Both the position numbers and the translations under genes were made by a program. From Deltaproteobacteria bacterium (lineage in GTDB: Bacteria; Desulfobacterota_D; UBA1144; Nemesobacterales; UBA2774): DNA of 64,000 bases. Of the stretch, positions 1-64,000 are shown piece by piece (within the stretch, counting starts at the first letter, position 1; each line of letters opens with the position of its first letter). The notes beneath the pieces are model-generated. The model searched no databases. It was not told the DNA's origin and saw only the letters and a list, made by a program, of their open reading frames with translations. The stretch is from positions 1 to 64,000 of the forward strand of contig JAJCZS010000014.1 in the NCBI GenBank assembly GCA_029262275.1, in the 5' to 3' direction.

Positions 1-10
1 CTATACTCTG

Positions 11-706
11 ATGAAAGATAATAAGCCAATTATTGGGATAACTACTGATATTAAAAATGGGAATTTCGAAATAGAAGAGAAGTATGCACATGCTGTAGCA
101 AATGCGGGAGGAATTCCACTTCTCATACCATCCATACCAGAGAATACAGCCTTAATTAAAGAGACAGTATCTAGAATTGACGGGCTCCTGCTTCCAGGAT
201 CAAGGGATATGGACCCTAAATACTACAATGAGACTCCTCATCCTAAACTCAGGCCAATGAGTTTAGAGAGAACAAAGATGGAATTTGCCGTACTTGAGCA
301 AACACTTGGTCAAAAACTCCCAGTGATTGGAATTTGCGGTGGCATGCAGTTATTAAACGTATTTTTTGGGGGCTCGCTTTATCAAGATATATATGTATTT
401 CTTCCAGATGCTATACCTCACGAAAAAGGGGCTTTGCATGAAGTTAGCATTCATCAAAATAGTCATCTATTTGAGATTGTAGGAGCGGACAAGATAAGCG
501 TAAAAAGCTATCACCATCAGGCTGTAAAAAATATTGGGAAGGGACTTCAAAAATCTGCTCAAACTGAAGATGAAATAGTTGAAGGGATAGAATCTAATGA
601 TAGTAGTTACGTATTGGGTATTCAATGGCACCCAGAGCTTGAGAATGCAGAGTCATCTAGCAGAATATTTAAATCATTTATAGATGAATGCAGAAAAAAA
701 CTTTAG
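11..706 (+). CDS. Gamma-glutamyl-GABA hydrolase-like class I amidotransferase (peptidase C26)
   Basis: A 231-residue protein of the PuuD/peptidase C26 group, which cleaves gamma-glutamyl amide bonds such as gamma-glutamyl-GABA in the cytoplasm. The class I glutamine amidotransferase fold is visible: the nucleophile elbow GICGGMQ carries Cys109, and the second catalytic pair His207-Glu209 lies in WHPE near the C-terminus. The early PGSRDMDP segment matches the family's oxyanion region. Length is near the family's usual 230-260. The ATG at 11 is preceded by only ten bases, so the ribosome site and any upstream partner cannot be judged. The true substrate is not shown; no putrescine-pathway genes lie nearby, so a general gamma-glutamyl hydrolase role is as likely. 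Confidence 0.85.
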   Translation: MKDNKPIIGITTDIKNGNFEIEEKYAHAVANAGGIPLLIPSIPENTALIKETVSRIDGLLLPGSRDMDPKYYNETPHPKLRPMSLERTKMEFAVLEQTLGQKLPVIGICGGMQLLNVFFGGSLYQDIYVFLPDAIPHEKGALHEVSIHQNSHLFEIVGADKISVKSYHHQAVKNIGKGLQKSAQTEDEIVEGIESNDSSYVLGIQWHPELENAESSSRIFKSFIDECRKKL

Positions 707-722
707 CAAATGGGATGGAAAT

Positions 723-1184
723 TTAATCTGATGTATTTTGGCTTAAAGTGACAAATAGCTCCGTCAACACTTTGCGAGATTCAGGGGATGAGCCCGCAAT
801 AAAACCTGCAGCCATGGCCATGAGTCCAGATTCAAGAGGATACTGCTCTATAACCTCAGTGCTATCAGCTAATTTTGATTTACCACCTTTGCTATCTTTG
901 CTTTCTTTATTTCCTGAGCCTTTAGTAACCATACTTACTATTAGAACAAGTGCCCCTGCAAACAATATTGCAATCAAGCCGCTTATTAAGGAAGCCATGT
1001 AGGGATTTAACACTGTACTTAGGTATAGGAATGATGACCAAACCAGAAAGCCTATTCCCATAATTATTAGAATAGTAGAGACGAAAAATACTGCGGAGAA
1101 TATAATCAGACGAGTCAGAACCACTCGCATATATTCGTTCCCAGGTTTTAAAGCAAGGGATATGATTCTATTAACATTACTCAA
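723..1184 (-). CDS. YqjE/holin-X-like two-helix membrane protein
   Basis: A 153-residue protein with two hydrophobic segments at about residues 25-55 and 60-85 separated by a short polar loop, then a Gly/Lys/Ser-rich linker and a C-terminal part with another weakly hydrophobic stretch. This layout resembles the YqjE/holin superfamily III proteins that sit behind YqjD-type genes in enterobacteria. The predicted start is TTG at 1184, six bases after the upstream gene's stop, with AGGT ahead of it. It forms a two-gene unit with the DUF883-like gene upstream. Function is unknown; association with the inner membrane, perhaps during stress, is inferred from the relatives. Confidence 0.6.
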   Translation of the reverse strand: MSNVNRIISLALKPGNEYMRVVLTRLIIFSAVFFVSTILIIMGIGFLVWSSFLYLSTVLNPYMASLISGLIAILFAGALVLIVSMVTKGSGNKESKDSKGGKSKLADSTEVIEQYPLESGLMAMAAGFIAGSSPESRKVLTELFVTLSQNTSD

Positions 1185-1190
1185 TTTTTT

Positions 1191-1487
1191 CTACCTGCGG
1201 TCAAAGAGTTTGCCTAGGAAAAGTCCGATAACAAAAGCTATTAGGAGACTCAGAAGAGGTTTTTCCCTAATTTGATCCTCTAAGGAATCCACTGTTTCCT
1301 TGCCTTTATCACGCGCAGCCTGAAACTCGTCACTGAGGCCTTCGCTCAACCTATCTTTAGCAGATTCGGTCTCACTCTTTCCTCTCTCCAACAAACTCTG
1401 CGCAATGCCGCTTAGGTCTTCCCTTAATTTAGATATATCTTCTTTAAGGGTTTCTACATCTTTCCCTAAACCATTTCCGTTATCCAT
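1191..1487 (-). CDS. DUF883 family (YqjD/ElaB-like) tail-anchored membrane protein
   Basis: A 98-residue protein with a long charged helical region (heptad-like Leu/Ile spacing, residues about 10-65) followed by a C-terminal hydrophobic anchor ending in GLFLGKLFDRR. This is the arrangement of the YqjD/ElaB family, whose members bind ribosomes or sit at the inner membrane in stationary phase in E. coli. I chose the ATG at 1487 because GGAAGG lies eight bases ahead; a TTG at 1505 would place that site inside the gene. An extended -10 promoter lies at 1521-1529. It is followed closely by a YqjE-like gene, the same pairing as yqjD-yqjE. Confidence 0.7.
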   Translation of the reverse strand: MDNGNGLGKDVETLKEDISKLREDLSGIAQSLLERGKSETESAKDRLSEGLSDEFQAARDKGKETVDSLEDQIREKPLLSLLIAFVIGLFLGKLFDRR

Positions 1488-1520
1488 CTCATTCACCTTC
1501 CGCAAGACATATTTACAAGT

Positions 1521-1529
1521 ATTATAACA
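1521..1529 (-). promoter_or_regulatory. Extended -10 promoter for the YqjD/YqjE-like pair
   Basis: Read on the minus strand this is TGTTATAAT, a perfect extended -10 (TG, one base, TATAAT). Transcription would begin about 25-30 bases before the ATG at 1487. No good -35 is seen, as is usual for extended -10 promoters. Confidence 0.55.
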
Positions 1530-1627
1530 AAAAAATCAATAAAAATGAATAGGTTATAACTACCCCAGCTTTGACCAACAGATAATTGGTGAATTTATGT
1601 ACATTTAAGCATTTCTGCCTAGAACGT

Positions 1628-2275
1628 CTATCTCAATCTAAAATCAAACGTAAAATTAAACAAACCGGTTTGATTTGCACCAATAGCGGTTTGAGTTACT
1701 TCCCCTCTTGCTTTTCTATAAATCCCTGTGCCACCCGTTATAGGCCTCTTAAAGGGAACGTTGAGATCGATAAGTTCAACCCCGTCGCTAATAATCATAC
1801 GTTCTCCCGGAGTTTCGGTATCTAGATCATAGATCTGAGTAGTTGCTACAAACGGTCCTGTAGGAGTAAGGATTCCACCTCTTGCATCATCAGTGCTGTC
1901 ACCAATGAACCATCCCCTACAAGTCCATTTCCCAATTACACTATCTGGAAACTCAGGACTCCCATCTGGCAACAGACCGCTACCCGAAGATGGGAGCGTT
2001 CCTCCGGGATAGATCACACCCTGTACAACAAAAGATGCTCCGTAGTAGGGATGTGGCCCCGGATCCCCGACAGGATTATCTGGGTTGGGTCCTTGAGGTC
2101 CTTCGAATCTGATCGAATTTGCGTTACAACAAACATCTATTTCTAAGCTTCTTCTACCCTGCGCCTCAGCGTTCTTAACACCAACGGCAGTGGCAGAACC
2201 TAATCCTAGAGCTCCTATTGCCAGTGTGCCAAACTTGAGAAATCCACGCCTTGCTATCTTATCAAAAATTTCCAT
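1628..2275 (-). CDS. Tat-exported allene oxide cyclase/dirigent-barrel-like protein
   Basis: A 215-residue secreted protein. Residues 1-40 form a twin-arginine signal (ARRGFLKF, hydrophobic stretch, then NAEAQ as a cleavage region). The mature part has a Pro/Gly-rich insertion and a C-terminal half with GGTGIYRKARGEV and FNFTFDFRLR, which resembles the allene oxide cyclase/dirigent-type beta barrel found in many bacterial secreted proteins. Two adjacent cysteines (CC) follow the cleavage site and a third lies mid-protein. The ATG at 2275 has GGAGGT upstream. It stands alone between a membrane pair and a disulfide enzyme. The barrel call is by motif memory; no catalytic role should be assumed. 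Confidence 0.6.
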   Translation of the reverse strand: MEIFDKIARRGFLKFGTLAIGALGLGSATAVGVKNAEAQGRRSLEIDVCCNANSIRFEGPQGPNPDNPVGDPGPHPYYGASFVVQGVIYPGGTLPSSGSGLLPDGSPEFPDSVIGKWTCRGWFIGDSTDDARGGILTPTGPFVATTQIYDLDTETPGERMIISDGVELIDLNVPFKRPITGGTGIYRKARGEVTQTAIGANQTGLFNFTFDFRLR

Positions 2276-2469
2276 AAAACACCTCCGCTTTTTTGTCCGC
2301 TACTAAAAGTATATCTGTGATTTTGGACTAGTGATGATTTATTTCCAAGCGTATCTTACGGAATATGCAGAATCAACCAGTATTTCAGATTAAGGTGTAA
2401 CTGACCTAAAACAATGGATAAATATGGTTGAAAACTAGCTAGTTTAATATAGAAGAACGTTGAAAGATA

Positions 2470-3312
2470 TTACTGAGGACCTGCATAACCTGAGATCCGA
2501 GATAGCTCTTGGAGTGACTTAGCACCCTCATAGAATCTGCCGTTAATCTCCCAGGTAGGGTAATGTGAAACTCCTCGTGAAAAGCACAATGTGGCTCTTG
2601 AATTTTCTCCTGAAGGATCACACTCAACATAGTCTATATAAGTTGATGCTCCTCCAAACAAAGCTTTCTGGGAATTGCAGTGTGGGCATTTATAAGAACC
2701 ATACATTACGGCTCCACGATCTTTTAAGTACATTGCTAGACCAAGCTGTAAACTGTTAGCGCTTCCAGTGCTGACAGCCTGAGTTTCTATACTGTCTGAC
2801 TGAAAAGCGCTAGAGCCTATGACAACCACTCCGAGCACACAAATCGTTAGCACCGCAGTATGCAATGATGATAGCTTGGGATAGAATTCGGATTTCCTAT
2901 ACGCAATAATTACAAATATAGCAGTCATTATAATGGCTGATACAACGCAATAAGGACAAATCGCTTTTATTACAAAGAGCTCTATATAAGTTAGATAGAG
3001 AGAGAAAACAAAACCAGCTAGAGAAATTGTGTATAAAAGAAGCCATCCCGTACGCTTGGAAATAGAAACGAACGAAAACCAGAAAATGAGCGCATATCCA
3101 ACTGCTCCAAGAAGTGCTACAGGAATTCCCAACATGGAGGAGTAGCCACTTTGCCTGACAACATCACAATCAGAGCCTTGGGAGCAAAATGCAGTTTGGC
3201 CCTCAGCGTAATGTAGGTAGGTTAGATAAACAGATAGAAGAAACCCAATTACAGAGAGTATCAGCACAGCTGGCTTCATATACTTACTTTTAGTTTTGTC
3301 TGTAGAACTCAT
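2470..3312 (-). CDS. VKOR-thioredoxin fusion, disulfide-forming membrane protein
   Basis: About 280 residues. Residues 1-170 are a four- to five-helix vitamin K epoxide reductase domain, with the loop cysteines Cys43 and Cys49 and the quinone-side CxxC at Cys119-Cys122 (CPYC). A thioredoxin-like domain follows outside the membrane, with its own CxxC at Cys209-Cys212 (CPHC) and a cis-Pro region in SHYPTW. Bacterial VKOR fusions do the job of DsbB plus DsbA: they oxidise exported proteins and pass electrons to quinone. I take the ATG at 3312 as start; a TTG at 3330 is possible and neither has a clear Shine-Dalgarno. No dsbA or dsbB lies nearby, so this may be the main oxidation route. Confidence 0.88.
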   Translation of the reverse strand: MSSTDKTKSKYMKPAVLILSVIGFLLSVYLTYLHYAEGQTAFCSQGSDCDVVRQSGYSSMLGIPVALLGAVGYALIFWFSFVSISKRTGWLLLYTISLAGFVFSLYLTYIELFVIKAICPYCVVSAIIMTAIFVIIAYRKSEFYPKLSSLHTAVLTICVLGVVVIGSSAFQSDSIETQAVSTGSANSLQLGLAMYLKDRGAVMYGSYKCPHCNSQKALFGGASTYIDYVECDPSGENSRATLCFSRGVSHYPTWEINGRFYEGAKSLQELSRISGYAGPQ

Positions 3313-3395
3313 AATGTTTAGGAAATTCAATTTACACGATTATAGCCACTCGGTAAATAAGAATATTGTGTCTTTAGGAATATGCAATAGAATAA

Positions 3396-5540
3396 TTAAT
3401 CATCATAAAATTTATTTCCGGAAACTGAGATATCTTTAAGAAGAACTGGTGATATATACCGAGTGCCATATTTCACACTTAGATTATGGAGTTTCTTTAA
3501 GATCTCTCCCGCTCCTTCAGAATCAACGTAATTAAAAGGACCACCCACAACCGCTGGGAAACCAAGGCCCAATAAAGCTGCGATATCTCCTTCCTCGGGA
3601 CTGTTAATGACTCCCTCTTCAAGGCAAAGAAGTGCCTCATTAACCATAGCCAACATAAGACGTTCTTGTATTTCTTTGCTACTTAGACCCTCAGCTCTCT
3701 CAGAGTGAACGGGGAAGAACTTATATACAGATTTATCAAACCTTCCCTGTCCCCTATGGTATTTGTAAAAACCTTGCCCACTCTTAACACCCAATTTCTC
3801 ATTGCTAACTAACAATCCTAGAGAAGGATGGGGTTTTATTTTATCACCCTGCACCTGATATATTATATTTGATGCTTTTAGTACTATATCTATACCCATT
3901 TCATCCATAGTCTTAAAAGGCCCTTCTTCAAATCCTAGGCGGATCATCGCTTCTTCTACTGACTCCAGAGATACACCCTCGCCTACCAGATTGAGGCTTT
4001 CGTTAAAATAGGCTAACTCCAATCTAGTTGTATAGGATCCGGTACCGCCTTTTACAACAATAGGGGTCTTCCCGAGTCTCTTAGAAAACTCAAGCACCTT
4101 CGAGAGAGCATCTATAGAAGTCTCCTCTATTACCGATATTTCTATAAGCTCAGAATTATCCCTATGGTTAAAGGTCCTGACACCCAAAATCCTGTCAGGA
4201 CGAATTGAGCTTGCGGCAAGGCCTGCGATTGGAAAAACTAAGGAGCTTGAGAGGTAGATAGAATCCTCTAGTATCAGTGGCTCAATCTCTTTTAAGGAAT
4301 CGAGTTTTGTCTTAAGTTCCTCTTCAACACATTCAAAAACAATCTGAGCCCTTTTAAATCCTGAGTAATCAAGTGTAGCGCTTATTAGATCAAACTTATG
4401 CTCAAATTCTATCTCACTTATTTCCTGATTCTCATATTTTTCCTTAAAATGATCATAGCAAGATTTAAGTCCCGCACTTGCTTCATTATCGTCACTACAT
4501 TTGAGCCTCACTCTAATGTCAGCTCCGGCCGCCAAAGAAGCTATCTCGTTACCTAAATCATTAACTCCAACGACTGCTATCTTTTGAATATGATTAGATG
4601 TTGCAGAAGACCCCGGCCCTTCTTTAACCATCTCTAAGGCCATTTGGGTTCTGATTAAACTTCGTGTGGCTGTGCTAACTACGAGCTCCCCAAAATAAAC
4701 GGACTCAACATGTAGGCCCCTGTTAAAACTCGACATACCAACTTCAAGTGCCTCAATTGCCATTATAGGGGCATTAGCCGAAGGTTGGCTATCTTTTTTT
4801 ACCAGTTTTCTCATATCGTTAAATAGCCTTTTTCGTGCAATAGGGTTCTCATTTACTATCGTGTGCTGTATACCCTTAAAGTAATTTCTCTGAGGCTTAA
4901 ATTCTTTATTGGAAATTTGTAAAGCGCGCTCTAAGGAAAGGTCTAACAATAGTTCCTCAGGAACTACTTCATCTATTAATCCTAGACTTTTTGCATCATC
5001 TGAATCAATTGTATCTCCTGAGACTATGAGATTAAGAGCTTCCCTGGTGCCTATTAGTCTTGGCAGCCTTTGAGTACCGCCAGCGCATGGTATTAATCCA
5101 GACACAATCCCGTTCATTCCAAAATAAGATTGTGAGTTTTGAGAGGCTATTCTATATTCGCAGGCAAGAGCAAGCTCAAGTCCCATACCAAGACACGCAC
5201 CCCCTATCGCTGCAATAAATGGTGCTCTTGAACTCTCAATTTTCTCAGTCACTTCTTGTGCTTTTAAGCTATAAGTCCTACCCTCGTCTGCCAATGTAAA
5301 ATTTAGATACTCTCTTCTATCTCCGCCATCTAAAAAGCTACTATTGCTATCGCTATATAGAACAACCGCTCTTATTTCATCCTTGTTTTCAATCATATCG
5401 AGCTGTCCGTCAATATTGCTCAAGAACTCATTCATCCAGGCAATATCTTCTAGAGATAATTTATTTGCCGAGCCCTCGGGATTATTAAACCTAAGGATCG
5501 CAATACCATTTTTATCTAATTCATAAGATATGCTGTTCAT
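3396..5540 (-). CDS. fadJ: FadJ/FadB-like enoyl-CoA hydratase/3-hydroxyacyl-CoA dehydrogenase with altered active sites
   Basis: A 714-residue protein, the exact length of E. coli FadJ, with a crotonase domain (1-200), an NAD-binding domain (about 318-500) and C-terminal 3-hydroxyacyl-CoA dehydrogenase repeats. It follows a fadI-like thiolase, as in fadIJ. Family features remain: the oxyanion region GGACLGMGLEL with Glu122 and the AGGTQRLPR stretch. But aligned by eye to FadB and rat hydratase, the second hydratase glutamate is Gly144. The dehydrogenase GxGxxG reads GVNDLG, the catalytic His of HFFNP is Arg455 (Glu467 kept), and the Asn of PGFxxNR is Thr505. Either activity may be lost or changed. 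The start ATG at 5540 lies 19 bases after the thiolase stop; the Shine-Dalgarno is weak. Confidence 0.85.
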   Translation of the reverse strand: MNSISYELDKNGIAILRFNNPEGSANKLSLEDIAWMNEFLSNIDGQLDMIENKDEIRAVVLYSDSNSSFLDGGDRREYLNFTLADEGRTYSLKAQEVTEKIESSRAPFIAAIGGACLGMGLELALACEYRIASQNSQSYFGMNGIVSGLIPCAGGTQRLPRLIGTREALNLIVSGDTIDSDDAKSLGLIDEVVPEELLLDLSLERALQISNKEFKPQRNYFKGIQHTIVNENPIARKRLFNDMRKLVKKDSQPSANAPIMAIEALEVGMSSFNRGLHVESVYFGELVVSTATRSLIRTQMALEMVKEGPGSSATSNHIQKIAVVGVNDLGNEIASLAAGADIRVRLKCSDDNEASAGLKSCYDHFKEKYENQEISEIEFEHKFDLISATLDYSGFKRAQIVFECVEEELKTKLDSLKEIEPLILEDSIYLSSSLVFPIAGLAASSIRPDRILGVRTFNHRDNSELIEISVIEETSIDALSKVLEFSKRLGKTPIVVKGGTGSYTTRLELAYFNESLNLVGEGVSLESVEEAMIRLGFEEGPFKTMDEMGIDIVLKASNIIYQVQGDKIKPHPSLGLLVSNEKLGVKSGQGFYKYHRGQGRFDKSVYKFFPVHSERAEGLSSKEIQERLMLAMVNEALLCLEEGVINSPEEGDIAALLGLGFPAVVGGPFNYVDSEGAGEILKKLHNLSVKYGTRYISPVLLKDISVSGNKFYDD

Positions 5541-5559
5541 ATTAATCCAATATAAGAAG

Positions 5560-6858
5560 CTACTCCCTTTCTAAAACTATTGAAGCTCCAAGCCCTCCTG
5601 CAGCGCAAATTGTAGCCAGACCAAAATTGGCTTGTCTTCTTTGTAGTGCATTTAAAAGTGTCAGGATTATTCTTCCCCCAGTTGCTCCGAAAGGATGGCC
5701 TATTGCAATGGAGCCCCCTGTCACATTTACTTTATCCATATCTATTTCTCCAACCGCTTTGGGCCGGGAGAGTTTTTCTTCAGCAAATTTTCTAGAGGCA
5801 AGTGCCCTAATGTTCGATAACACTTGAGCTGAGAAAGCTTCATGTATTTCTACAAGATCCATATCCTTGAGTGAAAGACCCGCTTTGTCTAAAGCAGCAG
5901 GTGTCGAATATGCAGGGCCCATAAGAAGCTGTTCTTTGGGATTAACGGCAGAGTATGCATATGAGCGCACATAACCAAGTGGTTTGTAGCCAAGGGTTTT
6001 AGCCCTCTCTTCAGACATAAGAAGAATCGCACACGCTCCATCTGAGAGTGGGGCTGAATTGCCTGAGGTTACAGTTCCATATTCTTTATCAAAAGCAGGC
6101 TTTAGTTGCGAGAGCTCATCTATATTTAATTCAATCTTTATGCTGTTATCAGTGGATATTGGATCATCAAAATCGGGTGGAACGAAAGTTTTTAAGATCT
6201 CCCTTCTAAATATTTCTTCCTTTTGTGCCTTTGATGCAAGAGTGTGACTTCTGAGAGCAAATTCATCTTGATCTCTTCTGGATATTTGGTTCTGACGAGC
6301 GATCACCTCAGCAGATTCACCCATTGTGAGCCCCGTGCTGCGCTCGGCTATTGCAGGAATGTCTGGTGCAATATCCCCTACCCCCATTTTTAAAAATGGT
6401 TTGGCTTTTTGAAGAAGATTTTTTCCCCTTGAAGAATCAAATAGCATATTCTTGAAGTTCTTTGAGAAAAGAACAGGAAAATCAGAAATTGACTCAACCC
6501 CACCAACTATTACGACCTCAGAATCTGCTGATAATATACTCTGGACCCCGTTGGTAAAAGCCTGGGTAGCTGAAGCACATGCGCTTGTAACCGTAAAAGC
6601 AGGAACAGATGCAGGAACACCTGCACCAAGAGATATTTCTCTTGCCAGGTTAGAGGTTTTAATAGAAGGAAGAACTGTTCCCAATATTACTTTATCTATA
6701 TCCTGGGGATCGATCTCAGTACGGTTTAGGAGCTCAACAGTTACGATTTTGCCTAAATCTAGTGATGAAAGTTCTTTAAATAGCGTTCCGGATTTTATAA
6801 AGGGTGTTCTCAGACCATAAACAATAGCGACTCTATTTTGGCTGTTATAATGACTCAC
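5560..6858 (-). CDS. fadI: Acetyl-CoA acyltransferase (FadI-like thiolase)
   Basis: A thiolase that cleaves 3-ketoacyl-CoA to acetyl-CoA and a shortened acyl-CoA in beta-oxidation. The sequence follows E. coli FadI closely along its length. The acyl-accepting Cys94 sits in SACASA, His388 in GHPFGATG and Cys418 in CAAGGLG, so all catalytic residues are present. HEAF is also present. I chose the GTG at 6858 because GGGAG lies six bases ahead; a TTG at 6885 would give nine more residues but has no ribosome site. It heads a two-gene unit with the fadJ-like gene. Because the partner looks degenerate, thiolysis or acetyl-CoA condensation may be the working step here. Confidence 0.9.
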   Translation of the reverse strand: MSHYNSQNRVAIVYGLRTPFIKSGTLFKELSSLDLGKIVTVELLNRTEIDPQDIDKVILGTVLPSIKTSNLAREISLGAGVPASVPAFTVTSACASATQAFTNGVQSILSADSEVVIVGGVESISDFPVLFSKNFKNMLFDSSRGKNLLQKAKPFLKMGVGDIAPDIPAIAERSTGLTMGESAEVIARQNQISRRDQDEFALRSHTLASKAQKEEIFRREILKTFVPPDFDDPISTDNSIKIELNIDELSQLKPAFDKEYGTVTSGNSAPLSDGACAILLMSEERAKTLGYKPLGYVRSYAYSAVNPKEQLLMGPAYSTPAALDKAGLSLKDMDLVEIHEAFSAQVLSNIRALASRKFAEEKLSRPKAVGEIDMDKVNVTGGSIAIGHPFGATGGRIILTLLNALQRRQANFGLATICAAGGLGASIVLERE

Positions 6859-6946
6859 CAATTGCTCCCGTGTAGTTATTGGCAAAAAATCTTATCCATG
6901 ACTTTAAATCTGAGTACCAAGGAAAAACACAACGCTCTCTATATCA

Positions 6947-7405
6947 TTAAGCAGTGCTTACTTCGTTTTTGACTTTCATCTTGAGATCAATAAACCTTGA
7001 ATGATCTAAGTTAAGCATATTTAAAAGTTTATGAGCTATATAGTTTTCAAACTTGTCCAGAGTACCATCGGAATAGATAACTTCCCACACCTGTTCCATC
7101 AAATTGTACTTCTCTTCATTATCTAGATTTTCATTTATGAGATTTGTGAAATACCATAGATCAGTAGAACTCTGTCTTTCAGAATTTGATTTGTCGATCA
7201 ATTCTTTAACCGCTTCATCATTCATCTGAAATCTTGATTTTAAAATTTCAATGATTTTTCCCTGCTCTTGTGAAGAAAAGTTAGAATCAGCAGTTGCTGC
7301 TTCTAAGAGTATAGCGCATGTTGCTACTTTTAACTTAAACTCCTTATCCTCAGCACTCTCCGCTCTCTTTGATCCGTCGAATATATTTTTGATTACACCA
7401 AGCAT
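6947..7405 (-). CDS. TerB family protein
   Basis: A 152-residue all-helical protein matching the TerB/DjlA N-terminal fold: residues 25-140 carry the pattern of acidic helices such as LEAATADSNFSSQE and EVIYSDGTLDKFENYIAHKLL, where the acidic turns form a possible metal site. No other tellurite-resistance gene (TerC, TerD) is near, so it is a stand-alone TerB of unknown role. The ATG at 7405 has GAGG eight bases ahead. It is transcribed away from nuoE across a 180-base gap, in which I see no other feature. Confidence 0.85.
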   Translation of the reverse strand: MLGVIKNIFDGSKRAESAEDKEFKLKVATCAILLEAATADSNFSSQEQGKIIEILKSRFQMNDEAVKELIDKSNSERQSSTDLWYFTNLINENLDNEEKYNLMEQVWEVIYSDGTLDKFENYIAHKLLNMLNLDHSRFIDLKMKVKNEVSTA

Positions 7406-7586
7406 ATTATTTACCTCTAGATTTATATGATAGTTTCTTAACCTAACTCATGTCAAAATTGTAGAATTGATGACTAAATTATAGCTAATAAATATAGCTA
7501 TAAATAGGACAGGTTCATAAAATACTCTACCTTGAGATCAAATCTAGGTCATGTAAGATTATCGGAACTAATTTTGGAGAATATAA

Positions 7587-8060
7587 ATGCCCTTTTCTGA
7601 GCCACTTAAAAAAAGATTAAACACAATTATTTCCAAACATGAGACTAAGAGATCAGCTCTCATAGCTGTGCTTAGAGAAATTCAAGATGAGTATCAATAC
7701 CTATCGGCTGAATCTATGGAAGAGGCTGCTAATATGCTTGAGATAAGCCCATCCAGCGTTCAAAACGTTGCTACTTTTTACACAATGTTCTTTACTGAAC
7801 CCGCGGGCAAACACGTTGTATGGGTGTGCAGAACCCTGTCTTGTGCGCTTAGAGGGGCAGAGCACGTTGAGCACTATATGTGCGATAAGTTAGGAGTAAA
7901 AACAGGTGAGACTACTGCTGATGGAAAGATAACACTTATGGAAGCGGAATGTCTGGCTTCATGTGGGACGGCACCAGTAATGCTCGTTGACGACACACTT
8001 GAAGAGAACCTCACCAAAGAAAGAGTTGATCAGGTAATACAAGAGCTCAGAGAAGATTAA
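7587..8060 (+). CDS. nuoE: NADH-quinone oxidoreductase subunit E (NuoE, [2Fe-2S])
   Basis: A 157-residue thioredoxin-like ferredoxin subunit that carries the N1a [2Fe-2S] cluster of complex I or of related NAD-dependent dehydrogenases. Four ligand cysteines are in place: Cys81 and Cys86 (CRTLSC) and Cys122 and Cys126 (CLASC), followed by GTAPVMLVDD. The N-terminal helical bundle (residues 1-70) is typical. The ATG has GGAG seven bases upstream. No nuoF, nuoG or hydrogenase gene is adjacent; the next gene is glycerate kinase. So it is separated from its expected partners, which must lie elsewhere. Confidence 0.92.
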   Translation: MPFSEPLKKRLNTIISKHETKRSALIAVLREIQDEYQYLSAESMEEAANMLEISPSSVQNVATFYTMFFTEPAGKHVVWVCRTLSCALRGAEHVEHYMCDKLGVKTGETTADGKITLMEAECLASCGTAPVMLVDDTLEENLTKERVDQVIQELRED

Positions 8061-8097
8061 GCATCAATATCGGAATCTATGAGCTATTATTTAAACT

Positions 8098-9423
8098 ATG
8101 GATATAGACAAAACAAGAGAGAATGCACTTGAAATATACAAAGAAGCCGTAGGTGCAGCAAACCCTAAAAAATGCGTACTCGATTATTTAAGCCTCGAGA
8201 ATGAAATCCTTAAGGTCGACACCAAAACATATAACCTCAAAGAATACAATTCTATATATGTAATAGCTTTTGGAAAAGCAGCCTCCGCTATGGCAGAAGG
8301 GGTTGAAGAAGTACTTGGAGAAAGGCTTGCAGGGGGAATGGTGGTTTCCAATTCTCAACCTGAGAAGAAGTTTAACAAATTGGGCTTTCACCTTTGTGGA
8401 CACCCGGTGCCTGATGAAAGAAGCGTAAGTGCAGCTAATGAAGTGATATCTATTCTTGAGACCGCCGGCGACAAAGATCTCGTTATTTTCTTAATTTCAG
8501 GTGGTGGAAGCGCTTTGTTATCAATGCCATCTCCAGGACTCACATTAGATGATATGAGGAAGGCAACGGAGATGCTTCTAGGAAGCGGAGTTGATAAAAA
8601 CGGGCTAAACGCTGTTAGAAAACATATATCTCAAATAAAAGGTGGTGGGCTTTTAAAAAAAGCACTGCCCGCCCATGTAATAACTCTATTACTATCTAAC
8701 GTAGTAAGTGACAAAGTAGACGCAATTGCCTCGGGCCACACGGTACCAGACTCAACAACGTTTGAGGATGCATGGAGAGTAATTGATGCTTTGGACATAG
8801 AGCACAAACTACCGCCACAAGTTGTAGTACATCTGGAAGACGGGAAAAACGGGGAGCATCCCGAGACTCTTAAAGAAGGTGAGTTTGACCCAGAGATGGT
8901 TCAGACATTGATTGTGGGAAGCAATATTAAATCTCTTGCAGAGGCTCAAAGGAAGGCAAGCGAGCTTGGATACAATACTCTCATGCTCTCTTCTCAAATT
9001 AGCGGAGAGGCAAAGGAAGTAGCTAAAGTAATTGCAGGAATTGCATTTGACGCAGAAAGATCAGATATCCCGGTCGAAAAACCAAGCTGCATTATTTTTG
9101 GTGGCGAGACCACAGTTACGGTTCACAGCAAAGGACAAGGGGGAAGAAGCACAGAGACCGCCCTTTCGTTCTGCATGGAAATTATGGGACATAACATAGT
9201 AGGTCTCTTTTGCGACACAGATGGGATAGACGGACCTATAGATGCGGCTGGTGCCATATGCGATGGACAAAGCAGAATAAACGCAAGAAAAATTGATGTT
9301 AGCGCAAGAGAACACCTTGCTCAAAACAACTCCTACGACTTTTTTGATAAATTGGGAGATTTGATTATTACTGGTCCCACCGGCACAAACGTAATGGATA
9401 TAGGCATTGTAATTGTTGAGTAG
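8098..9423 (+). CDS. Glycerate 2-kinase (DUF4147 plus MOFRL domains)
   Basis: A 441-residue enzyme that phosphorylates D-glycerate with ATP to 2-phosphoglycerate. The N-terminal domain has the family's IAFGKAASAMA and LISGGGSALLSMP stretches; the C-terminal MOFRL domain has GGETTVTV, GGRSTETALS and TDGIDGPIDAAGA. All are close to the GckA/TtuD consensus and the length is usual. There is no Shine-Dalgarno; a -10-like TATTAT ends seven bases before ATG, which suggests a leaderless transcript. Together with the class V aminotransferase and SHMT in this window it fits serine/glyoxylate/glycerate metabolism. Confidence 0.92.
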   Translation: MDIDKTRENALEIYKEAVGAANPKKCVLDYLSLENEILKVDTKTYNLKEYNSIYVIAFGKAASAMAEGVEEVLGERLAGGMVVSNSQPEKKFNKLGFHLCGHPVPDERSVSAANEVISILETAGDKDLVIFLISGGGSALLSMPSPGLTLDDMRKATEMLLGSGVDKNGLNAVRKHISQIKGGGLLKKALPAHVITLLLSNVVSDKVDAIASGHTVPDSTTFEDAWRVIDALDIEHKLPPQVVVHLEDGKNGEHPETLKEGEFDPEMVQTLIVGSNIKSLAEAQRKASELGYNTLMLSSQISGEAKEVAKVIAGIAFDAERSDIPVEKPSCIIFGGETTVTVHSKGQGGRSTETALSFCMEIMGHNIVGLFCDTDGIDGPIDAAGAICDGQSRINARKIDVSAREHLAQNNSYDFFDKLGDLIITGPTGTNVMDIGIVIVE

Positions 9424-9492
9424 TTTGCAGTTTATCTTGGGTCACAATTCAGTTATTGAAATCACTAAGGGGAATGATTTAATATAAAAGCT

Positions 9493-10851
9493 ATGGAGAT
9501 GCTAACAAAACCGCTTCCACAGAATACAGAGGCTGAGCAAGCCGTGTTGGGATCAATCCTACTTGAGAGCGCTGTAATAAACCAAGTGCTTGAGATACTA
9601 ATACCTGAGGATTTCTATAAAGATGCCCACCGTAAGATCTTCAATGCTATGATAGATCTGGACAGAGATAACAAGCCTATTGACCTTCTTACTTTATTTG
9701 ATCATCTAAAATCAAACGGAAATTTGCTTGAAGAGGTTGGAGAAAGTAGCTATCTCACCTATTTAACAGAACTTGTCCCTACAACGGATAACGTAGAGTA
9801 CTACGCAAAATTAGTTAAAGAAAAGTCTATAGTAAGAAACTTGGTAATGGCTGCTACAGATATAGCCCACAGAGGAAATGATGCAAATGTGGACATTGAC
9901 GAGTTTATTGACAGAGCCGAGCATACAATACTGGATATCTCACAAAACAAGATTAAACCTAGTTTTTACGACTCAAGGTATCTTGCAAATAAGGCGCTTG
10001 AACTTATTGAGGAACTGCACGCAAGAAAGGAACTTATAACAGGCATCTCAACTGGATTTGAAAAGCTAGACTATTTGACCGCTGGACTTCAACCTTCAGA
10101 CTTGGTAATAATCGCAGCAAGACCTGGGCTTGGAAAAACATCTATAGCTTTAAATATAGCTGCTCACGCAGCTTTGGAACATGGCAAGTCGATTGGCATT
10201 TTCTCACTTGAGATGACCAAAGAGCAGCTAATGCTTAGAATGCTTTCCAACAAATCCAAGGTTAACTACTCGAGTATCAGAAGCGGCTATATAAAGGATG
10301 AGGACTTAGAAAAACTCGTTCATGCAGCTGATGAGCTTGGACAATCTAAAATATACATCGACGACACGCCCGCAATAAGCGTTTTGGAGATAAGAGCCAA
10401 AGCCAGAAGGCAGCAAAGGGACAAAGGGTTAGATTTAATAATAGTTGATTACTTGCAACTTATGAGAGGAAGCAGAAGGGTCGAGTCGAGGGAAAGAGAA
10501 ATAGCCGAGATTTCAGGTTCTCTAAAAGCTCTTGCTAAGGAGTTGTCGGTACCTGTAATAGGAATCTCTCAGCTTAGCAGACAAACCGAAACCCGTTCTG
10601 ACAGACGTCCCCAGCTTGCAGATTTACGTGAGAGTGGAGCAATAGAGCAAGATGCTGACTTAGTGCTGTTTATCCACCGAGCGGATGTCTATAAAAAAGA
10701 TCCGGAAGAGAAAGACGGTATAGCCGAGATAATAATAGGGAAGCAGAGAAACGGTCCTACGGGCAGTGTAAAACTGGCATTCCTAGAGAAACGCGGAGTT
10801 CCTAGCTTTGAAAACCTTGCCCCTGATTATGAAGACGATGATTTTGGTTGA
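9493..10851 (+). CDS. dnaB: Replicative DNA helicase DnaB
   Basis: A 452-residue hexameric helicase that unwinds DNA at the replication fork. The N-terminal helical domain (about 10-110) starts with the conserved PQNTEAEQAVLGS. The RecA-like domain has Walker A ARPGLGKTS, the H1a partner FSLEMTKEQL, Walker B LIIVDYLQLM, and the late SRQTETR, LRESGAIEQDAD and KQRNGPTG motifs. No intein is present. A second ATG lies two codons in; neither has a strong ribosome site, and TATAAA precedes the first by four bases. It converges on the hypothetical gene at 10864. Confidence 0.96.
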   Translation: MEMLTKPLPQNTEAEQAVLGSILLESAVINQVLEILIPEDFYKDAHRKIFNAMIDLDRDNKPIDLLTLFDHLKSNGNLLEEVGESSYLTYLTELVPTTDNVEYYAKLVKEKSIVRNLVMAATDIAHRGNDANVDIDEFIDRAEHTILDISQNKIKPSFYDSRYLANKALELIEELHARKELITGISTGFEKLDYLTAGLQPSDLVIIAARPGLGKTSIALNIAAHAALEHGKSIGIFSLEMTKEQLMLRMLSNKSKVNYSSIRSGYIKDEDLEKLVHAADELGQSKIYIDDTPAISVLEIRAKARRQQRDKGLDLIIVDYLQLMRGSRRVESREREIAEISGSLKALAKELSVPVIGISQLSRQTETRSDRRPQLADLRESGAIEQDADLVLFIHRADVYKKDPEEKDGIAEIIIGKQRNGPTGSVKLAFLEKRGVPSFENLAPDYEDDDFG

Positions 10852-10863
10852 TTTAGACCACTC

Positions 10864-11502
10864 TTAAACTAGCATAGGCTTAATTATTGCTTTTGATTTA
10901 ACTTCTTTTTTGTAAAGACTCTCATCATTTTGCCAAGCTTCAAATTTTGAGAAGGTCTCACTTAAGTTTTCCCTGACTGAAGTCCAGTAGAAGTCCCAAT
11001 CATTTCCCTTCTTTCTATTTCTAAAGAACATTTTTACAAATAACTCTCTCTCAAGCGGATATCCTTTCTCAGCAATCCATCCCGATCTCGCAGTTCCATA
11101 ACCAGCTCCGAATGACATCGAGAAAGATCCTATCAGCCCTAACCTTTCTGAAGCTTTGGTGGCAAGCTCCACAAAAACATATAATGCTTCAATTGTTCTA
11201 TATCCTTCCTTGCCAAGCTGCTTATCTAGCGCAAGAAGATTCTGAACAAAGTACATCGGATAAAACGTTGGAGAGTATCCGGATACAGATTTCGTAGGAC
11301 TTAGTAGAGGCTCCCTGATGATAACATCTTCTTCAATAACGCCAATCATAAAATCCTCTTTATCAAACTCGCCAATATCTCCTGCAAGCTTGAGAGAGGA
11401 TCTTACATTTTCCCATTCCCTCTGGGCTATGACTAAAGCATCATTTAATCTCTTTTGGCCCTCATCAAATTCTCTATCTCTTAAAAGTTCTTCTAATTCC
11501 AT
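10864..11502 (-). CDS. Hypothetical protein, no recognised family
   Basis: A protein of about 212 residues from the ATG at 11502, which has GGGA five bases ahead. An upstream ATG at 11613 would add 37 residues including a hydrophobic stretch (TIYTLTIVLGVY) that could be a membrane anchor, but no ribosome site precedes it. The body is mixed helical and acidic at the start, then has an aromatic-rich mid part (YSPTFYPMYFVQN), a Gly-rich segment FGAGYGTARSG and a basic patch RNRKKG before DWDFYW. I recognise no domain. It converges with dnaB and diverges from the SDR gene. Confidence 0.6.
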   Translation of the reverse strand: MELEELLRDREFDEGQKRLNDALVIAQREWENVRSSLKLAGDIGEFDKEDFMIGVIEEDVIIREPLLSPTKSVSGYSPTFYPMYFVQNLLALDKQLGKEGYRTIEALYVFVELATKASERLGLIGSFSMSFGAGYGTARSGWIAEKGYPLERELFVKMFFRNRKKGNDWDFYWTSVRENLSETFSKFEAWQNDESLYKKEVKSKAIIKPMLV

Positions 11503-11634
11503 TTTGGTCCCTTGGTTAAGTAGTGGTAAAAATATACATTGATAAACACCTAAGACAATGGTTAGTGTATAAATTGTTTTTAAGAAGTATCTATTGTAAT
11601 ATGAGTTCTGCATAAATATATGGGAAGGTGTCTT

Positions 11635-12621
11635 ATGGCTACTTTAGTTACAGGAGCAACCGGGTTTATAGGCTCGCATATCACTAGCAAACTAGTGGAA
11701 AGAGGGGAGCAGGTAAAAATACTTCTTAGAAGATCTAGTCAGACTTCAAACATCGATGACATCGATGTCGAAAGAGTCTATGGTGATGTGCTAGATGTAG
11801 ATTCTATAAATGAAGCTTTAAAAGGCTGCGACACGCTTTATCACACAGCAGGGGTAGCTTCTTTTAGGAAAGAAGACTATCAAAAGATGGAAGATATAAA
11901 TGTGCAAGGCACTGCTAATATAATGAATGCAGCACTTGAAGCAGGAATTAAGAAAGTGGTCCATACAAGTAGCATTGCCTCCATAGGAGTAGATCTTAAG
12001 GGTGGCATCGCAAATGAGGACACTAAGTACGAGCTCGATTCCTTAGGTGTTAAATATCTAGATACTAAACATAGAGGGGAAAATGTGGCTCTTGAGTTTA
12101 GTAAAAAAGGGCTTCCGGTTGTTGTTGTAAACCCTGCTACTGTGATTGGAACAGGGGACATATATTTATCAAGCACAGCATTTATTCTTTGGTTCTATAA
12201 AAAGAAATATCCAGGATATATGGATGGCACACTCAATATGGTCGATGTAGAGGACGTGGCAGAGGGACATATTCTAGCTGCTGAGAAAGGAAGGGTCGGA
12301 GAGAGATACATACTTGGAAATGAGAATTACACTTTATTGGAACTTTTCAAACTTCTAGAAGAACTAACTGGAGTGGCCAGGCCCAAAATGAAAATCCCTT
12401 ATTTTATGGCACTTGCGTCCGGATATTTTGTGGAAAGAATACTTGGCTTGAGTTTCCCTAATTATTCAACTATGGATGTGGACTCTGTTAAATTATCCAA
12501 ATTCAGATGGCACTTTGACAGCACAAAAGCTATTAATGAGTTAGGCTATAAGCCAACTGACATCAAGGAAAGCATTAAGAATACACTCACATGGTTTAAG
12601 GAAAACGGGCACCTCGACTAA
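11635..12621 (+). CDS. NAD(P)-dependent sugar epimerase/dihydroflavonol reductase-like (extended SDR)
   Basis: A 328-residue extended short-chain dehydrogenase/reductase. The N-terminal nucleotide site GATGFIG begins at residue 7, the HTAGVA and HTSSIASIG strands follow, and the YxxxK catalytic pair is YLDTK, followed by the family's NPATVIGTGD. It most resembles the HpnA/dihydroflavonol 4-reductase-like group, often of unknown substrate. I chose the ATG at 11635 because GGGAAGG lies six bases ahead; an ATG at 11620 would overlap that site. It sits just upstream of aroC without a shared function. Confidence 0.85.
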   Translation: MATLVTGATGFIGSHITSKLVERGEQVKILLRRSSQTSNIDDIDVERVYGDVLDVDSINEALKGCDTLYHTAGVASFRKEDYQKMEDINVQGTANIMNAALEAGIKKVVHTSSIASIGVDLKGGIANEDTKYELDSLGVKYLDTKHRGENVALEFSKKGLPVVVVNPATVIGTGDIYLSSTAFILWFYKKKYPGYMDGTLNMVDVEDVAEGHILAAEKGRVGERYILGNENYTLLELFKLLEELTGVARPKMKIPYFMALASGYFVERILGLSFPNYSTMDVDSVKLSKFRWHFDSTKAINELGYKPTDIKESIKNTLTWFKENGHLD

Positions 12622-12650
12622 AAGCTAAATTTGCAACGTTTCCCATTTCA

Positions 12651-12656
12651 TATAAA
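12651..12656 (+). promoter_or_regulatory. Putative -10 element of aroC
   Basis: TATAAA ends eight bases before the aroC ATG and no Shine-Dalgarno is present, so transcription would start at or next to the start codon. A TTGCAA lies upstream at 14 bases, a short spacing. Confidence 0.4.
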
Positions 12657-12664
12657 ATCTTGCT

Positions 12665-13735
12665 ATGCCTGGTAATTCATTCGGAACAATTTTTCGTATT
12701 ACAACTTGGGGCGAGTCCCACGGACCCGCTGTTGGAGTGGTTTTAGACGGCTGCCCGGCAGGGCTTGAGATCAGTGCTGAAGAGATTCAGTTTGAGCTTG
12801 ATCGTAGGCGCCCTGGGCAAAGCAAGATTACAACTCAGCGCAAAGAACCCGACACAGTTGAGATACTCTCTGGTGTGTTTGAAGGAAAAACTCTAGGTAC
12901 CCCCATATCTTTGATGGTTAGAAACACTGACGCCATTTCAAAATCCTATGAGGATATAAAAGACACCTATCGCCCGGGACATGCAGACTTCACTTATGAC
13001 GAGAAATATGGATTCAGAGATCATAGGGGCGGAGGAAGATCATCAAATAGAGAAACTGTAGGAAGGGTTGCGGCAGCTGCAATTGCAAAAAAGATTCTTA
13101 ACCTAAACGGAATTAATACTTATGGCTATGTAAAGCAGGTTGGCAGTATTGTGGCTAAGAAAATTGACTATGATCAGATCGAGAAAAATATTGTTAGATG
13201 CCCGGATGCTAAAAAAGCCAAAGAAATGATCGATCTAATTGATCAAGTTAGAAAAGAAGGTGACTCAATTGGAGGAGTGGTTGAAGTAGTAACCACAGGG
13301 CTTCCAACAGGCTTGGGAACTCCTGTATTTCATAAAGTAGATGCAGAGCTTGCACAAGGGCTTATGAGTCTTGGAGGAATAAGGGGCTTTGAAGTTGGGC
13401 TTGGATTTAAGGCAGCGAAAATGAAAGGCTCCAAGGCAAACGACCTAATGCAGCAAAAGAAATCAGGCGAGCTTGGATTTAAAACCAACAATGCTGGAGG
13501 ACTTTTGGGCGGGATGACAAACGGCGAGGATATGGTTGTAAGAATAGCAATCAAACCCACCTCTTCGATATCTAAGGTTCAGAAGACTGTAGATAAATCT
13601 GGAAACCCCAAAGAGCTTAAGGTAAAAGGACGTCACGACCCATGTCTTTGTCCTAGAGCAGTACCTATAGCAGAGGCTATGGTGAACCTTGTACTTGTAG
13701 ACCAGCTCTTACTTTCCCGGACTACAAGAATTTAA
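12665..13735 (+). CDS. aroC: Chorismate synthase
   Basis: A 356-residue enzyme that converts 5-enolpyruvylshikimate 3-phosphate to chorismate with reduced FMN, the last common step to aromatic amino acids. All three signatures are visible: TTWGESHGPAVG near the N-terminus, the mid-protein HRGGGRSSNRET, and the C-terminal RHDPCLCPRAVPIAEAM. Length is near the usual 350-390. No other shikimate gene adjoins it; trpFBA lies about 20 kb away. The start is an ATG with a -10-like TATAAA eight bases ahead and no ribosome site. Confidence 0.97.
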   Translation: MPGNSFGTIFRITTWGESHGPAVGVVLDGCPAGLEISAEEIQFELDRRRPGQSKITTQRKEPDTVEILSGVFEGKTLGTPISLMVRNTDAISKSYEDIKDTYRPGHADFTYDEKYGFRDHRGGGRSSNRETVGRVAAAAIAKKILNLNGINTYGYVKQVGSIVAKKIDYDQIEKNIVRCPDAKKAKEMIDLIDQVRKEGDSIGGVVEVVTTGLPTGLGTPVFHKVDAELAQGLMSLGGIRGFEVGLGFKAAKMKGSKANDLMQQKKSGELGFKTNNAGGLLGGMTNGEDMVVRIAIKPTSSISKVQKTVDKSGNPKELKVKGRHDPCLCPRAVPIAEAMVNLVLVDQLLLSRTTRI

Positions 13736-13755
13736 TTCTAAAACTGTTATTTCAA

Positions 13756-14115
13756 ATGGAACAAAACATAAACTTTTTTTGTAAGATATATGTAGACGAT
13801 GATGAAATCTACTCAGGCGATCTGAGCGAAGTTCCTGAGAAATTTAGAAACCGGATCATTGGAGATATTTCAGAGTGGGCAGATTGCTTGGGAAAAAGTG
13901 GTGTTAACGAGCTTCTTTATTCACACCTTGTTTGGTATGAAAAAAAGGGTCTCCACTGTGAAGACTGCAACAGTTTGGATGATGCGTCAGAAACCGAGAA
14001 CTGCAATGAGTGTGGCGGAGAGCTAAGAGAAAAGTATTTGTATGACAGAAGTGCCGAAATAGATAGAATCATGACCTGTATCGGAATGATATCTAAAATT
14101 GAGGTCTCAAAATAA
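13756..14115 (+). CDS. Hypothetical protein with a four-cysteine zinc-ribbon-like segment
   Basis: A 119-residue protein that I cannot place. Residues about 76-100 hold CEDC and CNECGG, two cysteine pairs 14 residues apart that could bind zinc or a cluster. The rest is acidic and mixed, with no signal or membrane segment. It follows aroC by 20 bases and may be read with it; no Shine-Dalgarno precedes the ATG. The next gene is also an orphan. Confidence 0.6.
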   Translation: MEQNINFFCKIYVDDDEIYSGDLSEVPEKFRNRIIGDISEWADCLGKSGVNELLYSHLVWYEKKGLHCEDCNSLDDASETENCNECGGELREKYLYDRSAEIDRIMTCIGMISKIEVSK

Positions 14116-14140
14116 ACTTATCCAACTATTGAGGTAAATG

Positions 14141-14431
14141 ATGAAATTGAATGTAAACGGGCAAGTATTTCCAAAAGTCTGGGAACTAGCGGATAATGTT
14201 AAAAAACTAAGAGAAGAGAGAAAATCGGTCAACATCGGCGCAGGCTCGGTTGGATTTGCTGTCTACGAAGTTGAGCTTCCAGCGGAGACCAGAAAAGAAG
14301 GCATATATTTAATTACCCCTCAAGGTGTACGACTGTATCATTACCCAGGAGATCAGTATCAAATTGGATATCTGATATCCGAGATAGACCGTGATCCTTT
14401 GGTAAAAAGACATTTCGGCAAATCTCATTAA
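14141..14431 (+). CDS. Small hypothetical protein
   Basis: A 96-residue soluble protein of no family that I know. It shows a central YEVELPAETRKEGIYLI stretch likely to be beta structure, followed by HYPGDQYQIGYL and a basic end. The start is the second of two tandem ATGs, because GAGG lies six bases ahead of it. It lies 25 bases after the zinc-ribbon orphan and ahead of the CDF exporter, which has its own promoter. Confidence 0.6.
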   Translation: MKLNVNGQVFPKVWELADNVKKLREERKSVNIGAGSVGFAVYEVELPAETRKEGIYLITPQGVRLYHYPGDQYQIGYLISEIDRDPLVKRHFGKSH

Positions 14432-14457
14432 CTAACCGACCTAATACGCAATTATCT

Positions 14458-14486
14458 TTGACTGCAACTTTTAGCAGGTATATTTT
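14458..14486 (+). promoter_or_regulatory. Promoter of the CDF exporter
   Basis: TTGACT at 14458-14463 is followed after 17 bases by TATTTT at 14481-14486 (TATATT at 14479 also fits). The ATG at 14495 lies eight bases after the -10, so the message would be leaderless or nearly so; no Shine-Dalgarno is present. Confidence 0.5.
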
Positions 14487-14494
14487 TATCCGAG

Positions 14495-15433
14495 ATGGAA
14501 CACCACGACCATAACCATGGGCATGACCACAGTCATAGTCACTCCATAAAATCATCCAAACAAAAGAGAGCCCTTGTATTCGTACTTGTGCTTACTTTTC
14601 TTTTTATGATTGTAGAAGCAGTGGCGGGCTTTTACACCGAGAGTCTTGCGCTTCTATCGGACGCAGGACATATGTTGACTGATGTTTTTGCATTATCTCT
14701 TGCGTTCTTTGCTATATGGTTTGCAGAGAAACCACCCACGTCTGCTAAAACTTTCGGCTTCTATAGAGCAGAGATTTTAGCCGCATTCTTTAATAGCCTT
14801 CTTCTATTTGCAATCTCTTTTGCCATCTTGTTTGAGGCTTATAAAAGAATACAAACTCCAGAGGAAGTAAAAAGTGTGGAGATGACTATTGTTGCCACTG
14901 TGGGACTACTTATCAACCTTGTTAATGCATACATCTTGTATAAATATGGAAGTGGAAATTTAAATATTAGAGGTGCTCTATATCATGTTATAAGTGATGC
15001 ACTTGGGTCTGTAGGCGCCATAGCTGCTGGAATCATCATGATCACAACAAAATGGTATTATGCAGACTCTCTGGTAAGTATTCTGGTATCGCTTTTGATT
15101 ATAAGAGTTGCCTGGGGATTATTTAGAGATTCAAGCCACATTCTGCTTGAGGGAACACCAAAAGGAATCGATCTTGGCTCTGTGCAGGAATGTATATGCT
15201 CGCAAGAAGGAGTAATTAGTGTTCATGATCTCCATGTATGGACATTAACGCAAGGATTTGAGGCACTTAGTGCGCATCTGGTAGTTGAGAACATGGATAG
15301 TACCGAAGAGGTAATAAGTAAAATTAAACAGGAGCTATCAGAGAAGTTCAAGATTGGCCACATCACTCTTCAACTGGAAATTGAAGAGTGTGACGAAGCT
15401 AATGGCCCATGTTACGACAATGGCGCATCCTAA
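14495..15433 (+). CDS. Cation diffusion facilitator metal exporter (CzcD/ZitB-like)
   Basis: A 312-residue inner-membrane antiporter that exports zinc or similar divalent metals in exchange for protons. The N-terminus is a His/Asp-rich metal-catching tail (HDHNHGHDHSHSHS). Six membrane helices follow; helix 2 has the metal-site pattern SDAGHMLTD and helix 5 has VISDALGS. The C-terminal cytoplasmic domain has HDLHVWTL, as in ZitB/CzcD. The His-x3-Asp pairs suggest zinc rather than iron or manganese. No metal-sensing regulator is adjacent. Confidence 0.93.
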   Translation: MEHHDHNHGHDHSHSHSIKSSKQKRALVFVLVLTFLFMIVEAVAGFYTESLALLSDAGHMLTDVFALSLAFFAIWFAEKPPTSAKTFGFYRAEILAAFFNSLLLFAISFAILFEAYKRIQTPEEVKSVEMTIVATVGLLINLVNAYILYKYGSGNLNIRGALYHVISDALGSVGAIAAGIIMITTKWYYADSLVSILVSLLIIRVAWGLFRDSSHILLEGTPKGIDLGSVQECICSQEGVISVHDLHVWTLTQGFEALSAHLVVENMDSTEEVISKIKQELSEKFKIGHITLQLEIEECDEANGPCYDNGAS

Positions 15434-15455
15434 AATTAGCCATATCTTCTTAGTA

Positions 15456-16595
15456 CTACTTTTCGCTTAAAATTTCTGATGCCTTCTTAGTAGCAGCTCC
15501 AAAGTTAAACTCATACCCAAGCTGATTAAGGACACTTTCAATTGCAGCAATGATTGATAAAGTATCTGTTTTATCAATATCGCCAATATGAGAGATTCTA
15601 AAGATTTTACCCTTGGCTTGATCTTGACCACCTGCAACTGTGATTCCAAATTCATCACGAAGTGCCGCAATAACCTTTGCTGCTCCTATTTCTGGCGGTG
15701 CAGTTACTATTGAAAGCGCGGTGCTCGGAGTATCTAGAACAAATGGCTCAAGCCCAATTGCTGCCATAGCCTCTCTTGTTGCACGAGCAAGCCTTGCGTG
15801 GCGCTTATGCATATTTTCACGGCCCTCTTTCTTGAAGCGTCTTAGAACCGCAGCTAGACCAACGATAAGAGTTACGGCTGGAGTAAATGTAGTAGTATTT
15901 TTCTCGGCATTCTTTAGTGCCGGTTTAAAGTCAAAATAGAATTTAGGCAGATCAGAAGTTTCATAAAACTTCCAAGCTTTCTCGCTCATAGCAGCAAATG
16001 AAAGCCCCGGAGGAAGCATAAAAGCTTTTTGAGAGCCTCCTACAAGAACATCAACGCCCCACTCATCAAAAGCAATCTCGAATACTCCAACTCCTGTAAT
16101 ACCATCTACAATATGAATTACATCGTCTCTTTTCCTGGTAATTTCAGAAATTTCTTTTATCGGATGTTTAACACCTGTTGAAGTTTCGCTTGCCTGAGTA
16201 AGAACTGCTTTAATCGAGGGATCATCACCAAGCGCTTTCTCTATTACAGCAGGGTCTATTTCTTTTCCCCACTCAACCATAATTTCTTCAACTTCTACAC
16301 CATAAGCGCGGCATATCTTTCCCCATCTCTCTCCAAATTTTCCACTATTTACAACTAAAGCCTTATCGCCTCTTGAAAGAGTGTTTGTAACCGATGCTTC
16401 CATAGCACCAGTACCTGAAGCAGATAAAATAAAGACCTCTTGCTTAGTATTGTATATATATTTAAGCCCTTCTCTAACTTCAGCAAAAATCTCTTCAAAT
16501 TCAGCTGTTCTGTGATGGATGATGGGCTTGGCCATCTCGATTAATACTTCACTTGGTACGGGCACAGGGCCAGGTGTAAAAACATATTTTTTCAC
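15456..16595 (-). CDS. Alanine/serine-glyoxylate aminotransferase family protein (class V)
   Basis: A 379-residue PLP enzyme of the alanine-glyoxylate/serine-pyruvate group. It moves an amino group from serine or alanine to glyoxylate, giving hydroxypyruvate or pyruvate and glycine. It begins with FTPGPVPVP, has SASGTGAMEA for cofactor phosphate binding, VDGITGVG near the PLP-binding Asp, and the Schiff-base Lys in GGSQKAFMLPPG. I chose the GTG at 16595 since GAGGAG lies seven bases ahead; a TTG at 16610 would overlap that site. With glycerate kinase and SHMT it fits a serine-glyoxylate route. Donor specificity cannot be read from sequence. Confidence 0.88.
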   Translation of the reverse strand: MKKYVFTPGPVPVPSEVLIEMAKPIIHHRTAEFEEIFAEVREGLKYIYNTKQEVFILSASGTGAMEASVTNTLSRGDKALVVNSGKFGERWGKICRAYGVEVEEIMVEWGKEIDPAVIEKALGDDPSIKAVLTQASETSTGVKHPIKEISEITRKRDDVIHIVDGITGVGVFEIAFDEWGVDVLVGGSQKAFMLPPGLSFAAMSEKAWKFYETSDLPKFYFDFKPALKNAEKNTTTFTPAVTLIVGLAAVLRRFKKEGRENMHKRHARLARATREAMAAIGLEPFVLDTPSTALSIVTAPPEIGAAKVIAALRDEFGITVAGGQDQAKGKIFRISHIGDIDKTDTLSIIAAIESVLNQLGYEFNFGAATKKASEILSEK

Positions 16596-16755
16596 GTTAG
16601 TTCTCCTCAATACATATCTTAAACTTGAATGTTGTTAAGCAACTTTGCCTTATTTGGAAAAGTATGAATCTACCCTAATATCTGTATAATTCAACCAGTT
16701 TGCATTTGCCATACAAAAATTTATATTACTCTATTATTTGCCGGAGGTAATACTT

Positions 16756-17851
16756 ATGTTAGGTGACAACAAAGAGCAGATCCAGGACCTTAAGAAAAGA
16801 TTAGCAATAATTGGGGACTATCTTTGACCTGCCTGGCAAAGAAACTAGATTAATAGAACTAGAAGAAATCACTGGCAAGCCTGAGTTCTGGGATAATGCG
16901 GATAAAGCCCAGGTAACGCTCCGAGAACAGGCACAAATCAAAAACACAGTAACAGAGTGGCAGACCTTAACATCAGAGCTAGATGACGTTGAGGTATTAG
17001 AAGAGCTGTCTTTGGAAGAAGAAGACGAAGAGGCTTTATCTGAGGCAAGCTCTAAACTGGCCGAGATAGAAGTAAAGCTAGCGAATCTCGAATTTAAGAG
17101 AATTTTGGGAGAGCCGGAGGATGCTAGTAACGCAATTGTATCAATCAATGCAGGCGCAGGGGGCACAGAAGCCCAGGACTGGGCCGACATGCTTTTAAGA
17201 ATGTATCTCAGATACGCTGAGAGAAGCGGCTTTAAGACAGAAATTGTAGAGTATCAAGAAGGAGATGAGGCAGGACTTAAAAGTGCCACTTTTCTAGTAA
17301 ATGGAGACTATGCTTTTGGATATTTGAAAGCAGAGAGCGGTGTTCACCGTTTGGTCAGAATTTCACCCTTTGATTCCAACAAGAGAAGACATACATCATT
17401 TGCATCAGTATTTGTTTCTCCTGAGATTGACGACAGCATTGAGGTAGATATAGAGGAAAAGGATTTAAGAGTTGATACATACCGTGCAAGTGGAGCTGGA
17501 GGACAGCATGTAAACAAAACCGACTCCGCCATAAGAATAACACACGGCCCCTCAGGCATAGTAGTAAGCTGTCAAAATGAGCGCTCACAGAGACAAAATA
17601 GAGAAACAGCAATGAAGATCCTTCGAGCAAGGCTATATGAGTTAGAGAGAGAAAAGCAGAGGGAAAAGATGGATGAGCTCAATTCAACAAAAAAAGAAAT
17701 CGGCTGGGGCAGCCAGATCCGCTCTTACGTGCTCCATCCATATAGAATGATAAAAGACCATAGAACAGATTTCGAGACAGGAAACGTAGACCCTGTTCTT
17801 GATGGGGACTTAAGCGAGTTTATCAAGAGCTATTTAGTCTATTCTTCATGA
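16756..17851 (+). CDS. prfB: Peptide chain release factor 2, with programmed +1 frameshift
   Basis: RF2 reads UGA and UAA stops and triggers peptide release. The gene begins at ATG 16756 with GGAGG eight bases ahead, runs 23 codons to an in-frame TGA at 16825-16827, and continues in the +1 frame from GAC at 16826. The join gives 364 residues, against 365 in E. coli. The anticodon-like SPF is at 203-205 and GGQ at 248-250, both nearly as in E. coli. The frameshift makes RF2 regulate its own level: scarce RF2 leaves the UGA unread and favours the shift. A hairpin lies just after the gene. Confidence 0.97.
16813..16828 (+). other. Programmed +1 frameshift site of prfB
   Basis: The site reads GGGGAC TAT CTT TGA C. 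It has the classic slippery CTT TGA C, with a G-rich anti-Shine-Dalgarno-pairing stretch just upstream, as in E. coli (AGGGGG TAT CTT TGA C). It moves the ribosome one base forward at codon 24. Confidence 0.93.
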
Positions 17852-17857
17852 CGAAAG

Positions 17858-17876
17858 ATAGGCTAAGCAAGCCTAT
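17858..17876 (+). terminator. Hairpin after prfB, possible terminator
   Basis: ATAGGCT, loop AAGCA, AGCCTAT: a perfect seven-base stem seven bases after the prfB stop. No T run follows, so it is either a weak terminator or a 3' end stabiliser. Confidence 0.3.
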
Positions 17877-17982
17877 ATAGATGTCCTAAATTCTTTGATT
17901 ATTTAAGCACGGTGGTATATTTATCAGGCTTTATAACAAATTAAAAGTTACAGAATGTTCCACCTTCTAGGAGGACAGAATC

Positions 17983-18852
17983 TTGAAAATAGGCATAGTA
18001 GCCAAAGCCAATATTGAAGAACCCCTGTCAATAACCACGAAGCTCTCCGAGTGGTTAAACGAAAGAGGAGTATCCGTTTATGTAGAGAAGGAACTTGGGG
18101 ATAGGATTGGTCACGAAAACTCAGTTGACCGAGCCGACATACCAGAGCTTGTAGATGTAATTCTGGTATTTGGTGGGGACGGCACATTCTTGGGCATGGC
18201 TAGACTTGCATGTAAGCACGGCACACCTCTATTGGGAATCAATCTGGGTGGGCTGGGTTTTCTAACTGAGGTTACTGTAGACGAACTCTACCCTATGATG
18301 GAGAGAATTATTAAAGGTGACTATGAAGTCGAAGAAAGACAGATGTTGCACACCACAATACACCGAGAAAAAGACACAATAGGAACCTATGAAGTATTAA
18401 ATGATGTCGTAATTAATAAAGGGGCAGTGGCAAGAATAATTGATCTTGCTATATATATTGATGACTCCCATGTCACCACCTACCGTGCTGACGGGATTAT
18501 TCTATCTACCCCTACAGGGTCAACGGCTTATTCCCTATCTGCAGGTGGCCCAATTGTGCATCCAAGAATACCTGTAACTATCATAACCCCTATCTGCCCT
18601 CATACTCTTACCAATAGACCACTTGTTGTCTCAAGCGATATGAAAGTGGAGATAAAGGTAAATACTCAGGAACCTGACACTTATTTAACGCTAGATGGTC
18701 AGATAGGAATCAGATTAAATACAGGGGATATAATTGAAGTAAAAAGAACCGACACTTCCGTAAAACTTATCAAATCACCTTTTAGGGATTTCTTTACAAT
18801 TCTCAAGACAAAACTTATGTGGGGAGAACGCTATGGCAAGATCGACGGATGA
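17983..18852 (+). CDS. nadK: NAD kinase
   Basis: A 289-residue enzyme that phosphorylates NAD to NADP, the only route to NADP. It has the GGDG signature at residues 64-67, NDVVINKGAVARI, the second conserved region YRADGIILSTPTGSTAYSLSAGGP, and the late Thr/Asn segment LTNRPLVVSS. The start is TTG at 17983, supported by AGGAGG eight bases ahead. Its last 20 bases overlap the next gene, so the two are likely translated together. Confidence 0.96.
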   Translation: MKIGIVAKANIEEPLSITTKLSEWLNERGVSVYVEKELGDRIGHENSVDRADIPELVDVILVFGGDGTFLGMARLACKHGTPLLGINLGGLGFLTEVTVDELYPMMERIIKGDYEVEERQMLHTTIHREKDTIGTYEVLNDVVINKGAVARIIDLAIYIDDSHVTTYRADGIILSTPTGSTAYSLSAGGPIVHPRIPVTIITPICPHTLTNRPLVVSSDMKVEIKVNTQEPDTYLTLDGQIGIRLNTGDIIEVKRTDTSVKLIKSPFRDFFTILKTKLMWGERYGKIDG

Positions 18853-19201
18853 GCAGTTCTTACATGACTGGGTAATTAGAAAAGTACATGAGAAGTATTC
18901 CAGAGAATATAGCAAAGTTCATATAAATCCCGGCGAAGAAAAAAACTATGAGTACAATGGGGCCTACCCAGATATTGTTTTTGAGAACTACGACCAAATC
19001 GTACAGATAGCAGAGGTTGAAACAATGGAAACAATAACAGAGCAAAGAGCTGAGAAATGGAAGAACCTCTCTGAGCTTGGAGTAAAACTATCCTTACTTG
19101 TTCCTAAGAATATGCAAAAAGCAGCAAGAGATATATGTTGGAAAAGCGGTCTTGTAGCCAAGGTAAACATAGGCTCTTTTGATGTAAACTTAACATTGTA
19201 G
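18833..19201 (+). CDS. Small protein, possibly PD-(D/E)XK nuclease-like
   Basis: A 122-residue protein that overlaps the end of nadK by 20 bases. Residues about 45-65 read YPDIVFENYDQIVQIAEVET. A PD, a spacer and an ExE on a second strand are compatible with a PD-(D/E)XK restriction-like core, and a helix with QRAEKW follows. The fit is by pattern only: the usual Lys after the second acidic position is not obvious. No signal or membrane segment is present. GGGGAG upstream, inside nadK, supports the ATG. Confidence 0.6.
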   Translation: MARSTDEQFLHDWVIRKVHEKYSREYSKVHINPGEEKNYEYNGAYPDIVFENYDQIVQIAEVETMETITEQRAEKWKNLSELGVKLSLLVPKNMQKAARDICWKSGLVAKVNIGSFDVNLTL

Positions 19202-19263
19202 TACTTTGGATTTCTTGCAGTTTCTGAGAAATCTTTTACTTTTAATATCACTTGAGAAGCTAT

Positions 19264-19291
19264 TTGAATTTATAAACAATGGGTCTATTAA
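19264..19291 (+). promoter_or_regulatory. Possible glyA promoter
   Basis: TTGAAT at 19264 and TATTAA at 19286 are 16 bases apart; each matches the consensus at four of six positions. The predicted start would fall at about 19298, on the palindrome described next. Confidence 0.3.
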
Positions 19292-19297
19292 TATTAA

Positions 19298-19309
19298 GTG
19301 ACTAGTCAC
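19298..19309. promoter_or_regulatory. Perfect 12-base palindrome upstream of glyA, candidate operator
   Basis: GTGACTAGTCAC is a perfect inverted repeat 76 bases before the glyA start, placed where transcription of the glyA-nrdR-tatD operon would begin. This is where a dimeric repressor would bind. The binding protein is unknown. Confidence 0.4.
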
Positions 19310-19385
19310 CCATATTCGAACTTAATGAGTTTGCCATCATAGATAATATTTGATACGCTTTTCTCGACTTCACGGAGGTATTTAA

Positions 19386-20633
19386 ATGTCTATTTTAGAG
19401 AATGTTGATCCAGAAATAGCTGGGATTATTAGATCTGAGACAGAGCGACAAGAGTATAAGCTTGAGCTTATCGCGTCTGAAAACTATGTTAGCGAAGCTG
19501 TTCTAGAAGCAGCAGGATCGGTGCTGACCAACAAATACGCTGAGGGACTTCCTGGGAAGAGATATTACGGGGGATGTGAGTTTGTAGATATCGCTGAAGA
19601 CCTAGCACGGGATAGAGCAAAAGAACTATTTGGATGCGACGCCGTAAATGTACAGCCACACTCGGGCTCTCAAGCAAATATGGCAGTTTACTTTGCTGCT
19701 GTACAGCCTGGAGACACCGTGCTTGGAATGAATCTTGCTCACGGTGGACATTTGACGCATGGAAGTTCTGTTAACTTCTCTGGAAGACTTTTTAATATAA
19801 TCCCATACGGCGTTACAGAGGACACAAATCTAATTGACTATGATGAAGTTAAAAAACTTGCCCGTGAGCACAGCCCTAAGTTAATTGTTGTTGGCTGGAG
19901 TGCTTACCCCAGGGATATAGATTTTTCCAAATTCAAAGAAATAGCTGATGAATGTGGCGCACTTCTTATGGCAGATATTGCTCATCCGGCTGGTCTTGTA
20001 ACAGCTGGATTATATTCAAACCCTATCCCACACTGTGATTATGTTACTACCACCACTCACAAAACCCTAAGAGGTCCAAGGGGTGGAATGATCATGATGA
20101 AGGAAGAACATGCCAAGAAAATAAACAGCAGGGTATTCCCCGGCTCTCAGGGTGGACCGCTCATGCATGCTATCGCTGCAAAAGCTGTAGCTTTCAAAGA
20201 AGCGCTTACTCCTGAATTTAAAGAATATCAGAACCAGATAGTCAAAAACGCAAAACATCTTGGAGAATGCATGCTTGAAAATGGGTTTAACCTTGTCTCT
20301 GGTGGAACGGATAACCACCTTGTGCTAATTGACCTTAGAGAAACAGAGCTTACTGGGAAAATAGCTGAGGACACACTCGAGTTAGCAGGAATAACCGTGA
20401 ACAAGAATGCTATTCCCTTTGACCCTCATCCACCCATGGTTACAAGCGGTATTAGAATTGGAACCCCAGCAATTACAACCAGAGGAATGAAAGAAGGGGA
20501 GATGGAAGTTATAGCTGGATTTATAAAAGAGGCTTTGGATAACACAGAGAATGAAAGTATTCTTTCAAGAATAAAGGATGACGTAAGGGAGCTTTGCAAA
20601 AAATTCCCAATGTATAGTCACAGGCTCATATAA
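19386..20633 (+). CDS. glyA: Serine hydroxymethyltransferase
   Basis: A 415-residue PLP enzyme that interconverts serine and glycine, passing a one-carbon unit to tetrahydrofolate. The sequence has the [10 protein letters not shown] start, the [11 protein letters not shown] phosphate-binding region, the cofactor Lys in [14 protein letters not shown], and GTPAITTRG near the C-terminus. The ATG has GGAGG ahead. It leads a tight operon: nrdR begins at the base after its stop, followed by tatD and pdxA. PdxA makes the PLP precursor that GlyA uses, so the grouping is metabolically sensible. Confidence 0.97.
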
Positions 20634-21170
20634 ATGAAATGTCCATTTTGCTCAAGTTTGGAAAGTAAGGTCATTGATTCGCGTCTTGCAAAGGAAGAGA
20701 CTTCCATTAGGCGTAGAAGAGAATGCCTTGAATGCAGCAGCCGTTATACGACTTACGAAAGAGTCGAAGAGGTAGAGCTGCAGATTGTAAAAAAAGACGG
20801 GGTCAGAGAACCCTTTGACAGAAGCAAGATACTAGCAGGGATACTGAAGGCCTGTGAGAAACGACCTATAAGTATGGATGTTATAGAAAGCTTCGTTTCT
20901 TCGCTCGAAAGAGAGCTTCAGGAAAGGGGCGACAGAGAAGTTGATAGCGGCGAGATTGGAGAGATGGTGATAAAGAAGTTGTATGAGATAGACGAAGTTG
21001 CTTATGTAAGGTTTGCGTCCGTATACAGATCATTTAAAGATGTAAACCAATTTATGTCAGAATTGAAAGACCTCTTAAAAGATAAAGAACACGGTGGCAA
21101 AACTTTAAGCACAGCCGCGGAGATAAAGAAAGCTTCTTTATCCATAATTAAAGATAAAACCCCAAAATAA
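20634..21170 (+). CDS. nrdR: Transcriptional repressor NrdR
   Basis: A 178-residue repressor of ribonucleotide reductase genes. The N-terminal zinc ribbon has Cys3, Cys6, Cys31 and Cys34; the ATP-cone follows ([22 protein letters not shown]). Bound dATP or ATP changes its DNA binding. It is longer than the usual 150-160 residues, with a charged C-terminal tail of about 20 residues. Its ATG follows the glyA stop directly and its stop overlaps the tatD start by one base (TAATG), so translation is coupled. I see no NrdR box or nrd gene in the window. Confidence 0.95.
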
Positions 21171-21928
21171 TGCTAATAGACAGCCACGCGCATTTAGTTT
21201 CTCTAGAAGAAGATCTTGATGACATACTCAAAAGAGCCAACGAGAATGGGGTAGGTAAGATTGTATCAATTTCTTCAGATATCCCTTCAACAGAATCCAC
21301 AATAGCTCTTAGCAATAAATACAGCCATGTTTTTGCTACAACTGGGGTACACCCACACAGTGCTGATCAAATGTGTGAAGAGGTCCTAAGTGAAATAGAC
21401 CGTTACGCCACTCATGAAAGAGTTGTAGCTATTGGAGAGACTGGGCTTGATTATTTCTATATGAGCTCAGAGAAAGAAATTCAAATCAATTCATTCACCC
21501 AGCAAATACGTATGAGCAAGAAACACGAGCTCCCAATTATTATTCATGTCCGTGATGCTCACGAAGATATGCTTCGTATTTTGCAAGAGGAGGATCTGGC
21601 TGACCCACCTGGTGTTATACATTGCTACACCGGAGATTATGAGACGGCCGTTAAATATTTGGATTTGGGATTCTGCATATCTTTCTCAGGGATTGTTACA
21701 TTTAAGAAGTCCGAAGAGCTCAGGGAAGCTGCAAAACATATCCCGGCAAACAAAATACTGATAGAGACCGACTCTCCCTATCTTGCCCCAGTGCCTCATA
21801 GAGGAAAACCAAATGAGCCCTCATTTGTTAAACATGTAGCTGAAACCGTTGCCGAAGTTAGGGGAATTTCCTTTGAAGAGCTGGCAGGGCTAACCAAAGC
21901 TAACGCTGAGAAACTTTTTAGAATTTGA
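21170..21928 (+). CDS. tatD: TatD family metal-dependent DNase
   Basis: A 252-residue TIM-barrel hydrolase of the TatD/YcfH group. It has the first metal motif DSHAHL, GVHPHSAD, the GETGLDYFY glutamate region, HVRDAHED, HCYTGD and the late ETDSPYLAPVPHRG. TatD enzymes are 3'-5' exonucleases with a role in DNA repair and turnover. The start overlaps the nrdR stop by one base. Length is typical. Whether it is TatD proper or the YcfH branch cannot be settled by eye. Confidence 0.92.
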   Translation: MLIDSHAHLVSLEEDLDDILKRANENGVGKIVSISSDIPSTESTIALSNKYSHVFATTGVHPHSADQMCEEVLSEIDRYATHERVVAIGETGLDYFYMSSEKEIQINSFTQQIRMSKKHELPIIIHVRDAHEDMLRILQEEDLADPPGVIHCYTGDYETAVKYLDLGFCISFSGIVTFKKSEELREAAKHIPANKILIETDSPYLAPVPHRGKPNEPSFVKHVAETVAEVRGISFEELAGLTKANAEKLFRI

Positions 21929-21951
21929 CCTACCTAATCTAAGAGAAATTT

Positions 21952-22902
21952 ATGTCTAAAAAACCTAAAATTGGTATTACAATTGGGGACCCAAATGGAG
22001 TTGGCCCAGAGGTAGTTGTAAAAGCCCTCTCTCACCCTGATGTAGTAAGTTTGTGTGAGGTTGTTATATTCGGGGATGCCGGAATTATCCAAAAAGCTGC
22101 AAACGATTCTCGCCTATCAATTAATTTTAATCAATGCTCAGAATTTGGGGTAGAAGATTTAAAACCCGGAACTATAGACAAGAAAGCGGGTCAGGCCAGC
22201 CTGGATTATATAAAAGCTGCAGTTAAGTCTGCTATGGAAAAAGAAATTGATGCTGTAGTTACAGCCCCCATAAGTAAAGAATCAACACACCTGACCGGAT
22301 CTACCTATCCTGGTCACACAGAAATGCTAAAAGACCTAACGGGCGCAGATCAGGCAGTAATGATGTTTGAAGGTAGCAAGTTTAAAGTAATGCTGGTTAC
22401 CATCCACGAAGCGCTTTCAAATGTGCCCAGTCTGATTACAAAAGACCGTGTAATGTCCACTATCAGAATTACTCAAGACGCACTAATTAATCTATTTAAA
22501 ATAGAGCGTCCAAAAATTGTAGTTTGTGGACTAAACCCACATGCTGGGGAATCTGGAGCGTTTGGAAAGGAAGAGATAGATCATATAATTCCTGCAGTTG
22601 AGGAAGCAAGAGAGCTTGGGATTAACATAGATGGCCCCTTACCCGCCGACACTTTATTTTGTTATGCCAACCAGGGCAAGTGGGACGCAGTGATTGCAAT
22701 GTATCACGACCAGGGTCTCATACCATTTAAAATGATTTCATTTAATGATGGTGTGAATATAACGCTTGGGCTTCCAATAGTAAGAACTTCCCCTGATCAC
22801 GGAACGGCTTTTGATATTGCCTGGCAAGGAAAAGCCGACCCTTCAAGTATGATAGAGGCTATAAAAGTAGCAGCCCTACTTGCAAAAAATAAATTAGCTT
22901 AG
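21952..22902 (+). CDS. pdxA: 4-hydroxythreonine-4-phosphate dehydrogenase
   Basis: A 316-residue NAD-dependent enzyme of the DXP-dependent vitamin B6 pathway. It oxidises 4-phosphohydroxythreonine to the amino ketone that PdxJ joins with DXP. The sequence shows ITIGDPNGVGPEV at the N-terminus, APISKES, the metal-site histidines in YPGHTEM and MYHDQGLIPFK, and the late TSPDHGTAFDIA. It follows tatD by 23 bases and ends overlapping the convergent sirtuin gene by nine. No pdxJ is nearby. Confidence 0.96.
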   Translation: MSKKPKIGITIGDPNGVGPEVVVKALSHPDVVSLCEVVIFGDAGIIQKAANDSRLSINFNQCSEFGVEDLKPGTIDKKAGQASLDYIKAAVKSAMEKEIDAVVTAPISKESTHLTGSTYPGHTEMLKDLTGADQAVMMFEGSKFKVMLVTIHEALSNVPSLITKDRVMSTIRITQDALINLFKIERPKIVVCGLNPHAGESGAFGKEEIDHIIPAVEEARELGINIDGPLPADTLFCYANQGKWDAVIAMYHDQGLIPFKMISFNDGVNITLGLPIVRTSPDHGTAFDIAWQGKADPSSMIEAIKVAALLAKNKLA

Positions 22903-23646
22903 TGTTTTGTTAGAAGTAAATAGAAGAGGGAGTACTTCTCCGGATTTCTCCCGGATCACAATATCATAGAGCCCTGCACTAGGTGTTTCCTCAAGATTGA
23001 TTTCAATCACAGTCTTATCAGTTTGCTTAGCAACCAGTCCCATTGAAGCTGCGGGTTCAACAACTCCAGATGTGCCAACTATAAGCATTACCTGACACTG
23101 CTCAATTGCTTGAAGTGCCGCATCTATAACAGCCATATCGATCATCTCACCAAACCAAACTACATTTGGTCTTCCAATCTCGCCGCATTTTTTGCATTTA
23201 GGAGGTAATTCAGCCAAAGGCACTTCATAACTTTGCTCTATCTCTCCACATTTGGTGCATTTTATCTGCCAAAGATTTCCGTGCATCTCAAGAACATCAT
23301 GACTTCCTGCCATCTGGTGAAGCCCATCAATATTTTGAGTGATTAGCGTGATCTTTTGCACATAGTGCTCTAGCTCGGCAAGCGCATAGTGACCAGGATT
23401 GGGTTTTGCATCCTTAACAGCATTTCTTCTCCAGTCATACCATTCCCAGACAAGCTTGGGGTCATTCCAAAAAGCCTCGGGAGTCGCAAGCTCTTCTGGT
23501 CTGTAATTTTGCCAAAGCCCCTCTTCGCCTCTAAACGTAGGAACACCACTTTCTGCCGAAATCCCGGCGCCCGTGAGAATAACAATGTTAGTTGCCCTCT
23601 CTATTTCCGCTTGGGCCTGTGCAATCTTATCTTCAAGTTCTGTCAT
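22894..23646 (-). CDS. cobB: NAD-dependent protein deacylase, sirtuin class III-like
   Basis: A 250-residue sirtuin that removes acyl groups from lysines using NAD. It has GAGISAESGVPTFRG, the QNIDGLH stretch, catalytic His122 in MHGNLW, and the zinc cysteines 130, 133, 151 and 154. Tyr70 and Arg73 form the YxxR pair (WYDWRR) that in SIRT5 and E. coli CobB binds acidic acyl groups, so desuccinylase or demalonylase activity is likely besides deacetylation. The end overlaps pdxA on the other strand by nine bases. No Shine-Dalgarno is clear before the ATG at 23646. Confidence 0.92.
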   Translation of the reverse strand: MTELEDKIAQAQAEIERATNIVILTGAGISAESGVPTFRGEEGLWQNYRPEELATPEAFWNDPKLVWEWYDWRRNAVKDAKPNPGHYALAELEHYVQKITLITQNIDGLHQMAGSHDVLEMHGNLWQIKCTKCGEIEQSYEVPLAELPPKCKKCGEIGRPNVVWFGEMIDMAVIDAALQAIEQCQVMLIVGTSGVVEPAASMGLVAKQTDKTVIEINLEETPSAGLYDIVIREKSGEVLPLLFTSNKTLS

Positions 23647-23676
23647 AATATTATTAAGTCTACCAGAAAAACTTCA

Positions 23677-24816
23677 TTATCTAGGATATATAATTTGAGC
23701 TTGGGCAATAGACTCTGGATATACTATAACCTTCTCGCCACTTTGCCACTGTACAACTACCATTTCATGACCTATCTGATTTCCACTAGAGTCTGTTTTG
23801 AACTTGCCGTAGAAGGTTATAAAGTCTACTTGCTTGGCAGCTTGTCTAAGAGCTAAATCATCAAGAGTTCCAGCCATCTGAATGCACTTCTCAACAACAA
23901 GACCTATGTTGTAACCCTGAGCCGCCACGTAATCGGGCTCCTTATTATATGTGGACCTAAAGTTAGAGAAGAATTCTGATGGCGTGGGACCTATGTCGGG
24001 TTCAATTTGAAGACCCCTCTCCCACTGACTTGCCGACAAAGCCCCTTCAACAGCATCCCCGAGTTCGTGTTTGAAAAGCTTAATAGAGGCAACAACAAAT
24101 GCTGCCCCACTTGAGTATATGCCCTGTTTTTCTAAATACTTAGAGAGCGCTATATCGTCTTCAGCGCGACCCATACCAAGTATGAGATCTGGGTTATAAG
24201 AAACCATATCATCTAACTCGGAAACAAAATCAATCGTGCCAGAGATAAATTTATACTCTTTTACTTCAAACCCACATTTTTCACCATATTCTTTTGCTGC
24301 ATTTGCAACCCGCGATGAAAAGCCACTGTTAGAAGCGCTAAAAGCAGCAATTCTTTTTGCATCGGGATCAGCTTTTCTTATGCAATCTATTATTCCGTAT
24401 GAGTATTTACTAGCGGGGGTTATTGCATTGATTACATTTTCAAGTTTGCGCTCTTCTATCTCATCCGTGGAGCCGCCGTGATTCCAAAGTGTTTTATTAT
24501 AATCATGGGCAACCTCACAAGCAGAAACGGCGAGTGAGCTTGAGTAGGGACCAAGCAGTATGTTTACATTGTCTTCTGTGATTAATTTCTCTACGTTAGA
24601 TCTGCACTTAGAGACAATACTTTCGTCATCATAATAAATAAATTCTACAGGTAGTTTCGAAGCCTGGTCTTCTATATAGATCCCACCCAGACTATTAATT
24701 TCTTCAACCCATAGCCTTATCCCTTCATAACTCTCAACGCCCTGAATGGAATAATTGCCACTTAGTGAGATGGATAGTCCTACTTTAACTTTTTCTATAG
24801 ATTGTTGTTGCATCAT
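23677..24816 (-). CDS. Branched-chain amino acid/amide-type binding protein without signal peptide
   Basis: About 379 residues of a type 1 periplasmic-binding fold: KVGLSISLSGNYSIQG, LLGPYSSSLA, NAITPASKYSY and the second-lobe FSASNSGFSSRVA follow the LivK/amide-binding pattern. Relatives deliver amino acids or amides to ABC importers. Here the mature domain begins within about ten residues of the start, and an in-frame stop just upstream rules out a longer reading, so no signal peptide is encoded. No permease or ATPase is near. It may be a cytoplasmic sensor or a relic. The start is one of two tandem ATGs (24816 or 24813), or TTG at 24834. Confidence 0.8.
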   Translation of the reverse strand: MMQQQSIEKVKVGLSISLSGNYSIQGVESYEGIRLWVEEINSLGGIYIEDQASKLPVEFIYYDDESIVSKCRSNVEKLITEDNVNILLGPYSSSLAVSACEVAHDYNKTLWNHGGSTDEIEERKLENVINAITPASKYSYGIIDCIRKADPDAKRIAAFSASNSGFSSRVANAAKEYGEKCGFEVKEYKFISGTIDFVSELDDMVSYNPDLILGMGRAEDDIALSKYLEKQGIYSSGAAFVVASIKLFKHELGDAVEGALSASQWERGLQIEPDIGPTPSEFFSNFRSTYNKEPDYVAAQGYNIGLVVEKCIQMAGTLDDLALRQAAKQVDFITFYGKFKTDSSGNQIGHEMVVVQWQSGEKVIVYPESIAQAQIIYPR

Positions 24817-24900
24817 CTCTAATTGTATCAGCAAAAAGATACAACAGTCCTATAATGGGCTATAAAAATGGAAAAATCCAGGTTAGATGGTGCTACGAAT

Positions 24901-26094
24901 CTAAGGAAGCTTCTTTAGAGCCTCAGTGATTCTGTCCATTCCCTTAACTATGTCATCCATAGAAGTTGCGTAAGAAATTCTTACATGGTCATCTGAGCCA
25001 AAAGCAACCCCTGGGACTACAGCAACTTTTGCCTCAACCAAAATAAACTCAGTAAAGTCTAGTGAGTCCTTTATGATTTTACCCTCAAACTCTTTGCCAT
25101 AATATCCAGACACATTCGGGAATACATAAAAAGCCCCTTGTGGGTCAAAACAGGTTATTTGGGGGATGTCATTTAGTTTTTCAACAATATAGTTTTTTCT
25201 CTGCTCAAACTCTTTGGTCCTATCATCTATCACACCATGATCACCTGTAAAAGCTGCGATTGCTGCCCACTGAGAAATTGAAGTAGGGTTTGATGTGGAT
25301 TGTCCTTGCAGCTTGCTCATGGCGCTGATTACATCTTTATCGCCTGCGGCATAACCTATTCTCCACCCTGTCATTGAGTAGGTTTTGGACACTCCATTTA
25401 CAAGGATAGTGGCTTTCTTAACATCTTCACCTAATGCAGCAACAGGTATATGTTTAATACCGCCATATATGATCTTCTCATATATTTCGTCAGAAATTAT
25501 TGTTAGACCAGCGTCCATTGCAACATCAACAATTGCCCTTAGCTCATCTTCGTTATATGTTGCTCCAGTTGGATTAGAAGGATAGTTCAATATGAGTGCT
25601 TTCGTATTGGAGTTGATATGCTTTTTAAGCGAATCCGGGGTAATTTTGAAGCCGTCATCTTCACTTGTTTCAAGTATTATTGGTGTAGCCTCAGCTAATT
25701 TGATCTGTTCTGGATATGAAACCCAGTAAGGAGCCGGAACAATAACCTCATCCCCACTATCAAAGAGCACTTGCATTACATTGTAGAGAGTGTGCTTTGC
25801 ACCCACGGATGCTATGATCTCAGACTTCTCATACTCAAGGCCGTGGTCTTCCTTTAATCTGTGAAGAATAGCGTCTTTTAATTCATCTATTCCACCAACA
25901 CCGGTGTATTTTGTCATACCATCGTTAATTGCCCTGATGGCTTCTTCTTTGACGTGATCCGGGCTGTCAAAATCAGGCTCTCCCGCTCCAAATCCAATTA
26001 CATCTACTCCTTGAGCTTTAAGGGATTTAGCTTTTGCGGTAATAGTTAGAGTTGCAGATGGTTGTAGTCTTTGCGCGCGCGCAGATAATTTCAT
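24901..26094 (-). CDS. aspC: Aspartate aminotransferase (class I, PLP)
   Basis: A 397-residue class I aminotransferase of the Thermus-type (I-gamma) branch, which exchanges amino groups between aspartate and 2-oxoglutarate and may also use prephenate or aromatics. It begins KLSARAQRLQPSATL and has GFGAGEPDFDSPDHV, NYPSNPTGATY, the Schiff-base Lys in VSKTYSMTGWRIGY, and RISYATS with the carboxylate-binding Arg. AGGAGG precedes the ATG at 26094. It follows coaD by 13 bases, so it is likely in one unit with rsmD-coaD. Confidence 0.92.
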   Translation of the reverse strand: MKLSARAQRLQPSATLTITAKAKSLKAQGVDVIGFGAGEPDFDSPDHVKEEAIRAINDGMTKYTGVGGIDELKDAILHRLKEDHGLEYEKSEIIASVGAKHTLYNVMQVLFDSGDEVIVPAPYWVSYPEQIKLAEATPIILETSEDDGFKITPDSLKKHINSNTKALILNYPSNPTGATYNEDELRAIVDVAMDAGLTIISDEIYEKIIYGGIKHIPVAALGEDVKKATILVNGVSKTYSMTGWRIGYAAGDKDVISAMSKLQGQSTSNPTSISQWAAIAAFTGDHGVIDDRTKEFEQRKNYIVEKLNDIPQITCFDPQGAFYVFPNVSGYYGKEFEGKIIKDSLDFTEFILVEAKVAVVPGVAFGSDDHVRISYATSMDDIVKGMDRITEALKKLP

Positions 26095-26107
26095 TGAGTA
26101 ATTCCTC

Positions 26108-26590
26108 CTAACTTTTTAAAAGTTTTTCCCTTAACCTTTTTTCTACTATATCGGGCACCATATGGGGAGCCGTCCCGTTTAAAGATATTACTTCTTTTAT
26201 TACAGATGAACTTATATGTGAGAACTCACTATCTGTTACCATAAAGACTGTTTCCAGATCTGAGCTAAGCGTTTTATTGGCAAGAGCCATTTGCATCTCA
26301 AACTCGAAATCGGATACGGTCCTCATACCTCGTAGAACGATATTAGTTCCCATCTTTTTTATGTATTCAACAAGCAATCCTTCGAAGTAGTCCACTCTTA
26401 CATCATCGCGGCCTTTAAATACTTCGTTCAATATCTCTACTCGCTCTTCAACTGTAAAAACAGTCTTTTTAGTAGTATTATGGGCAACGGCAACAATAAT
26501 TTGGTCAAAGACCTTTACACCACGCTCTATAATATTTAAGTGCCCTTTTGTAAATGGGTCAAAGGACCCTGGATATATTGCAACTTTCAT
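26108..26590 (-). CDS. coaD: Phosphopantetheine adenylyltransferase
   Basis: A 160-residue enzyme that joins ATP and 4'-phosphopantetheine to make dephospho-CoA. The nucleotidyltransferase motif PGSFDPFTKGHL is at residues 7-18; RGMRTVSDFE and SSVIKE match the substrate and adenine regions. The length is standard. Its ATG overlaps the rsmD stop by four bases (ATGA), the usual rsmD-coaD pairing, so translation is coupled. Confidence 0.96.
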   Translation of the reverse strand: MKVAIYPGSFDPFTKGHLNIIERGVKVFDQIIVAVAHNTTKKTVFTVEERVEILNEVFKGRDDVRVDYFEGLLVEYIKKMGTNIVLRGMRTVSDFEFEMQMALANKTLSSDLETVFMVTDSEFSHISSSVIKEVISLNGTAPHMVPDIVEKRLREKLLKS

Positions 26591-27141
26591 GATTGTTCAC
26601 CCTTCCTAAAATAACTCACTTGAGTACCTCCAAAGGGTTTTGTCACTCGAATAAACCCTTTCGGAGTATCATCGATTTTATGGTCGTGCTCTATGACTAT
26701 TACCCCTTCATCGTGTAGTAAATCTGATGCATCTTGTATAAAATCTTTCACTTCTAAATCTGCATAAAGCTTATAAGGTGGATCTATAAAAATTAGTTCA
26801 AAAATCTCTTTTTTCTTTCTTAATCTTAATAAAGCTGTTTTATAATCTGAGCAAATCAACTTTGCTTTATCTGAAAAACCGCAGTGCTCATAGTTCTCTT
26901 TAATTATTTTGAACACCAACGGGTCTTTCTCTATCACTGTTACGTGATCTACCCCGCAACTAAGGGCTTCAATGCCAATTCCTCCTGAGCCTGCAAAAAC
27001 ATCCAGAACTCTGACACCTGAAATATCACCCAGAGTATCAAAAACGGATTTCTTGACCCTGCTTGTCATTGGGCGAATTTTCTGCCCCTTTGGAACCTTA
27101 AGCTTTCGGCCCTTTGCCGACCCCGTAAGTACCTGCAACAT
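26587..27141 (-). CDS. rsmD: 16S rRNA (guanine-N2) methyltransferase RsmD
   Basis: A 184-residue SAM-dependent enzyme that methylates G966 of 16S rRNA. It has the basic N-terminal VLTGSAKGRKLKVP, RPMTSRVKKSVFD, the SAM site LDVFAGSGGIGIEAL, and the catalytic FIDPPY. It overlaps coaD by four bases. There is no Shine-Dalgarno; on this strand TATAAC ends seven bases before the ATG, which suggests a leaderless message from its own promoter. Confidence 0.95.
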   Translation of the reverse strand: MLQVLTGSAKGRKLKVPKGQKIRPMTSRVKKSVFDTLGDISGVRVLDVFAGSGGIGIEALSCGVDHVTVIEKDPLVFKIIKENYEHCGFSDKAKLICSDYKTALLRLRKKKEIFELIFIDPPYKLYADLEVKDFIQDASDLLHDEGVIVIEHDHKIDDTPKGFIRVTKPFGGTQVSYFRKGEQS

Positions 27142-27282
27142 AAGGATTGTTATACTACCATGGAGTCCTTGTTTGGCAACGAATAATAAGCTTAATTTGA
27201 GTATGAAAAAAAGTCTTTGTTTGATATAAAATATCGGTTTAAATATATATTAGTTTTTAACCACTCACTGAGGAGCTTTCAT

Positions 27283-27687
27283 ATGACAATTACATTAAGT
27301 AGGGGATTTAATGTTGTTACTGTATTTTTAGTATTACTAACTTTTGTTCCTGTCTCATTAACATCCACACCCGCAAGAGCAGCTGTTACTGAGTCGCAGA
27401 TGATTGCACCTGAACTAAATGCCTCTACAAAAAGAGAGATAAACGAAATTAAAGTAAGACGCGCTTTAGAAAACAAAATTGTTGCCGAGAAGCTGATGAG
27501 TCATGGACTCACTAAAGAAGAAGTATCTCAGAAAATTAGTACTATGTCCGATGAGCAGGTACACCAGATCGCATCCCTGAGCGACCGTATCCCTGCCGGA
27601 GGAGATGGCGTAGTTGCAGTAGTAGTTACACTTCTTGTCATAACAGCGCTAGTACTCTTAATCATATTTTTATGGAAGAGAATTTAG
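27283..27687 (+). CDS. PA2779 family membrane protein
   Basis: A 134-residue protein. It has an N-terminal signal segment (about 1-34, ending ARAAV), a charged helical middle with GLTKEEVSQKISTMSDEQVHQIA, and a C-terminal membrane helix with basic end KRI. This is the layout of the uncharacterised PA2779 family, nearly always found next to a PA2778-type C39 peptidase as here. I chose the ATG at 27283 because AGGAG lies seven bases ahead; a longer reading from 27217 lacks a ribosome site and would bury the signal. Function unknown; the pairing suggests that it is a substrate or membrane partner of the peptidase. Confidence 0.8.
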   Translation: MTITLSRGFNVVTVFLVLLTFVPVSLTSTPARAAVTESQMIAPELNASTKREINEIKVRRALENKIVAEKLMSHGLTKEEVSQKISTMSDEQVHQIASLSDRIPAGGDGVVAVVVTLLVITALVLLIIFLWKRI

Positions 27688-27704
27688 TTATATAAATACT
27701 ATCA

Positions 27705-28256
27705 ATGCTAAGAAAATTCTCTCTATTGTTTGCAATAACAGTAATATTGGCATTGTCTAGTTGTAATCAAAAACAGCTCTCCCAACTACCTTCTTCGGAT
27801 AATGACAACGTTATGGTTGTGGAGAATGTCCCCTTTGTAAAGCAGGAAGATAAGTTCTGCGGCCCTGCAGCTATGGCATCTGTTATGCAGTTCTATGGAC
27901 AAGACATAGACCAGAATGAAATAGCCGAGGAAGTATACATACCCGAGTTAAACGGTGCCCTAATTTCAGATATGGAAAATTTTGCCAAAGCTAAAGGCTA
28001 CAAAACGGTAAGCACAAACGGCAATATTGAAATGCTTAAATCACATTTGGATAACAACTACCCAGCCATATTGCTGGTTGACAAAGGGAAATGGAAAGTA
28101 AGTGTGCCGCACTACTATGTTGCATATGGTTATAATGATGAGAAAGAAATAATAATTCTTCATACAGGGTTTAACGAAGCCCAAGAGATCAGTTTTGAAA
28201 AGCTGGATAAAGAATGGGAAAAAATGAACAGACTAATGCTGGTAGTAACAAATTGA
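27705..28256 (+). CDS. PA2778-like C39 family cysteine peptidase lipoprotein
   Basis: A 183-residue lipoprotein with signal peptide and lipobox LSSC (Cys20). The peptidase C39-like domain has the nucleophile Cys52 in KFCGPAAMASV, His136 in VPHYYVAYGY, and an ILHTG stretch near the place of the third catalytic residue. C39 enzymes cut after double-glycine leaders in bacteriocin export, but PA2778-type members stand apart, with unknown substrates. Members that I recall carry TPR repeats at the C-terminus; here these are in a separate overlapping gene. It follows the PA2779 gene by 17 bases. Confidence 0.8.
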   Translation: MLRKFSLLFAITVILALSSCNQKQLSQLPSSDNDNVMVVENVPFVKQEDKFCGPAAMASVMQFYGQDIDQNEIAEEVYIPELNGALISDMENFAKAKGYKTVSTNGNIEMLKSHLDNNYPAILLVDKGKWKVSVPHYYVAYGYNDEKEIIILHTGFNEAQEISFEKLDKEWEKMNRLMLVVTN

Positions 28257-28840
28257 ATAAAACTCTATTTAAAATAAGCCCAATAATTATAATGTTAATA
28301 TTTTCTGCAGGCTGTGCTTCGTTGCATGGATCGCTGTTGATGAAAGATCCTTTAACAGCCGAGGAACACAATAACCTTGGAGTTATCTATGAAAGAGAAG
28401 GTAAACTTGATCTAGCGATTAGAGAATATAAAAGTGCTATACGAGTCGATAGCAGATTGATAACACCAGTTGTTAACCTTGGCAATGTTTATCTAAAACA
28501 AGGGGAATATACAGAAGCTGAAAAATATTATAAGCAAGCACTTAAAAAAGATGATATTAATCTAGAAGCTGCCAATAACCTTGCGTCCCTATATATAGGG
28601 ACCGGATCAAATTACCAAGAGGGCTTAGAATATATCTTGCCTGCAACAAATGGATTGGAGACGATCCCACCCTATGCACTAGACACTATAGGTGCCTTAT
28701 ACTTAAAACTCAAAGACAAAGAGCTGGCTGAGACATTTCTTATTCGAGCATGTGAGAATGTAGGTGACAATCCAGCTCTAGTAGAGGGAATAAGGTCACA
28801 CCTATGGGAATTGGGTATTAATAAAAGATGCGGTAGTTAG
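28253..28840 (+). CDS. TPR-repeat lipoprotein
   Basis: About 195 residues. From the TTG at 28253 it has a lipoprotein signal with lipobox FSAGC. Tetratricopeptide repeats follow: AEEHNNLGVIYEREGKLDLAI, then VVNLGNVYLKQGEYTEAEKYY, LEAANNLASLY and YALDTIGALYL. The TTG overlaps the peptidase stop (TTGA), so translation is coupled; an ATG at 28214 would add 13 residues before the signal. It appears to be the detached TPR half of PA2778-like proteins, probably holding the peptidase or its substrate at the same membrane. It converges on fmt with four bases of overlap. Confidence 0.8.
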   Translation: MNKTLFKISPIIIMLIFSAGCASLHGSLLMKDPLTAEEHNNLGVIYEREGKLDLAIREYKSAIRVDSRLITPVVNLGNVYLKQGEYTEAEKYYKQALKKDDINLEAANNLASLYIGTGSNYQEGLEYILPATNGLETIPPYALDTIGALYLKLKDKELAETFLIRACENVGDNPALVEGIRSHLWELGINKRCGS

Positions 28841-29766
28841 GAACTACCTAATATCGTTCCTGCCAGAATTTTTCTTCCGGAAAGAAAAGATTTTATATCC
28901 AGACGTTTTCCACCTTCGATTTGCAGCTCTAAAATATCGAGAGCACCTTGTCCGGTGGCTACTCTAAGTACGCCCGAGCCTGATTCAAGGATCTCACCAG
29001 GTTTACCCTGACCCTCTATAACTTGGGTTTTGAATATTTTAAGAGACTTGCCCTCAAAACTGGTGAATGTACCCGGCCACGGGTTCATCCCTCTTATCAG
29101 ATTCCATAACTCCAAAGCAGGCTTTCCCCAATCTATCTCCCCATCACTCTTTTTCAGCATTGGAGCGTATGTGGCTTGAGATTCATCTTGTTTGACAGGT
29201 TTTAATTTACCTTCCTTGAGATGATTTATAGTTTCAATGAGAAGCTTTCCTCCCATATTAGAGAGCTTCTCTGACAGAACTCCGGCGTCGTCTTGATCTT
29301 CTATCTGAAGCTCTTGTTTTAAAAGCATATCCCCGGTATCCATCCCTACATCCATTAGCATTGTAGTTATACCCGTCTCCTTCTCTCCTCTAACGATAGC
29401 CCAGTTTATTGGAGCTGCGCCTCTATATTTAGGAAGTAGCGAGGCGTGTACATTAATACAGTCATGTGTTGGAAGCTCTAAAATATCTTTTGGAAGGATT
29501 TTGCCATATGCAGTAACACAAATTAAATCTGGCCTAAGTTCATTTAACTCTTCAAGAAACTCCTGGGTTTTAATTTTATCTGGCTGTAGAATCAGGATAT
29601 TATGCTCTTCTGCCAAAACTTTAGTCGGTGGTGGAGTGAGCTTGCGCCCCCTGCCCTTGGGTTTATCAGGTTGAGCAACAACTGCAACTACTTCATCCTC
29701 AGACTCAATTAGAGCTTTTAAGCAAGGCACAGCAAACTCTGGCGTTCCCATAAATATTATTCTCAT
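28837..29766 (-). CDS. fmt: Methionyl-tRNA formyltransferase
   Basis: A 309-residue enzyme that formylates initiator Met-tRNA. It has MRIIFMGTPEFAVP at the start, the formyl-THF site NVHASLLPKYRGAAPINWAI with the catalytic Asn and His, the TGITTM...DTGDML stretch, and the C-terminal domain with GMNPWPGTFT. I use the ATG at 29766; a longer reading to 29805 would add a hydrophobic leader unlike the family. A TATAAT ends ten bases before this ATG and no Shine-Dalgarno is seen. No def is adjacent. Confidence 0.95.
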   Translation of the reverse strand: MRIIFMGTPEFAVPCLKALIESEDEVVAVVAQPDKPKGRGRKLTPPPTKVLAEEHNILILQPDKIKTQEFLEELNELRPDLICVTAYGKILPKDILELPTHDCINVHASLLPKYRGAAPINWAIVRGEKETGITTMLMDVGMDTGDMLLKQELQIEDQDDAGVLSEKLSNMGGKLLIETINHLKEGKLKPVKQDESQATYAPMLKKSDGEIDWGKPALELWNLIRGMNPWPGTFTSFEGKSLKIFKTQVIEGQGKPGEILESGSGVLRVATGQGALDILELQIEGGKRLDIKSFLSGRKILAGTILGSS

Positions 29767-29958
29767 ATTGGCAAAGATTATATTGTTAAAACTAAATAAC
29801 CACAAATACTTCTATGTCTACTGTTTGATAAATTATTTACAATTACTTATATTATCTATCTTATTGTCGGTTTATTATTTTCTTAAGAAATTAAGGTATA
29901 GTATAAACGGGAATAAATCTTTGTATTAAGTTGTTTTGTATATTAGGAGGAGAGGACC

Positions 29959-31335
29959 ATGAAAAATCAGACTTTTAAATTATTAGCCTTTAGCTTTGTA
30001 TTAGCTTTATGCTTTAACTTATCTTTTTCAAATCAATCAAGAGCAGATGCCTGTTTGCCTAGCTGTGCCACTAATGATTCCAGAATGCTAACATTTGGCG
30101 GCCAAAATCTGAACACGTTTGTATTTGAATTGCTCACTTTCGGTGTAGGATCACCTGCTGGTGATGCAAATCTTCACATCAGAATCTTCGATGGTGAAAG
30201 TGGCGGGTTGTGGGATAATGAGGCTATTGGAACTTTGGAATATACACTTTTTGCGGATCCACTGGGAAATACCACTGGTACTTTTCCATTAGGCACCTGG
30301 ACAGGTGATGGATCAGCTGGATTAAACACAGGCAATCCTATGCCTGATAACGACTTTTTTGATATTATTATCCCAAATGCTCCTGAAGCTATGGCTGAGA
30401 GCGGAAACTTCTTATACCGTATGGCTGCAAGAAACCTAGCTCCAGATCAGGCTGTTATAAGCAATTTTAAAGTCCAAGTGGTCGGAGACGGCACCTCATT
30501 ATTTATATTTCCTGGTGACCAGCCCTTTGGTTACGAAGCAACCTGGAGAGGGGCCACAGGGCCTGATACTACTGCTGCTGGTGACATTATATACCCCACT
30601 TTTGCTGTAGACCCTGTAGGTTGTGATCCTACACCTGGCTGTTACAATGACCCGGCCTGCTGCTTTTTTAGCCCTTACGACGGCTCTTTTGATTTCTTCT
30701 TCCTAAATGATCAGGACCGCACCTTTTTAGACTTCTGGGATGGGGATCTAGACTATGGTGTGACGCTTGCATCTGACCCACCTCCTTATCAAGACACTAA
30801 TGATCCAAATACACCACCCGGAATACCTATATTTGCGGATGTTCCCAATACAAATCCTCAGTCATCTGCCGGAGCACTCCCACCAGATGATACTTTGCCG
30901 CTTGATGAATTTAATGCCTTCATTAGACCGCCCAATATAACCTATTCATTAATTGATCCAAACGGCGTCCCTTATACCAACGTTAACCCATCAGCTAATC
31001 AAGAGTGGGAGCTGTTTCAGCTAAACACGGAACCGGGATGTGCCCCTTTAATTTGCGACATTGAAGTTGCAGACATACCTCAGGGTATTTGGCATATAAG
31101 AGTTACAGGCATGGACATGTGGAATATCAATTACATAAGGGCCTTTGATAAAATTATAGGAGTTGACCCAGGGGGTAATCCTGTACCGCCACTTAGCCCT
31201 AATTTGCCGCCTGTAGGGCCTAAAGTTGTACCTACATTCTCAGAGTGGGGAATGCTGGCTGTTGCTCTCTTCCTTGGAGTGATCGGAATATATTCACTTA
31301 GAAAGAAAAAGAGTGCAGACACAACATCTTGCTAA
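29959..31335 (+). CDS. Exported IPTL-CTERM sorting-signal protein
   Basis: A 458-residue surface or secreted protein. It has a signal peptide (about 1-30, ending NQSRA) and a long extracellular region rich in Asp, Pro, Gly and aromatic residues, with a cysteine-dense patch PGCYNDPACCF. The C-terminal 35 residues are a sorting signal: VPTFSEWGM, a membrane helix and RKKK. This matches IPTL-CTERM, recognised by exosortase H in known cases. GGAGG before the ATG is strong and a good terminator follows. The mid region has no domain that I know. No exosortase is in the window. Confidence 0.8.
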   Translation: MKNQTFKLLAFSFVLALCFNLSFSNQSRADACLPSCATNDSRMLTFGGQNLNTFVFELLTFGVGSPAGDANLHIRIFDGESGGLWDNEAIGTLEYTLFADPLGNTTGTFPLGTWTGDGSAGLNTGNPMPDNDFFDIIIPNAPEAMAESGNFLYRMAARNLAPDQAVISNFKVQVVGDGTSLFIFPGDQPFGYEATWRGATGPDTTAAGDIIYPTFAVDPVGCDPTPGCYNDPACCFFSPYDGSFDFFFLNDQDRTFLDFWDGDLDYGVTLASDPPPYQDTNDPNTPPGIPIFADVPNTNPQSSAGALPPDDTLPLDEFNAFIRPPNITYSLIDPNGVPYTNVNPSANQEWELFQLNTEPGCAPLICDIEVADIPQGIWHIRVTGMDMWNINYIRAFDKIIGVDPGGNPVPPLSPNLPPVGPKVVPTFSEWGMLAVALFLGVIGIYSLRKKKSADTTSC

Positions 31336-31361
31336 TTTAAATATAGAAATTAAAGATAATG

Positions 31362-31402
31362 CTCCTCTGGATAGTTAAATCTATTCAGGGGAGTTTTTAT
31401 TT
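31362..31402 (+). terminator. Rho-independent terminator after the IPTL-CTERM gene
   Basis: A 13-base stem (CTCCTCTGGATAG with CTATTCAGGGGAG, two wobble positions), a six-base loop TTAAAT, then TTTTT and further T-rich sequence. It lies 26 bases after the stop. Confidence 0.85.
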
Positions 31403-31443
31403 TAATAGAATATTTTTATGTTAGATGGTCAAACGAAAGGGTT

Positions 31444-32772
31444 TTAATTATCTTCTTCAGCTTTTTCGGTAACTGCTTTTGTGAAAATATCGGTGAGCCA
31501 CTTCTTAATTTTATCCTGAGAGCCTTTTCCGATCGTTTTTCTTACTTTAGCAAGTGAGATAACAGCCTTTGCAGCAGATCTATGCCCACCCGCACTTCCT
31601 ATTTCTTTAAACAACTCTCTTACAAGACGACCTGCGCCTTTAACATAACCCACATTTCTGACAGAGATAATCAGGTGCGAATTACCTAAAATCCCAAAGG
31701 CAACAGACCATTCTACGCCTTTTACCTGAATTCCGAAATCAGATATCTTGGGAATCAGATATTCTCTATCAACCCTTCCAACGTTAACAAAAAAGATACC
31801 GTCCTTTATCCAATGGTCCGCAAGCGCTTGGCCGAGAGATTTCATTTCAGATGGCGGCACCTCGGCACGCTCAATACGTCTTAGCAGCGCAAGGTTTGCA
31901 TGGGGATAAAGAAAAGTAAAAGCCTCTACATCATCAGGATTTGCATCACGGTTTAGGGTAATGGTATCTGTCTTAATACCATAGAGAAGCGCTGTAGCAA
32001 GCCTCTCAGATATATCAACCTGGGCTGCACGTAAGTACTTTGTTAAAATTGTGGAAGTTGCTCCTTCCTCAGCTCTAATCTCTTTAAACTTTGCCTCATA
32101 TGACCCAACCAAAGGATGGTGGTCAATAACAGTGTCTACATTTGGAATTTCATTTCCACCAAAAAAAGGCGGCTGTACATCTACAAGCGCAATTGAATCA
32201 AAATCTTTAAGTTTGCTAAGTGATAGTGCCTCCAAGTCAATCTCTAGAAGCTCAATCATGGCTACGTTTTCAGGACGGGATATTTTCTCTCCCAAATGCC
32301 CGATAATTGCAGTTTGTTTGTTTCTCTTTAGAAGAGTTCTAAGTGCTAAAGCACTTGCAATAGAATCTGGGTCTGGGTGATCATGAAGCAATATTAAAAG
32401 CTTCTTAGCACCTGCGTGAGCTTCTCTAAGCTCCTCCACTCTAAGCTCTGTCATAGCAAGTCTTTCTTCACGCTCTATTTGCTCTGACAACAATTTATGG
32501 AACGCTACAAACCTTACAGATGGTGGTGGCTCATCATGTTCATCACCATTGCTGACAATTAATGGAGTTTGAGGGTAATGTTTTGCTATTTTTTGAGACC
32601 GCTTAGGAGTAAAAAAGTTGTTTTCTAATATTATGAGGGAAAAATCACCTGTTTGATTAACAGCTTCTTCAAGAGAACTGACCCATATGACCTCGCCTCG
32701 CTTAGAGAAAAGCCCAAGCAAAAGAGAATCAAATTCTCCGATAAAAAGATATCTTTTAAGCTCTTTCGTCAT
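31444..32772 (-). CDS. DHH/DHHA1 phosphoesterase with N-terminal Rossmann-like domain
   Basis: A 442-residue protein. The DHH domain carries the manganese motifs LLHDHPDPDSIASAL (His130 on), LVDVQ and DHHP at 217-220; the DHHA1 domain has GSAGGHRSAAKA near residue 390. Relatives (NrnA-like) degrade short RNA or cyclic dinucleotide products. The first 95 residues are extra: an alternating strand-helix pattern (YLFIGEFDSLL, FSLIILENN, TPLIVSNGD) like a receiver or TrkA-N fold, then a coiled linker at 98-118. It lies four bases after trpA and may be co-transcribed. The substrate is not evident. Confidence 0.85.
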   Translation of the reverse strand: MTKELKRYLFIGEFDSLLLGLFSKRGEVIWVSSLEEAVNQTGDFSLIILENNFFTPKRSQKIAKHYPQTPLIVSNGDEHDEPPPSVRFVAFHKLLSEQIEREERLAMTELRVEELREAHAGAKKLLILLHDHPDPDSIASALALRTLLKRNKQTAIIGHLGEKISRPENVAMIELLEIDLEALSLSKLKDFDSIALVDVQPPFFGGNEIPNVDTVIDHHPLVGSYEAKFKEIRAEEGATSTILTKYLRAAQVDISERLATALLYGIKTDTITLNRDANPDDVEAFTFLYPHANLALLRRIERAEVPPSEMKSLGQALADHWIKDGIFFVNVGRVDREYLIPKISDFGIQVKGVEWSVAFGILGNSHLIISVRNVGYVKGAGRLVRELFKEIGSAGGHRSAAKAVISLAKVRKTIGKGSQDKIKKWLTDIFTKAVTEKAEEDN

Positions 32773-32776
32773 AGTA

Positions 32777-33598
32777 TTACTTCGCCTTACTTAACTCCGG
32801 CTTTTGGCAAGCAGCACTTAAGCCTTGGATGAATTCAGAGAGCTCATTTAAAAGATTATCCGTATCACTTCCATGTTTTTCTATTATTCTCACAATCGCG
32901 CTTCCCACTATAACTGCATCTGCATAGTCGGCTATCTCTTCAACTTGCTCAGGGGAGGAGACTCCAAATCCAACTCCTACGGGAAGCTCTGTTGCAGATT
33001 TGATCTGATCAGCTAGTGAATCGAGTGAGTAATTCAGATCAGGTCTGGCTCCTGTAACACCAGTTACAGAGACAAGATAAACAAAACCGCTAGCATTTTT
33101 TGAAACTAATTCAATTCTTTCAGAAGTACTTGTTGGCGCTAGAAGAAAAACCAGATTAAGCCCGGCTTTGTCTGTGTGAACCTTAAATTCAGGGGCTTCT
33201 TCGGGTGGCAGATCAACGACTAGGACTCCATCGGCGCCTGCGTCTGCAGCATCTTTCGAGAATTCTTCAACTCCATAATGGAAAAAAGGGTTGTAGTAAC
33301 CAAATAAGATTATAGGTACTTCTGATACTTTTCTTATATTCCTTACAGTCTCTAGAACATCCTTTAGCGTAGCGCCTCCAGCAAGTGCTCTTTCGGACGC
33401 TAGCTGAATAACAGGACCGTCAGCCATAGGATCTGAAAACGGAATACCAAGCTCTATAATATCAGCTCCTGATTCTTCTAACTTAAGAACTATATTTTCG
33501 GTAGTCTTAAGAGAAGGATCACCTGCTGTTATATATGTAACTAAAGCAATTCTACCCTTTTCATTAAGTTCGTTGAACTTATTCTTTATTCTATTCAT
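32777..33598 (-). CDS. trpA: Tryptophan synthase alpha subunit
   Basis: A 273-residue TIM barrel that cleaves indole-3-glycerol phosphate to indole, which is tunnelled to TrpB. It has LVTYITAGDPS, catalytic Glu in DIIELGIPFSDPMADGPVIQ and Asp in DGVLVVDLPPEE, the YLVSVTGVTGAR loop, and the phosphate site GFGVSSPEQV with VGSAIV. A 189-base gap separates it from trpB, where most operons overlap; I see no gene or clear attenuator in that gap. Confidence 0.96.
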   Translation of the reverse strand: MNRIKNKFNELNEKGRIALVTYITAGDPSLKTTENIVLKLEESGADIIELGIPFSDPMADGPVIQLASERALAGGATLKDVLETVRNIRKVSEVPIILFGYYNPFFHYGVEEFSKDAADAGADGVLVVDLPPEEAPEFKVHTDKAGLNLVFLLAPTSTSERIELVSKNASGFVYLVSVTGVTGARPDLNYSLDSLADQIKSATELPVGVGFGVSSPEQVEEIADYADAVIVGSAIVRIIEKHGSDTDNLLNELSEFIQGLSAACQKPELSKAK

Positions 33599-33787
33599 GA
33601 GTTTTTTATTGTTGTTTGTTTATAGGGAAAAATGCTGTCTATAATGGGTATCTCTATATGAAATTACTAAATAATCCAACCCCTTCAATCGATGCTTCGG
33701 TCAAACTCTAACACCTCCAGACCCAAAGTCAAGACAGCCTAAAAGCAAAAATCAAATCTAAAAAACGCTATATCTAATCAACAAAAC

Positions 33788-34996
33788 TTACTGAGATTCA
33801 TTAGTTTCCATAAGCTCAGCTATGGTATTTATATCTTTGTCTCCCCTACCCGATAAACAAATTATCATTATTGAGTCTTTAGGCATTGTTGGAGCTTTCT
33901 TCATAGCATAAGCAATAGCATGAGAGGTCTCTAATGCGGGAATTATCCCCTCAACCTCAGAGATGAATTGAAAGCCCTCTAGAGCCTCAGTGTCTGTGAC
34001 ATTTGTATATGAAACTCGACCTATATCATTAAAATAGGAATGCTCAGGTCCTACTCCTGGATAATCAAGCCCTGCGGCTATAGAGTGTGTGCCTTGTATC
34101 TGTCCATCTTCGTCTTGAAGCAGATAAGTTTTACTTCCATGCAGCACGCCAACACTTCCAGCAGAAATGGTCGCAGCATGATGTCCCGTATCAACACCAG
34201 ATCCTGCGGCCTCTACTCCGGTGATCTCAACTCCCTCGTCCTCAATAAACGGATAGAAGAGCCCCATAGCGTTTGACCCGCCTCCCACGCAAGCAACAAG
34301 GAGGTCAGGAAGCCTATCTTCTTTTTCTAAAATTTGCTCCCTAGCTTCTTTCCCTATAACAGATTGAAAATCCCTAACCATCATAGGGTATGGGTGAGGA
34401 CCGGCAACGCTGCCTATTATATAGAAAGTATCTCTAACATTGGTAATCCAGTCTCGCATAGCCTCGTTCATAGCATCTTTTAGGGTTTGGGTACCCTGGG
34501 TGACTTCTCTTACCTTTGCACCTAGAAGCTTCATCCTCAAAACATTAAGCGACTGGCGTCTTGTATCTTCAATACCCATAAATATCTCGCATTCCATATC
34601 TAAGAGTGCTGCAACAGTGGCTGTGGCAACTCCATGCTGTCCCGCTCCTGTCTCGGCGATTATTCTTTTCTTACCCATGCGGGATGCGAGTATGGCTTGC
34701 CCAATTGTGTTATTAATTTTGTGAGCCCCAGTATGGGCTAGGTCCTCTCTTTTTAGATAAATCTTTGCCCCACCTAACTTCTCCGTCATTCTCTGAGCAA
34801 AATAAAGAGGTGTAGGACGCCCTACGTATTCTGAGAGATAGTAATTCAGCTCTTCTAGAAATTTGGGGTCATTTTTAATTTCTTCATATGCCTTTTCCAA
34901 CTGTAGAATTGCAGGCATAAGAGTCTCAGAGACATATCTGCCTCCAAACTCTCCAAAGTGTCCTAACTCATCTGGTAGTGTTGTTTTAGTTTCCAT
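33788..34996 (-). CDS. trpB: Tryptophan synthase beta subunit
   Basis: A 402-residue PLP enzyme that joins indole and serine into tryptophan. It has [18 protein letters not shown], the PLP Lys in [25 protein letters not shown], the phosphate-binding GGGSNAMG, and the cation-site region SRGDKD-like near the end (LSGRGDKD). The sequence is of the TrpB1 type that pairs with TrpA. Its start overlaps the trpF end by 11 bases, so translation is coupled. Confidence 0.97.
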
Positions 34997-35615
34997 TATT
35001 TATCGCCTCAATAAAATTTTTCAACTTTTGGTGGTCTTTTTTCCCTGGCTCAGCTTCAACTCCACTGCTAACATCCACAGCATAGGGGTTCACTATCCTC
35101 ACTGCCTCTGAAACGTTATCTGGAGTAAGCCCTCCTGAGAGAATAACTTTCTTAGGGAGCCTCATATCTTCTATTATTGTCCAATCAAAGCTCCTGCCGG
35201 TTCCTCCATATTCATCATCAGAGTATGTATCGAGAAGGATAGCCTGAACAGGATATTGCGCAACCTTACCTGGATCAAGGGTATCTTTCACCCTAAAGAC
35301 CTTAATAACTTTGGTAGGAACTGAGTTACAAAATTGAGGATCCTCATCCCCGTGCAGCTGTACTGCATTTATACCAGTCTTACCCATTATCTCTCTGATC
35401 TCATTTAAATCCTGATTTACAAAAACCCCAACTGTTGTAAGAAATGGCGGCAAAGTTGAGATTATGCCCCCCGCAGTCTCGGGATCTACGTATCTCTTGC
35501 TTCCTTTATAGAAGATAAAGCCCAGCGCATCTGCGCCGAATCCAACAGCAGCCTCAGCATCTTCCATATTGGTAATACCACATATCTTAATCCTTGTTCT
35601 AGATAAATTCTGCAT
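34986..35615 (-). CDS. trpF: Phosphoribosylanthranilate isomerase
   Basis: A 209-residue TIM barrel that isomerises phosphoribosylanthranilate to the carboxyphenylamino-deoxyribulose phosphate. The catalytic Cys is in [11 protein letters not shown] and the catalytic Asp in [28 protein letters not shown] and VDVSSGVE also match. It overlaps trpB by 11 bases. trpC, trpD and trpE are not in the window. No Shine-Dalgarno precedes the ATG at 35615; TATAAT lies 15 bases ahead on this strand. Confidence 0.96.
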
Positions 35616-35677
35616 AATTGTAAGAGGGAAATTATAAAAGTTGATTCGAGCTATGTAAACAGCACATTTTTTATGAC

Positions 35678-36787
35678 CTAATTAGGATTTTCTGACTCTA
35701 TGTGTTTATTTATTGACTCAGCTATTATCCGGTACCCGTTTTTATTAGAATGGCCGCCAAAGTTGTTGGGATATATTTGCTCGTCTGCAGCCGCATTCTG
35801 TAGAGGCTCCAGCATATCCAGATAAGGGATATTGTGATCCGTGAAATACGCTTTTATTAATTTATTTACCACCTCTTCACTTTGTAAAAGATTATTTAGC
35901 GTAGATGAATTAGATAACTCGTCATTATCTAGTATAAATTCTGAGAATACGGCCTCTTTAGTTGGAATAATTACAACCAGAAACTCTACATCCCCTTCCT
36001 GAGCCAGCTGATTCATTCTATTGAAGAATTCAAAAGTTAGCCCTAGCCCATCCCTGACCTCAGGACTTCGTAAGTCTAGACCCTTTAGTCTTCTATCTGG
36101 TGTAAGACCTGTATTAATTCCACTCTCTTTAGCCTCGAGCATTAAAACTTCTTCCCCTTTGCTAAGTCTCCGTTGTTGTCTGAGGTTGTCACCTATAAAT
36201 GATGAGCTAATAATTCTATAGAGCACACTATTGCCAGCAAGCCAATCACTAAAGCTCTGGTTATTGGTTTTCTTGGCGTCTTTTACATCCTCTAGTGCTG
36301 AGCCTTTCCTTAGATCTTCCCATATAGGAACTGTATACACCGCAGTGCGCGCATCCTTTAGATCATTGCCAAGGTAGAAACCAACTATGATCAGTTTTGG
36401 ATTGAGCTCAAATGCTTTCTCTTCCATTAGATACAAGTATTCAGCCGGACCATAGCCACCAAGAGATAAGTTATATACATCCTTTCCTGAAATCCTCGCA
36501 AGCGCATTAGGCCAAGAATTCGCAGCTGTTGCGCTTATCCCATAGGTATGAGAATCTCCAATTGCAACTATGTCTACCGACTCTGGAACAGATTTATTTC
36601 TAAATCCCCAGGAATCATGGGCTCCAGAGTTAGGCTCTATTTTGTATCTGAGAACTTCATCATAGGAAGTGTTGGGTTTTAGGAAATCGATGGGCTCAAA
36701 AAAGAGCCTTGAGAGACCTTCAACCACTAGTAGTACAAAAATGGCTATGAAAATTACTAACAGGGAATTCCTTAAATACCTATTCAT
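35678..36787 (-). CDS. Membrane-anchored SGNH/GDSL-like hydrolase or acyltransferase
   Basis: A 369-residue protein with an N-terminal membrane helix (residues 9-25) and an extracytoplasmic SGNH domain. The Ser motif is AIGDSHTYG (Ser79), followed by NLSLGGYGPAEY, GFYLGNDLKDA with the Asn, and a C-terminal GGHSNKNGY with the His. Such proteins often add or remove acetyl groups on surface polysaccharides. I chose the ATG at 36787 because GAGG lies ahead; the start overlaps the permease gene by eight bases. The sugar-related genes upstream in the same direction support a role in envelope glycan. Confidence 0.8.
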   Translation of the reverse strand: MNRYLRNSLLVIFIAIFVLLVVEGLSRLFFEPIDFLKPNTSYDEVLRYKIEPNSGAHDSWGFRNKSVPESVDIVAIGDSHTYGISATAANSWPNALARISGKDVYNLSLGGYGPAEYLYLMEEKAFELNPKLIIVGFYLGNDLKDARTAVYTVPIWEDLRKGSALEDVKDAKKTNNQSFSDWLAGNSVLYRIISSSFIGDNLRQQRRLSKGEEVLMLEAKESGINTGLTPDRRLKGLDLRSPEVRDGLGLTFEFFNRMNQLAQEGDVEFLVVIIPTKEAVFSEFILDNDELSNSSTLNNLLQSEEVVNKLIKAYFTDHNIPYLDMLEPLQNAAADEQIYPNNFGGHSNKNGYRIIAESINKHIESENPN

Positions 36788-37988
36788 ATCTAAGCGCCTC
36801 AATAGGATCTAGTTGAGATGCTTTACGTGCAGGGTATATGCCAAAGAATATTCCAATAATAGCTGCAACACCAAAAGCTAGAAGTGTTGCGCTCAAGGAA
36901 ATAACGACAGGCCAATTTGTAAACGACGAAGCGATTTTTGATCCGAGAATACCTATCAAAACTCCAATTAGCCCACCAGCTAAAGAAAGTAATACAGATT
37001 CTATTAAAAATTGAATAAGAATATCCTTTTGCTTGGCGCCCACGGCCATCCTTATTCCTATCTCCCTGGTCCTCTCCCCTACTGATACGAGCATTATATT
37101 CATAATTCCTATTCCACCTACAAGTAGAGAGATAGAGGCAACACTGGCAAGCAGAATGGTCATGATCCTAGAGATTGCAAATATTCTATTTATGATACTG
37201 AGCTGACTTTTGATATAAAATTCATCTTCTTCATCCGCACCATAACTGTGGCGTTCTCTAAGCAAGTTTATTATTTGACTCTCTGCAATTGGAATATCCT
37301 CTGAAGATCTTACTGAGACGGAGATACTTTCTACCTGGTCAATGGCCTTTATATATCTCTGAAACGTAGAATATGGGATTAAAACAACATCATCTTGGTC
37401 CCTTCCACCTGATGTTTGCCCAAGAGAGCTCATGACACCAATTACTCTAAATATATTTTTATTTATTCTAAGTGTTTGACCAATCGGGTTTTGAGATCCA
37501 AAGAGATTTGCCGCAACTGTTTTACCCAGCACACATACTCTTGCTCTTTCTGTTACATCTTGGTTATTGAAAAAGTTACCGCGGTCGGTATACCAGTCGT
37601 TAATGCTAATAAAATCAGGCCCTACTCCAATAACCAGAGTAAACCAGTCCTGGTTTCCAAATATGATCTGCTGCCCCAGATCAATCAAAGGGGAAACATT
37701 GGTTACCATATCTAATTCTTTAATAGCCTCAGCGTCCTCGGGGGTTAGAACATAGGCTTTTTGCTGTGATCCTGACCCTACTCCCCTCTTTCCTGTTTTG
37801 ACCAAAAAAGAGCTCCCGCCAAGACTTGTCAGCTGATCCTCTATCATTTTCTCAGCCCCTTGGGTAACTGCGACAAGACTGATTACCGCTGCAACACCGA
37901 TAATAATTCCAAGTGTAGTAAGAATTGAGCGTATTTTGTTAGATGCGATTGCTCGGTATGCAACTTTAAATGCTGATAATGGATTCAT
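36780..37988 (-). CDS. MacB/LolC-like ABC transporter permease (FtsX fold)
   Basis: A 402-residue inner-membrane protein of the MacB type. Helix 1 (RSILTTLGIIIGVAAVISLVAV) is followed by a large periplasmic domain (about 50-270) and three C-terminal helices, with GERTREIGIRMAVGAKQKDI before the last two. MacB systems export macrolides, lipoproteins or peptides and need an ATPase and often a membrane-fusion protein; neither is adjacent. It overlaps the SGNH gene by eight bases and follows a sulfotransferase by 27. Confidence 0.85.
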   Translation of the reverse strand: MNPLSAFKVAYRAIASNKIRSILTTLGIIIGVAAVISLVAVTQGAEKMIEDQLTSLGGSSFLVKTGKRGVGSGSQQKAYVLTPEDAEAIKELDMVTNVSPLIDLGQQIIFGNQDWFTLVIGVGPDFISINDWYTDRGNFFNNQDVTERARVCVLGKTVAANLFGSQNPIGQTLRINKNIFRVIGVMSSLGQTSGGRDQDDVVLIPYSTFQRYIKAIDQVESISVSVRSSEDIPIAESQIINLLRERHSYGADEEDEFYIKSQLSIINRIFAISRIMTILLASVASISLLVGGIGIMNIMLVSVGERTREIGIRMAVGAKQKDILIQFLIESVLLSLAGGLIGVLIGILGSKIASSFTNWPVVISLSATLLAFGVAAIIGIFFGIYPARKASQLDPIEALRYE

Positions 37989-38015
37989 ATATATTCGCCT
38001 AGTAGTGATGATTCA

Positions 38016-38651
38016 TTAGAACTCATAGCCAAAGAATTTGATATCTTTTGCGTACATTTTCGAGACTTCCTCTTTTGTTTCCTCTGAATAATAGGTTCTA
38101 TAATTTTTGTGTTTGGAGCTATTTTTATGAGGCAGACTAACGCCTTCAAATCCAAGGGTCTCAAACACCTTCTGGGAATCATTAGCTAAATCTTCAAATT
38201 TACCTACAAAATCAACAATTAAATTGCCGTTTTTATCTGACACATAGTCGAGCTGGTTATAGAGAATGCTTTTCCTGCCATCGGTGTCATCTATAGTATC
38301 AGTACATTTGTATAGAAACTCATCAAAAGAATTAGAATTAGCTAATACATATTGGGTGAGATCGTTGTACCTTCTCATACCAAAGATCTTTTTATACCAT
38401 GTCATCGTACCCTTTTCTTGAATCATCGTGTACCAGGAAACAAGCCTATCCCACGGATTTCTAACAAAAGCTACTTTATAGTACTCGGACCACTCATCAC
38501 CTAACTCCTCTTTAGCCCACAAGGCATGATCGTGAGTACCCATAAAATTCTCTAGGTCAGGAATGTTCTCTTTTAGCACAGCTTCAAAGCTTCTGCCTGC
38601 TGTTTTCTGAATATGGACAAATAAAAATTTTTTCGATCTTGATATTAACAA
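38016..38651 (-). CDS. Sulfotransferase family 2-like protein
   Basis: A 211-residue enzyme predicted to move sulfate from PAPS to a sugar or lipid hydroxyl. The 5'-phosphosulfate loop is FVHIQKTAGRS (residues 11-21) and the 3'-phosphate site is AFVRNPWDRLVSWY. The start appears to be TTG at 38651 with GAGGG four bases ahead; no ATG fits. It lies between a flippase and a MacB-like permease, so a sulfated surface polysaccharide is the likely product. PAPS synthesis genes are not in the window. Confidence 0.85.
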   Translation of the reverse strand: MLISRSKKFLFVHIQKTAGRSFEAVLKENIPDLENFMGTHDHALWAKEELGDEWSEYYKVAFVRNPWDRLVSWYTMIQEKGTMTWYKKIFGMRRYNDLTQYVLANSNSFDEFLYKCTDTIDDTDGRKSILYNQLDYVSDKNGNLIVDFVGKFEDLANDSQKVFETLGFEGVSLPHKNSSKHKNYRTYYSEETKEEVSKMYAKDIKFFGYEF

Positions 38652-38744
38652 TTATCCCTCTATTTACTATCTAATTTCAGCATATCTAATTGGAAAATAT
38701 ATATCATGAGTGGTTAAGTTACAAAGAAATAAAAGCGATTGGAC

Positions 38745-40064
38745 CTAATTGGACCTTCTTTTGTCATCTTCAAGCGCATCATGAAAAAACTTGAAAGCTA
38801 AGCCTGATCTTAGAATGGAATATCCAAGGAAAGCTAATGCTGCACCTATATATGAATACGTAGGAGAAAGCACGAGCATCAGTATCAAATAAAAGACAGT
38901 TGAGATGAGACCCAGTATTGTTCTTAGCCCAGGCCTATCCATTGATAGAAGTGCAGGGTTTATCCAGAAAGTGAGTTTTAGGATCAGCACAGCAGCAGCC
39001 ATTATTCTAAGCGCATTTGTTGCGGGCAGATAATCACTACCAAAAACAATATTAATTATTGGCTCTGCAAAAATTATCATTACAACTGCAGCTGGGATTA
39101 TGATTAGAACAAGAGCCTTTGTCGTACTCTTGATCATTTTCTTAAAATCCTTAATTGCATTTGAGCTAGTAAATTTTACAAGCTCTGGATAAATGGCTTC
39201 ATAAAGCGGGTCGACTACCTTGTTCATAATTGAAGCAACAGAGCTTGCTATTTTATAGAAAGCAACAGCATCCTTCCCTGCAAAATATCCAAGTATGATA
39301 ACTCCTAAGTATTTCTCATTACCAGTTTTTAGAGTGGCAATAAAACTCGTGTTCCCTAAAAACCATGCTATCCCCTTCCACTGATCTCTGACAAGCCCTA
39401 TATCCGCTCCAAGCCAGCCCTGAAAACCACTCTCGTTTAGAGTTTTAACTACTGCCCACATTCTTATAGAAAATCCTATAAAACTTGCAATTATAATCCC
39501 GTAAAGAACTCCTTTTATTCCAAAATCTGCATATAAAAACCCCACAACAATAATAAGCCTGAAAAACTTTTGGAAAGAATTTATAAAAGCAATTGTCTTA
39601 AATCTGTCAAAGACCCTTAGAATCGCATCAGAAGTAGAGTTAGCTGTATCAATAAAAAGGCTTATAGAAAAGATCCAGATGAGTACATAGGCATCTGGGG
39701 ATTTTATTACATATACACTGATAAGCTTTGCGCTCAAAATTGCAATAATGAATGCTATTATCCCGCTTCCGATATCTAAAATGTATGAGAGTTTTATCAT
39801 GGAGCGCGTTTTATCAGACTCTCCGCGCTCAAGATATGTGCCGATGTATTTAGTAGCCGTTTCCCAAACTTTAAGATCAAAGAACATGTTTAGAACAGAG
39901 ATATAGGCTATAACCAGTGTAAGCAAACCATAGTCGCTTACCCCGAGCATTCTAGCAACAACCACAGTTTGGATAGCAGTGAATATTCCAGATGCAGTCT
40001 TTCCGCCAAAGAGCCAGGAGGCATTTAAATAGAGTTTTTTTTGTTGGTTATTGGAATCACTCAT
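38745..40064 (-). CDS. Wzx-type oligosaccharide flippase
   Basis: A 439-residue polytopic membrane protein with about 12-14 helices of the MATE-like polysaccharide transporter fold. It begins with the family's ASWLFGGKTASGIFTAIQTVVVARMLG and DYGLLTLVIAY. It would flip lipid-linked oligosaccharide units across the inner membrane. It follows a glycosyltransferase by five bases and precedes the sulfotransferase, so the three are likely one unit. The polymerase and ligase are not here. Confidence 0.88.
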   Translation of the reverse strand: MSDSNNQQKKLYLNASWLFGGKTASGIFTAIQTVVVARMLGVSDYGLLTLVIAYISVLNMFFDLKVWETATKYIGTYLERGESDKTRSMIKLSYILDIGSGIIAFIIAILSAKLISVYVIKSPDAYVLIWIFSISLFIDTANSTSDAILRVFDRFKTIAFINSFQKFFRLIIVVGFLYADFGIKGVLYGIIIASFIGFSIRMWAVVKTLNESGFQGWLGADIGLVRDQWKGIAWFLGNTSFIATLKTGNEKYLGVIILGYFAGKDAVAFYKIASSVASIMNKVVDPLYEAIYPELVKFTSSNAIKDFKKMIKSTTKALVLIIIPAAVVMIIFAEPIINIVFGSDYLPATNALRIMAAAVLILKLTFWINPALLSMDRPGLRTILGLISTVFYLILMLVLSPTYSYIGAALAFLGYSILRSGLAFKFFHDALEDDKRRSN

Positions 40065-40069
40065 TTTGT

Positions 40070-41245
40070 CTAAGATACTTTCTTAATTGCACTTATATAG
40101 TTGTTTATCATTCCTTTCTCTGTATGAAATTCCAGGATATTCTCTCTACCCAACTTTCCCATTTGAGAGGCTTTCTTATCATCATTAAGGATTATTAATA
40201 TAGCTTGGGCGATATCTTGAGCACTCTCTGGGTCAACCAGCAATCCCGTTTTATTGTCCCTTACTGCCTCTACGGAGCCTCCGTGATTTCCCGCGATAAG
40301 AGGTTTTTCCCTTGCACTCGCTTCTATAAGCGCATTTGGCAGCCCCTCTATTTTATTATTCCAGTATCTGTTAGGCATTATAAAAATATCGCTCATATCA
40401 ATAAAATCTATGATCTCGCCGTGGGGCACTCCCCCTGTAAAAACTACGTTTTGACCCACTCCGATCTCGTCTGCGAGCTCAGAGAACTTATCTTTATATC
40501 TCCCGTCACCTACAACTATATATTTTAAGCTTGGAAATTCCTTTAGAACTGTTGGAAGAGATTGAATGACCATATCTTGGCCCTTTCTGGGGAGCACGCG
40601 TGCAACAGTTATTAAAACCTTATCTTCATCTCCAATGGCATATTTCTCTTTTAATACATTAATTGCCTCTTGGTTAGGCTCTTTTTCAAGCAGGTAGTTC
40701 TCAACCCCGTTATAAACTACTTCTATTTTATCCCCAGGCACGCCCACACTTTCAATGAGCTCCTTAGTATTGTTGCTAACTGCAATAATCTTAGAGGATT
40801 TACCGTAGAGCCTCTTCATAGGAATACTCATTAGTCTTTTAAAAAACTTTTTACCGTAAAAACATGTAGTGATACCAGAGCCCGCAATTCGGACTACCGG
40901 ATTAAAGGAGAAAGATGGCAATAAGCCACCTACGACCTCAGCCTCCTCTGTTATAAATAGCACAGCGTCAGGATTTTCATTAGAGATGGTTTTTAACAAG
41001 TAGATCCAGCCCAAAACAATATCCGCATATGGAATCGCCTTTATCCATTTGCTGCCAAGACCGGGAATTCTTATTACATGGCAGGGCAAATTCTCATCTA
41101 CATTTTTATCATCTGAAGAATAAGCCGGGGCAAGGATAGCAACTTCCATATCAGAAGACCCTATTCCATTTGCCAATTTATGACTTGTGGTAGCAAGTCC
41201 TCCCAGGAAAGGAGGGAACTCGTGTGTATATATTAGTAGTTTCAT
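40070..41245 (-). CDS. GT4 family glycosyltransferase
   Basis: A 391-residue GT-B enzyme. The acceptor-side domain begins with YTHEFPPFLGGLATTSHKLA. The donor domain has ITVARVLPRKGQDMVIQSLP, VVGDGRYKDKF and FTGGVPHGEI, and the EX7E-type segment EASAREKPLIAGNHGGSVEAV binds the nucleotide sugar. It would extend a lipid-linked glycan on the cytoplasmic face before the flippase five bases downstream. The sugar donor cannot be told. Confidence 0.92.
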   Translation of the reverse strand: MKLLIYTHEFPPFLGGLATTSHKLANGIGSSDMEVAILAPAYSSDDKNVDENLPCHVIRIPGLGSKWIKAIPYADIVLGWIYLLKTISNENPDAVLFITEEAEVVGGLLPSFSFNPVVRIAGSGITTCFYGKKFFKRLMSIPMKRLYGKSSKIIAVSNNTKELIESVGVPGDKIEVVYNGVENYLLEKEPNQEAINVLKEKYAIGDEDKVLITVARVLPRKGQDMVIQSLPTVLKEFPSLKYIVVGDGRYKDKFSELADEIGVGQNVVFTGGVPHGEIIDFIDMSDIFIMPNRYWNNKIEGLPNALIEASAREKPLIAGNHGGSVEAVRDNKTGLLVDPESAQDIAQAILIILNDDKKASQMGKLGRENILEFHTEKGMINNYISAIKKVS

Positions 41246-41370
41246 AAATCCCTATTTGTAAGCGTGTTTCCCATTAGTTCTCTGATAGTTTGGCATATTG
41301 TATAGTGTGTGTAAATGGTTGGGTTTGTGTTAGTATTTTTGAAGGCAAATTAAAATTACAGGAGAACAAA

Positions 41371-42039
41371 ATGAGGTTTTCTATATATATAGTTCCATTA
41401 TTTTTCTTTCTAACGGTATTTAGCATTAATGAAGTTTTATCAGAAACTATTCCTATGAAGGCTCAGCTTAGCCCATCTCAAGCAAGGGCAGCGCTTAATT
41501 ATGAGCCAACAAAAGGGCCTCTGGAGTCTTTTTTTCCAGGGTGTGCAGTGGGGAAACAACAAGCTTCAAACTTGGAAAAGGCAGTAGGTGAAGGCCATTT
41601 CTTATTTGATCCTGCCTCGAAAGAAATGTCATTTAAGATAGAGTACAGCGGGCTCAGCGGACCTCCCATTATGGCGCACTTTCATAATGGAGCCCCAGGC
41701 GTATCTGGCCCTATACTTCAGACAATCTGTGGAATGCCTCCCCCCACTTCTCCTATTGGTTTCTCACCAGATGCAATTATAACAACCGAATGTCTTGAAA
41801 GTGCTAGCGGAGTGATGCAAGGAAAATATCAGCTCAAAGATTATGAATGCCCAGCAGATGATACCTCCTGCAAATCTTTGAGTGTTGATGAACAGATTCA
41901 GATAATCGCTTGTGGGAACCTCTACGTAAACCTTCACACATGTCTAAATCAACCAGGGGAGATAAGCGGGCAAATAATTCCGCTTAGGTGGATGGGCAAA
42001 GATCTCAACTGTAATGCTCTGCCTACTAAGGGCAAATAG
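41371..42039 (+). CDS. Exported CHRD-domain protein
   Basis: A 222-residue secreted protein with a signal peptide (about 1-24, ending NEVLS). The CHRD domain, first named from chordin, is shown by AHFHNGAPGVSGPIL and, near the end, LYVNLHTCLNQPGEISGQI. A cysteine-containing insertion (residues about 125-180, with ECPADDTSC) is unusual for the family and may form disulfides. Function of bacterial CHRD proteins is unknown. The ATG at 41371 has GGAG six bases ahead. Confidence 0.82.
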   Translation: MRFSIYIVPLFFFLTVFSINEVLSETIPMKAQLSPSQARAALNYEPTKGPLESFFPGCAVGKQQASNLEKAVGEGHFLFDPASKEMSFKIEYSGLSGPPIMAHFHNGAPGVSGPILQTICGMPPPTSPIGFSPDAIITTECLESASGVMQGKYQLKDYECPADDTSCKSLSVDEQIQIIACGNLYVNLHTCLNQPGEISGQIIPLRWMGKDLNCNALPTKGK

Positions 42040-42112
42040 TGCCTTATTTTGACTTGGGTTAATCTATGATAATGAGATATACTTTTGACTCAACTACTTT
42101 ATGGAGATGAAA

Positions 42113-42373
42113 ATGGACAATTTAGCCAGTGAGTTAATGAAAGTATTAAGAACTGAGGCTGGTCAGGGCAATTCGAATACCAGCAAACTTACAGAAAAAA
42201 TTATTGAATTAAACCCTGAACTCGATTACAACAGAACAAAAATCGAAATCGTTGAGGTGCTTAGGGAATTATTTGATAACGGACAAATTCAAATTGTGAC
42301 TTTGAATTGGGAATTAGGTGAGGAGTTTCTCTACACACACGCTATGTCAGAGGATAAGATAGAACTTGCCTAA
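42113..42373 (+). CDS. Small hypothetical protein
   Basis: An 86-residue acidic protein of no family known to me. It looks largely helical, with a predicted beta pair near NGQIQIVTLNWELGEEFLY, a shape reminiscent of small winged-helix domains. I chose the ATG at 42113 since GGAG lies six bases ahead of it; two earlier ATGs lie within that site. It overlaps the next gene by eight bases. Confidence 0.6.
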   Translation: MDNLASELMKVLRTEAGQGNSNTSKLTEKIIELNPELDYNRTKIEIVEVLRELFDNGQIQIVTLNWELGEEFLYTHAMSEDKIELA

Positions 42374-42689
42374 AGTTGATTATATACGCATTATGGGGAT
42401 TTTAGAATTTAGCCAGGGTTCTGAAAATACAGATGTTACATTCAATATTGAGCACTCAGGAGACCAGAGCTTTAGCAAATCAAAACCAGGAATTATTACT
42501 CTTAGACTATCTGAGATAATTGATATAAGTGGTTTTCATAATAACGACATAGAGCTCATTGCATCTCAATTAATTGAACAGGTACTTATTAGAGAAAGAG
42601 ACGAGGAGAGAACTCTAAACATTCTACATAATGAAGGTCTACCACTTGAAGAGTGGCTGTTGGTTAACACCCCCATTTTGAAACAGTGA
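42366..42689 (+). CDS. Small hypothetical protein
   Basis: A 107-residue soluble protein with strands at the N-terminal half (IRIMGILEFSQ, ITLRLSEIIDI) and helices after residue 60. I recognise no family. The TTG at 42366 overlaps the preceding gene by eight bases; an ATG nine codons in is an alternative start. The pair is probably co-translated, just ahead of the LysM/NlpC hydrolase, which has its own promoter. Confidence 0.5.
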   Translation: MPKVDYIRIMGILEFSQGSENTDVTFNIEHSGDQSFSKSKPGIITLRLSEIIDISGFHNNDIELIASQLIEQVLIRERDEERTLNILHNEGLPLEEWLLVNTPILKQ

Positions 42690-42761
42690 AGACCTATTAG
42701 AAGAATGCTATTTCTGAATATTATGAATGGTTATAATCTTGTATAGAAATACTTGAAAGCC

Positions 42762-42791
42762 TTTACATTACTTAGACAAATGGTGTATAAT
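42762..42791 (+). promoter_or_regulatory. Sigma-70-type promoter of the LysM/NlpC hydrolase
   Basis: TTTACA at 42762-42767, 18 bases, then TATAAT at 42786-42791. Transcription would begin near 42798, giving a leader of about 128 bases before the ATG at 42926. A short hairpin (CTGGT/ACCGG) lies in that leader. Confidence 0.6.
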
Positions 42792-42925
42792 TCACGGAAT
42801 TAGTTTTTTAGTACCTACGTTCTTTGACAATTTAAATCAATATAAAGATGAAGAGAAGCTGGTCTGGGCAACCGGTTGTATTTTGGGTTGGGTGAATTTT
42901 GAATAATCTCTTAGGAGGTATAGGT

Positions 42926-44824
42926 ATGGTACTTAGGCGTTCTCTTCTTTTATTGATAGCACTTCTTCTTCCAACAATAGCCTTTGCAACTACCACATAT
43001 GTTGTTAAAAAAGGGGACAATCTTTACGATCTATCTAGGGAGTATGGAGTATCGGTAGAAGATATTAAAACATTAAACAAGCTTAGTAATATTGATTTAG
43101 GAATTGGTGATGAATTACTTATTCCCAGTTCAAATAAGGATGGCAATAATAAATATGTAGTAAAAAGTGGAGATACAGTTAGTCAAATTGCTGAGAAGTT
43201 CGGTGTAAAAACCAAAGAATTAAAAACTGCAAACAAATTAAGAAATGACAGCTTAAGAATTGGTCAGACTCTTTATATTCCTTCTAATAACAATTTAACA
43301 AATGAAGTGGTATCTAAAGATACAGCTGCGTCTAAAAACGTAGAGGTTAGCACTCCTATAAAAAGAGAGACACCGCTACCAAGCGCGTATACAGTAAAAA
43401 AAGGTGATACGCTTGGAGAGATTGCAGAAGCGTATGGTGTTAAAACAAGCCAGTTAAAAGAAGCAAACAACCTTAAGAGCCATAATTTACAAATCGGGCA
43501 AAAGCTCGTTATTCCAAACTCCAAAGTAGCTACAGCTAAATCCACCAATATTAACTCACAGAAAAAATCAGACTCTAGCATAACAGTATCGAACACATAT
43601 AAGGTAAGTAAGGGCGATACAATATCTGATATATCGAACAAGTTTGAGATTTCTAAAGAAAAGATTAAAAAATGGAACAATCTCGATAACAACAATTTAA
43701 AGATAGGTCAAAATCTATTCCTAACCCCCAATAAAAATATAATCTCTGCCTCCCAAAGAGCGCAGATGAAAGTCAAATCCAAATTTACTGGGGAGTATAA
43801 GGTTAAAAGCGGCGATACTCTAGGACACATAGCTGCAAAACATAAAGTTTCAGTAAGCGATCTAAAAGCAGCAAACGATCTTACAAATAACAACCTATCT
43901 ATTGGAAAGGTTCTAAAAGTTCCTGCCCTAACAGTTGCAAAGAAGCAAACCAAACAAAACACTACCCGCACATCTAAAACTAAATACATAGTAAAAAAAG
44001 GCGACACACTAGGTGTTATCGCTAAGCGCCACGGCTCTACAATTGCAAGAATTAAAGAAGCAAGTTCCCTAAAGAACAATAAAATAAAGGTTGGCGACGT
44101 TCTATTAATCCCTGGAAGTAAGGATGCAGTAAAAGCGAAGAAGTCTACTACTCCAAAATCATCGAGCGCTAAATATACTGTAGTAACAGGCGACACTTTA
44201 GGAAAGATCGCTGGAAGACATGGACTTTCTATTAAAGATATAAAAAGAGCAAATAACTTAAAGAGCAATGACTTGTATGTTGGAATGAAATTATCAATCC
44301 CTACAACTTCTAAAGTAACAATAAAACCTACTAAAACTGCCAAAGCACCTGTAAAACAACCCAAAACTTCAGCTAAGTCTCAAGGTCGCACAAATGCTGT
44401 TGTGAGAGATTTGAGTATTAAAGAAGATATTATCAAAACAGCTAAGCGGTATCTTGGAGTACCTTATAAGTTTGGAGGAAACTCCTTAAAATCTGGCATT
44501 GACTGCTCAGGTTATGTACAGAAAATATTTAGCAAATATAATGTTAATCTTCCTAGAACAGCTAGAGATATATATTGGAATGCTGGAATCAAAGTATCTA
44601 AAAGCCAACTACAGACCGGTGACTTAGTATTTTTCACAACATACGCAAAATACCCATCACATGTAGGAATATATATGGGTAATGGCCAATTTATTCACGC
44701 TTCTTCCGGCGCGCGTAAAGTTTCTATAACAAGCCTTCACAAGAAGTACTACCAAAAAAGGTATATTGGGGCGAAAAGAATACCGGTATCTGCTGTATTT
44801 GAGAAAGAATACTCACAAAAATAA
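42926..44824 (+). CDS. Secreted peptidoglycan hydrolase: seven LysM repeats plus NlpC/P60
   Basis: A 632-residue exported hydrolase. A signal peptide (1-21, ending AFA) is followed by seven LysM repeats, each opening with (Y)xVxxGDT and closing with IGxxLxIP, joined by Lys/Thr/Ser-rich linkers. The NlpC/P60 domain fills about residues 500-632, with catalytic Cys527 (DCSGY), His579 (SHVGIY) and His591 (FIHASS). It would cut D-glutamyl-diaminopimelate bonds in the cell wall, for growth or daughter separation. The ATG at 42926 has GGAGG seven bases ahead. Seven LysM repeats are more than the two to five most often seen. Confidence 0.93.
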   Translation: MVLRRSLLLLIALLLPTIAFATTTYVVKKGDNLYDLSREYGVSVEDIKTLNKLSNIDLGIGDELLIPSSNKDGNNKYVVKSGDTVSQIAEKFGVKTKELKTANKLRNDSLRIGQTLYIPSNNNLTNEVVSKDTAASKNVEVSTPIKRETPLPSAYTVKKGDTLGEIAEAYGVKTSQLKEANNLKSHNLQIGQKLVIPNSKVATAKSTNINSQKKSDSSITVSNTYKVSKGDTISDISNKFEISKEKIKKWNNLDNNNLKIGQNLFLTPNKNIISASQRAQMKVKSKFTGEYKVKSGDTLGHIAAKHKVSVSDLKAANDLTNNNLSIGKVLKVPALTVAKKQTKQNTTRTSKTKYIVKKGDTLGVIAKRHGSTIARIKEASSLKNNKIKVGDVLLIPGSKDAVKAKKSTTPKSSSAKYTVVTGDTLGKIAGRHGLSIKDIKRANNLKSNDLYVGMKLSIPTTSKVTIKPTKTAKAPVKQPKTSAKSQGRTNAVVRDLSIKEDIIKTAKRYLGVPYKFGGNSLKSGIDCSGYVQKIFSKYNVNLPRTARDIYWNAGIKVSKSQLQTGDLVFFTTYAKYPSHVGIYMGNGQFIHASSGARKVSITSLHKKYYQKRYIGAKRIPVSAVFEKEYSQK

Positions 44825-44913
44825 TTAGCTTTTCATTAAGCACCTGAAAGAACCCGCCGCCCTAAGAAATCCCTCCATTTGTTTATGCAATACACAAATT
44901 ATTGATTCTCACA

Positions 44914-44941
44914 TTGAAAGATTTACTGCAATGTTTATATT
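44914..44941 (+). promoter_or_regulatory. Promoter of xerC-hslV-hslU
   Basis: TTGAAA at 44914-44919, 16 bases, then TATATT at 44936-44941. The ATG follows at 44953, so the leader is only a few bases. Confidence 0.45.
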
Positions 44942-44952
44942 AAAGAGAAACC

Positions 44953-45849
44953 ATGGATAAATACCTAAGAAGCTTTGAAGATTATCTCAGCTCAGAAAGA
45001 AACTACTCAAAGCACACCATAAAAGCCTATCTAGCAGATATAAAAGAGTTTAGTGTAGTAATCAAGGAAATGGATCTCATTTTGCCTGACAATTCAGATA
45101 TAGACTTTGCACGTATGGATGAGGCTCCTATCAGGGTATATATAAGCAAGTTATATAACAAGAACAAAAAGGTCTCTATCTCAAGAAAGCTGGCTTCTAT
45201 TAGAACTTTCTTTGAATTTCTAATCCGAACTGGAAGTATGAAATCAAATGCTGCAAAATTGGTCCCAACACCAAAGGGAGAGAAAAGACTACCTACGTTT
45301 TTAACTGTAGATGAGGTTGTAAAGCTTGTGGAAACCCCAGGATCAGACAACGCATTAGAATCTAGGGACAGGGCCATTTTGGAGCTGCTTTATTCATGTG
45401 GTCTCAGGGTAAGTGAGCTTGTAGGAATAAATTTAAGTGATCTTGATTTGGATTCAATGAGTGTAAAGGTATTAGGTAAAGGTAGTAAAGAGAGAATGGT
45501 CCCACTAGGCTCTAAAGCATGTACGGCAATTAAGACATACTTAAGCCAAAGGCTGGATTTAAACCCCAAAGAGGATCATCTGTTTGTTAATTTTAGAGGT
45601 GGCAGGCTAACTACGAGAAGCGTTGACAGGATAATAAAAAAGTACGCAGTTATATCAGGAATACCTAAAAATATCAGCCCCCATGTCCTAAGGCACACCT
45701 TTGCGACACATTTATTGGGAGGTGGTGCTGACCTGCGAGCTATCCAAGAAATGCTTGGACATAAGAGCCTCTCCACTACTCAGAGATACACACATACATC
45801 AATAGAAAAATTAATGGAAATTTACGATAAAACACACCCAAGAGCATAA
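44953..45849 (+). CDS. xerC: Tyrosine recombinase XerC/XerD
   Basis: A 298-residue recombinase that resolves chromosome dimers at dif. The SAM-like core-binding domain is at 1-90 and the catalytic domain at 110-298. The Arg is in [12 protein letters not shown], the Lys in [10 protein letters not shown], HxxR in [12 protein letters not shown], the His in [11 protein letters not shown], and the nucleophile Tyr in RYTH. The order xerC-hslV-hslU, with hslV 11 bases on, is the common arrangement and favours XerC over XerD. No dif site was identified. Confidence 0.93.
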
Positions 45850-45860
45850 TAGGAAATAAA

Positions 45861-46406
45861 ATGGAAAACTTTCACGGCACTACAATAGTTTGCGTTAAAA
45901 AAAATGACCAAGTTGCCATGGCTGGAGACGGTCAGGTTACACTTGGGCACACGGCAATAAAGCATTCTGCAACTAAAGTAAGAAAAATCTACAACGACAA
46001 GGTAATTGTAGGATTTGCTGGAGCAACTGCGGATGCTATGACATTATTCGACAAGTTTGAAGCCAAGTTAGAAGAGTTTAGAGGGAATTTGAGCAGGGCT
46101 TCTGTTGAACTTGCAAAAGATTGGAGAACAGATCGCATACTTAGAAGACTAGAGGCACTCTTAGCCGTAGCCGACTCAGAGTCCCTGTTCCTAATCTCAG
46201 GAAGTGGAGACGTGCTCGAGCCGGATGATAACGTAATTGCAATTGGCTCCGGTGGCTCTTTTGCTCAAGCGGCCGCCAAGGCACTGAACAAATATTCAGA
46301 TTTGAGCGCAGAAGAAGTTGTAAAGGAATCCATACTTATAGCATCAGAGATATGTGTATATACTAACAACAATATAACAGTTGAGGTACTTAAAACTAAT
46401 GAGTAA
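45861..46406 (+). CDS. hslV: ATP-dependent protease subunit HslV
   Basis: A 181-residue proteasome-like threonine peptidase that forms a double hexamer capped by HslU. It begins [12 protein letters not shown]: the propeptide is six residues and the nucleophile is Thr7, exposed after processing. [13 protein letters not shown] and the [14 protein letters not shown] stretch are conserved. The family start is often MxxHGTT, close to this. Its end overlaps hslU by eight bases. Confidence 0.97.
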
Positions 46407-47736
46407 TGACATTTTTTTCACACCTAGAGAAATTGTTTCCGAGCTAGACAGATATATAATCGGGCAGGACAAAGCCAAAAGAGCTGTATCAATAGCACTT
46501 AGAAACCGCTGGAGACGACAGCGTGTGTCCCCTGATTTAAAAGATGAAATCGCACCAAAGAATATTCTTATGATTGGCCCAACAGGGGTCGGGAAAACCG
46601 AGATTGCAAGAAGGCTTGCCAAACTTGCTCAAGCCCCTTTCCTAAAAGTAGAAGCTTCAAAATTCACTGAAGTAGGCTATGTGGGAAGAGACGTTGAATC
46701 TATGATAAGAGACTTAACCGATATCGCTATTAAAATGGTAACGGATGAGGAAAAAAATTCTGTTAAGGTGAAAGCTGAGGATTTGGCGGAAGAGCGCATG
46801 CTGGACTTACTCCTTCCAACACCTAGCCCAAACGCTGAGGGTCAGGAAGCTGAACCAAACAGCGATACAAGGCAAAAACTGAGAAAACTTCTTAGAGAAG
46901 GAAAGCTTGATGAAAGGTATGTAGATATAGAGGTCACATCTAAGAACCTACCTATTCAGATCTTTTCTCCATCAGGGGGTGATGAGATGGATATGAATAT
47001 TTCTGATATGATAGGCAACCTTTTCCCTAAGAAAACTAAACAGAGAAAAGTAAATGTCCCTGAGGCAATGGAGATCCTAATACAGGAAGAAGCCCAGAAA
47101 CTAATAGATATGGACAATGTGGTTATGCTTGCAATAGATAGGGTTGAGCAGTCGGGGATTATATTTATAGATGAAATTGATAAGGTTGCTGGACGTGAAA
47201 GTTCAGCTGGACCTGATGTTTCAAGAGAGGGAGTACAGAGAGATCTGCTTCCAATAATCGAGGGCTGCACCGTTAACACAAAACACGGAATGGTTAAGAC
47301 CGACCACATACTTTTTGTGGGAGCTGGCGCATTTCATGTATCAAAACCCTCAGATCTAATACCGGAGCTTCAAGGTAGGTTCCCCATAAGAGTAGAACTT
47401 GAACCACTTACGACAGGTGATTTTGTAAATATCTTAACCAAGCCAAAAAACGCTCTTATAAAGCAGTATGTAGAGCTCTTAAACACGGAAGATATAGAGC
47501 TTGTCTTTGCTGATGATGCAATTAGTGAAATTGCCGAGACCGCACAAAATGTAAATGAATCAACTGAAAATATTGGCGCTAGAAGACTTCACACAATAAT
47601 GGAGAAGATGTTAGATGATATTTCTTTTGAGGCTCCTGATATGACTGAACAGAAAATCGTAATTGATGCTAACTACGTAAAAGATAAAATTGCTGACATT
47701 GTAAAAGACAGGGATTTAAGCAGATATATACTATAA
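46399..47736 (+). CDS. hslU: HslU unfoldase (ATP-dependent protease ATPase subunit)
   Basis: A 445-residue AAA+ ATPase that unfolds substrates and feeds them to HslV. It starts [17 protein letters not shown]. Walker A is GPTGVGKTE, the GYVG pore loop is in [11 protein letters not shown], the I-domain spans about residues 110-240, and Walker B is [11 protein letters not shown]. The C-terminus ends DLSRYIL, the tail that docks into HslV. I chose the ATG at 46399, which overlaps the hslV stop; a TTG at 46381 is less like the family. Confidence 0.97.
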
Positions 47737-47756
47737 TCCTTAAGGGAGAGTGAGCG

Positions 47757-48050
47757 GTGTCGGTTTTTGCAATCACAAGATGCGTATATGACGACGATAT
47801 AAAAGAAGAGCTTTTAGACATCAAGAAATTATCACTCCGGATTCTAGAGAAACAAAAAGGCTTTGTAAGCGTGAAGCAGTTCATCTGTGAAGAGATGAAT
47901 GAGATGGTCTCAGTTATAGAATGGGAAACCAAAGAGGACCATGAGGCAAGTATGGAAAGCCCGGACTGGGACCCTGTTAACCCCACATGGATCGCACTCA
48001 CTAAAGGTGGAAAGATAACCTTTGAAGTAAATCTTTTTGAACAACACTAA
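47757..48050 (+). CDS. ABM-like dimeric alpha/beta-barrel protein
   Basis: A 97-residue protein with the pattern of antibiotic biosynthesis monooxygenase-type domains: a first strand FAITRCVY, a helix with LLDIKKLSLRILEKQKGF, a strand SVKQFI, then MVSVIEWETKEDHEASMESPDW. Such small barrels degrade heme, oxidise quinones or act as sensors; the role here is open. The start is GTG at 47757 with GGGAG eight bases ahead. It follows hslU by 20 bases and converges with a chlorite dismutase-family gene, a larger member of the same superfamily. Confidence 0.65.
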   Translation: MSVFAITRCVYDDDIKEELLDIKKLSLRILEKQKGFVSVKQFICEEMNEMVSVIEWETKEDHEASMESPDWDPVNPTWIALTKGGKITFEVNLFEQH

Positions 48051-48064
48051 GCATATCTAACTAA

Positions 48065-48787
48065 TTAGATTTTACTCTGCCAAAGAGCTTTTCCTATAAA
48101 AAATGGCCCAAGGCTTTCTAAATGCTGGGAAGTTTGTTTAGTCTTGCGCATTGCCTGTATAAGTGCTGACAAAGGAAACAGTTCTTTTCCCAAGACACCA
48201 ATAACAAAATCATTATCATTTTTATCAAGCCCATGACAGGCAAGTCTGATATCTTTTCCTAAACCGGCATGACCAAATTTAAACCCCAACTTTCCATGCT
48301 CACCTAATACTGCTCTCTGCTCATCTTCGGATAGGGTCTCAAAATTTTTCTCTCTTCTAAGCGGATACCAGATTGCCCATGGCCACTCGGGATCTAGAAC
48401 TTTGGTTCGGGGACCAGTTAGTAATGTTTTCTCAAGATCAGGCTCATAGCCCAAAGAATAGGTTCTACCTAGCATTGCAAACTCCGGTTTGGGTGTAAAT
48501 TCCATAAAAGAGGAGCTGTTTAAGAACTCTCTTAGTTCAGTCACAAAAAAATCTGGGTCTTGGCTAAAGGTTAATAGCCCTATACCATAGGGATCGTTAA
48601 TGTCAGCGTACAGGACCAGATCCATGCCTGTATTCTCTAGTTCCGTTACAATTTCAGACGTGTTCCAGCAATCTCCAAAAGCCAGAAATTGAAAAAAGAG
48701 CCTTTTGTCCAAAGAAATTACGGTGCCGTCTGTTGCACGGCCTTTCTCGCTTATATCTACTTTGCTGCTCTGATTCTCTTGAGGCAT
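48065..48787 (-). CDS. Chlorite dismutase family heme protein
   Basis: A 240-residue protein of the Cld/HemQ superfamily (dimeric alpha/beta barrel, heme b or coproheme). The conserved end is clear: DIRLACHGLDKNDNDFVIG, with the likely heme-ligand His, followed by MRKTKQTS and GPFFIGKALWQ. Earlier come GRTYSLGYEPDLE and EWPWAIWYPLRR. True chlorite dismutases have a distal Arg and HemQ a Gln; I cannot place that residue by eye, so the activity is open. The ATG at 48787 has GGAG nine bases ahead. Confidence 0.82.
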   Translation of the reverse strand: MPQENQSSKVDISEKGRATDGTVISLDKRLFFQFLAFGDCWNTSEIVTELENTGMDLVLYADINDPYGIGLLTFSQDPDFFVTELREFLNSSSFMEFTPKPEFAMLGRTYSLGYEPDLEKTLLTGPRTKVLDPEWPWAIWYPLRREKNFETLSEDEQRAVLGEHGKLGFKFGHAGLGKDIRLACHGLDKNDNDFVIGVLGKELFPLSALIQAMRKTKQTSQHLESLGPFFIGKALWQSKI

Positions 48788-48925
48788 GTATAAAATCTCC
48801 TTAGACAGAAAATATAACAGGATAAATTCTACTTGGCGATAAATCAGCAATATGCAGCAACTTGTTGGCATAGTGATATATATATTTTATAATAGTGAGC
48901 TTAATTTCGAGATGAGGCAATTACA

Positions 48926-49807
48926 ATGAAAGAATTTACACATAAAGCCAAGACCCTGGTCGAAGCGCTTCCCTATATAAAAGAGTTTTACGGCAAGACT
49001 ATTGTCGTTAAATACGGAGGAAGCGTGGGAGATGAAGACCTCGCTAACTTTGCGCGTGATGTAGTGCTTATGAAATATGTAGGCATGCACCCAGTGATCG
49101 TACATGGTGGGGGTCCTCAAATCGGCAATCACCTAAAGAAGCTTGGAATAGAAACTGATTTCATCGCAGGGCTTCGTGTAACTGACGAGCAAACCATGGA
49201 AGTAGCCGAGATGGTTCTTGTTGGAAAGATCAACCAGAAAATCATCGAGGCCATACACTCTATGGGCGGCAAGGCTGTTGGGACATCTGGGAAAGAAGGA
49301 AAGATGATTCTTGCCAAAAAACTGGACCTCAAGAAATTTGCTAAAGAAAACGGGCTTAAAGTTCCCAAAGGTGCGGACCTAGGAATGGTGGGAGAGGTTG
49401 ATAGTGTGAACCCTGATCTTATTAAGGTGCTTGAGAACTCAGGCTTTATCCCTGTAATAGCCCCTATTGGCTTTGATGAGGAAGGAAGGACTTTTAACAT
49501 AAATGCCGATCACGTTGCGGGAAAAATTGCTGGAGCACTTAATGCGGTGAAATTAATACTTCTTACCAACGTTACTGGGATTATGGATAACAAAAAGAAT
49601 TTAATATCGACACTAACAGAGATTGAAGCTAAAAAACTCATAAAGAAAGAGATAATTTCAAGCGGCATGATACCAAAAGTTATGTGTGCAATTGAGGCTC
49701 TCCATGAGGGAGTGCAAAAGGTACATATAATTGACGGCACTGTTGATCATGCGCTTATATTAGAGATTTTCACCGACTCCGGTATTGGAACTGAGATACT
49801 TATATGA
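48926..49807 (+). CDS. argB: Acetylglutamate kinase
   Basis: A 293-residue amino acid kinase that phosphorylates N-acetylglutamate in arginine synthesis. It has VVKYGGSVGD, VIVHGGGPQIG, GLRVTDEQTMEVAEMVL, NINADHVAGKIAGAL for nucleotide binding, and the C-terminal GGMIPK-type SSGMIPKV and GTVDHALILEIF. The ATG has GAGG eight bases ahead. Its stop overlaps the argD start by four bases (ATGA). No argC, argJ, argG or argH is in the window. Confidence 0.97.
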   Translation: MKEFTHKAKTLVEALPYIKEFYGKTIVVKYGGSVGDEDLANFARDVVLMKYVGMHPVIVHGGGPQIGNHLKKLGIETDFIAGLRVTDEQTMEVAEMVLVGKINQKIIEAIHSMGGKAVGTSGKEGKMILAKKLDLKKFAKENGLKVPKGADLGMVGEVDSVNPDLIKVLENSGFIPVIAPIGFDEEGRTFNINADHVAGKIAGALNAVKLILLTNVTGIMDNKKNLISTLTEIEAKKLIKKEIISSGMIPKVMCAIEALHEGVQKVHIIDGTVDHALILEIFTDSGIGTEILI

Positions 49808-51006
49808 GTACCAAGCAAATTATATCAAACACTAAAGACTATGTGATGAATACCTACGGCAGGTATCCCATTGCAATGATAAAGGGAAAGGGATCTTGGG
49901 TATGGGACTCTGAGGGCAAGAAATACTTAGATTTTGTAACCGGTATTGCAGTTAACAACTTGGGGCATTGCCATCCAAGTGTAACAAAGGCAATTAGAGA
50001 ACAATCCAAACAACTAATGCAACCTTGCAACCTTTTTCATATTGAGAAACAAGGTGAATTTGCAAAAATGCTGTCGGAAAACTCTTTTGCAGACAAAGTT
50101 TTCTTTTGCAATAGTGGAACAGAGGCAAATGAGGGAGCAATAAAGCTCGCCCGCAAATGGGGAGCCGATAACGGCGGCAAATATAAGATACTCCATGCAA
50201 GAGATTCCTTTCATGGAAGAACTATGGGTTCTTTAAGTGCTACCAGCAAAAGTTATCAGGCCGGATTTAAACCTCTTGTTCCGGGATTCAAATCCATAAC
50301 CTATGGAAAAATAGAGTCACTTGAAAAAGCACTTCAAGACAACAAAGTATGTGCTGTTATGCTTGAGCCTATTCAGGGTGAAAACGGTGTCGTTATGCCG
50401 CCTGAGGGCTATCTTAAAAAAGTTAGGGCACTGTGTACAAAAAACAAAGTGCTCTTGATACTTGATGAAGTACAAGTTGGTATGGGGAGAACGGGAAAAC
50501 TCTTTGCTTATGAGCACTACGGAATAAAACCCGATATAATGACTCTATCTAAAGCGCTTGGGGGAGGAATTCCATGCGGAGCGTTTCTTACAACCAACAA
50601 GATTGCCAAGCATTTGGGACCAGGAATGCACGGAACAACATTAGGTGGTAATCCCTTGGCCATGAGCTCGGCAATAGCCGTACTTAAAACAATTGAAGAT
50701 GAGGGTTTGTTGGACGGGGCAAGTGATTTAGGCGAGTACTTTTTGGAAGAACTCCAGATCCTTCACAGCAAACACAAAAAAGAAATAAAAGAAATAAGGG
50801 GCAAGGGCCTAATCTTGGGTATTGAGTTTAAAAACAATGAAATTGCAAAAAAAGTAGTCGAAAAATCTATGGAGAAAGGACTACTCACAATTCTTACAAA
50901 AGGAAAGGTAATGAGAATTCTTCCTCCTCTTAATGTAAAGAAAAAAGAAATAGACTTGGCTGTAAAAATAATAGATAAGGCTCTAGAAGAGGTGAGCGGT
51001 GCCTAA
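49804..51006 (+). CDS. argD: Acetylornithine aminotransferase
   Basis: A 400-residue class III PLP aminotransferase that converts N-acetylglutamate semialdehyde to N-acetylornithine, and may serve lysine synthesis as well. It has YPIAMIKGKGSWVWDSEGKKYLDF, NSGTEANEGAIKLAR, FHGRTMGSLSAT, DEVQVGMGRTGKLFAYEHYG and the PLP Lys in TLSKALGGGIP. It overlaps argB by four bases and argF by eight, so the three are translated as a block. Confidence 0.95.
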   Translation: MSTKQIISNTKDYVMNTYGRYPIAMIKGKGSWVWDSEGKKYLDFVTGIAVNNLGHCHPSVTKAIREQSKQLMQPCNLFHIEKQGEFAKMLSENSFADKVFFCNSGTEANEGAIKLARKWGADNGGKYKILHARDSFHGRTMGSLSATSKSYQAGFKPLVPGFKSITYGKIESLEKALQDNKVCAVMLEPIQGENGVVMPPEGYLKKVRALCTKNKVLLILDEVQVGMGRTGKLFAYEHYGIKPDIMTLSKALGGGIPCGAFLTTNKIAKHLGPGMHGTTLGGNPLAMSSAIAVLKTIEDEGLLDGASDLGEYFLEELQILHSKHKKEIKEIRGKGLILGIEFKNNEIAKKVVEKSMEKGLLTILTKGKVMRILPPLNVKKKEIDLAVKIIDKALEEVSGA

Positions 51007-51913
51007 ACATTTAGTTAGCATATTTGATCTATCAAAAAGTAACTTTAAGAAACTATTTAAAAGAGCTGCTCAGTTCAAAAAAGAGAAGAAGGCCGGAAAA
51101 AGCCACAATGCTCTAAAGAATCAATCCATTGGAATGATTTTTGAGAAGCTTTCAACCAGAACAAGGGTTTCTTTCGAAGTTGCTATTAACGATCTTGGAG
51201 CTAGCTGTCTTTATATGAACCCAAGCGATATGCAGCTAGGCAGGGGTGAGTCTATCGCGGACACTGCAAAAATTATCTCTTCTTATCTAGATGGTGTCAT
51301 AATAAGGACATATGAGCAGGATAGGATTGAGGAATTTGCGAAGCATTCTACTGTGCCCGTTATAAACGCACTAACAGATTTGGGCCATCCCACTCAAATA
51401 GCCGCAGACCTTTTTACAATTGTTGAGCAGGGAAAGAAACTAGATAAGATAAAACTTGCCTATGTGGGAGATGGCAACAATATAGTTAACTCATTTATAG
51501 GTGCAGCATCGATATTAGGAATCAATCTCTGGATAGCCACGCCTAAAGGGTATGAGCCTGACAGCAATGTCTTGAAGAAAGCCAGGGAGAGTGGAAATGG
51601 GTCTATAGAAATAGTAAATGACCCTAAAAAAGCAGCTGAAAATGCTGACGTTCTATACACCGATGTATGGGTTAGTATGGGACAGGAGAAGGAAACCAGG
51701 AAAAAACAAAAAATATTTAAACCGTTTCAAATTAATGACAATTTACTTAAATTAGCAAACCCTGATGCTATAGTTATGCACTGTCTTCCTGCTCATAAGG
51801 GTGAGGAGATTACCGAGGAAGTGCTTGAAGGCCCACACTCTGTTATATATGACCAGGCCGAAAACAAACTGCATATGGGTAAAGCTATACTCGAGATGTT
51901 CCTTAAAGAATAA
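50999..51913 (+). CDS. argF: Ornithine carbamoyltransferase
   Basis: A 304-residue enzyme that joins ornithine and carbamoyl phosphate to citrulline. The carbamoyl phosphate site is STRTRVSFE, with GRGESIADTAK; HPTQIAAD and the ornithine-binding VMHCLPAHKGEEI are present. The start is GTG at 50999 inside the argD end, giving an eight-base overlap. It completes a compact argB-argD-argF group. Confidence 0.97.
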   Translation: MPKHLVSIFDLSKSNFKKLFKRAAQFKKEKKAGKSHNALKNQSIGMIFEKLSTRTRVSFEVAINDLGASCLYMNPSDMQLGRGESIADTAKIISSYLDGVIIRTYEQDRIEEFAKHSTVPVINALTDLGHPTQIAADLFTIVEQGKKLDKIKLAYVGDGNNIVNSFIGAASILGINLWIATPKGYEPDSNVLKKARESGNGSIEIVNDPKKAAENADVLYTDVWVSMGQEKETRKKQKIFKPFQINDNLLKLANPDAIVMHCLPAHKGEEITEEVLEGPHSVIYDQAENKLHMGKAILEMFLKE

Positions 51914-52056
51914 GTTTTTCACATCCCTATACTTCGATAATTACATAAAAACACACCCAACTTAATAAAAACAAAACTTGCAGTGTTAAGTTTATTATCA
52001 TATCTTTATTATATGTATTGTATTTATAAAACATCACTCTTTGGGAGCTGTATACA

Positions 52057-53175
52057 ATGAGACGCGGAGAAAAAGTTTATTATGTAAAGGACTTTATACA
52101 AACTGTACCTCTCCCTTCGCCCAAAAAAATATTTAGCGAGCTTGAAAAGCTAGGGTACAAGGGACAGGATGAGGCTAGACGCGCCATATCACTTGCGGCC
52201 TACAGACATGTAAAGAGATTAAAACAAATGCACTCTGGCAATACTCCAAGGGCGGATTTAGTCCCAAGACCCAATTCTGTACTCATGGGTCCCACGGGTT
52301 GCGGAAAGACCTATCTTATTGAGCTGCTTTTTGGCGAAATCTTTAAGCTTCCTTTTGTGATAATAGATATGACTAAGTTCACCGAGTCAGGATATGTAGG
52401 GGACGATGTAGTAAATATCCTTGTGCAGCTGGTATACGCTGCGAATGAAAGTATAGATATAGCGGAGTGTGGTGTGATTGTGCTGGACGAGTTTGATAAA
52501 ATTGCGGGTTCATACAGCAGCGCCCGGTTTGCAGGACAGGGCACTACAAAAGACGTCTCTGGTTTTGGAGTACAAAGGGAGCTGCTTAAAATTCTTGAGG
52601 GAACCGATGTGCAGATACCGCTGGATTTTGGTTTTTCAAGCAGGGGTCCAAGGGCTCTTATTTCAACACGTGACATCTCCTTTTTCGCAGTCGGGGCTTT
52701 TTCTGGGATAAAAACCTTATTTGGAACTAATGAGGCAGGGTTCGTTAAGGACATAGATCAGAATAAAGTTGATGATGAAGCGATTGCCTACAATATGAGC
52801 CAGGAAGAAGCAGACGATATAACAAAATTTCAACTCTTTGGATTCCTCCCTGAGCTAATTGCGAGATTTAACAGAATTGTTCCATTCTCACCACTTAGTA
52901 GAGATACCTTACAAGAAATCATTCATTTAAAAATTATGAACTACAAAACTGAGTTTGAAGAAGAAGGCTTCCTGCTCCAGCTTGACCCAATGATTATCGA
53001 CCATATAATTGAGGAAGCTAAAAAAAGACAAACCGGAGCCAGGGGACTTGATGCAATCATCTCAAAACACCTCGAGGAAGTAGCTTTTGATTTATTCGGC
53101 AAAGGGGAGCAAGGGGAGATTACACTTACTGTAGAGTCGGGCAAGGTTGCTCACACAGTTAAGAGACGTGCATGA
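52057..53175 (+). CDS. ClpX-like AAA+ unfoldase without the zinc domain
   Basis: A 372-residue Clp/Hsp100 class II ATPase. Walker A is GPTGCGKT (78-85), the pore loop GYVG is at 112-115, Walker B is VIVLDEFDKI (Asp144, Glu145), the Arg finger is likely Arg270 and sensor 2 is GAR with Arg329. Compared with ClpX the N-terminal zinc domain is absent, replaced by about 20 unfamiliar residues. The RKH loop is missing (SSRGPRA instead), and the ClpP-docking IGF is AGF (227-229). It may work alone or with another partner. It overlaps rimO by four bases. The start ATG has GGGAG nine bases ahead. Confidence 0.85.
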   Translation: MRRGEKVYYVKDFIQTVPLPSPKKIFSELEKLGYKGQDEARRAISLAAYRHVKRLKQMHSGNTPRADLVPRPNSVLMGPTGCGKTYLIELLFGEIFKLPFVIIDMTKFTESGYVGDDVVNILVQLVYAANESIDIAECGVIVLDEFDKIAGSYSSARFAGQGTTKDVSGFGVQRELLKILEGTDVQIPLDFGFSSRGPRALISTRDISFFAVGAFSGIKTLFGTNEAGFVKDIDQNKVDDEAIAYNMSQEEADDITKFQLFGFLPELIARFNRIVPFSPLSRDTLQEIIHLKIMNYKTEFEEEGFLLQLDPMIIDHIIEEAKKRQTGARGLDAIISKHLEEVAFDLFGKGEQGEITLTVESGKVAHTVKRRA

Positions 53176-54470
53176 AAATATATATTGAGAGTTTGGGTTG
53201 CTCCAAAAATCTTGTAGACAGCGAGCTTATACTTGGCACGCTTACAAAATCCGGCCACCAAATATCATCTGAAGAAGAAGCTGAGGTAATAATTGTAAAT
53301 ACCTGCGGCTTTATTGGAGATGCCAAAAAGGAATCTCTAGATGCAATCCTAGATCTCTCAGAGTATAAGAAAACTGGCAGTTGCAAAAAATTAATTGTTA
53401 CAGGCTGCATGGTTGAGAGGTATTCAGAAGAGCTGAGCAAAGAAATACCTGAAGTAGATGCGTTTTGGGGAACTGGGAATATTTTTAAAATTGGGGATGC
53501 TCTTGAAGAAGAATCTGAGAAAATAAAGATGTACCCTCCTGGGACTATTTATGACCCTGACTCCCCTAGAGTAATGCTTACCCCAACACACTCGGCATTT
53601 GTAAAAGTATCAGAGGGTTGCTCTAGAACCTGCACATTTTGCATAATTCCCAAGATGAGAGGGATTATGAAAAGCAGAACTATCGACTCAATAGTGGGAG
53701 AGATACATGGTCTAGCAGAACAAGGAGTGGGCGAGATTAACTTAATAGCCCAGGACATGACCAGCTATGGCAGAGATATCGGATGTAATCTTGAAGAAAT
53801 GCTAAGAGAAGCTTCAAAAGTAGATGGCATAGACTGGATAAGAATTCACTACTGGTATCCATGGGGAATATCGGATTCACTAGTCAAGCTTGTATCAGAC
53901 GACAATAACATTCTGCCATACATTGATATGCCACTTCAGCACATTAATGATAGATTATTAAGCTCAATGGACAGAAAAACATCTAGCAAAAAAATAAGAG
54001 ATATTATCAAACAGCTTAGAGACGGAATTGATGACGTTGTTCTCAGAACTACTTTTATAGTTGGATTCCCTGGTGAGACTGAGGATGAATTTGAAGAGCT
54101 TTTGGATTTCGTGGAAGAGGCAAAGTTTGATAGGGCCGGTGCTTTTAAATATTCACAGGAAGAAGGCACACCTGCTGGAGTTATGGGTGAGCAAGTAGCG
54201 GAGGAAGTAAAAGAGGAACGTCTCGAAAGACTAATGGAAGCTCAATCTGAAGTATCCCTTGAAAAAAACAAGTCGCTCATTGGAACAGTTCATCAAGGAT
54301 TTGTAGAAAGTGTTGAGAATGGCAATTACGTTGCGCGAATTTCCTCACAAGCGCCTGAGGTAGACGGGTACACCTATATAAAAAGAGAAGAAGAGCTTAT
54401 ACTCGGAGATTTGGTGGACATAAAAATTATTGACGCTGATATATACGATCTTTACGGCGAGATAGTCTAA
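53172..54470 (+). CDS. rimO: Ribosomal protein S12 methylthiotransferase RimO
   Basis: A 432-residue radical SAM enzyme that adds a methylthio group to an Asp of ribosomal protein S12. The N-terminal UPF0004 domain has three cluster cysteines, Cys10 (LGCSKN), Cys45 (NTCGF) and Cys79 (TGCM). The radical SAM cluster cysteines are 150, 154 and 157 (CSRTCTFC), followed by the C-terminal TRAM domain. The YPWGISDSL-type and KYSQEEGTPAG segments favour RimO over MiaB. Its ATG overlaps the stop of the ClpX-like gene, so the two are co-translated. Confidence 0.95.
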   Translation: MKIYIESLGCSKNLVDSELILGTLTKSGHQISSEEEAEVIIVNTCGFIGDAKKESLDAILDLSEYKKTGSCKKLIVTGCMVERYSEELSKEIPEVDAFWGTGNIFKIGDALEEESEKIKMYPPGTIYDPDSPRVMLTPTHSAFVKVSEGCSRTCTFCIIPKMRGIMKSRTIDSIVGEIHGLAEQGVGEINLIAQDMTSYGRDIGCNLEEMLREASKVDGIDWIRIHYWYPWGISDSLVKLVSDDNNILPYIDMPLQHINDRLLSSMDRKTSSKKIRDIIKQLRDGIDDVVLRTTFIVGFPGETEDEFEELLDFVEEAKFDRAGAFKYSQEEGTPAGVMGEQVAEEVKEERLERLMEAQSEVSLEKNKSLIGTVHQGFVESVENGNYVARISSQAPEVDGYTYIKREEELILGDLVDIKIIDADIYDLYGEIV

Positions 54471-54509
54471 ACATTACTTGCTTTATCTATTCAAAAACAA
54501 AACCTAAAG

Positions 54510-55712
54510 TTAATCATCCCCGTTTGCATCAAACATTTGGCGAATGCCGTATGTGGTATTCCTCTCTGCTGGTATACGACCTATTTCTCTAGTAAGACGG
54601 CGGAATTCCTCGGGTGGAAAGTACTGTCCGTAACTTGCGCCAGCTGAGCGTGATATCTGTTCTTCCATCAATGTGCCGCCAAAATCGTTGGCTCCGGCAG
54701 TGAGTGAGAACTGGGCAAACTCTGGACCCTGTTTTACCCATGAGACCTGTATGTTATTGATCCACCCTCTGAGCATTAGTCTTGAAACCCCGTACATCTT
54801 AAGCTGATCTAGATCAGTTGGGCCTTCAGCTACTTTTCCCTTTGAGTGCTTAAAGAGTCTTGTATTCCATGGGATAAACCTAAGGGGTACAAACTCCGTA
54901 AACCCTCCGGTCTCTTTTTGAATATCCCTTAAGATTCCAATATGTATCGCCCAATGTTTGGGTTCATCAACATGCCCGTACATAATGGTTGATGTAGTAT
55001 GCATGCCAGATTTGTGGGCCTTTTTTACAATCCTTATCCAAGCTTCTGTAGGCATTTTTCTGGGTGCAATAATTTTTCTAACTTCCTCAACCAAAATCTC
55101 TGCTGCTGTACCAGGGAAAGTGTTATGGCCTACGTCTTTAAGTTTTTCAATGAACTCTTCTTCAGAAATTCCAAGTGACTCAGCTCCATAGAAAATCTCA
55201 AACGGAGAAAAAGCATGTGTATGCATCTCAGGGACAGCTTCTTTAACTGCTTTTATTAATTCAATGTAGAAGTTACCATCTATATCAGGGTGCATACCTC
55301 CCTGCATACAAACCTCGGTGGCACCTATTTCCCAAGCTTCTTTCACTCTATCCGCAATCTCGTCCATACTTAGAAAATATGCTCTTTCATCTCCCTCGGG
55401 AGCCATGAAATTGCAAAAGCCACAGTATGTGTTGCATATATTAGTAAAGTTAATATTTCTATTTACAACATAGGTAATCACATCACCTACGTCCTCTTTT
55501 CTTATTTCATCAGCAGCTATTGCAAGAGCAGATATTTCGTCTGGATCTTCAATGGCAAAAAGTGCCTCGCCCTCTTCTACTGAGATCTCATCTCCAACAA
55601 GCGCTTTATTGATAATTCGGCCCGTAGTACCGTTTACCTTTGATAAGAGGCTATCTATTCCCATAGCTCTGTTTTCTTCTATTCTATCGATTGTTTCTTT
55701 AATGTCAGCCAT
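54510..55712 (-). CDS. cofH: FO synthase subunit 2 (CofH)
   Basis: A 400-residue radical SAM enzyme. CofH couples tyrosine to the ribityl uracil intermediate, and CofG then closes the deazaflavin ring of FO, the core of coenzyme F420. The cluster cysteines are Cys93, Cys97 and Cys100 (CNTYCGFC). EVCMQGGMHPDIDG and HTHAFSPFEI are the CofH-type substrate region, shared with MqnC/MqnE-type enzymes but closest to CofH. I chose the ATG at 55712, with AGAGG six bases ahead. It follows cofG by one base. In actinobacteria the two are fused as FbiC; here they are separate. Confidence 0.93.
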   Translation of the reverse strand: MADIKETIDRIEENRAMGIDSLLSKVNGTTGRIINKALVGDEISVEEGEALFAIEDPDEISALAIAADEIRKEDVGDVITYVVNRNINFTNICNTYCGFCNFMAPEGDERAYFLSMDEIADRVKEAWEIGATEVCMQGGMHPDIDGNFYIELIKAVKEAVPEMHTHAFSPFEIFYGAESLGISEEEFIEKLKDVGHNTFPGTAAEILVEEVRKIIAPRKMPTEAWIRIVKKAHKSGMHTTSTIMYGHVDEPKHWAIHIGILRDIQKETGGFTEFVPLRFIPWNTRLFKHSKGKVAEGPTDLDQLKMYGVSRLMLRGWINNIQVSWVKQGPEFAQFSLTAGANDFGGTLMEEQISRSAGASYGQYFPPEEFRRLTREIGRIPAERNTTYGIRQMFDANGDD

Positions 55713-55713
55713 T

Positions 55714-56949
55714 CTACACCTCTCCAAGTGGGACGTAACCGTCTTTATCTACAAAATTTTCTACTCGCTCTAAAACATTTTCATCAATAAATTCATTATC
55801 TATAAACTCCGGGTATACCGGCAGCCTTTCTCTCAATATAAAGCCTAAATCTTGAACCATATCCTGCATTATCTCAAGCTTAGGCCAAGGGGCCTCTGGG
55901 TTTACATAGTCGATAGTTACAGGAGACACTCCTCCAAGGTCGTTGATCCCCGCGTGAATAAAAAGTGGATACGTTTCAGGATTCAAGTTAGGTGGTATCT
56001 GTAAGTTCATATCTTCCCCAAACACGAGTCTTGATATAGCCACTAGCTTCAACATTTCAACAAAACTAGGCGGAGGATACTTCTCCATCATAATCCCTGG
56101 TTTAGGGCTAAAATTCTGAATTATTATTTCTTGTAGATGACCGTAATTATCACCAAGGTCTCTTAGAGCCAAGAGTGAATCAATACGCTCTTCCCAGGTC
56201 TCGCCTATACCAACCAGTATGCCTGAAGTCCAAGGTATGCGATGCTCCCCTGCAAGCTCCATAGTCTTCATTCTCTGCTTGGGCACTTTATCAGGACACC
56301 TGTAATGAGCCTCACCTTTTTGAAGTAGTCTTGGGCTGATATTCTCAAGCATAAGTCCCATACTCGGGTTGGACTCTCTAAATGCAAGAAGCTCTTCGCT
56401 AGTTGCCAAGCCCAAATTTGTGTGAGGAAAGATGTTTTCTTTAAGCCCTGCCTCTCCCAGTGCTATTAAATAATCTGCAGTTGTGTCATAGCCAAGTTTT
56501 TGTAGTGCTTCTTTATAAACCGGATATTTAAGCTCTGGCTTATCGCCGGTTACAAATAACAGTTCGGTACATCCAAGCTCAGCACCCTTTTTGGCCAAAT
56601 CGACAACTTCTTCGGGACTCATAAAAAGAGGCCCCTCTCCAGGCTCATATTTAAAAGTACAGTAGCCACAGTGGTTCCTACAGATTTGAGTCACAGGGAC
56701 AAATACATTTTTAGAATAGGTCAGGATACTTCCTTTCCCACTATCTCTTAGTTTAGATGCTGTTTGTAGCAAGTATGGAATTTCGTCTTTTTCTATGCTT
56801 ACTAGGTAAAGAGCTTCATCACGGTCTAGGACTTCTCCAGACTCCGCTTTTTCTAATATAGCGGAAAGTCTTTTTGAAGGGCCGTTCAATAATGATTCAC
56901 AACCTAGAGAATCAAGTACATTTTTCCAATCACTATTAATAGAAGTCAT
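55714..56949 (-). CDS. cofG: FO synthase subunit 1 (CofG)
   Basis: A 411-residue radical SAM enzyme, partner of CofH. The cluster cysteines are Cys90, Cys94 and Cys97 (CRNHCGYC), followed by FKYEPGEGPLFMSPEEV and ELLFVTGDKPE, typical of CofG/FbiC-N. Residues 1-65 are an N-terminal extension (GPSKRLSAILEKAESGEVL) of the kind seen in the family. It ends one base before the cofH start. No Shine-Dalgarno is clear before the ATG at 56949. CofD follows upstream on the same strand after a gap of about 150 bases. Confidence 0.93.
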   Translation of the reverse strand: MTSINSDWKNVLDSLGCESLLNGPSKRLSAILEKAESGEVLDRDEALYLVSIEKDEIPYLLQTASKLRDSGKGSILTYSKNVFVPVTQICRNHCGYCTFKYEPGEGPLFMSPEEVVDLAKKGAELGCTELLFVTGDKPELKYPVYKEALQKLGYDTTADYLIALGEAGLKENIFPHTNLGLATSEELLAFRESNPSMGLMLENISPRLLQKGEAHYRCPDKVPKQRMKTMELAGEHRIPWTSGILVGIGETWEERIDSLLALRDLGDNYGHLQEIIIQNFSPKPGIMMEKYPPPSFVEMLKLVAISRLVFGEDMNLQIPPNLNPETYPLFIHAGINDLGGVSPVTIDYVNPEAPWPKLEIMQDMVQDLGFILRERLPVYPEFIDNEFIDENVLERVENFVDKDGYVPLGEV

Positions 56950-57101
56950 ATTGATTTTTAGATTATTTCCCCAACAAATTTAGAACAATATGGGATCGGT
57001 AAAACCTTATATCCCAATTTAACCCTCTTATATTCGCATAAATGACATATCATTGTCAAGCATAAAGTATGCAGTATTCTGGAAGTTATTCAAATAAATT
57101 A

Positions 57102-58028
57102 TCAGAGTAATTCAAGGATTGATGAAGCTAGGTTTGAAGCCTTTTTCTTATCAGACATTATGGTATCAACGACTAAAGTCTTTAATCCCAAATCAATTAT
57201 TTCTTGATTCTCATGAGCATCTTCAATATCTATGACCATAGTGTCTAAGAAATCAGCATACAATCTTGCTACTTGCGCAGAGGTAACTTCTAGACCCAGA
57301 CCACGCATAAGTCTATCTGCAGGTCCTTTAAGCGGCCTTCCGCCCACAAGAGGGCTGATTGCGACAATCTGAGCTTGTGTAGCTCTAAGAGCCTCTTTTA
57401 TACCTTTTATCTGAAGTATAGGTCCAATGCTGATAATGGGGTTGCTTGGACAAATTATTACGGCACGCGCACCAGATATTGAATCAATAACTCCGTGTGC
57501 AGGCTCTGCACTATCAATACCGCGGATTGCAACCCTGCAGACTTCCGGCTTCATTTGTCTTTTTACTAAATATTCCTGGAAATGCATCTCACCCTCATTG
57601 GTTTGAATCCAGGTCTCAACGTCTTGATCTGTCATAGGTAAGACGCTTATATTATCACTTAAGCCAAAGGCCCTAGCTATTTTTGAAGTTATTTCTACAG
57701 GTGAAAATCCTTTACTTCTTAAATGGGTTCTATAGATATGAGTGGCTATATCCTGGTCGCCAATATTAAACCATGTATCAAGACCGAATTTCTTAAGTGA
57801 GTTTAAAAAATTAAAAGTATCCCCCTCTAAACCCCACCCCTTCTTCCTATCTACGGCCCCTGTTAAGCGGTAAATTATAGTATCTACATCCGGAGAGATG
57901 TTTAAACCGCCAAGCTTTATATCATCTCCTGTGTTTACTATTATGTTCAAAGGCTCATTGCCTATTATACTGCAAAGACCTTCTAGAAATTTAGCAGCCC
58001 CTACACCACCTCCAAGGGCAGTTATCAT
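57102..58028 (-). CDS. cofD: 2-phospho-L-lactate transferase CofD (FbiA)
   Basis: About 308 residues, the family length, beginning ITALGGGVGAAKFLEGL. It transfers a phospholactyl-type group to FO, giving F420-0. VNTGDDIKLGGLNISPDVDT, GWGLEGDTF, the IGDQDIATHIYRT stretch, VICPSNPIISI and GRPLKGPADRLM are all typical. I chose the ATG at 58028; an ATG at 58175 would add 49 residues absent from relatives. AAGGA lies nine bases ahead. CofC/FbiD and CofE/FbiB, also needed for F420, are not in the window. Confidence 0.93.
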   Translation of the reverse strand: MITALGGGVGAAKFLEGLCSIIGNEPLNIIVNTGDDIKLGGLNISPDVDTIIYRLTGAVDRKKGWGLEGDTFNFLNSLKKFGLDTWFNIGDQDIATHIYRTHLRSKGFSPVEITSKIARAFGLSDNISVLPMTDQDVETWIQTNEGEMHFQEYLVKRQMKPEVCRVAIRGIDSAEPAHGVIDSISGARAVIICPSNPIISIGPILQIKGIKEALRATQAQIVAISPLVGGRPLKGPADRLMRGLGLEVTSAQVARLYADFLDTMVIDIEDAHENQEIIDLGLKTLVVDTIMSDKKKASNLASSILELL

Positions 58029-58310
58029 AGGGTTTTTTCCTTCGTAGTAGGTAGAATAAGAATAACAACTCTCTTGAAAACTTTTTATTAAATTAGAAGC
58101 GATTTTAGAATATTTGAGTGAGGTTATGCTGTCAAGTAAAGTATATCCATGTGACAAGGTTTTATTGAAGAACATGCTTATTTGATAGCAAAGTTTCGAT
58201 CAATATCATTTAGAGGGTATTATAGCACGGACACGTCCTTGAAACTCAAGTGTAAGTGGGATAAATTTTAAAGCATTATCACAAATAAAAATTAAAGAGG
58301 AACAATAGAC

Positions 58311-59912
58311 ATGGATTTAGATTTAATAAGAAGAAGACATAAATGGCTCACATTAATAATACTGTTTTTTATTGGTGCAGTATTCATTTTTGGAATGGGA
58401 TCTTTTGTAACGGATTTCGGATCTTTCTCTAGTGGTTCAGGAGGCACGGCAGCTGAGGTTAATGGCCAGGAAATCAGTTTGTCGGAATACGTAAGAGCTA
58501 GAAACAATATGAGAAGAGAGTATGGGGATAGGGAAGGAGGATTACCACAAGCCGCTGTAGATTTCATCAATGTATCTGCATTAAATCAACTTATAGATCT
58601 AAAACTCCTGTCCCAAAAATCTAAAGAGCTTGGTTTTAGGGTGACTGATGAGGAAATTGCCCAAGTAATTAGATCGGTTTTTCAAATAGATGGTCAATTC
58701 GTAGGCACTGAGAGATATCAGAGTATAGTTCAAGAGTCCATGAATGAGGATATTGGGGCTTATGAGCAATCTGTAAAGGAACAGCTATTAGCACAGAAAT
58801 TGGGCCGTCTTATTGAAGAAACTATAATGGTCACAGATGAAAAATTACTTAACATGTACAATTTGCAAAATGAGAAAATAAATCTCAATTATATAGAGTT
58901 TTCAAATGCTGACATCTCAGATATTGAGGAGCCAACTGAACAGGAAATAGATAGATACTATCAAAGCAAGAAGGCTGATTTCAAAACTACAGAACTAAGA
59001 GAAATCCGATACATAATTCTTGAACCTGAGACTTTTGAAAACGGTGTCCAAGTATCCCAGGAAGAACTAAACGCATACTACAATGCATACCCGGAGGAAT
59101 TCCAATCTGAAGAAGGTGCAACTCTTTCTTTTGAAGAAGCTAAAGGGGATGTGGAATCAAACTTAAGAAGCCAGAGGGCGGAGCTAAATCGTACAGAGTT
59201 TCTAGACAATTTTGGGCTCTCCCAAGGTGCACAGAGTAGTATTGACCAGATTGCCAAAGATAAAGGGATTGAAGCTGTAAGTAAAAGCTCAGCATTTGCA
59301 CAAACGCAAAGAACAGGGGACATTCCACCACAAGTAGTTGATAGAACCTATTCTATAGACGAGGGTAGTTTGGCTGTAGTACCTATAGGAACCTCAATCT
59401 GGGTTGTTGAAGTAAGCGATGTCTCTGAGCCCAGAGAGAAAACACTGGAAGAAATAAAACCCGAAATTATAGCAGCAGTTAAAAATCAAAAATCTAAGAA
59501 TCAAGCTAGGACAAAAGCCAATCAAGCTTTAGCCAAGCTAAGGTCAGCTAAGAACGATGAGATCTCTGAAAAAGCTAAAGAATTAGGGGCTAGTCTTGAA
59601 GAAACAGGACCTTTTACCCGAGTAGACAGAGTTCCTAGTATAAACCTAGAGGAAATAAAGTCAGAAGCGTTTGACATCGATAAGAAAGGGACTGTGCTTT
59701 CCAGAGTTTATGAGAGCAATAACAGTTTTTATGTGTTAATTTTCAAAGAGAAAATAAACGCTGATCCACTAGACTTCGAGACACAAAAAGAAGAATTAAG
59801 AGAACAGGAGCTTCAGGCACAGAGAAACAAGGTTTTAGAAAAGTGGCTTCAGAACTTAAGACGGGAAGCGAATATAGCACCAAACTATGAGATCTTTCCC
59901 TCACAAGGGTAG
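58311..59912 (+). CDS. PpiD/SurA-like membrane-anchored periplasmic chaperone
   Basis: A 533-residue protein with a short cytoplasmic start, a membrane helix (residues 12-32, LTLIILFFIGAVFIFGMG) and a periplasmic part. Residues 45-170 match the SurA N-terminal chaperone domain (AAEVNGQEISLSEYVRARN, DLKLLSQKSKELGFRVTDEE). The middle and end follow the PpiD-like arrangement with long helices. I do not see a convincing parvulin peptidyl-prolyl isomerase signature, so a chaperone role without isomerase activity is likely. It probably helps outer-membrane or secreted proteins at the translocon. GAGG precedes the ATG. Confidence 0.82.
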   Translation: MDLDLIRRRHKWLTLIILFFIGAVFIFGMGSFVTDFGSFSSGSGGTAAEVNGQEISLSEYVRARNNMRREYGDREGGLPQAAVDFINVSALNQLIDLKLLSQKSKELGFRVTDEEIAQVIRSVFQIDGQFVGTERYQSIVQESMNEDIGAYEQSVKEQLLAQKLGRLIEETIMVTDEKLLNMYNLQNEKINLNYIEFSNADISDIEEPTEQEIDRYYQSKKADFKTTELREIRYIILEPETFENGVQVSQEELNAYYNAYPEEFQSEEGATLSFEEAKGDVESNLRSQRAELNRTEFLDNFGLSQGAQSSIDQIAKDKGIEAVSKSSAFAQTQRTGDIPPQVVDRTYSIDEGSLAVVPIGTSIWVVEVSDVSEPREKTLEEIKPEIIAAVKNQKSKNQARTKANQALAKLRSAKNDEISEKAKELGASLEETGPFTRVDRVPSINLEEIKSEAFDIDKKGTVLSRVYESNNSFYVLIFKEKINADPLDFETQKEELREQELQAQRNKVLEKWLQNLRREANIAPNYEIFPSQG

Positions 59913-59929
59913 TTTTTAAAAAAGCACGA

Positions 59930-59955
59930 AGTATTATATTAAACTAGTATTATAT
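59930..59955 (+). repeat. Tandem direct repeat between the PpiD-like gene and smc
   Basis: AGTATTATAT occurs at 59930-59939 and again at 59946-59955, 16 bases apart start to start. It may be a pair of overlapping -10 elements or a binding site for smc expression; AT-rich chance is possible. Confidence 0.3.
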
Positions 59956-60022
59956 ATAGAAGTACAGTGTTTTTTTTAATCAAAATACTGATTAGATCTA
60001 CGCTTCGAATTTTATTGATAAA

Positions 60023-63000
60023 ATGAAAATTACATCCCTCGAAATAAACGGTTTTAAGTCGTTCTACAATAAAACCAAAATCAGATTCCATAACCAACTA
60101 AGCGCAATTGTGGGTCCTAACGGATGTGGCAAATCAAATGTCATTGATGCCATAAGGTGGATATTGGGAGAACAGAACCCTAGGCTCCTTAGAGCAGAAG
60201 GGATGGAGCAACTAATATCAAACGGCAGTGAGCTTCTTAAGCCAGTTGGAATGGCGGAAGTCTCTTTGATTTTAGAGCAGGTTCCAAAATATAATTTTGA
60301 AGAAGTTGAGATTAAACGCAGAGTCTTTAGATCCGGCGAAAGTGAATACTACTTAAACGGTGTCTCTTGCAGATTAAAAGATATTACAGACATATTCATA
60401 GACACGGGTTCTGGCGCCAGGACTCACTCGATAATCGGGCAAGGCAGCGTAGACAAACTCATCACGGCCAAACCTGAAGAAAAGAGAACATTGATTGAAG
60501 AAGTTGCAGGTATTAGGAAATATAAAATCAGGCGACGTGAGACCGAGACCAGAATAAAAACCACAAAAGAAAACCTTAGCCGTGTGCAGGATATGGCAAA
60601 CGAGGTCAAACGTCAGATGGACACTCTAAGCCTTCAAGCTAAACAGGCCGAGGAATTTAGGGAGATATCTGAAGAGGCAAGCAAACTAGAATCAGCCATC
60701 CTAAATGCACGACTATATAAATTGGTAAAGAGAAAAGACGCAATACTTAGCGAAAAAGCAGTAATTGAAGAAAAGATTTCTGAGACAGAAAAAGAGTCAA
60801 CACAACTCACTAACCACTTGAAAACCTTAAACGTCCAGTTCACAAACTCTGAGGAATCCTTAAAAGAATTGGAGAGAGAAACAAACATTACAAGGATTAA
60901 CCTTCAAACCAGACAATCCTCTCAAGAACTTTTAAAAAACGAAGCCTCAAGCATTGATAAATTTATTGAGAAAATAGAGAGCGAAGCTGTAATGTTAGAG
61001 AATGAAACAGGAAGGATTGCAGAGCAGCTTCAATCAAAAAGAGATATGTCTCAGCATGTAAAAGATGACTTAGAGAAAGCAGAAGCTGAAATATCGGAGA
61101 AAGAAAATACGCTTTCAAGCCTAAAATCCAAACATGCTCAAACACGTGATGACTTAAGGGGTATTAGGACTTCACTATTTAAGACGCTAAACGAATACAG
61201 TTCATTAAAAGGCTCTGCACTTGGGCATGAGAAGGAGCTTAATGAGCTCCAAAGCAGAAAATCCCAAGTACAAATGGAGCATGAAGAGCTAATCCAAGAA
61301 AGAAAAGGCGCTTCAAATGACATTTCCAATCTTGAAAACGTTTCCAAAGAAAATGAGGATAGAAAACAAAACATCACCGAGACTAGAGACAAGCTAGGAG
61401 TAACACTTGCCTCACTCAATGAAAAGCAAAAATTAGCTACCCAAAAAAGCGACTCTCTAAAAGAAGAGTTAAATGAGATTAACTCCAGATTAAACGCACT
61501 TAAACAAATTCAATCTAATTATGAGTGGCTCCCAGAAGGCATTCGGAATTTTATTATACAGAACAAAGGGCAAGGCGTTTTAGGAACATTCTCAGATTTC
61601 ATCTCTGTGCCTGAGGGATATGAAAAAGCAGTGGAAACAGCTCTTGGAGACACTTTGAAATGGATTTTAGTGGATGAGAGCTCAGATGCAATAAAGGCTA
61701 TCGGGTCTTTGAAACAAGATTCGATAGGAAGAGGAACATTCGTATCCGTTAAGGATGAAAGAATAGATACTGAGATTTATAAAAACACTGGTGACATGAA
61801 ATCTCTCTTCGATATTGTACAGATTGAAAATATAAGAAGCAGTATCATTGAGAGAGCACTAAAAAGAGTGTTCCTAGCCCACAGTCTTGATGAAGCTCTT
61901 GCAGCAAAGAAGGGAGCAAACGACAGTTCCTCTTTTGTAACTACAGAGGGAGATTTCCTACACTCAAATGGGGCAATCTCAGGTGGACCAACTCAGCCTG
62001 GAGTGCTTGAGAGAAAAAGAGAAATTGAAAATCTAGGTTCCGAATCAGAGAGATTAGGAGTTGAGATAGGAAAGATAACCACAGAGATTCAAGGGAACGA
62101 CAACGAAATCCAGACCATAAACAACAGAATAGCTGATTACAAGAACAGGCTAATAGAGATAGATATTAAAGAGGCTGAAACAAAAAAAGATATACATAAT
62201 CTCAAAGGATATTTGGAGAGGATAGAGAAGAGGGTTGGGCTTGTCACAAGCAACCTTGAGCAAATAAACAATGATACTAATCAGAAAAGTGTCCTAATTG
62301 AAGAATCAAATTCTAAGATCAAAATCCTGGACATTGAAAAAGTAGACCTTGAGCAAAAATTAGCTGAGGTTGAGGAAAGAATACAGGAACAAGAGCAAGT
62401 AGAGAGGGACCTGGAAAGAGATATCTCTGATAAGAAAGTCACATGTGCTTCTCTAAGAGAGAAAGAAAGAAGCTTGTATGAAGACTTGGCAGAACTAGAT
62501 ATACGTAGAACTGATATTAATAAAAGAATAGAGCTTGAATCAACCACCATTGAAGAGAAGAAGCAGGAAAAACTGAACCTAATTGAAAAAGAAGGCAGTA
62601 CGGTTATTGAGATCAATGACCTTCGAGACAAACTTGAGGAACGAGAGAAAGAATTAACTCAAAGAAATGAGGAAAGAAGAAAACTTCAAGAAGATCTTAC
62701 AATTACCAATGAGAAGAGGGAGAACATAAATTCCGGGCTATCTGATACAAGGCTCAAAAACAATTCATTTGAAATTGATTTAAACAGTGTTCAAATCGAA
62801 ATTGAGAACATTACTGACACGCTGAGAAGAAATAATGAATATGATATGGATGAGAGAGTAGAATTAAGTCCTGAAGAAGAAAAAGAAGTTATGGAAATAG
62901 ACCTCAACATTGAAGAACCAAGATTAAGAAGACTGCAGCAAAAAATTGAGAGGTTTGGACCGGTAAACCTTCTGGCACCTGAGGAGTTTAATAAATTAGA

Positions 63001-63547
63001 TGAAAGATATACATTCTTAAATGAGCAAATGGATGATTTAACACAGGCAATAGCATCGTTGGCCAAAGCAATCAGCAAAATAGATAAAGAGTCTGAAAAG
63101 CGCTTCCATGAGGCTTTTGAAGTTATGAATGAGAAGTTTCAGGAGATATTTGCACGACTGTTTAGAGGTGGTGAAGGCAAACTTGTGCTCACTGATGAAG
63201 ATAACATACTTGAGACTGGAGTTGAGGTAATGGTAAGACCAGGAGGTAAGAAATTCCAATCCATTAACCTGCTATCGGGAGGAGAAAAAGCGCTATCGGC
63301 AATAGCTCTAATAATATCAGCCTGCCTTATTAAACCCGCGCCGTTCTTACTTTTTGATGAGATTGATGCCCCGCTAGATGACAAAAACACGTCATATTTT
63401 ATGGAACTTATAAAGGAAATAGATAAAAACTCTCAAGTTGTTCTAATTACTCACAATAAAAAAACCATGCAGGAAGTACATTCTCTCATAGGCATCACAT
63501 CTAACAAATCAGGCACATCCTCTGTAGTTTCAGTAGAACTTAATTGA
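60023..63547 (+). CDS. smc: Chromosome segregation protein SMC
   Basis: A 1174-residue SMC ATPase that compacts and separates chromosomes with ScpA and ScpB. The N-terminal half ATPase has Walker A GPNGCGKSNV and the GSGARTHSIIGQGSVDKL region. Two long coiled coils (about 165-500 and 680-1000) flank the hinge (about 505-675, with the GVLGTFSDFI and ISGGPTQPGV regions). The C-terminal half has the signature LLSGGEKALSA, Walker B FLLFDEIDAPLDD and the D-loop. Length is typical. No Shine-Dalgarno precedes the ATG. ScpAB genes are not in the window. Confidence 0.97.
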   Translation: MKITSLEINGFKSFYNKTKIRFHNQLSAIVGPNGCGKSNVIDAIRWILGEQNPRLLRAEGMEQLISNGSELLKPVGMAEVSLILEQVPKYNFEEVEIKRRVFRSGESEYYLNGVSCRLKDITDIFIDTGSGARTHSIIGQGSVDKLITAKPEEKRTLIEEVAGIRKYKIRRRETETRIKTTKENLSRVQDMANEVKRQMDTLSLQAKQAEEFREISEEASKLESAILNARLYKLVKRKDAILSEKAVIEEKISETEKESTQLTNHLKTLNVQFTNSEESLKELERETNITRINLQTRQSSQELLKNEASSIDKFIEKIESEAVMLENETGRIAEQLQSKRDMSQHVKDDLEKAEAEISEKENTLSSLKSKHAQTRDDLRGIRTSLFKTLNEYSSLKGSALGHEKELNELQSRKSQVQMEHEELIQERKGASNDISNLENVSKENEDRKQNITETRDKLGVTLASLNEKQKLATQKSDSLKEELNEINSRLNALKQIQSNYEWLPEGIRNFIIQNKGQGVLGTFSDFISVPEGYEKAVETALGDTLKWILVDESSDAIKAIGSLKQDSIGRGTFVSVKDERIDTEIYKNTGDMKSLFDIVQIENIRSSIIERALKRVFLAHSLDEALAAKKGANDSSSFVTTEGDFLHSNGAISGGPTQPGVLERKREIENLGSESERLGVEIGKITTEIQGNDNEIQTINNRIADYKNRLIEIDIKEAETKKDIHNLKGYLERIEKRVGLVTSNLEQINNDTNQKSVLIEESNSKIKILDIEKVDLEQKLAEVEERIQEQEQVERDLERDISDKKVTCASLREKERSLYEDLAELDIRRTDINKRIELESTTIEEKKQEKLNLIEKEGSTVIEINDLRDKLEEREKELTQRNEERRKLQEDLTITNEKRENINSGLSDTRLKNNSFEIDLNSVQIEIENITDTLRRNNEYDMDERVELSPEEEKEVMEIDLNIEEPRLRRLQQKIERFGPVNLLAPEEFNKLDERYTFLNEQMDDLTQAIASLAKAISKIDKESEKRFHEAFEVMNEKFQEIFARLFRGGEGKLVLTDEDNILETGVEVMVRPGGKKFQSINLLSGGEKALSAIALIISACLIKPAPFLLFDEIDAPLDDKNTSYFMELIKEIDKNSQVVLITHNKKTMQEVHSLIGITSNKSGTSSVVSVELN

Positions 63548-63676
63548 ATTTTAGAGGCAAGTGATTAAGTTCCTATATAGCGCACCGCTATTATAAGTAA
63601 TTTTTGGAAACAGTATTTAAATAAAGGGAGTTTATACAAGTATTAATTGCATTATTTATTACGAAACGCACATAAT

Positions 63677-63705
63677 TTGTTATAGGTTTGTTTTACCCTT
63701 ATACT
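63677..63705 (+). promoter_or_regulatory. Promoter of secA
   Basis: TTGTTA at 63677-63682, 17 bases, then TATACT at 63700-63705. The start would be near 63712, about 32 bases before the secA ATG, leaving room for the GGAGG. Confidence 0.55.
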
Positions 63706-63743
63706 TTAATTCGGTTTTTATTTTTTCGGAGGTTTATTAAATT

Positions 63744-64000
63744 ATGATTTCCTACATAATGAAAAAGATAGTAGGCTCTCAGAATGAAAGAGAGATAAAA
63801 AAACTCGGTTCCGTAATCGACACAGTAAATGAATATGAGGAGAGCCTTGTAGCGCTTTCAAACATTGAGCTTATAGAGAAAACTGACTCATTTATAGAGC
63901 ACGTAAAAAGTAGCCTAAACGGCACTGATATTGAAGATGAAAAACATGGTGAGATGCTTGAGAAAGCACTTGAGGAAATACTCCCTGAAGCCTTTGGCGT
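63744..64000 (+). CDS. secA: Preprotein translocase subunit SecA, 5' part only
   Basis: The first 85 residues of SecA, the ATPase that drives proteins through SecYEG; the gene runs off the window. It begins MISYIMKKIVGSQNEREIKK and continues with ALSNIELIEKT and the EILPEAFG block, which match the SecA N-terminal domain (KKIFGSKNERDLKRL, ALSDEELRAKT, LLPEAFA in relatives). Between them the NGTDIEDEKHGEM insert is typical in position. GGAGG lies 11 bases before the ATG at 63744; an alternative ATG lies five codons in. Confidence 0.88.
   Translation, partial: MISYIMKKIVGSQNEREIKKLGSVIDTVNEYEESLVALSNIELIEKTDSFIEHVKSSLNGTDIEDEKHGEMLEKALEEILPEAFG

Follow-up and report, generated by a model that had tools for sequence, protein, structure and literature searches.

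In the window, the 64,000-nucleotide stretch of a Dadabacteria genome analyzed here, a 714-aa ORF (3396-5540; all window coordinates given are on the minus strand) encodes a full-length FadJ-type α subunit of the bacterial trifunctional enzyme from which conserved catalytic residues are missing, while the protein remains full-length and under selection, the hallmarks of a pseudoenzyme. Reasoning from sequence, we infer, at about an even chance, that this FadJ is a pseudoenzyme α subunit, inactive and complexed with FadI, which it would most simply serve as a scaffold in the window's genus. It is very probable that FadJ in the window's family has a job other than the textbook chemistry; the residues give good inferential support for both sites having lost their chemistry, the case being stronger for the dehydrogenase than for the hydratase; and a scaffold or another new role is plausible. 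No report of such a degraded FadJ turned up in a literature search of open-licence papers.

The sequence-only reading had described a protein of FadJ length placed after fadI, and this holds: fadI, which encodes the thiolase β subunit (441 aa; 5560-6885), lies 19 bp upstream. Pfam finds ECH_1, 3HCDH_N, and 3HCDH, in this order, in the fadJ product, the architecture of a FadJ/α subunit of about 700-730 aa, and its top NCBIfam model is FadJ, just as that of its neighbor is FadI. The fadJ product falls short of the NCBIfam equivalog cut-offs for FadJ (PRK11154, 542 bits vs 869; TIGR02440, 482 vs 968); FadI passes PRK08963 (563.6 vs 560 bits) and misses the stricter TIGR02446 cut-off. Among solved structures, the leading homologs found by phmmer are E. 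coli FadJ (8bnr/8bnu) and human HADHA, and orthologs are present in 14 other genomes of the window's family. A viral-contig scan gave no finding, and a promoter and terminator scan returned signal at or below chance.

Active-site residues of FadJ

The comparison set outside Dadabacteria comprises 47 proteins. Two of them are E. coli FadB and FadJ; the other 45 come from other phyla (40 genomes) and were drawn from a homolog search that covered 387 genomes around the window. The set contains matches at E ≤ 1e-60 only, and degraded FadJ of other phyla could fall outside it. Sites were placed by phmmer alignment to the E. coli FadJ structures and by MAFFT alignments, with no gaps nearby; these alignments put the residues named by the sequence-only reading where it had put them. 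All 47 outside proteins have Glu122, Gly119, Pro143, Glu144, the three Gly of GxGxxG, Asn432, His455, and Glu467, and 46 of them carry Asp or Glu at position 348.

Of the two Glu and the oxyanion-hole Gly of a hydratase, only Glu122 (5175-5177), which the earlier reading had listed as remaining, is left; it is kept in 14/14 proteins of the window's family (f1). The second Glu is Gly144 (codon GGG; 5109-5111), again as claimed, and is missing from 12 of 14 f1 proteins (8 Gln, 4 Gly, 2 Glu). Two orthologs from the window's genus (g1) retain Glu144, which counts against the pseudoenzyme reading, and position 144 alternates between Gly and Glu within one genus (codons GGG/GGT and GAG), as expected if the site is no longer held. 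In rat MFE1 the equivalent residue, Glu123, is needed for hydration, and the E123A variant binds enoyl-CoA without turnover (PMC10988713). The oxyanion-hole Gly119 is replaced by Met (5184-5186), and by Met, Leu, Val, or Ile throughout f1; the neighboring Pro143 is Asn.

In the dehydrogenase, GxGxxG, the glycine motif of the NAD-binding fold, reads GVNDLG (residues 325-330; 4551-4568), with Asn327 in place of the middle Gly, which is gone from 15/15 f1 proteins. Where the second strand ends, Cys348 (4497-4499) replaces the acid that meets the NAD ribose; this position is Asp in 6/6 proteins of the sister family (f4) and neither Asp nor Glu in the 12 complete f1 proteins. Arg455 (4176-4178) replaces the catalytic His, which is lost in 14/14 covered f1 proteins (12 Arg, 1 Lys, 1 Asn), and HFFxP reads RTFNH. 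Asn432 is Ser. What remains of the His-Glu dyad, GxGxxG, and ribose acid is the dyad Glu467 (4140-4142; 14/14 in f1), which the sequence-only reading had also listed as retained. By the established enzymology of the 3-hydroxyacyl-CoA dehydrogenase fold, a site that lacks the His, the ribose acid, and the glycine motif all at once could hardly support NAD-dependent oxidation.

Since Glu144, Gly327, and His455 are each found in 47/47 proteins outside Dadabacteria, the states of these three positions in the window are not chance. The claim that key residues are lost in both sites thus stands for 144, GxGxxG, and 455, and the substitutions at 119, 143, 348, and 432, together with the change of the wider HFFxP motif to RTFNH, extend it beyond what the earlier reading had seen. 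It fails for Thr505 (4026-4028), taken there for the loss of the Asn of PGFxxNR: position 505 is Thr in 5/6 f4 proteins, both fully canonical ones included, and Thr or Ser in 10/47 outside proteins. Thr505 as a loss is rejected; it is an ordinary variant, shared with human HADHA (GFYTTR).

HADHA, the mitochondrial trifunctional α subunit, also has the same domain order as the window FadJ but keeps the motifs of both active sites (HYFSP and PEV in the alignment). E. coli FadJ, of the anaerobic trifunctional enzyme FadIJ, shares length, domain order, fadI-fadJ order, and FadJ-type placement in the tree; unlike E. coli FadJ, the window protein is without the catalytic His, GxGxxG, NAD-ribose acid, second hydratase Glu, and oxyanion Gly.

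Distribution and selection in Dadabacteria

A fadJ gene is found at E ≤ 1e-60 in 21 of 58 genomes of the candidate phylum Dadabacteria, 15/16 in f1 (the window counted) and 6/7 in f4; the single f1 genome without it is 77% complete. In the tree, all Dadabacteria FadJ are grouped (100) on the E. coli FadJ side (branch support 98), some neighboring forks being weak, and f1 forms one clade (SH-aLRT 100) nested among f4 proteins. The f4 genome G022 carries, at L081:7225-7514 (G022:C455), a frameshifted remnant of the C-terminal part of fadJ, the only clear case of decay seen in the phylum.

How far each protein has departed from the canon can be read from 57 near-invariant sites, at least 93% of which are kept by outside proteins in leave-one-out controls. 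Among f4 proteins, those of G030 and G032 keep 57/57, G026 51, G034 49, G028 43, and G018 41; f1 proteins keep 41-46. One small phylum holds a graded FadJ series, from canonical proteins (57/57) through intermediates to those degraded in both sites, mostly at a conserved locus, which makes the role of a trifunctional α subunit without chemistry directly testable. For these Dadabacteria genomes, FadJ annotation and pathway models would overstate function.

The losses are not spread evenly along the protein. In f1 they fall in 10 of the 57 near-invariant columns, 9 of these at ligand-site positions: the loss rate is 9/22 in ligand-site columns vs 1/35 in the others (Fisher p = 0.0004, with a ligand-site list assigned from knowledge of the folds after the alignment was seen). 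The last FadJ domain keeps 8/8 of its invariants. Within the genus, conservation is lowest in the NAD domain. In complete f1 orthologs the frame stays open over about 715 aa, and f1 pairs with unsaturated dS give fadJ dN/dS values of 0.097, 0.088, 0.097, and 0.144, which are close to those of fadI in the same pairs and do not exceed that of the canonical G030/G032 fadJ pair (0.17); individual domains reach 0.24 at most.

FadI, neighboring genes, and back-up enzymes

At every examined locus that spans both genes, the order is fadI-fadJ, and in most cases a TerB-like gene lies upstream of the pair and a VKOR gene downstream. Because canonical f4 loci share this arrangement, synteny tells us that the pair is old, not what its new role would be. 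In the window, the conserved downstream neighbor is a VKOR-family protein (Pfam VKOR; 2470-3330), which adjoins fadJ in most Dadabacteria fadIJ loci. A VKOR-family gene just 3′ of fadJ, seen in nearly all of them, has no evident tie to fatty-acid chemistry; it was dropped as a functional clue because it also lies 3′ of canonical fadJ in f4 and is thus uninformative on the new state. Further along, 1628-2275 encodes a 215-aa protein that carries a twin-arginine-like leader and matches no Pfam family; a relative occupies the same place in some genomes only.

The state of the thiolase differs among genera. The window FadI has all four catalytic residues, and the set of Cys, His (HEAF), His (GHP), and Cys (CxG) is complete in 6/6 aligned g1 loci. 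In the sister genera g2-g5, the CxG Cys is replaced by Ala, Pro, or Ser (L052-L058), and in G018 the HEAF His is also lost, the motif reading IQETF (L059); fadI of g2 has a dN/dS of 0.08-0.09. Since the CxG Cys is lost in g2-g5, scaffolding a thiolase cannot account for the retention of FadJ across the whole family, and the same loss leaves room for a wider change in the role of the whole complex.

Could the cell oxidize fatty acids with such a FadJ? The window genome encodes an intact stand-alone 3-hydroxyacyl-CoA dehydrogenase (GAGTMG, HFFNP), an intact stand-alone crotonase with both Glu (GGGCE, PEV), a second intact thiolase, and acyl-CoA dehydrogenases; with these enzymes, β-oxidation would have no need of the window FadJ. 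In families that lack fadIJ (f6 and others, e.g., G042:C5), a stand-alone dehydrogenase gene adjoins a stand-alone crotonase gene, with thiolase and acyl-CoA dehydrogenase genes near.

Possible roles of a putatively noncatalytic α subunit

If FadJ no longer does its chemistry, why is it kept? The current model suggests that, in the lineage from which one Dadabacteria family descends, a FadJ-type α subunit turned into a pseudoenzyme. Its dehydrogenase site, with the general-base His, the glycine motif, and the NAD-ribose acid gone, would be unable to run normal NAD chemistry; its hydratase site is without the second Glu and has a bulky side chain at the oxyanion hole; and the stand-alone crotonase would supply hydration and the stand-alone 3-hydroxyacyl-CoA dehydrogenase would supply dehydrogenation. 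FadJ would then be retained for a noncatalytic part, most simply to hold the FadI thiolase in an α2β2 assembly of the trifunctional type; it may also bind or guide acyl-CoA, as acyl-CoA binding could persist, or set the complex at the membrane. Trifunctional enzymes have a β2 thiolase dimer as their core, and those of the FadIJ type associate with the membrane (PMC11301753). A dead relative that is under selection and could act via an active partner has a likeness in the trypanosome AdoMetDC prozyme (PMC5201418). The prozyme is a paralog of its active partner (PMC5201418), whereas FadJ has a fold unrelated to that of FadI, and activation of a partner would be hypothetical here.

The scaffold reading has to contend with the near invariance of Glu122, Glu403, and Glu467, which makes residual or changed chemistry possible. 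The crotonase domain might use Glu122 alone, in an isomerase- or hydrolase-like manner, or the Rossmann domain might take another nucleotide: members of the crotonase superfamily are known to work with a single acid, Glu122 and Glu467 are each kept throughout f1, and in several members the ribose acid has become Gly, Ser, Ala, or Cys beside an Arg or Lys, as in NADP-type folds. We consider such a changed activity unlikely, because bulky residues at the oxyanion Gly and the Glu/Gly alternation at 144 are unlike a newly selected site and the sequences show, close to the two pockets, neither a conserved His nor a conserved acid peculiar to f1. Somewhat less doubtful is a shift of the whole FadI-FadJ complex to a role outside β-oxidation (e.g., acyl-CoA sensing, lipid handling, or membrane organization), with g1 as an intermediate in which only α is noncatalytic. 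The losses in FadI of g2-g5 and of G018, the low dN/dS of g2 fadI, and the retention of fadJ in every f1 genome except the 77% complete one all fit this proposal; FadI of g1, by contrast, is fully canonical, the C-H-H set that remains in g2-g5 could still support acyl transfer, and no f1-specific partner gene points to a new role. We tentatively entertain, as possible though short of probable, a stepwise conversion of the trifunctional complex into a selected non-β-oxidation assembly, α first (g1) and then β (the CxG-less sister genera).

A pseudoenzyme with a retained role also has to be told apart from a gene that is simply dying. Intact paralogs make fadJ dispensable for β-oxidation, G022 is left with just the remnant, and it is the NAD domain that varies most within the genus; neutral decay of an unneeded fadJ is nevertheless very improbable and is rejected given the open frames, a dN/dS of about 0.1 overall, the structural invariants that are kept, and the conserved synteny, which strongly support the sequence-only reading in its argument against decay. 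That an active FadJ merely looks dead through misalignment or assembly error is hardly credible: the genomes are metagenome assemblies, but the local alignments are ungapped by two methods, and the same residue states recur in independent assemblies of 15 genomes.
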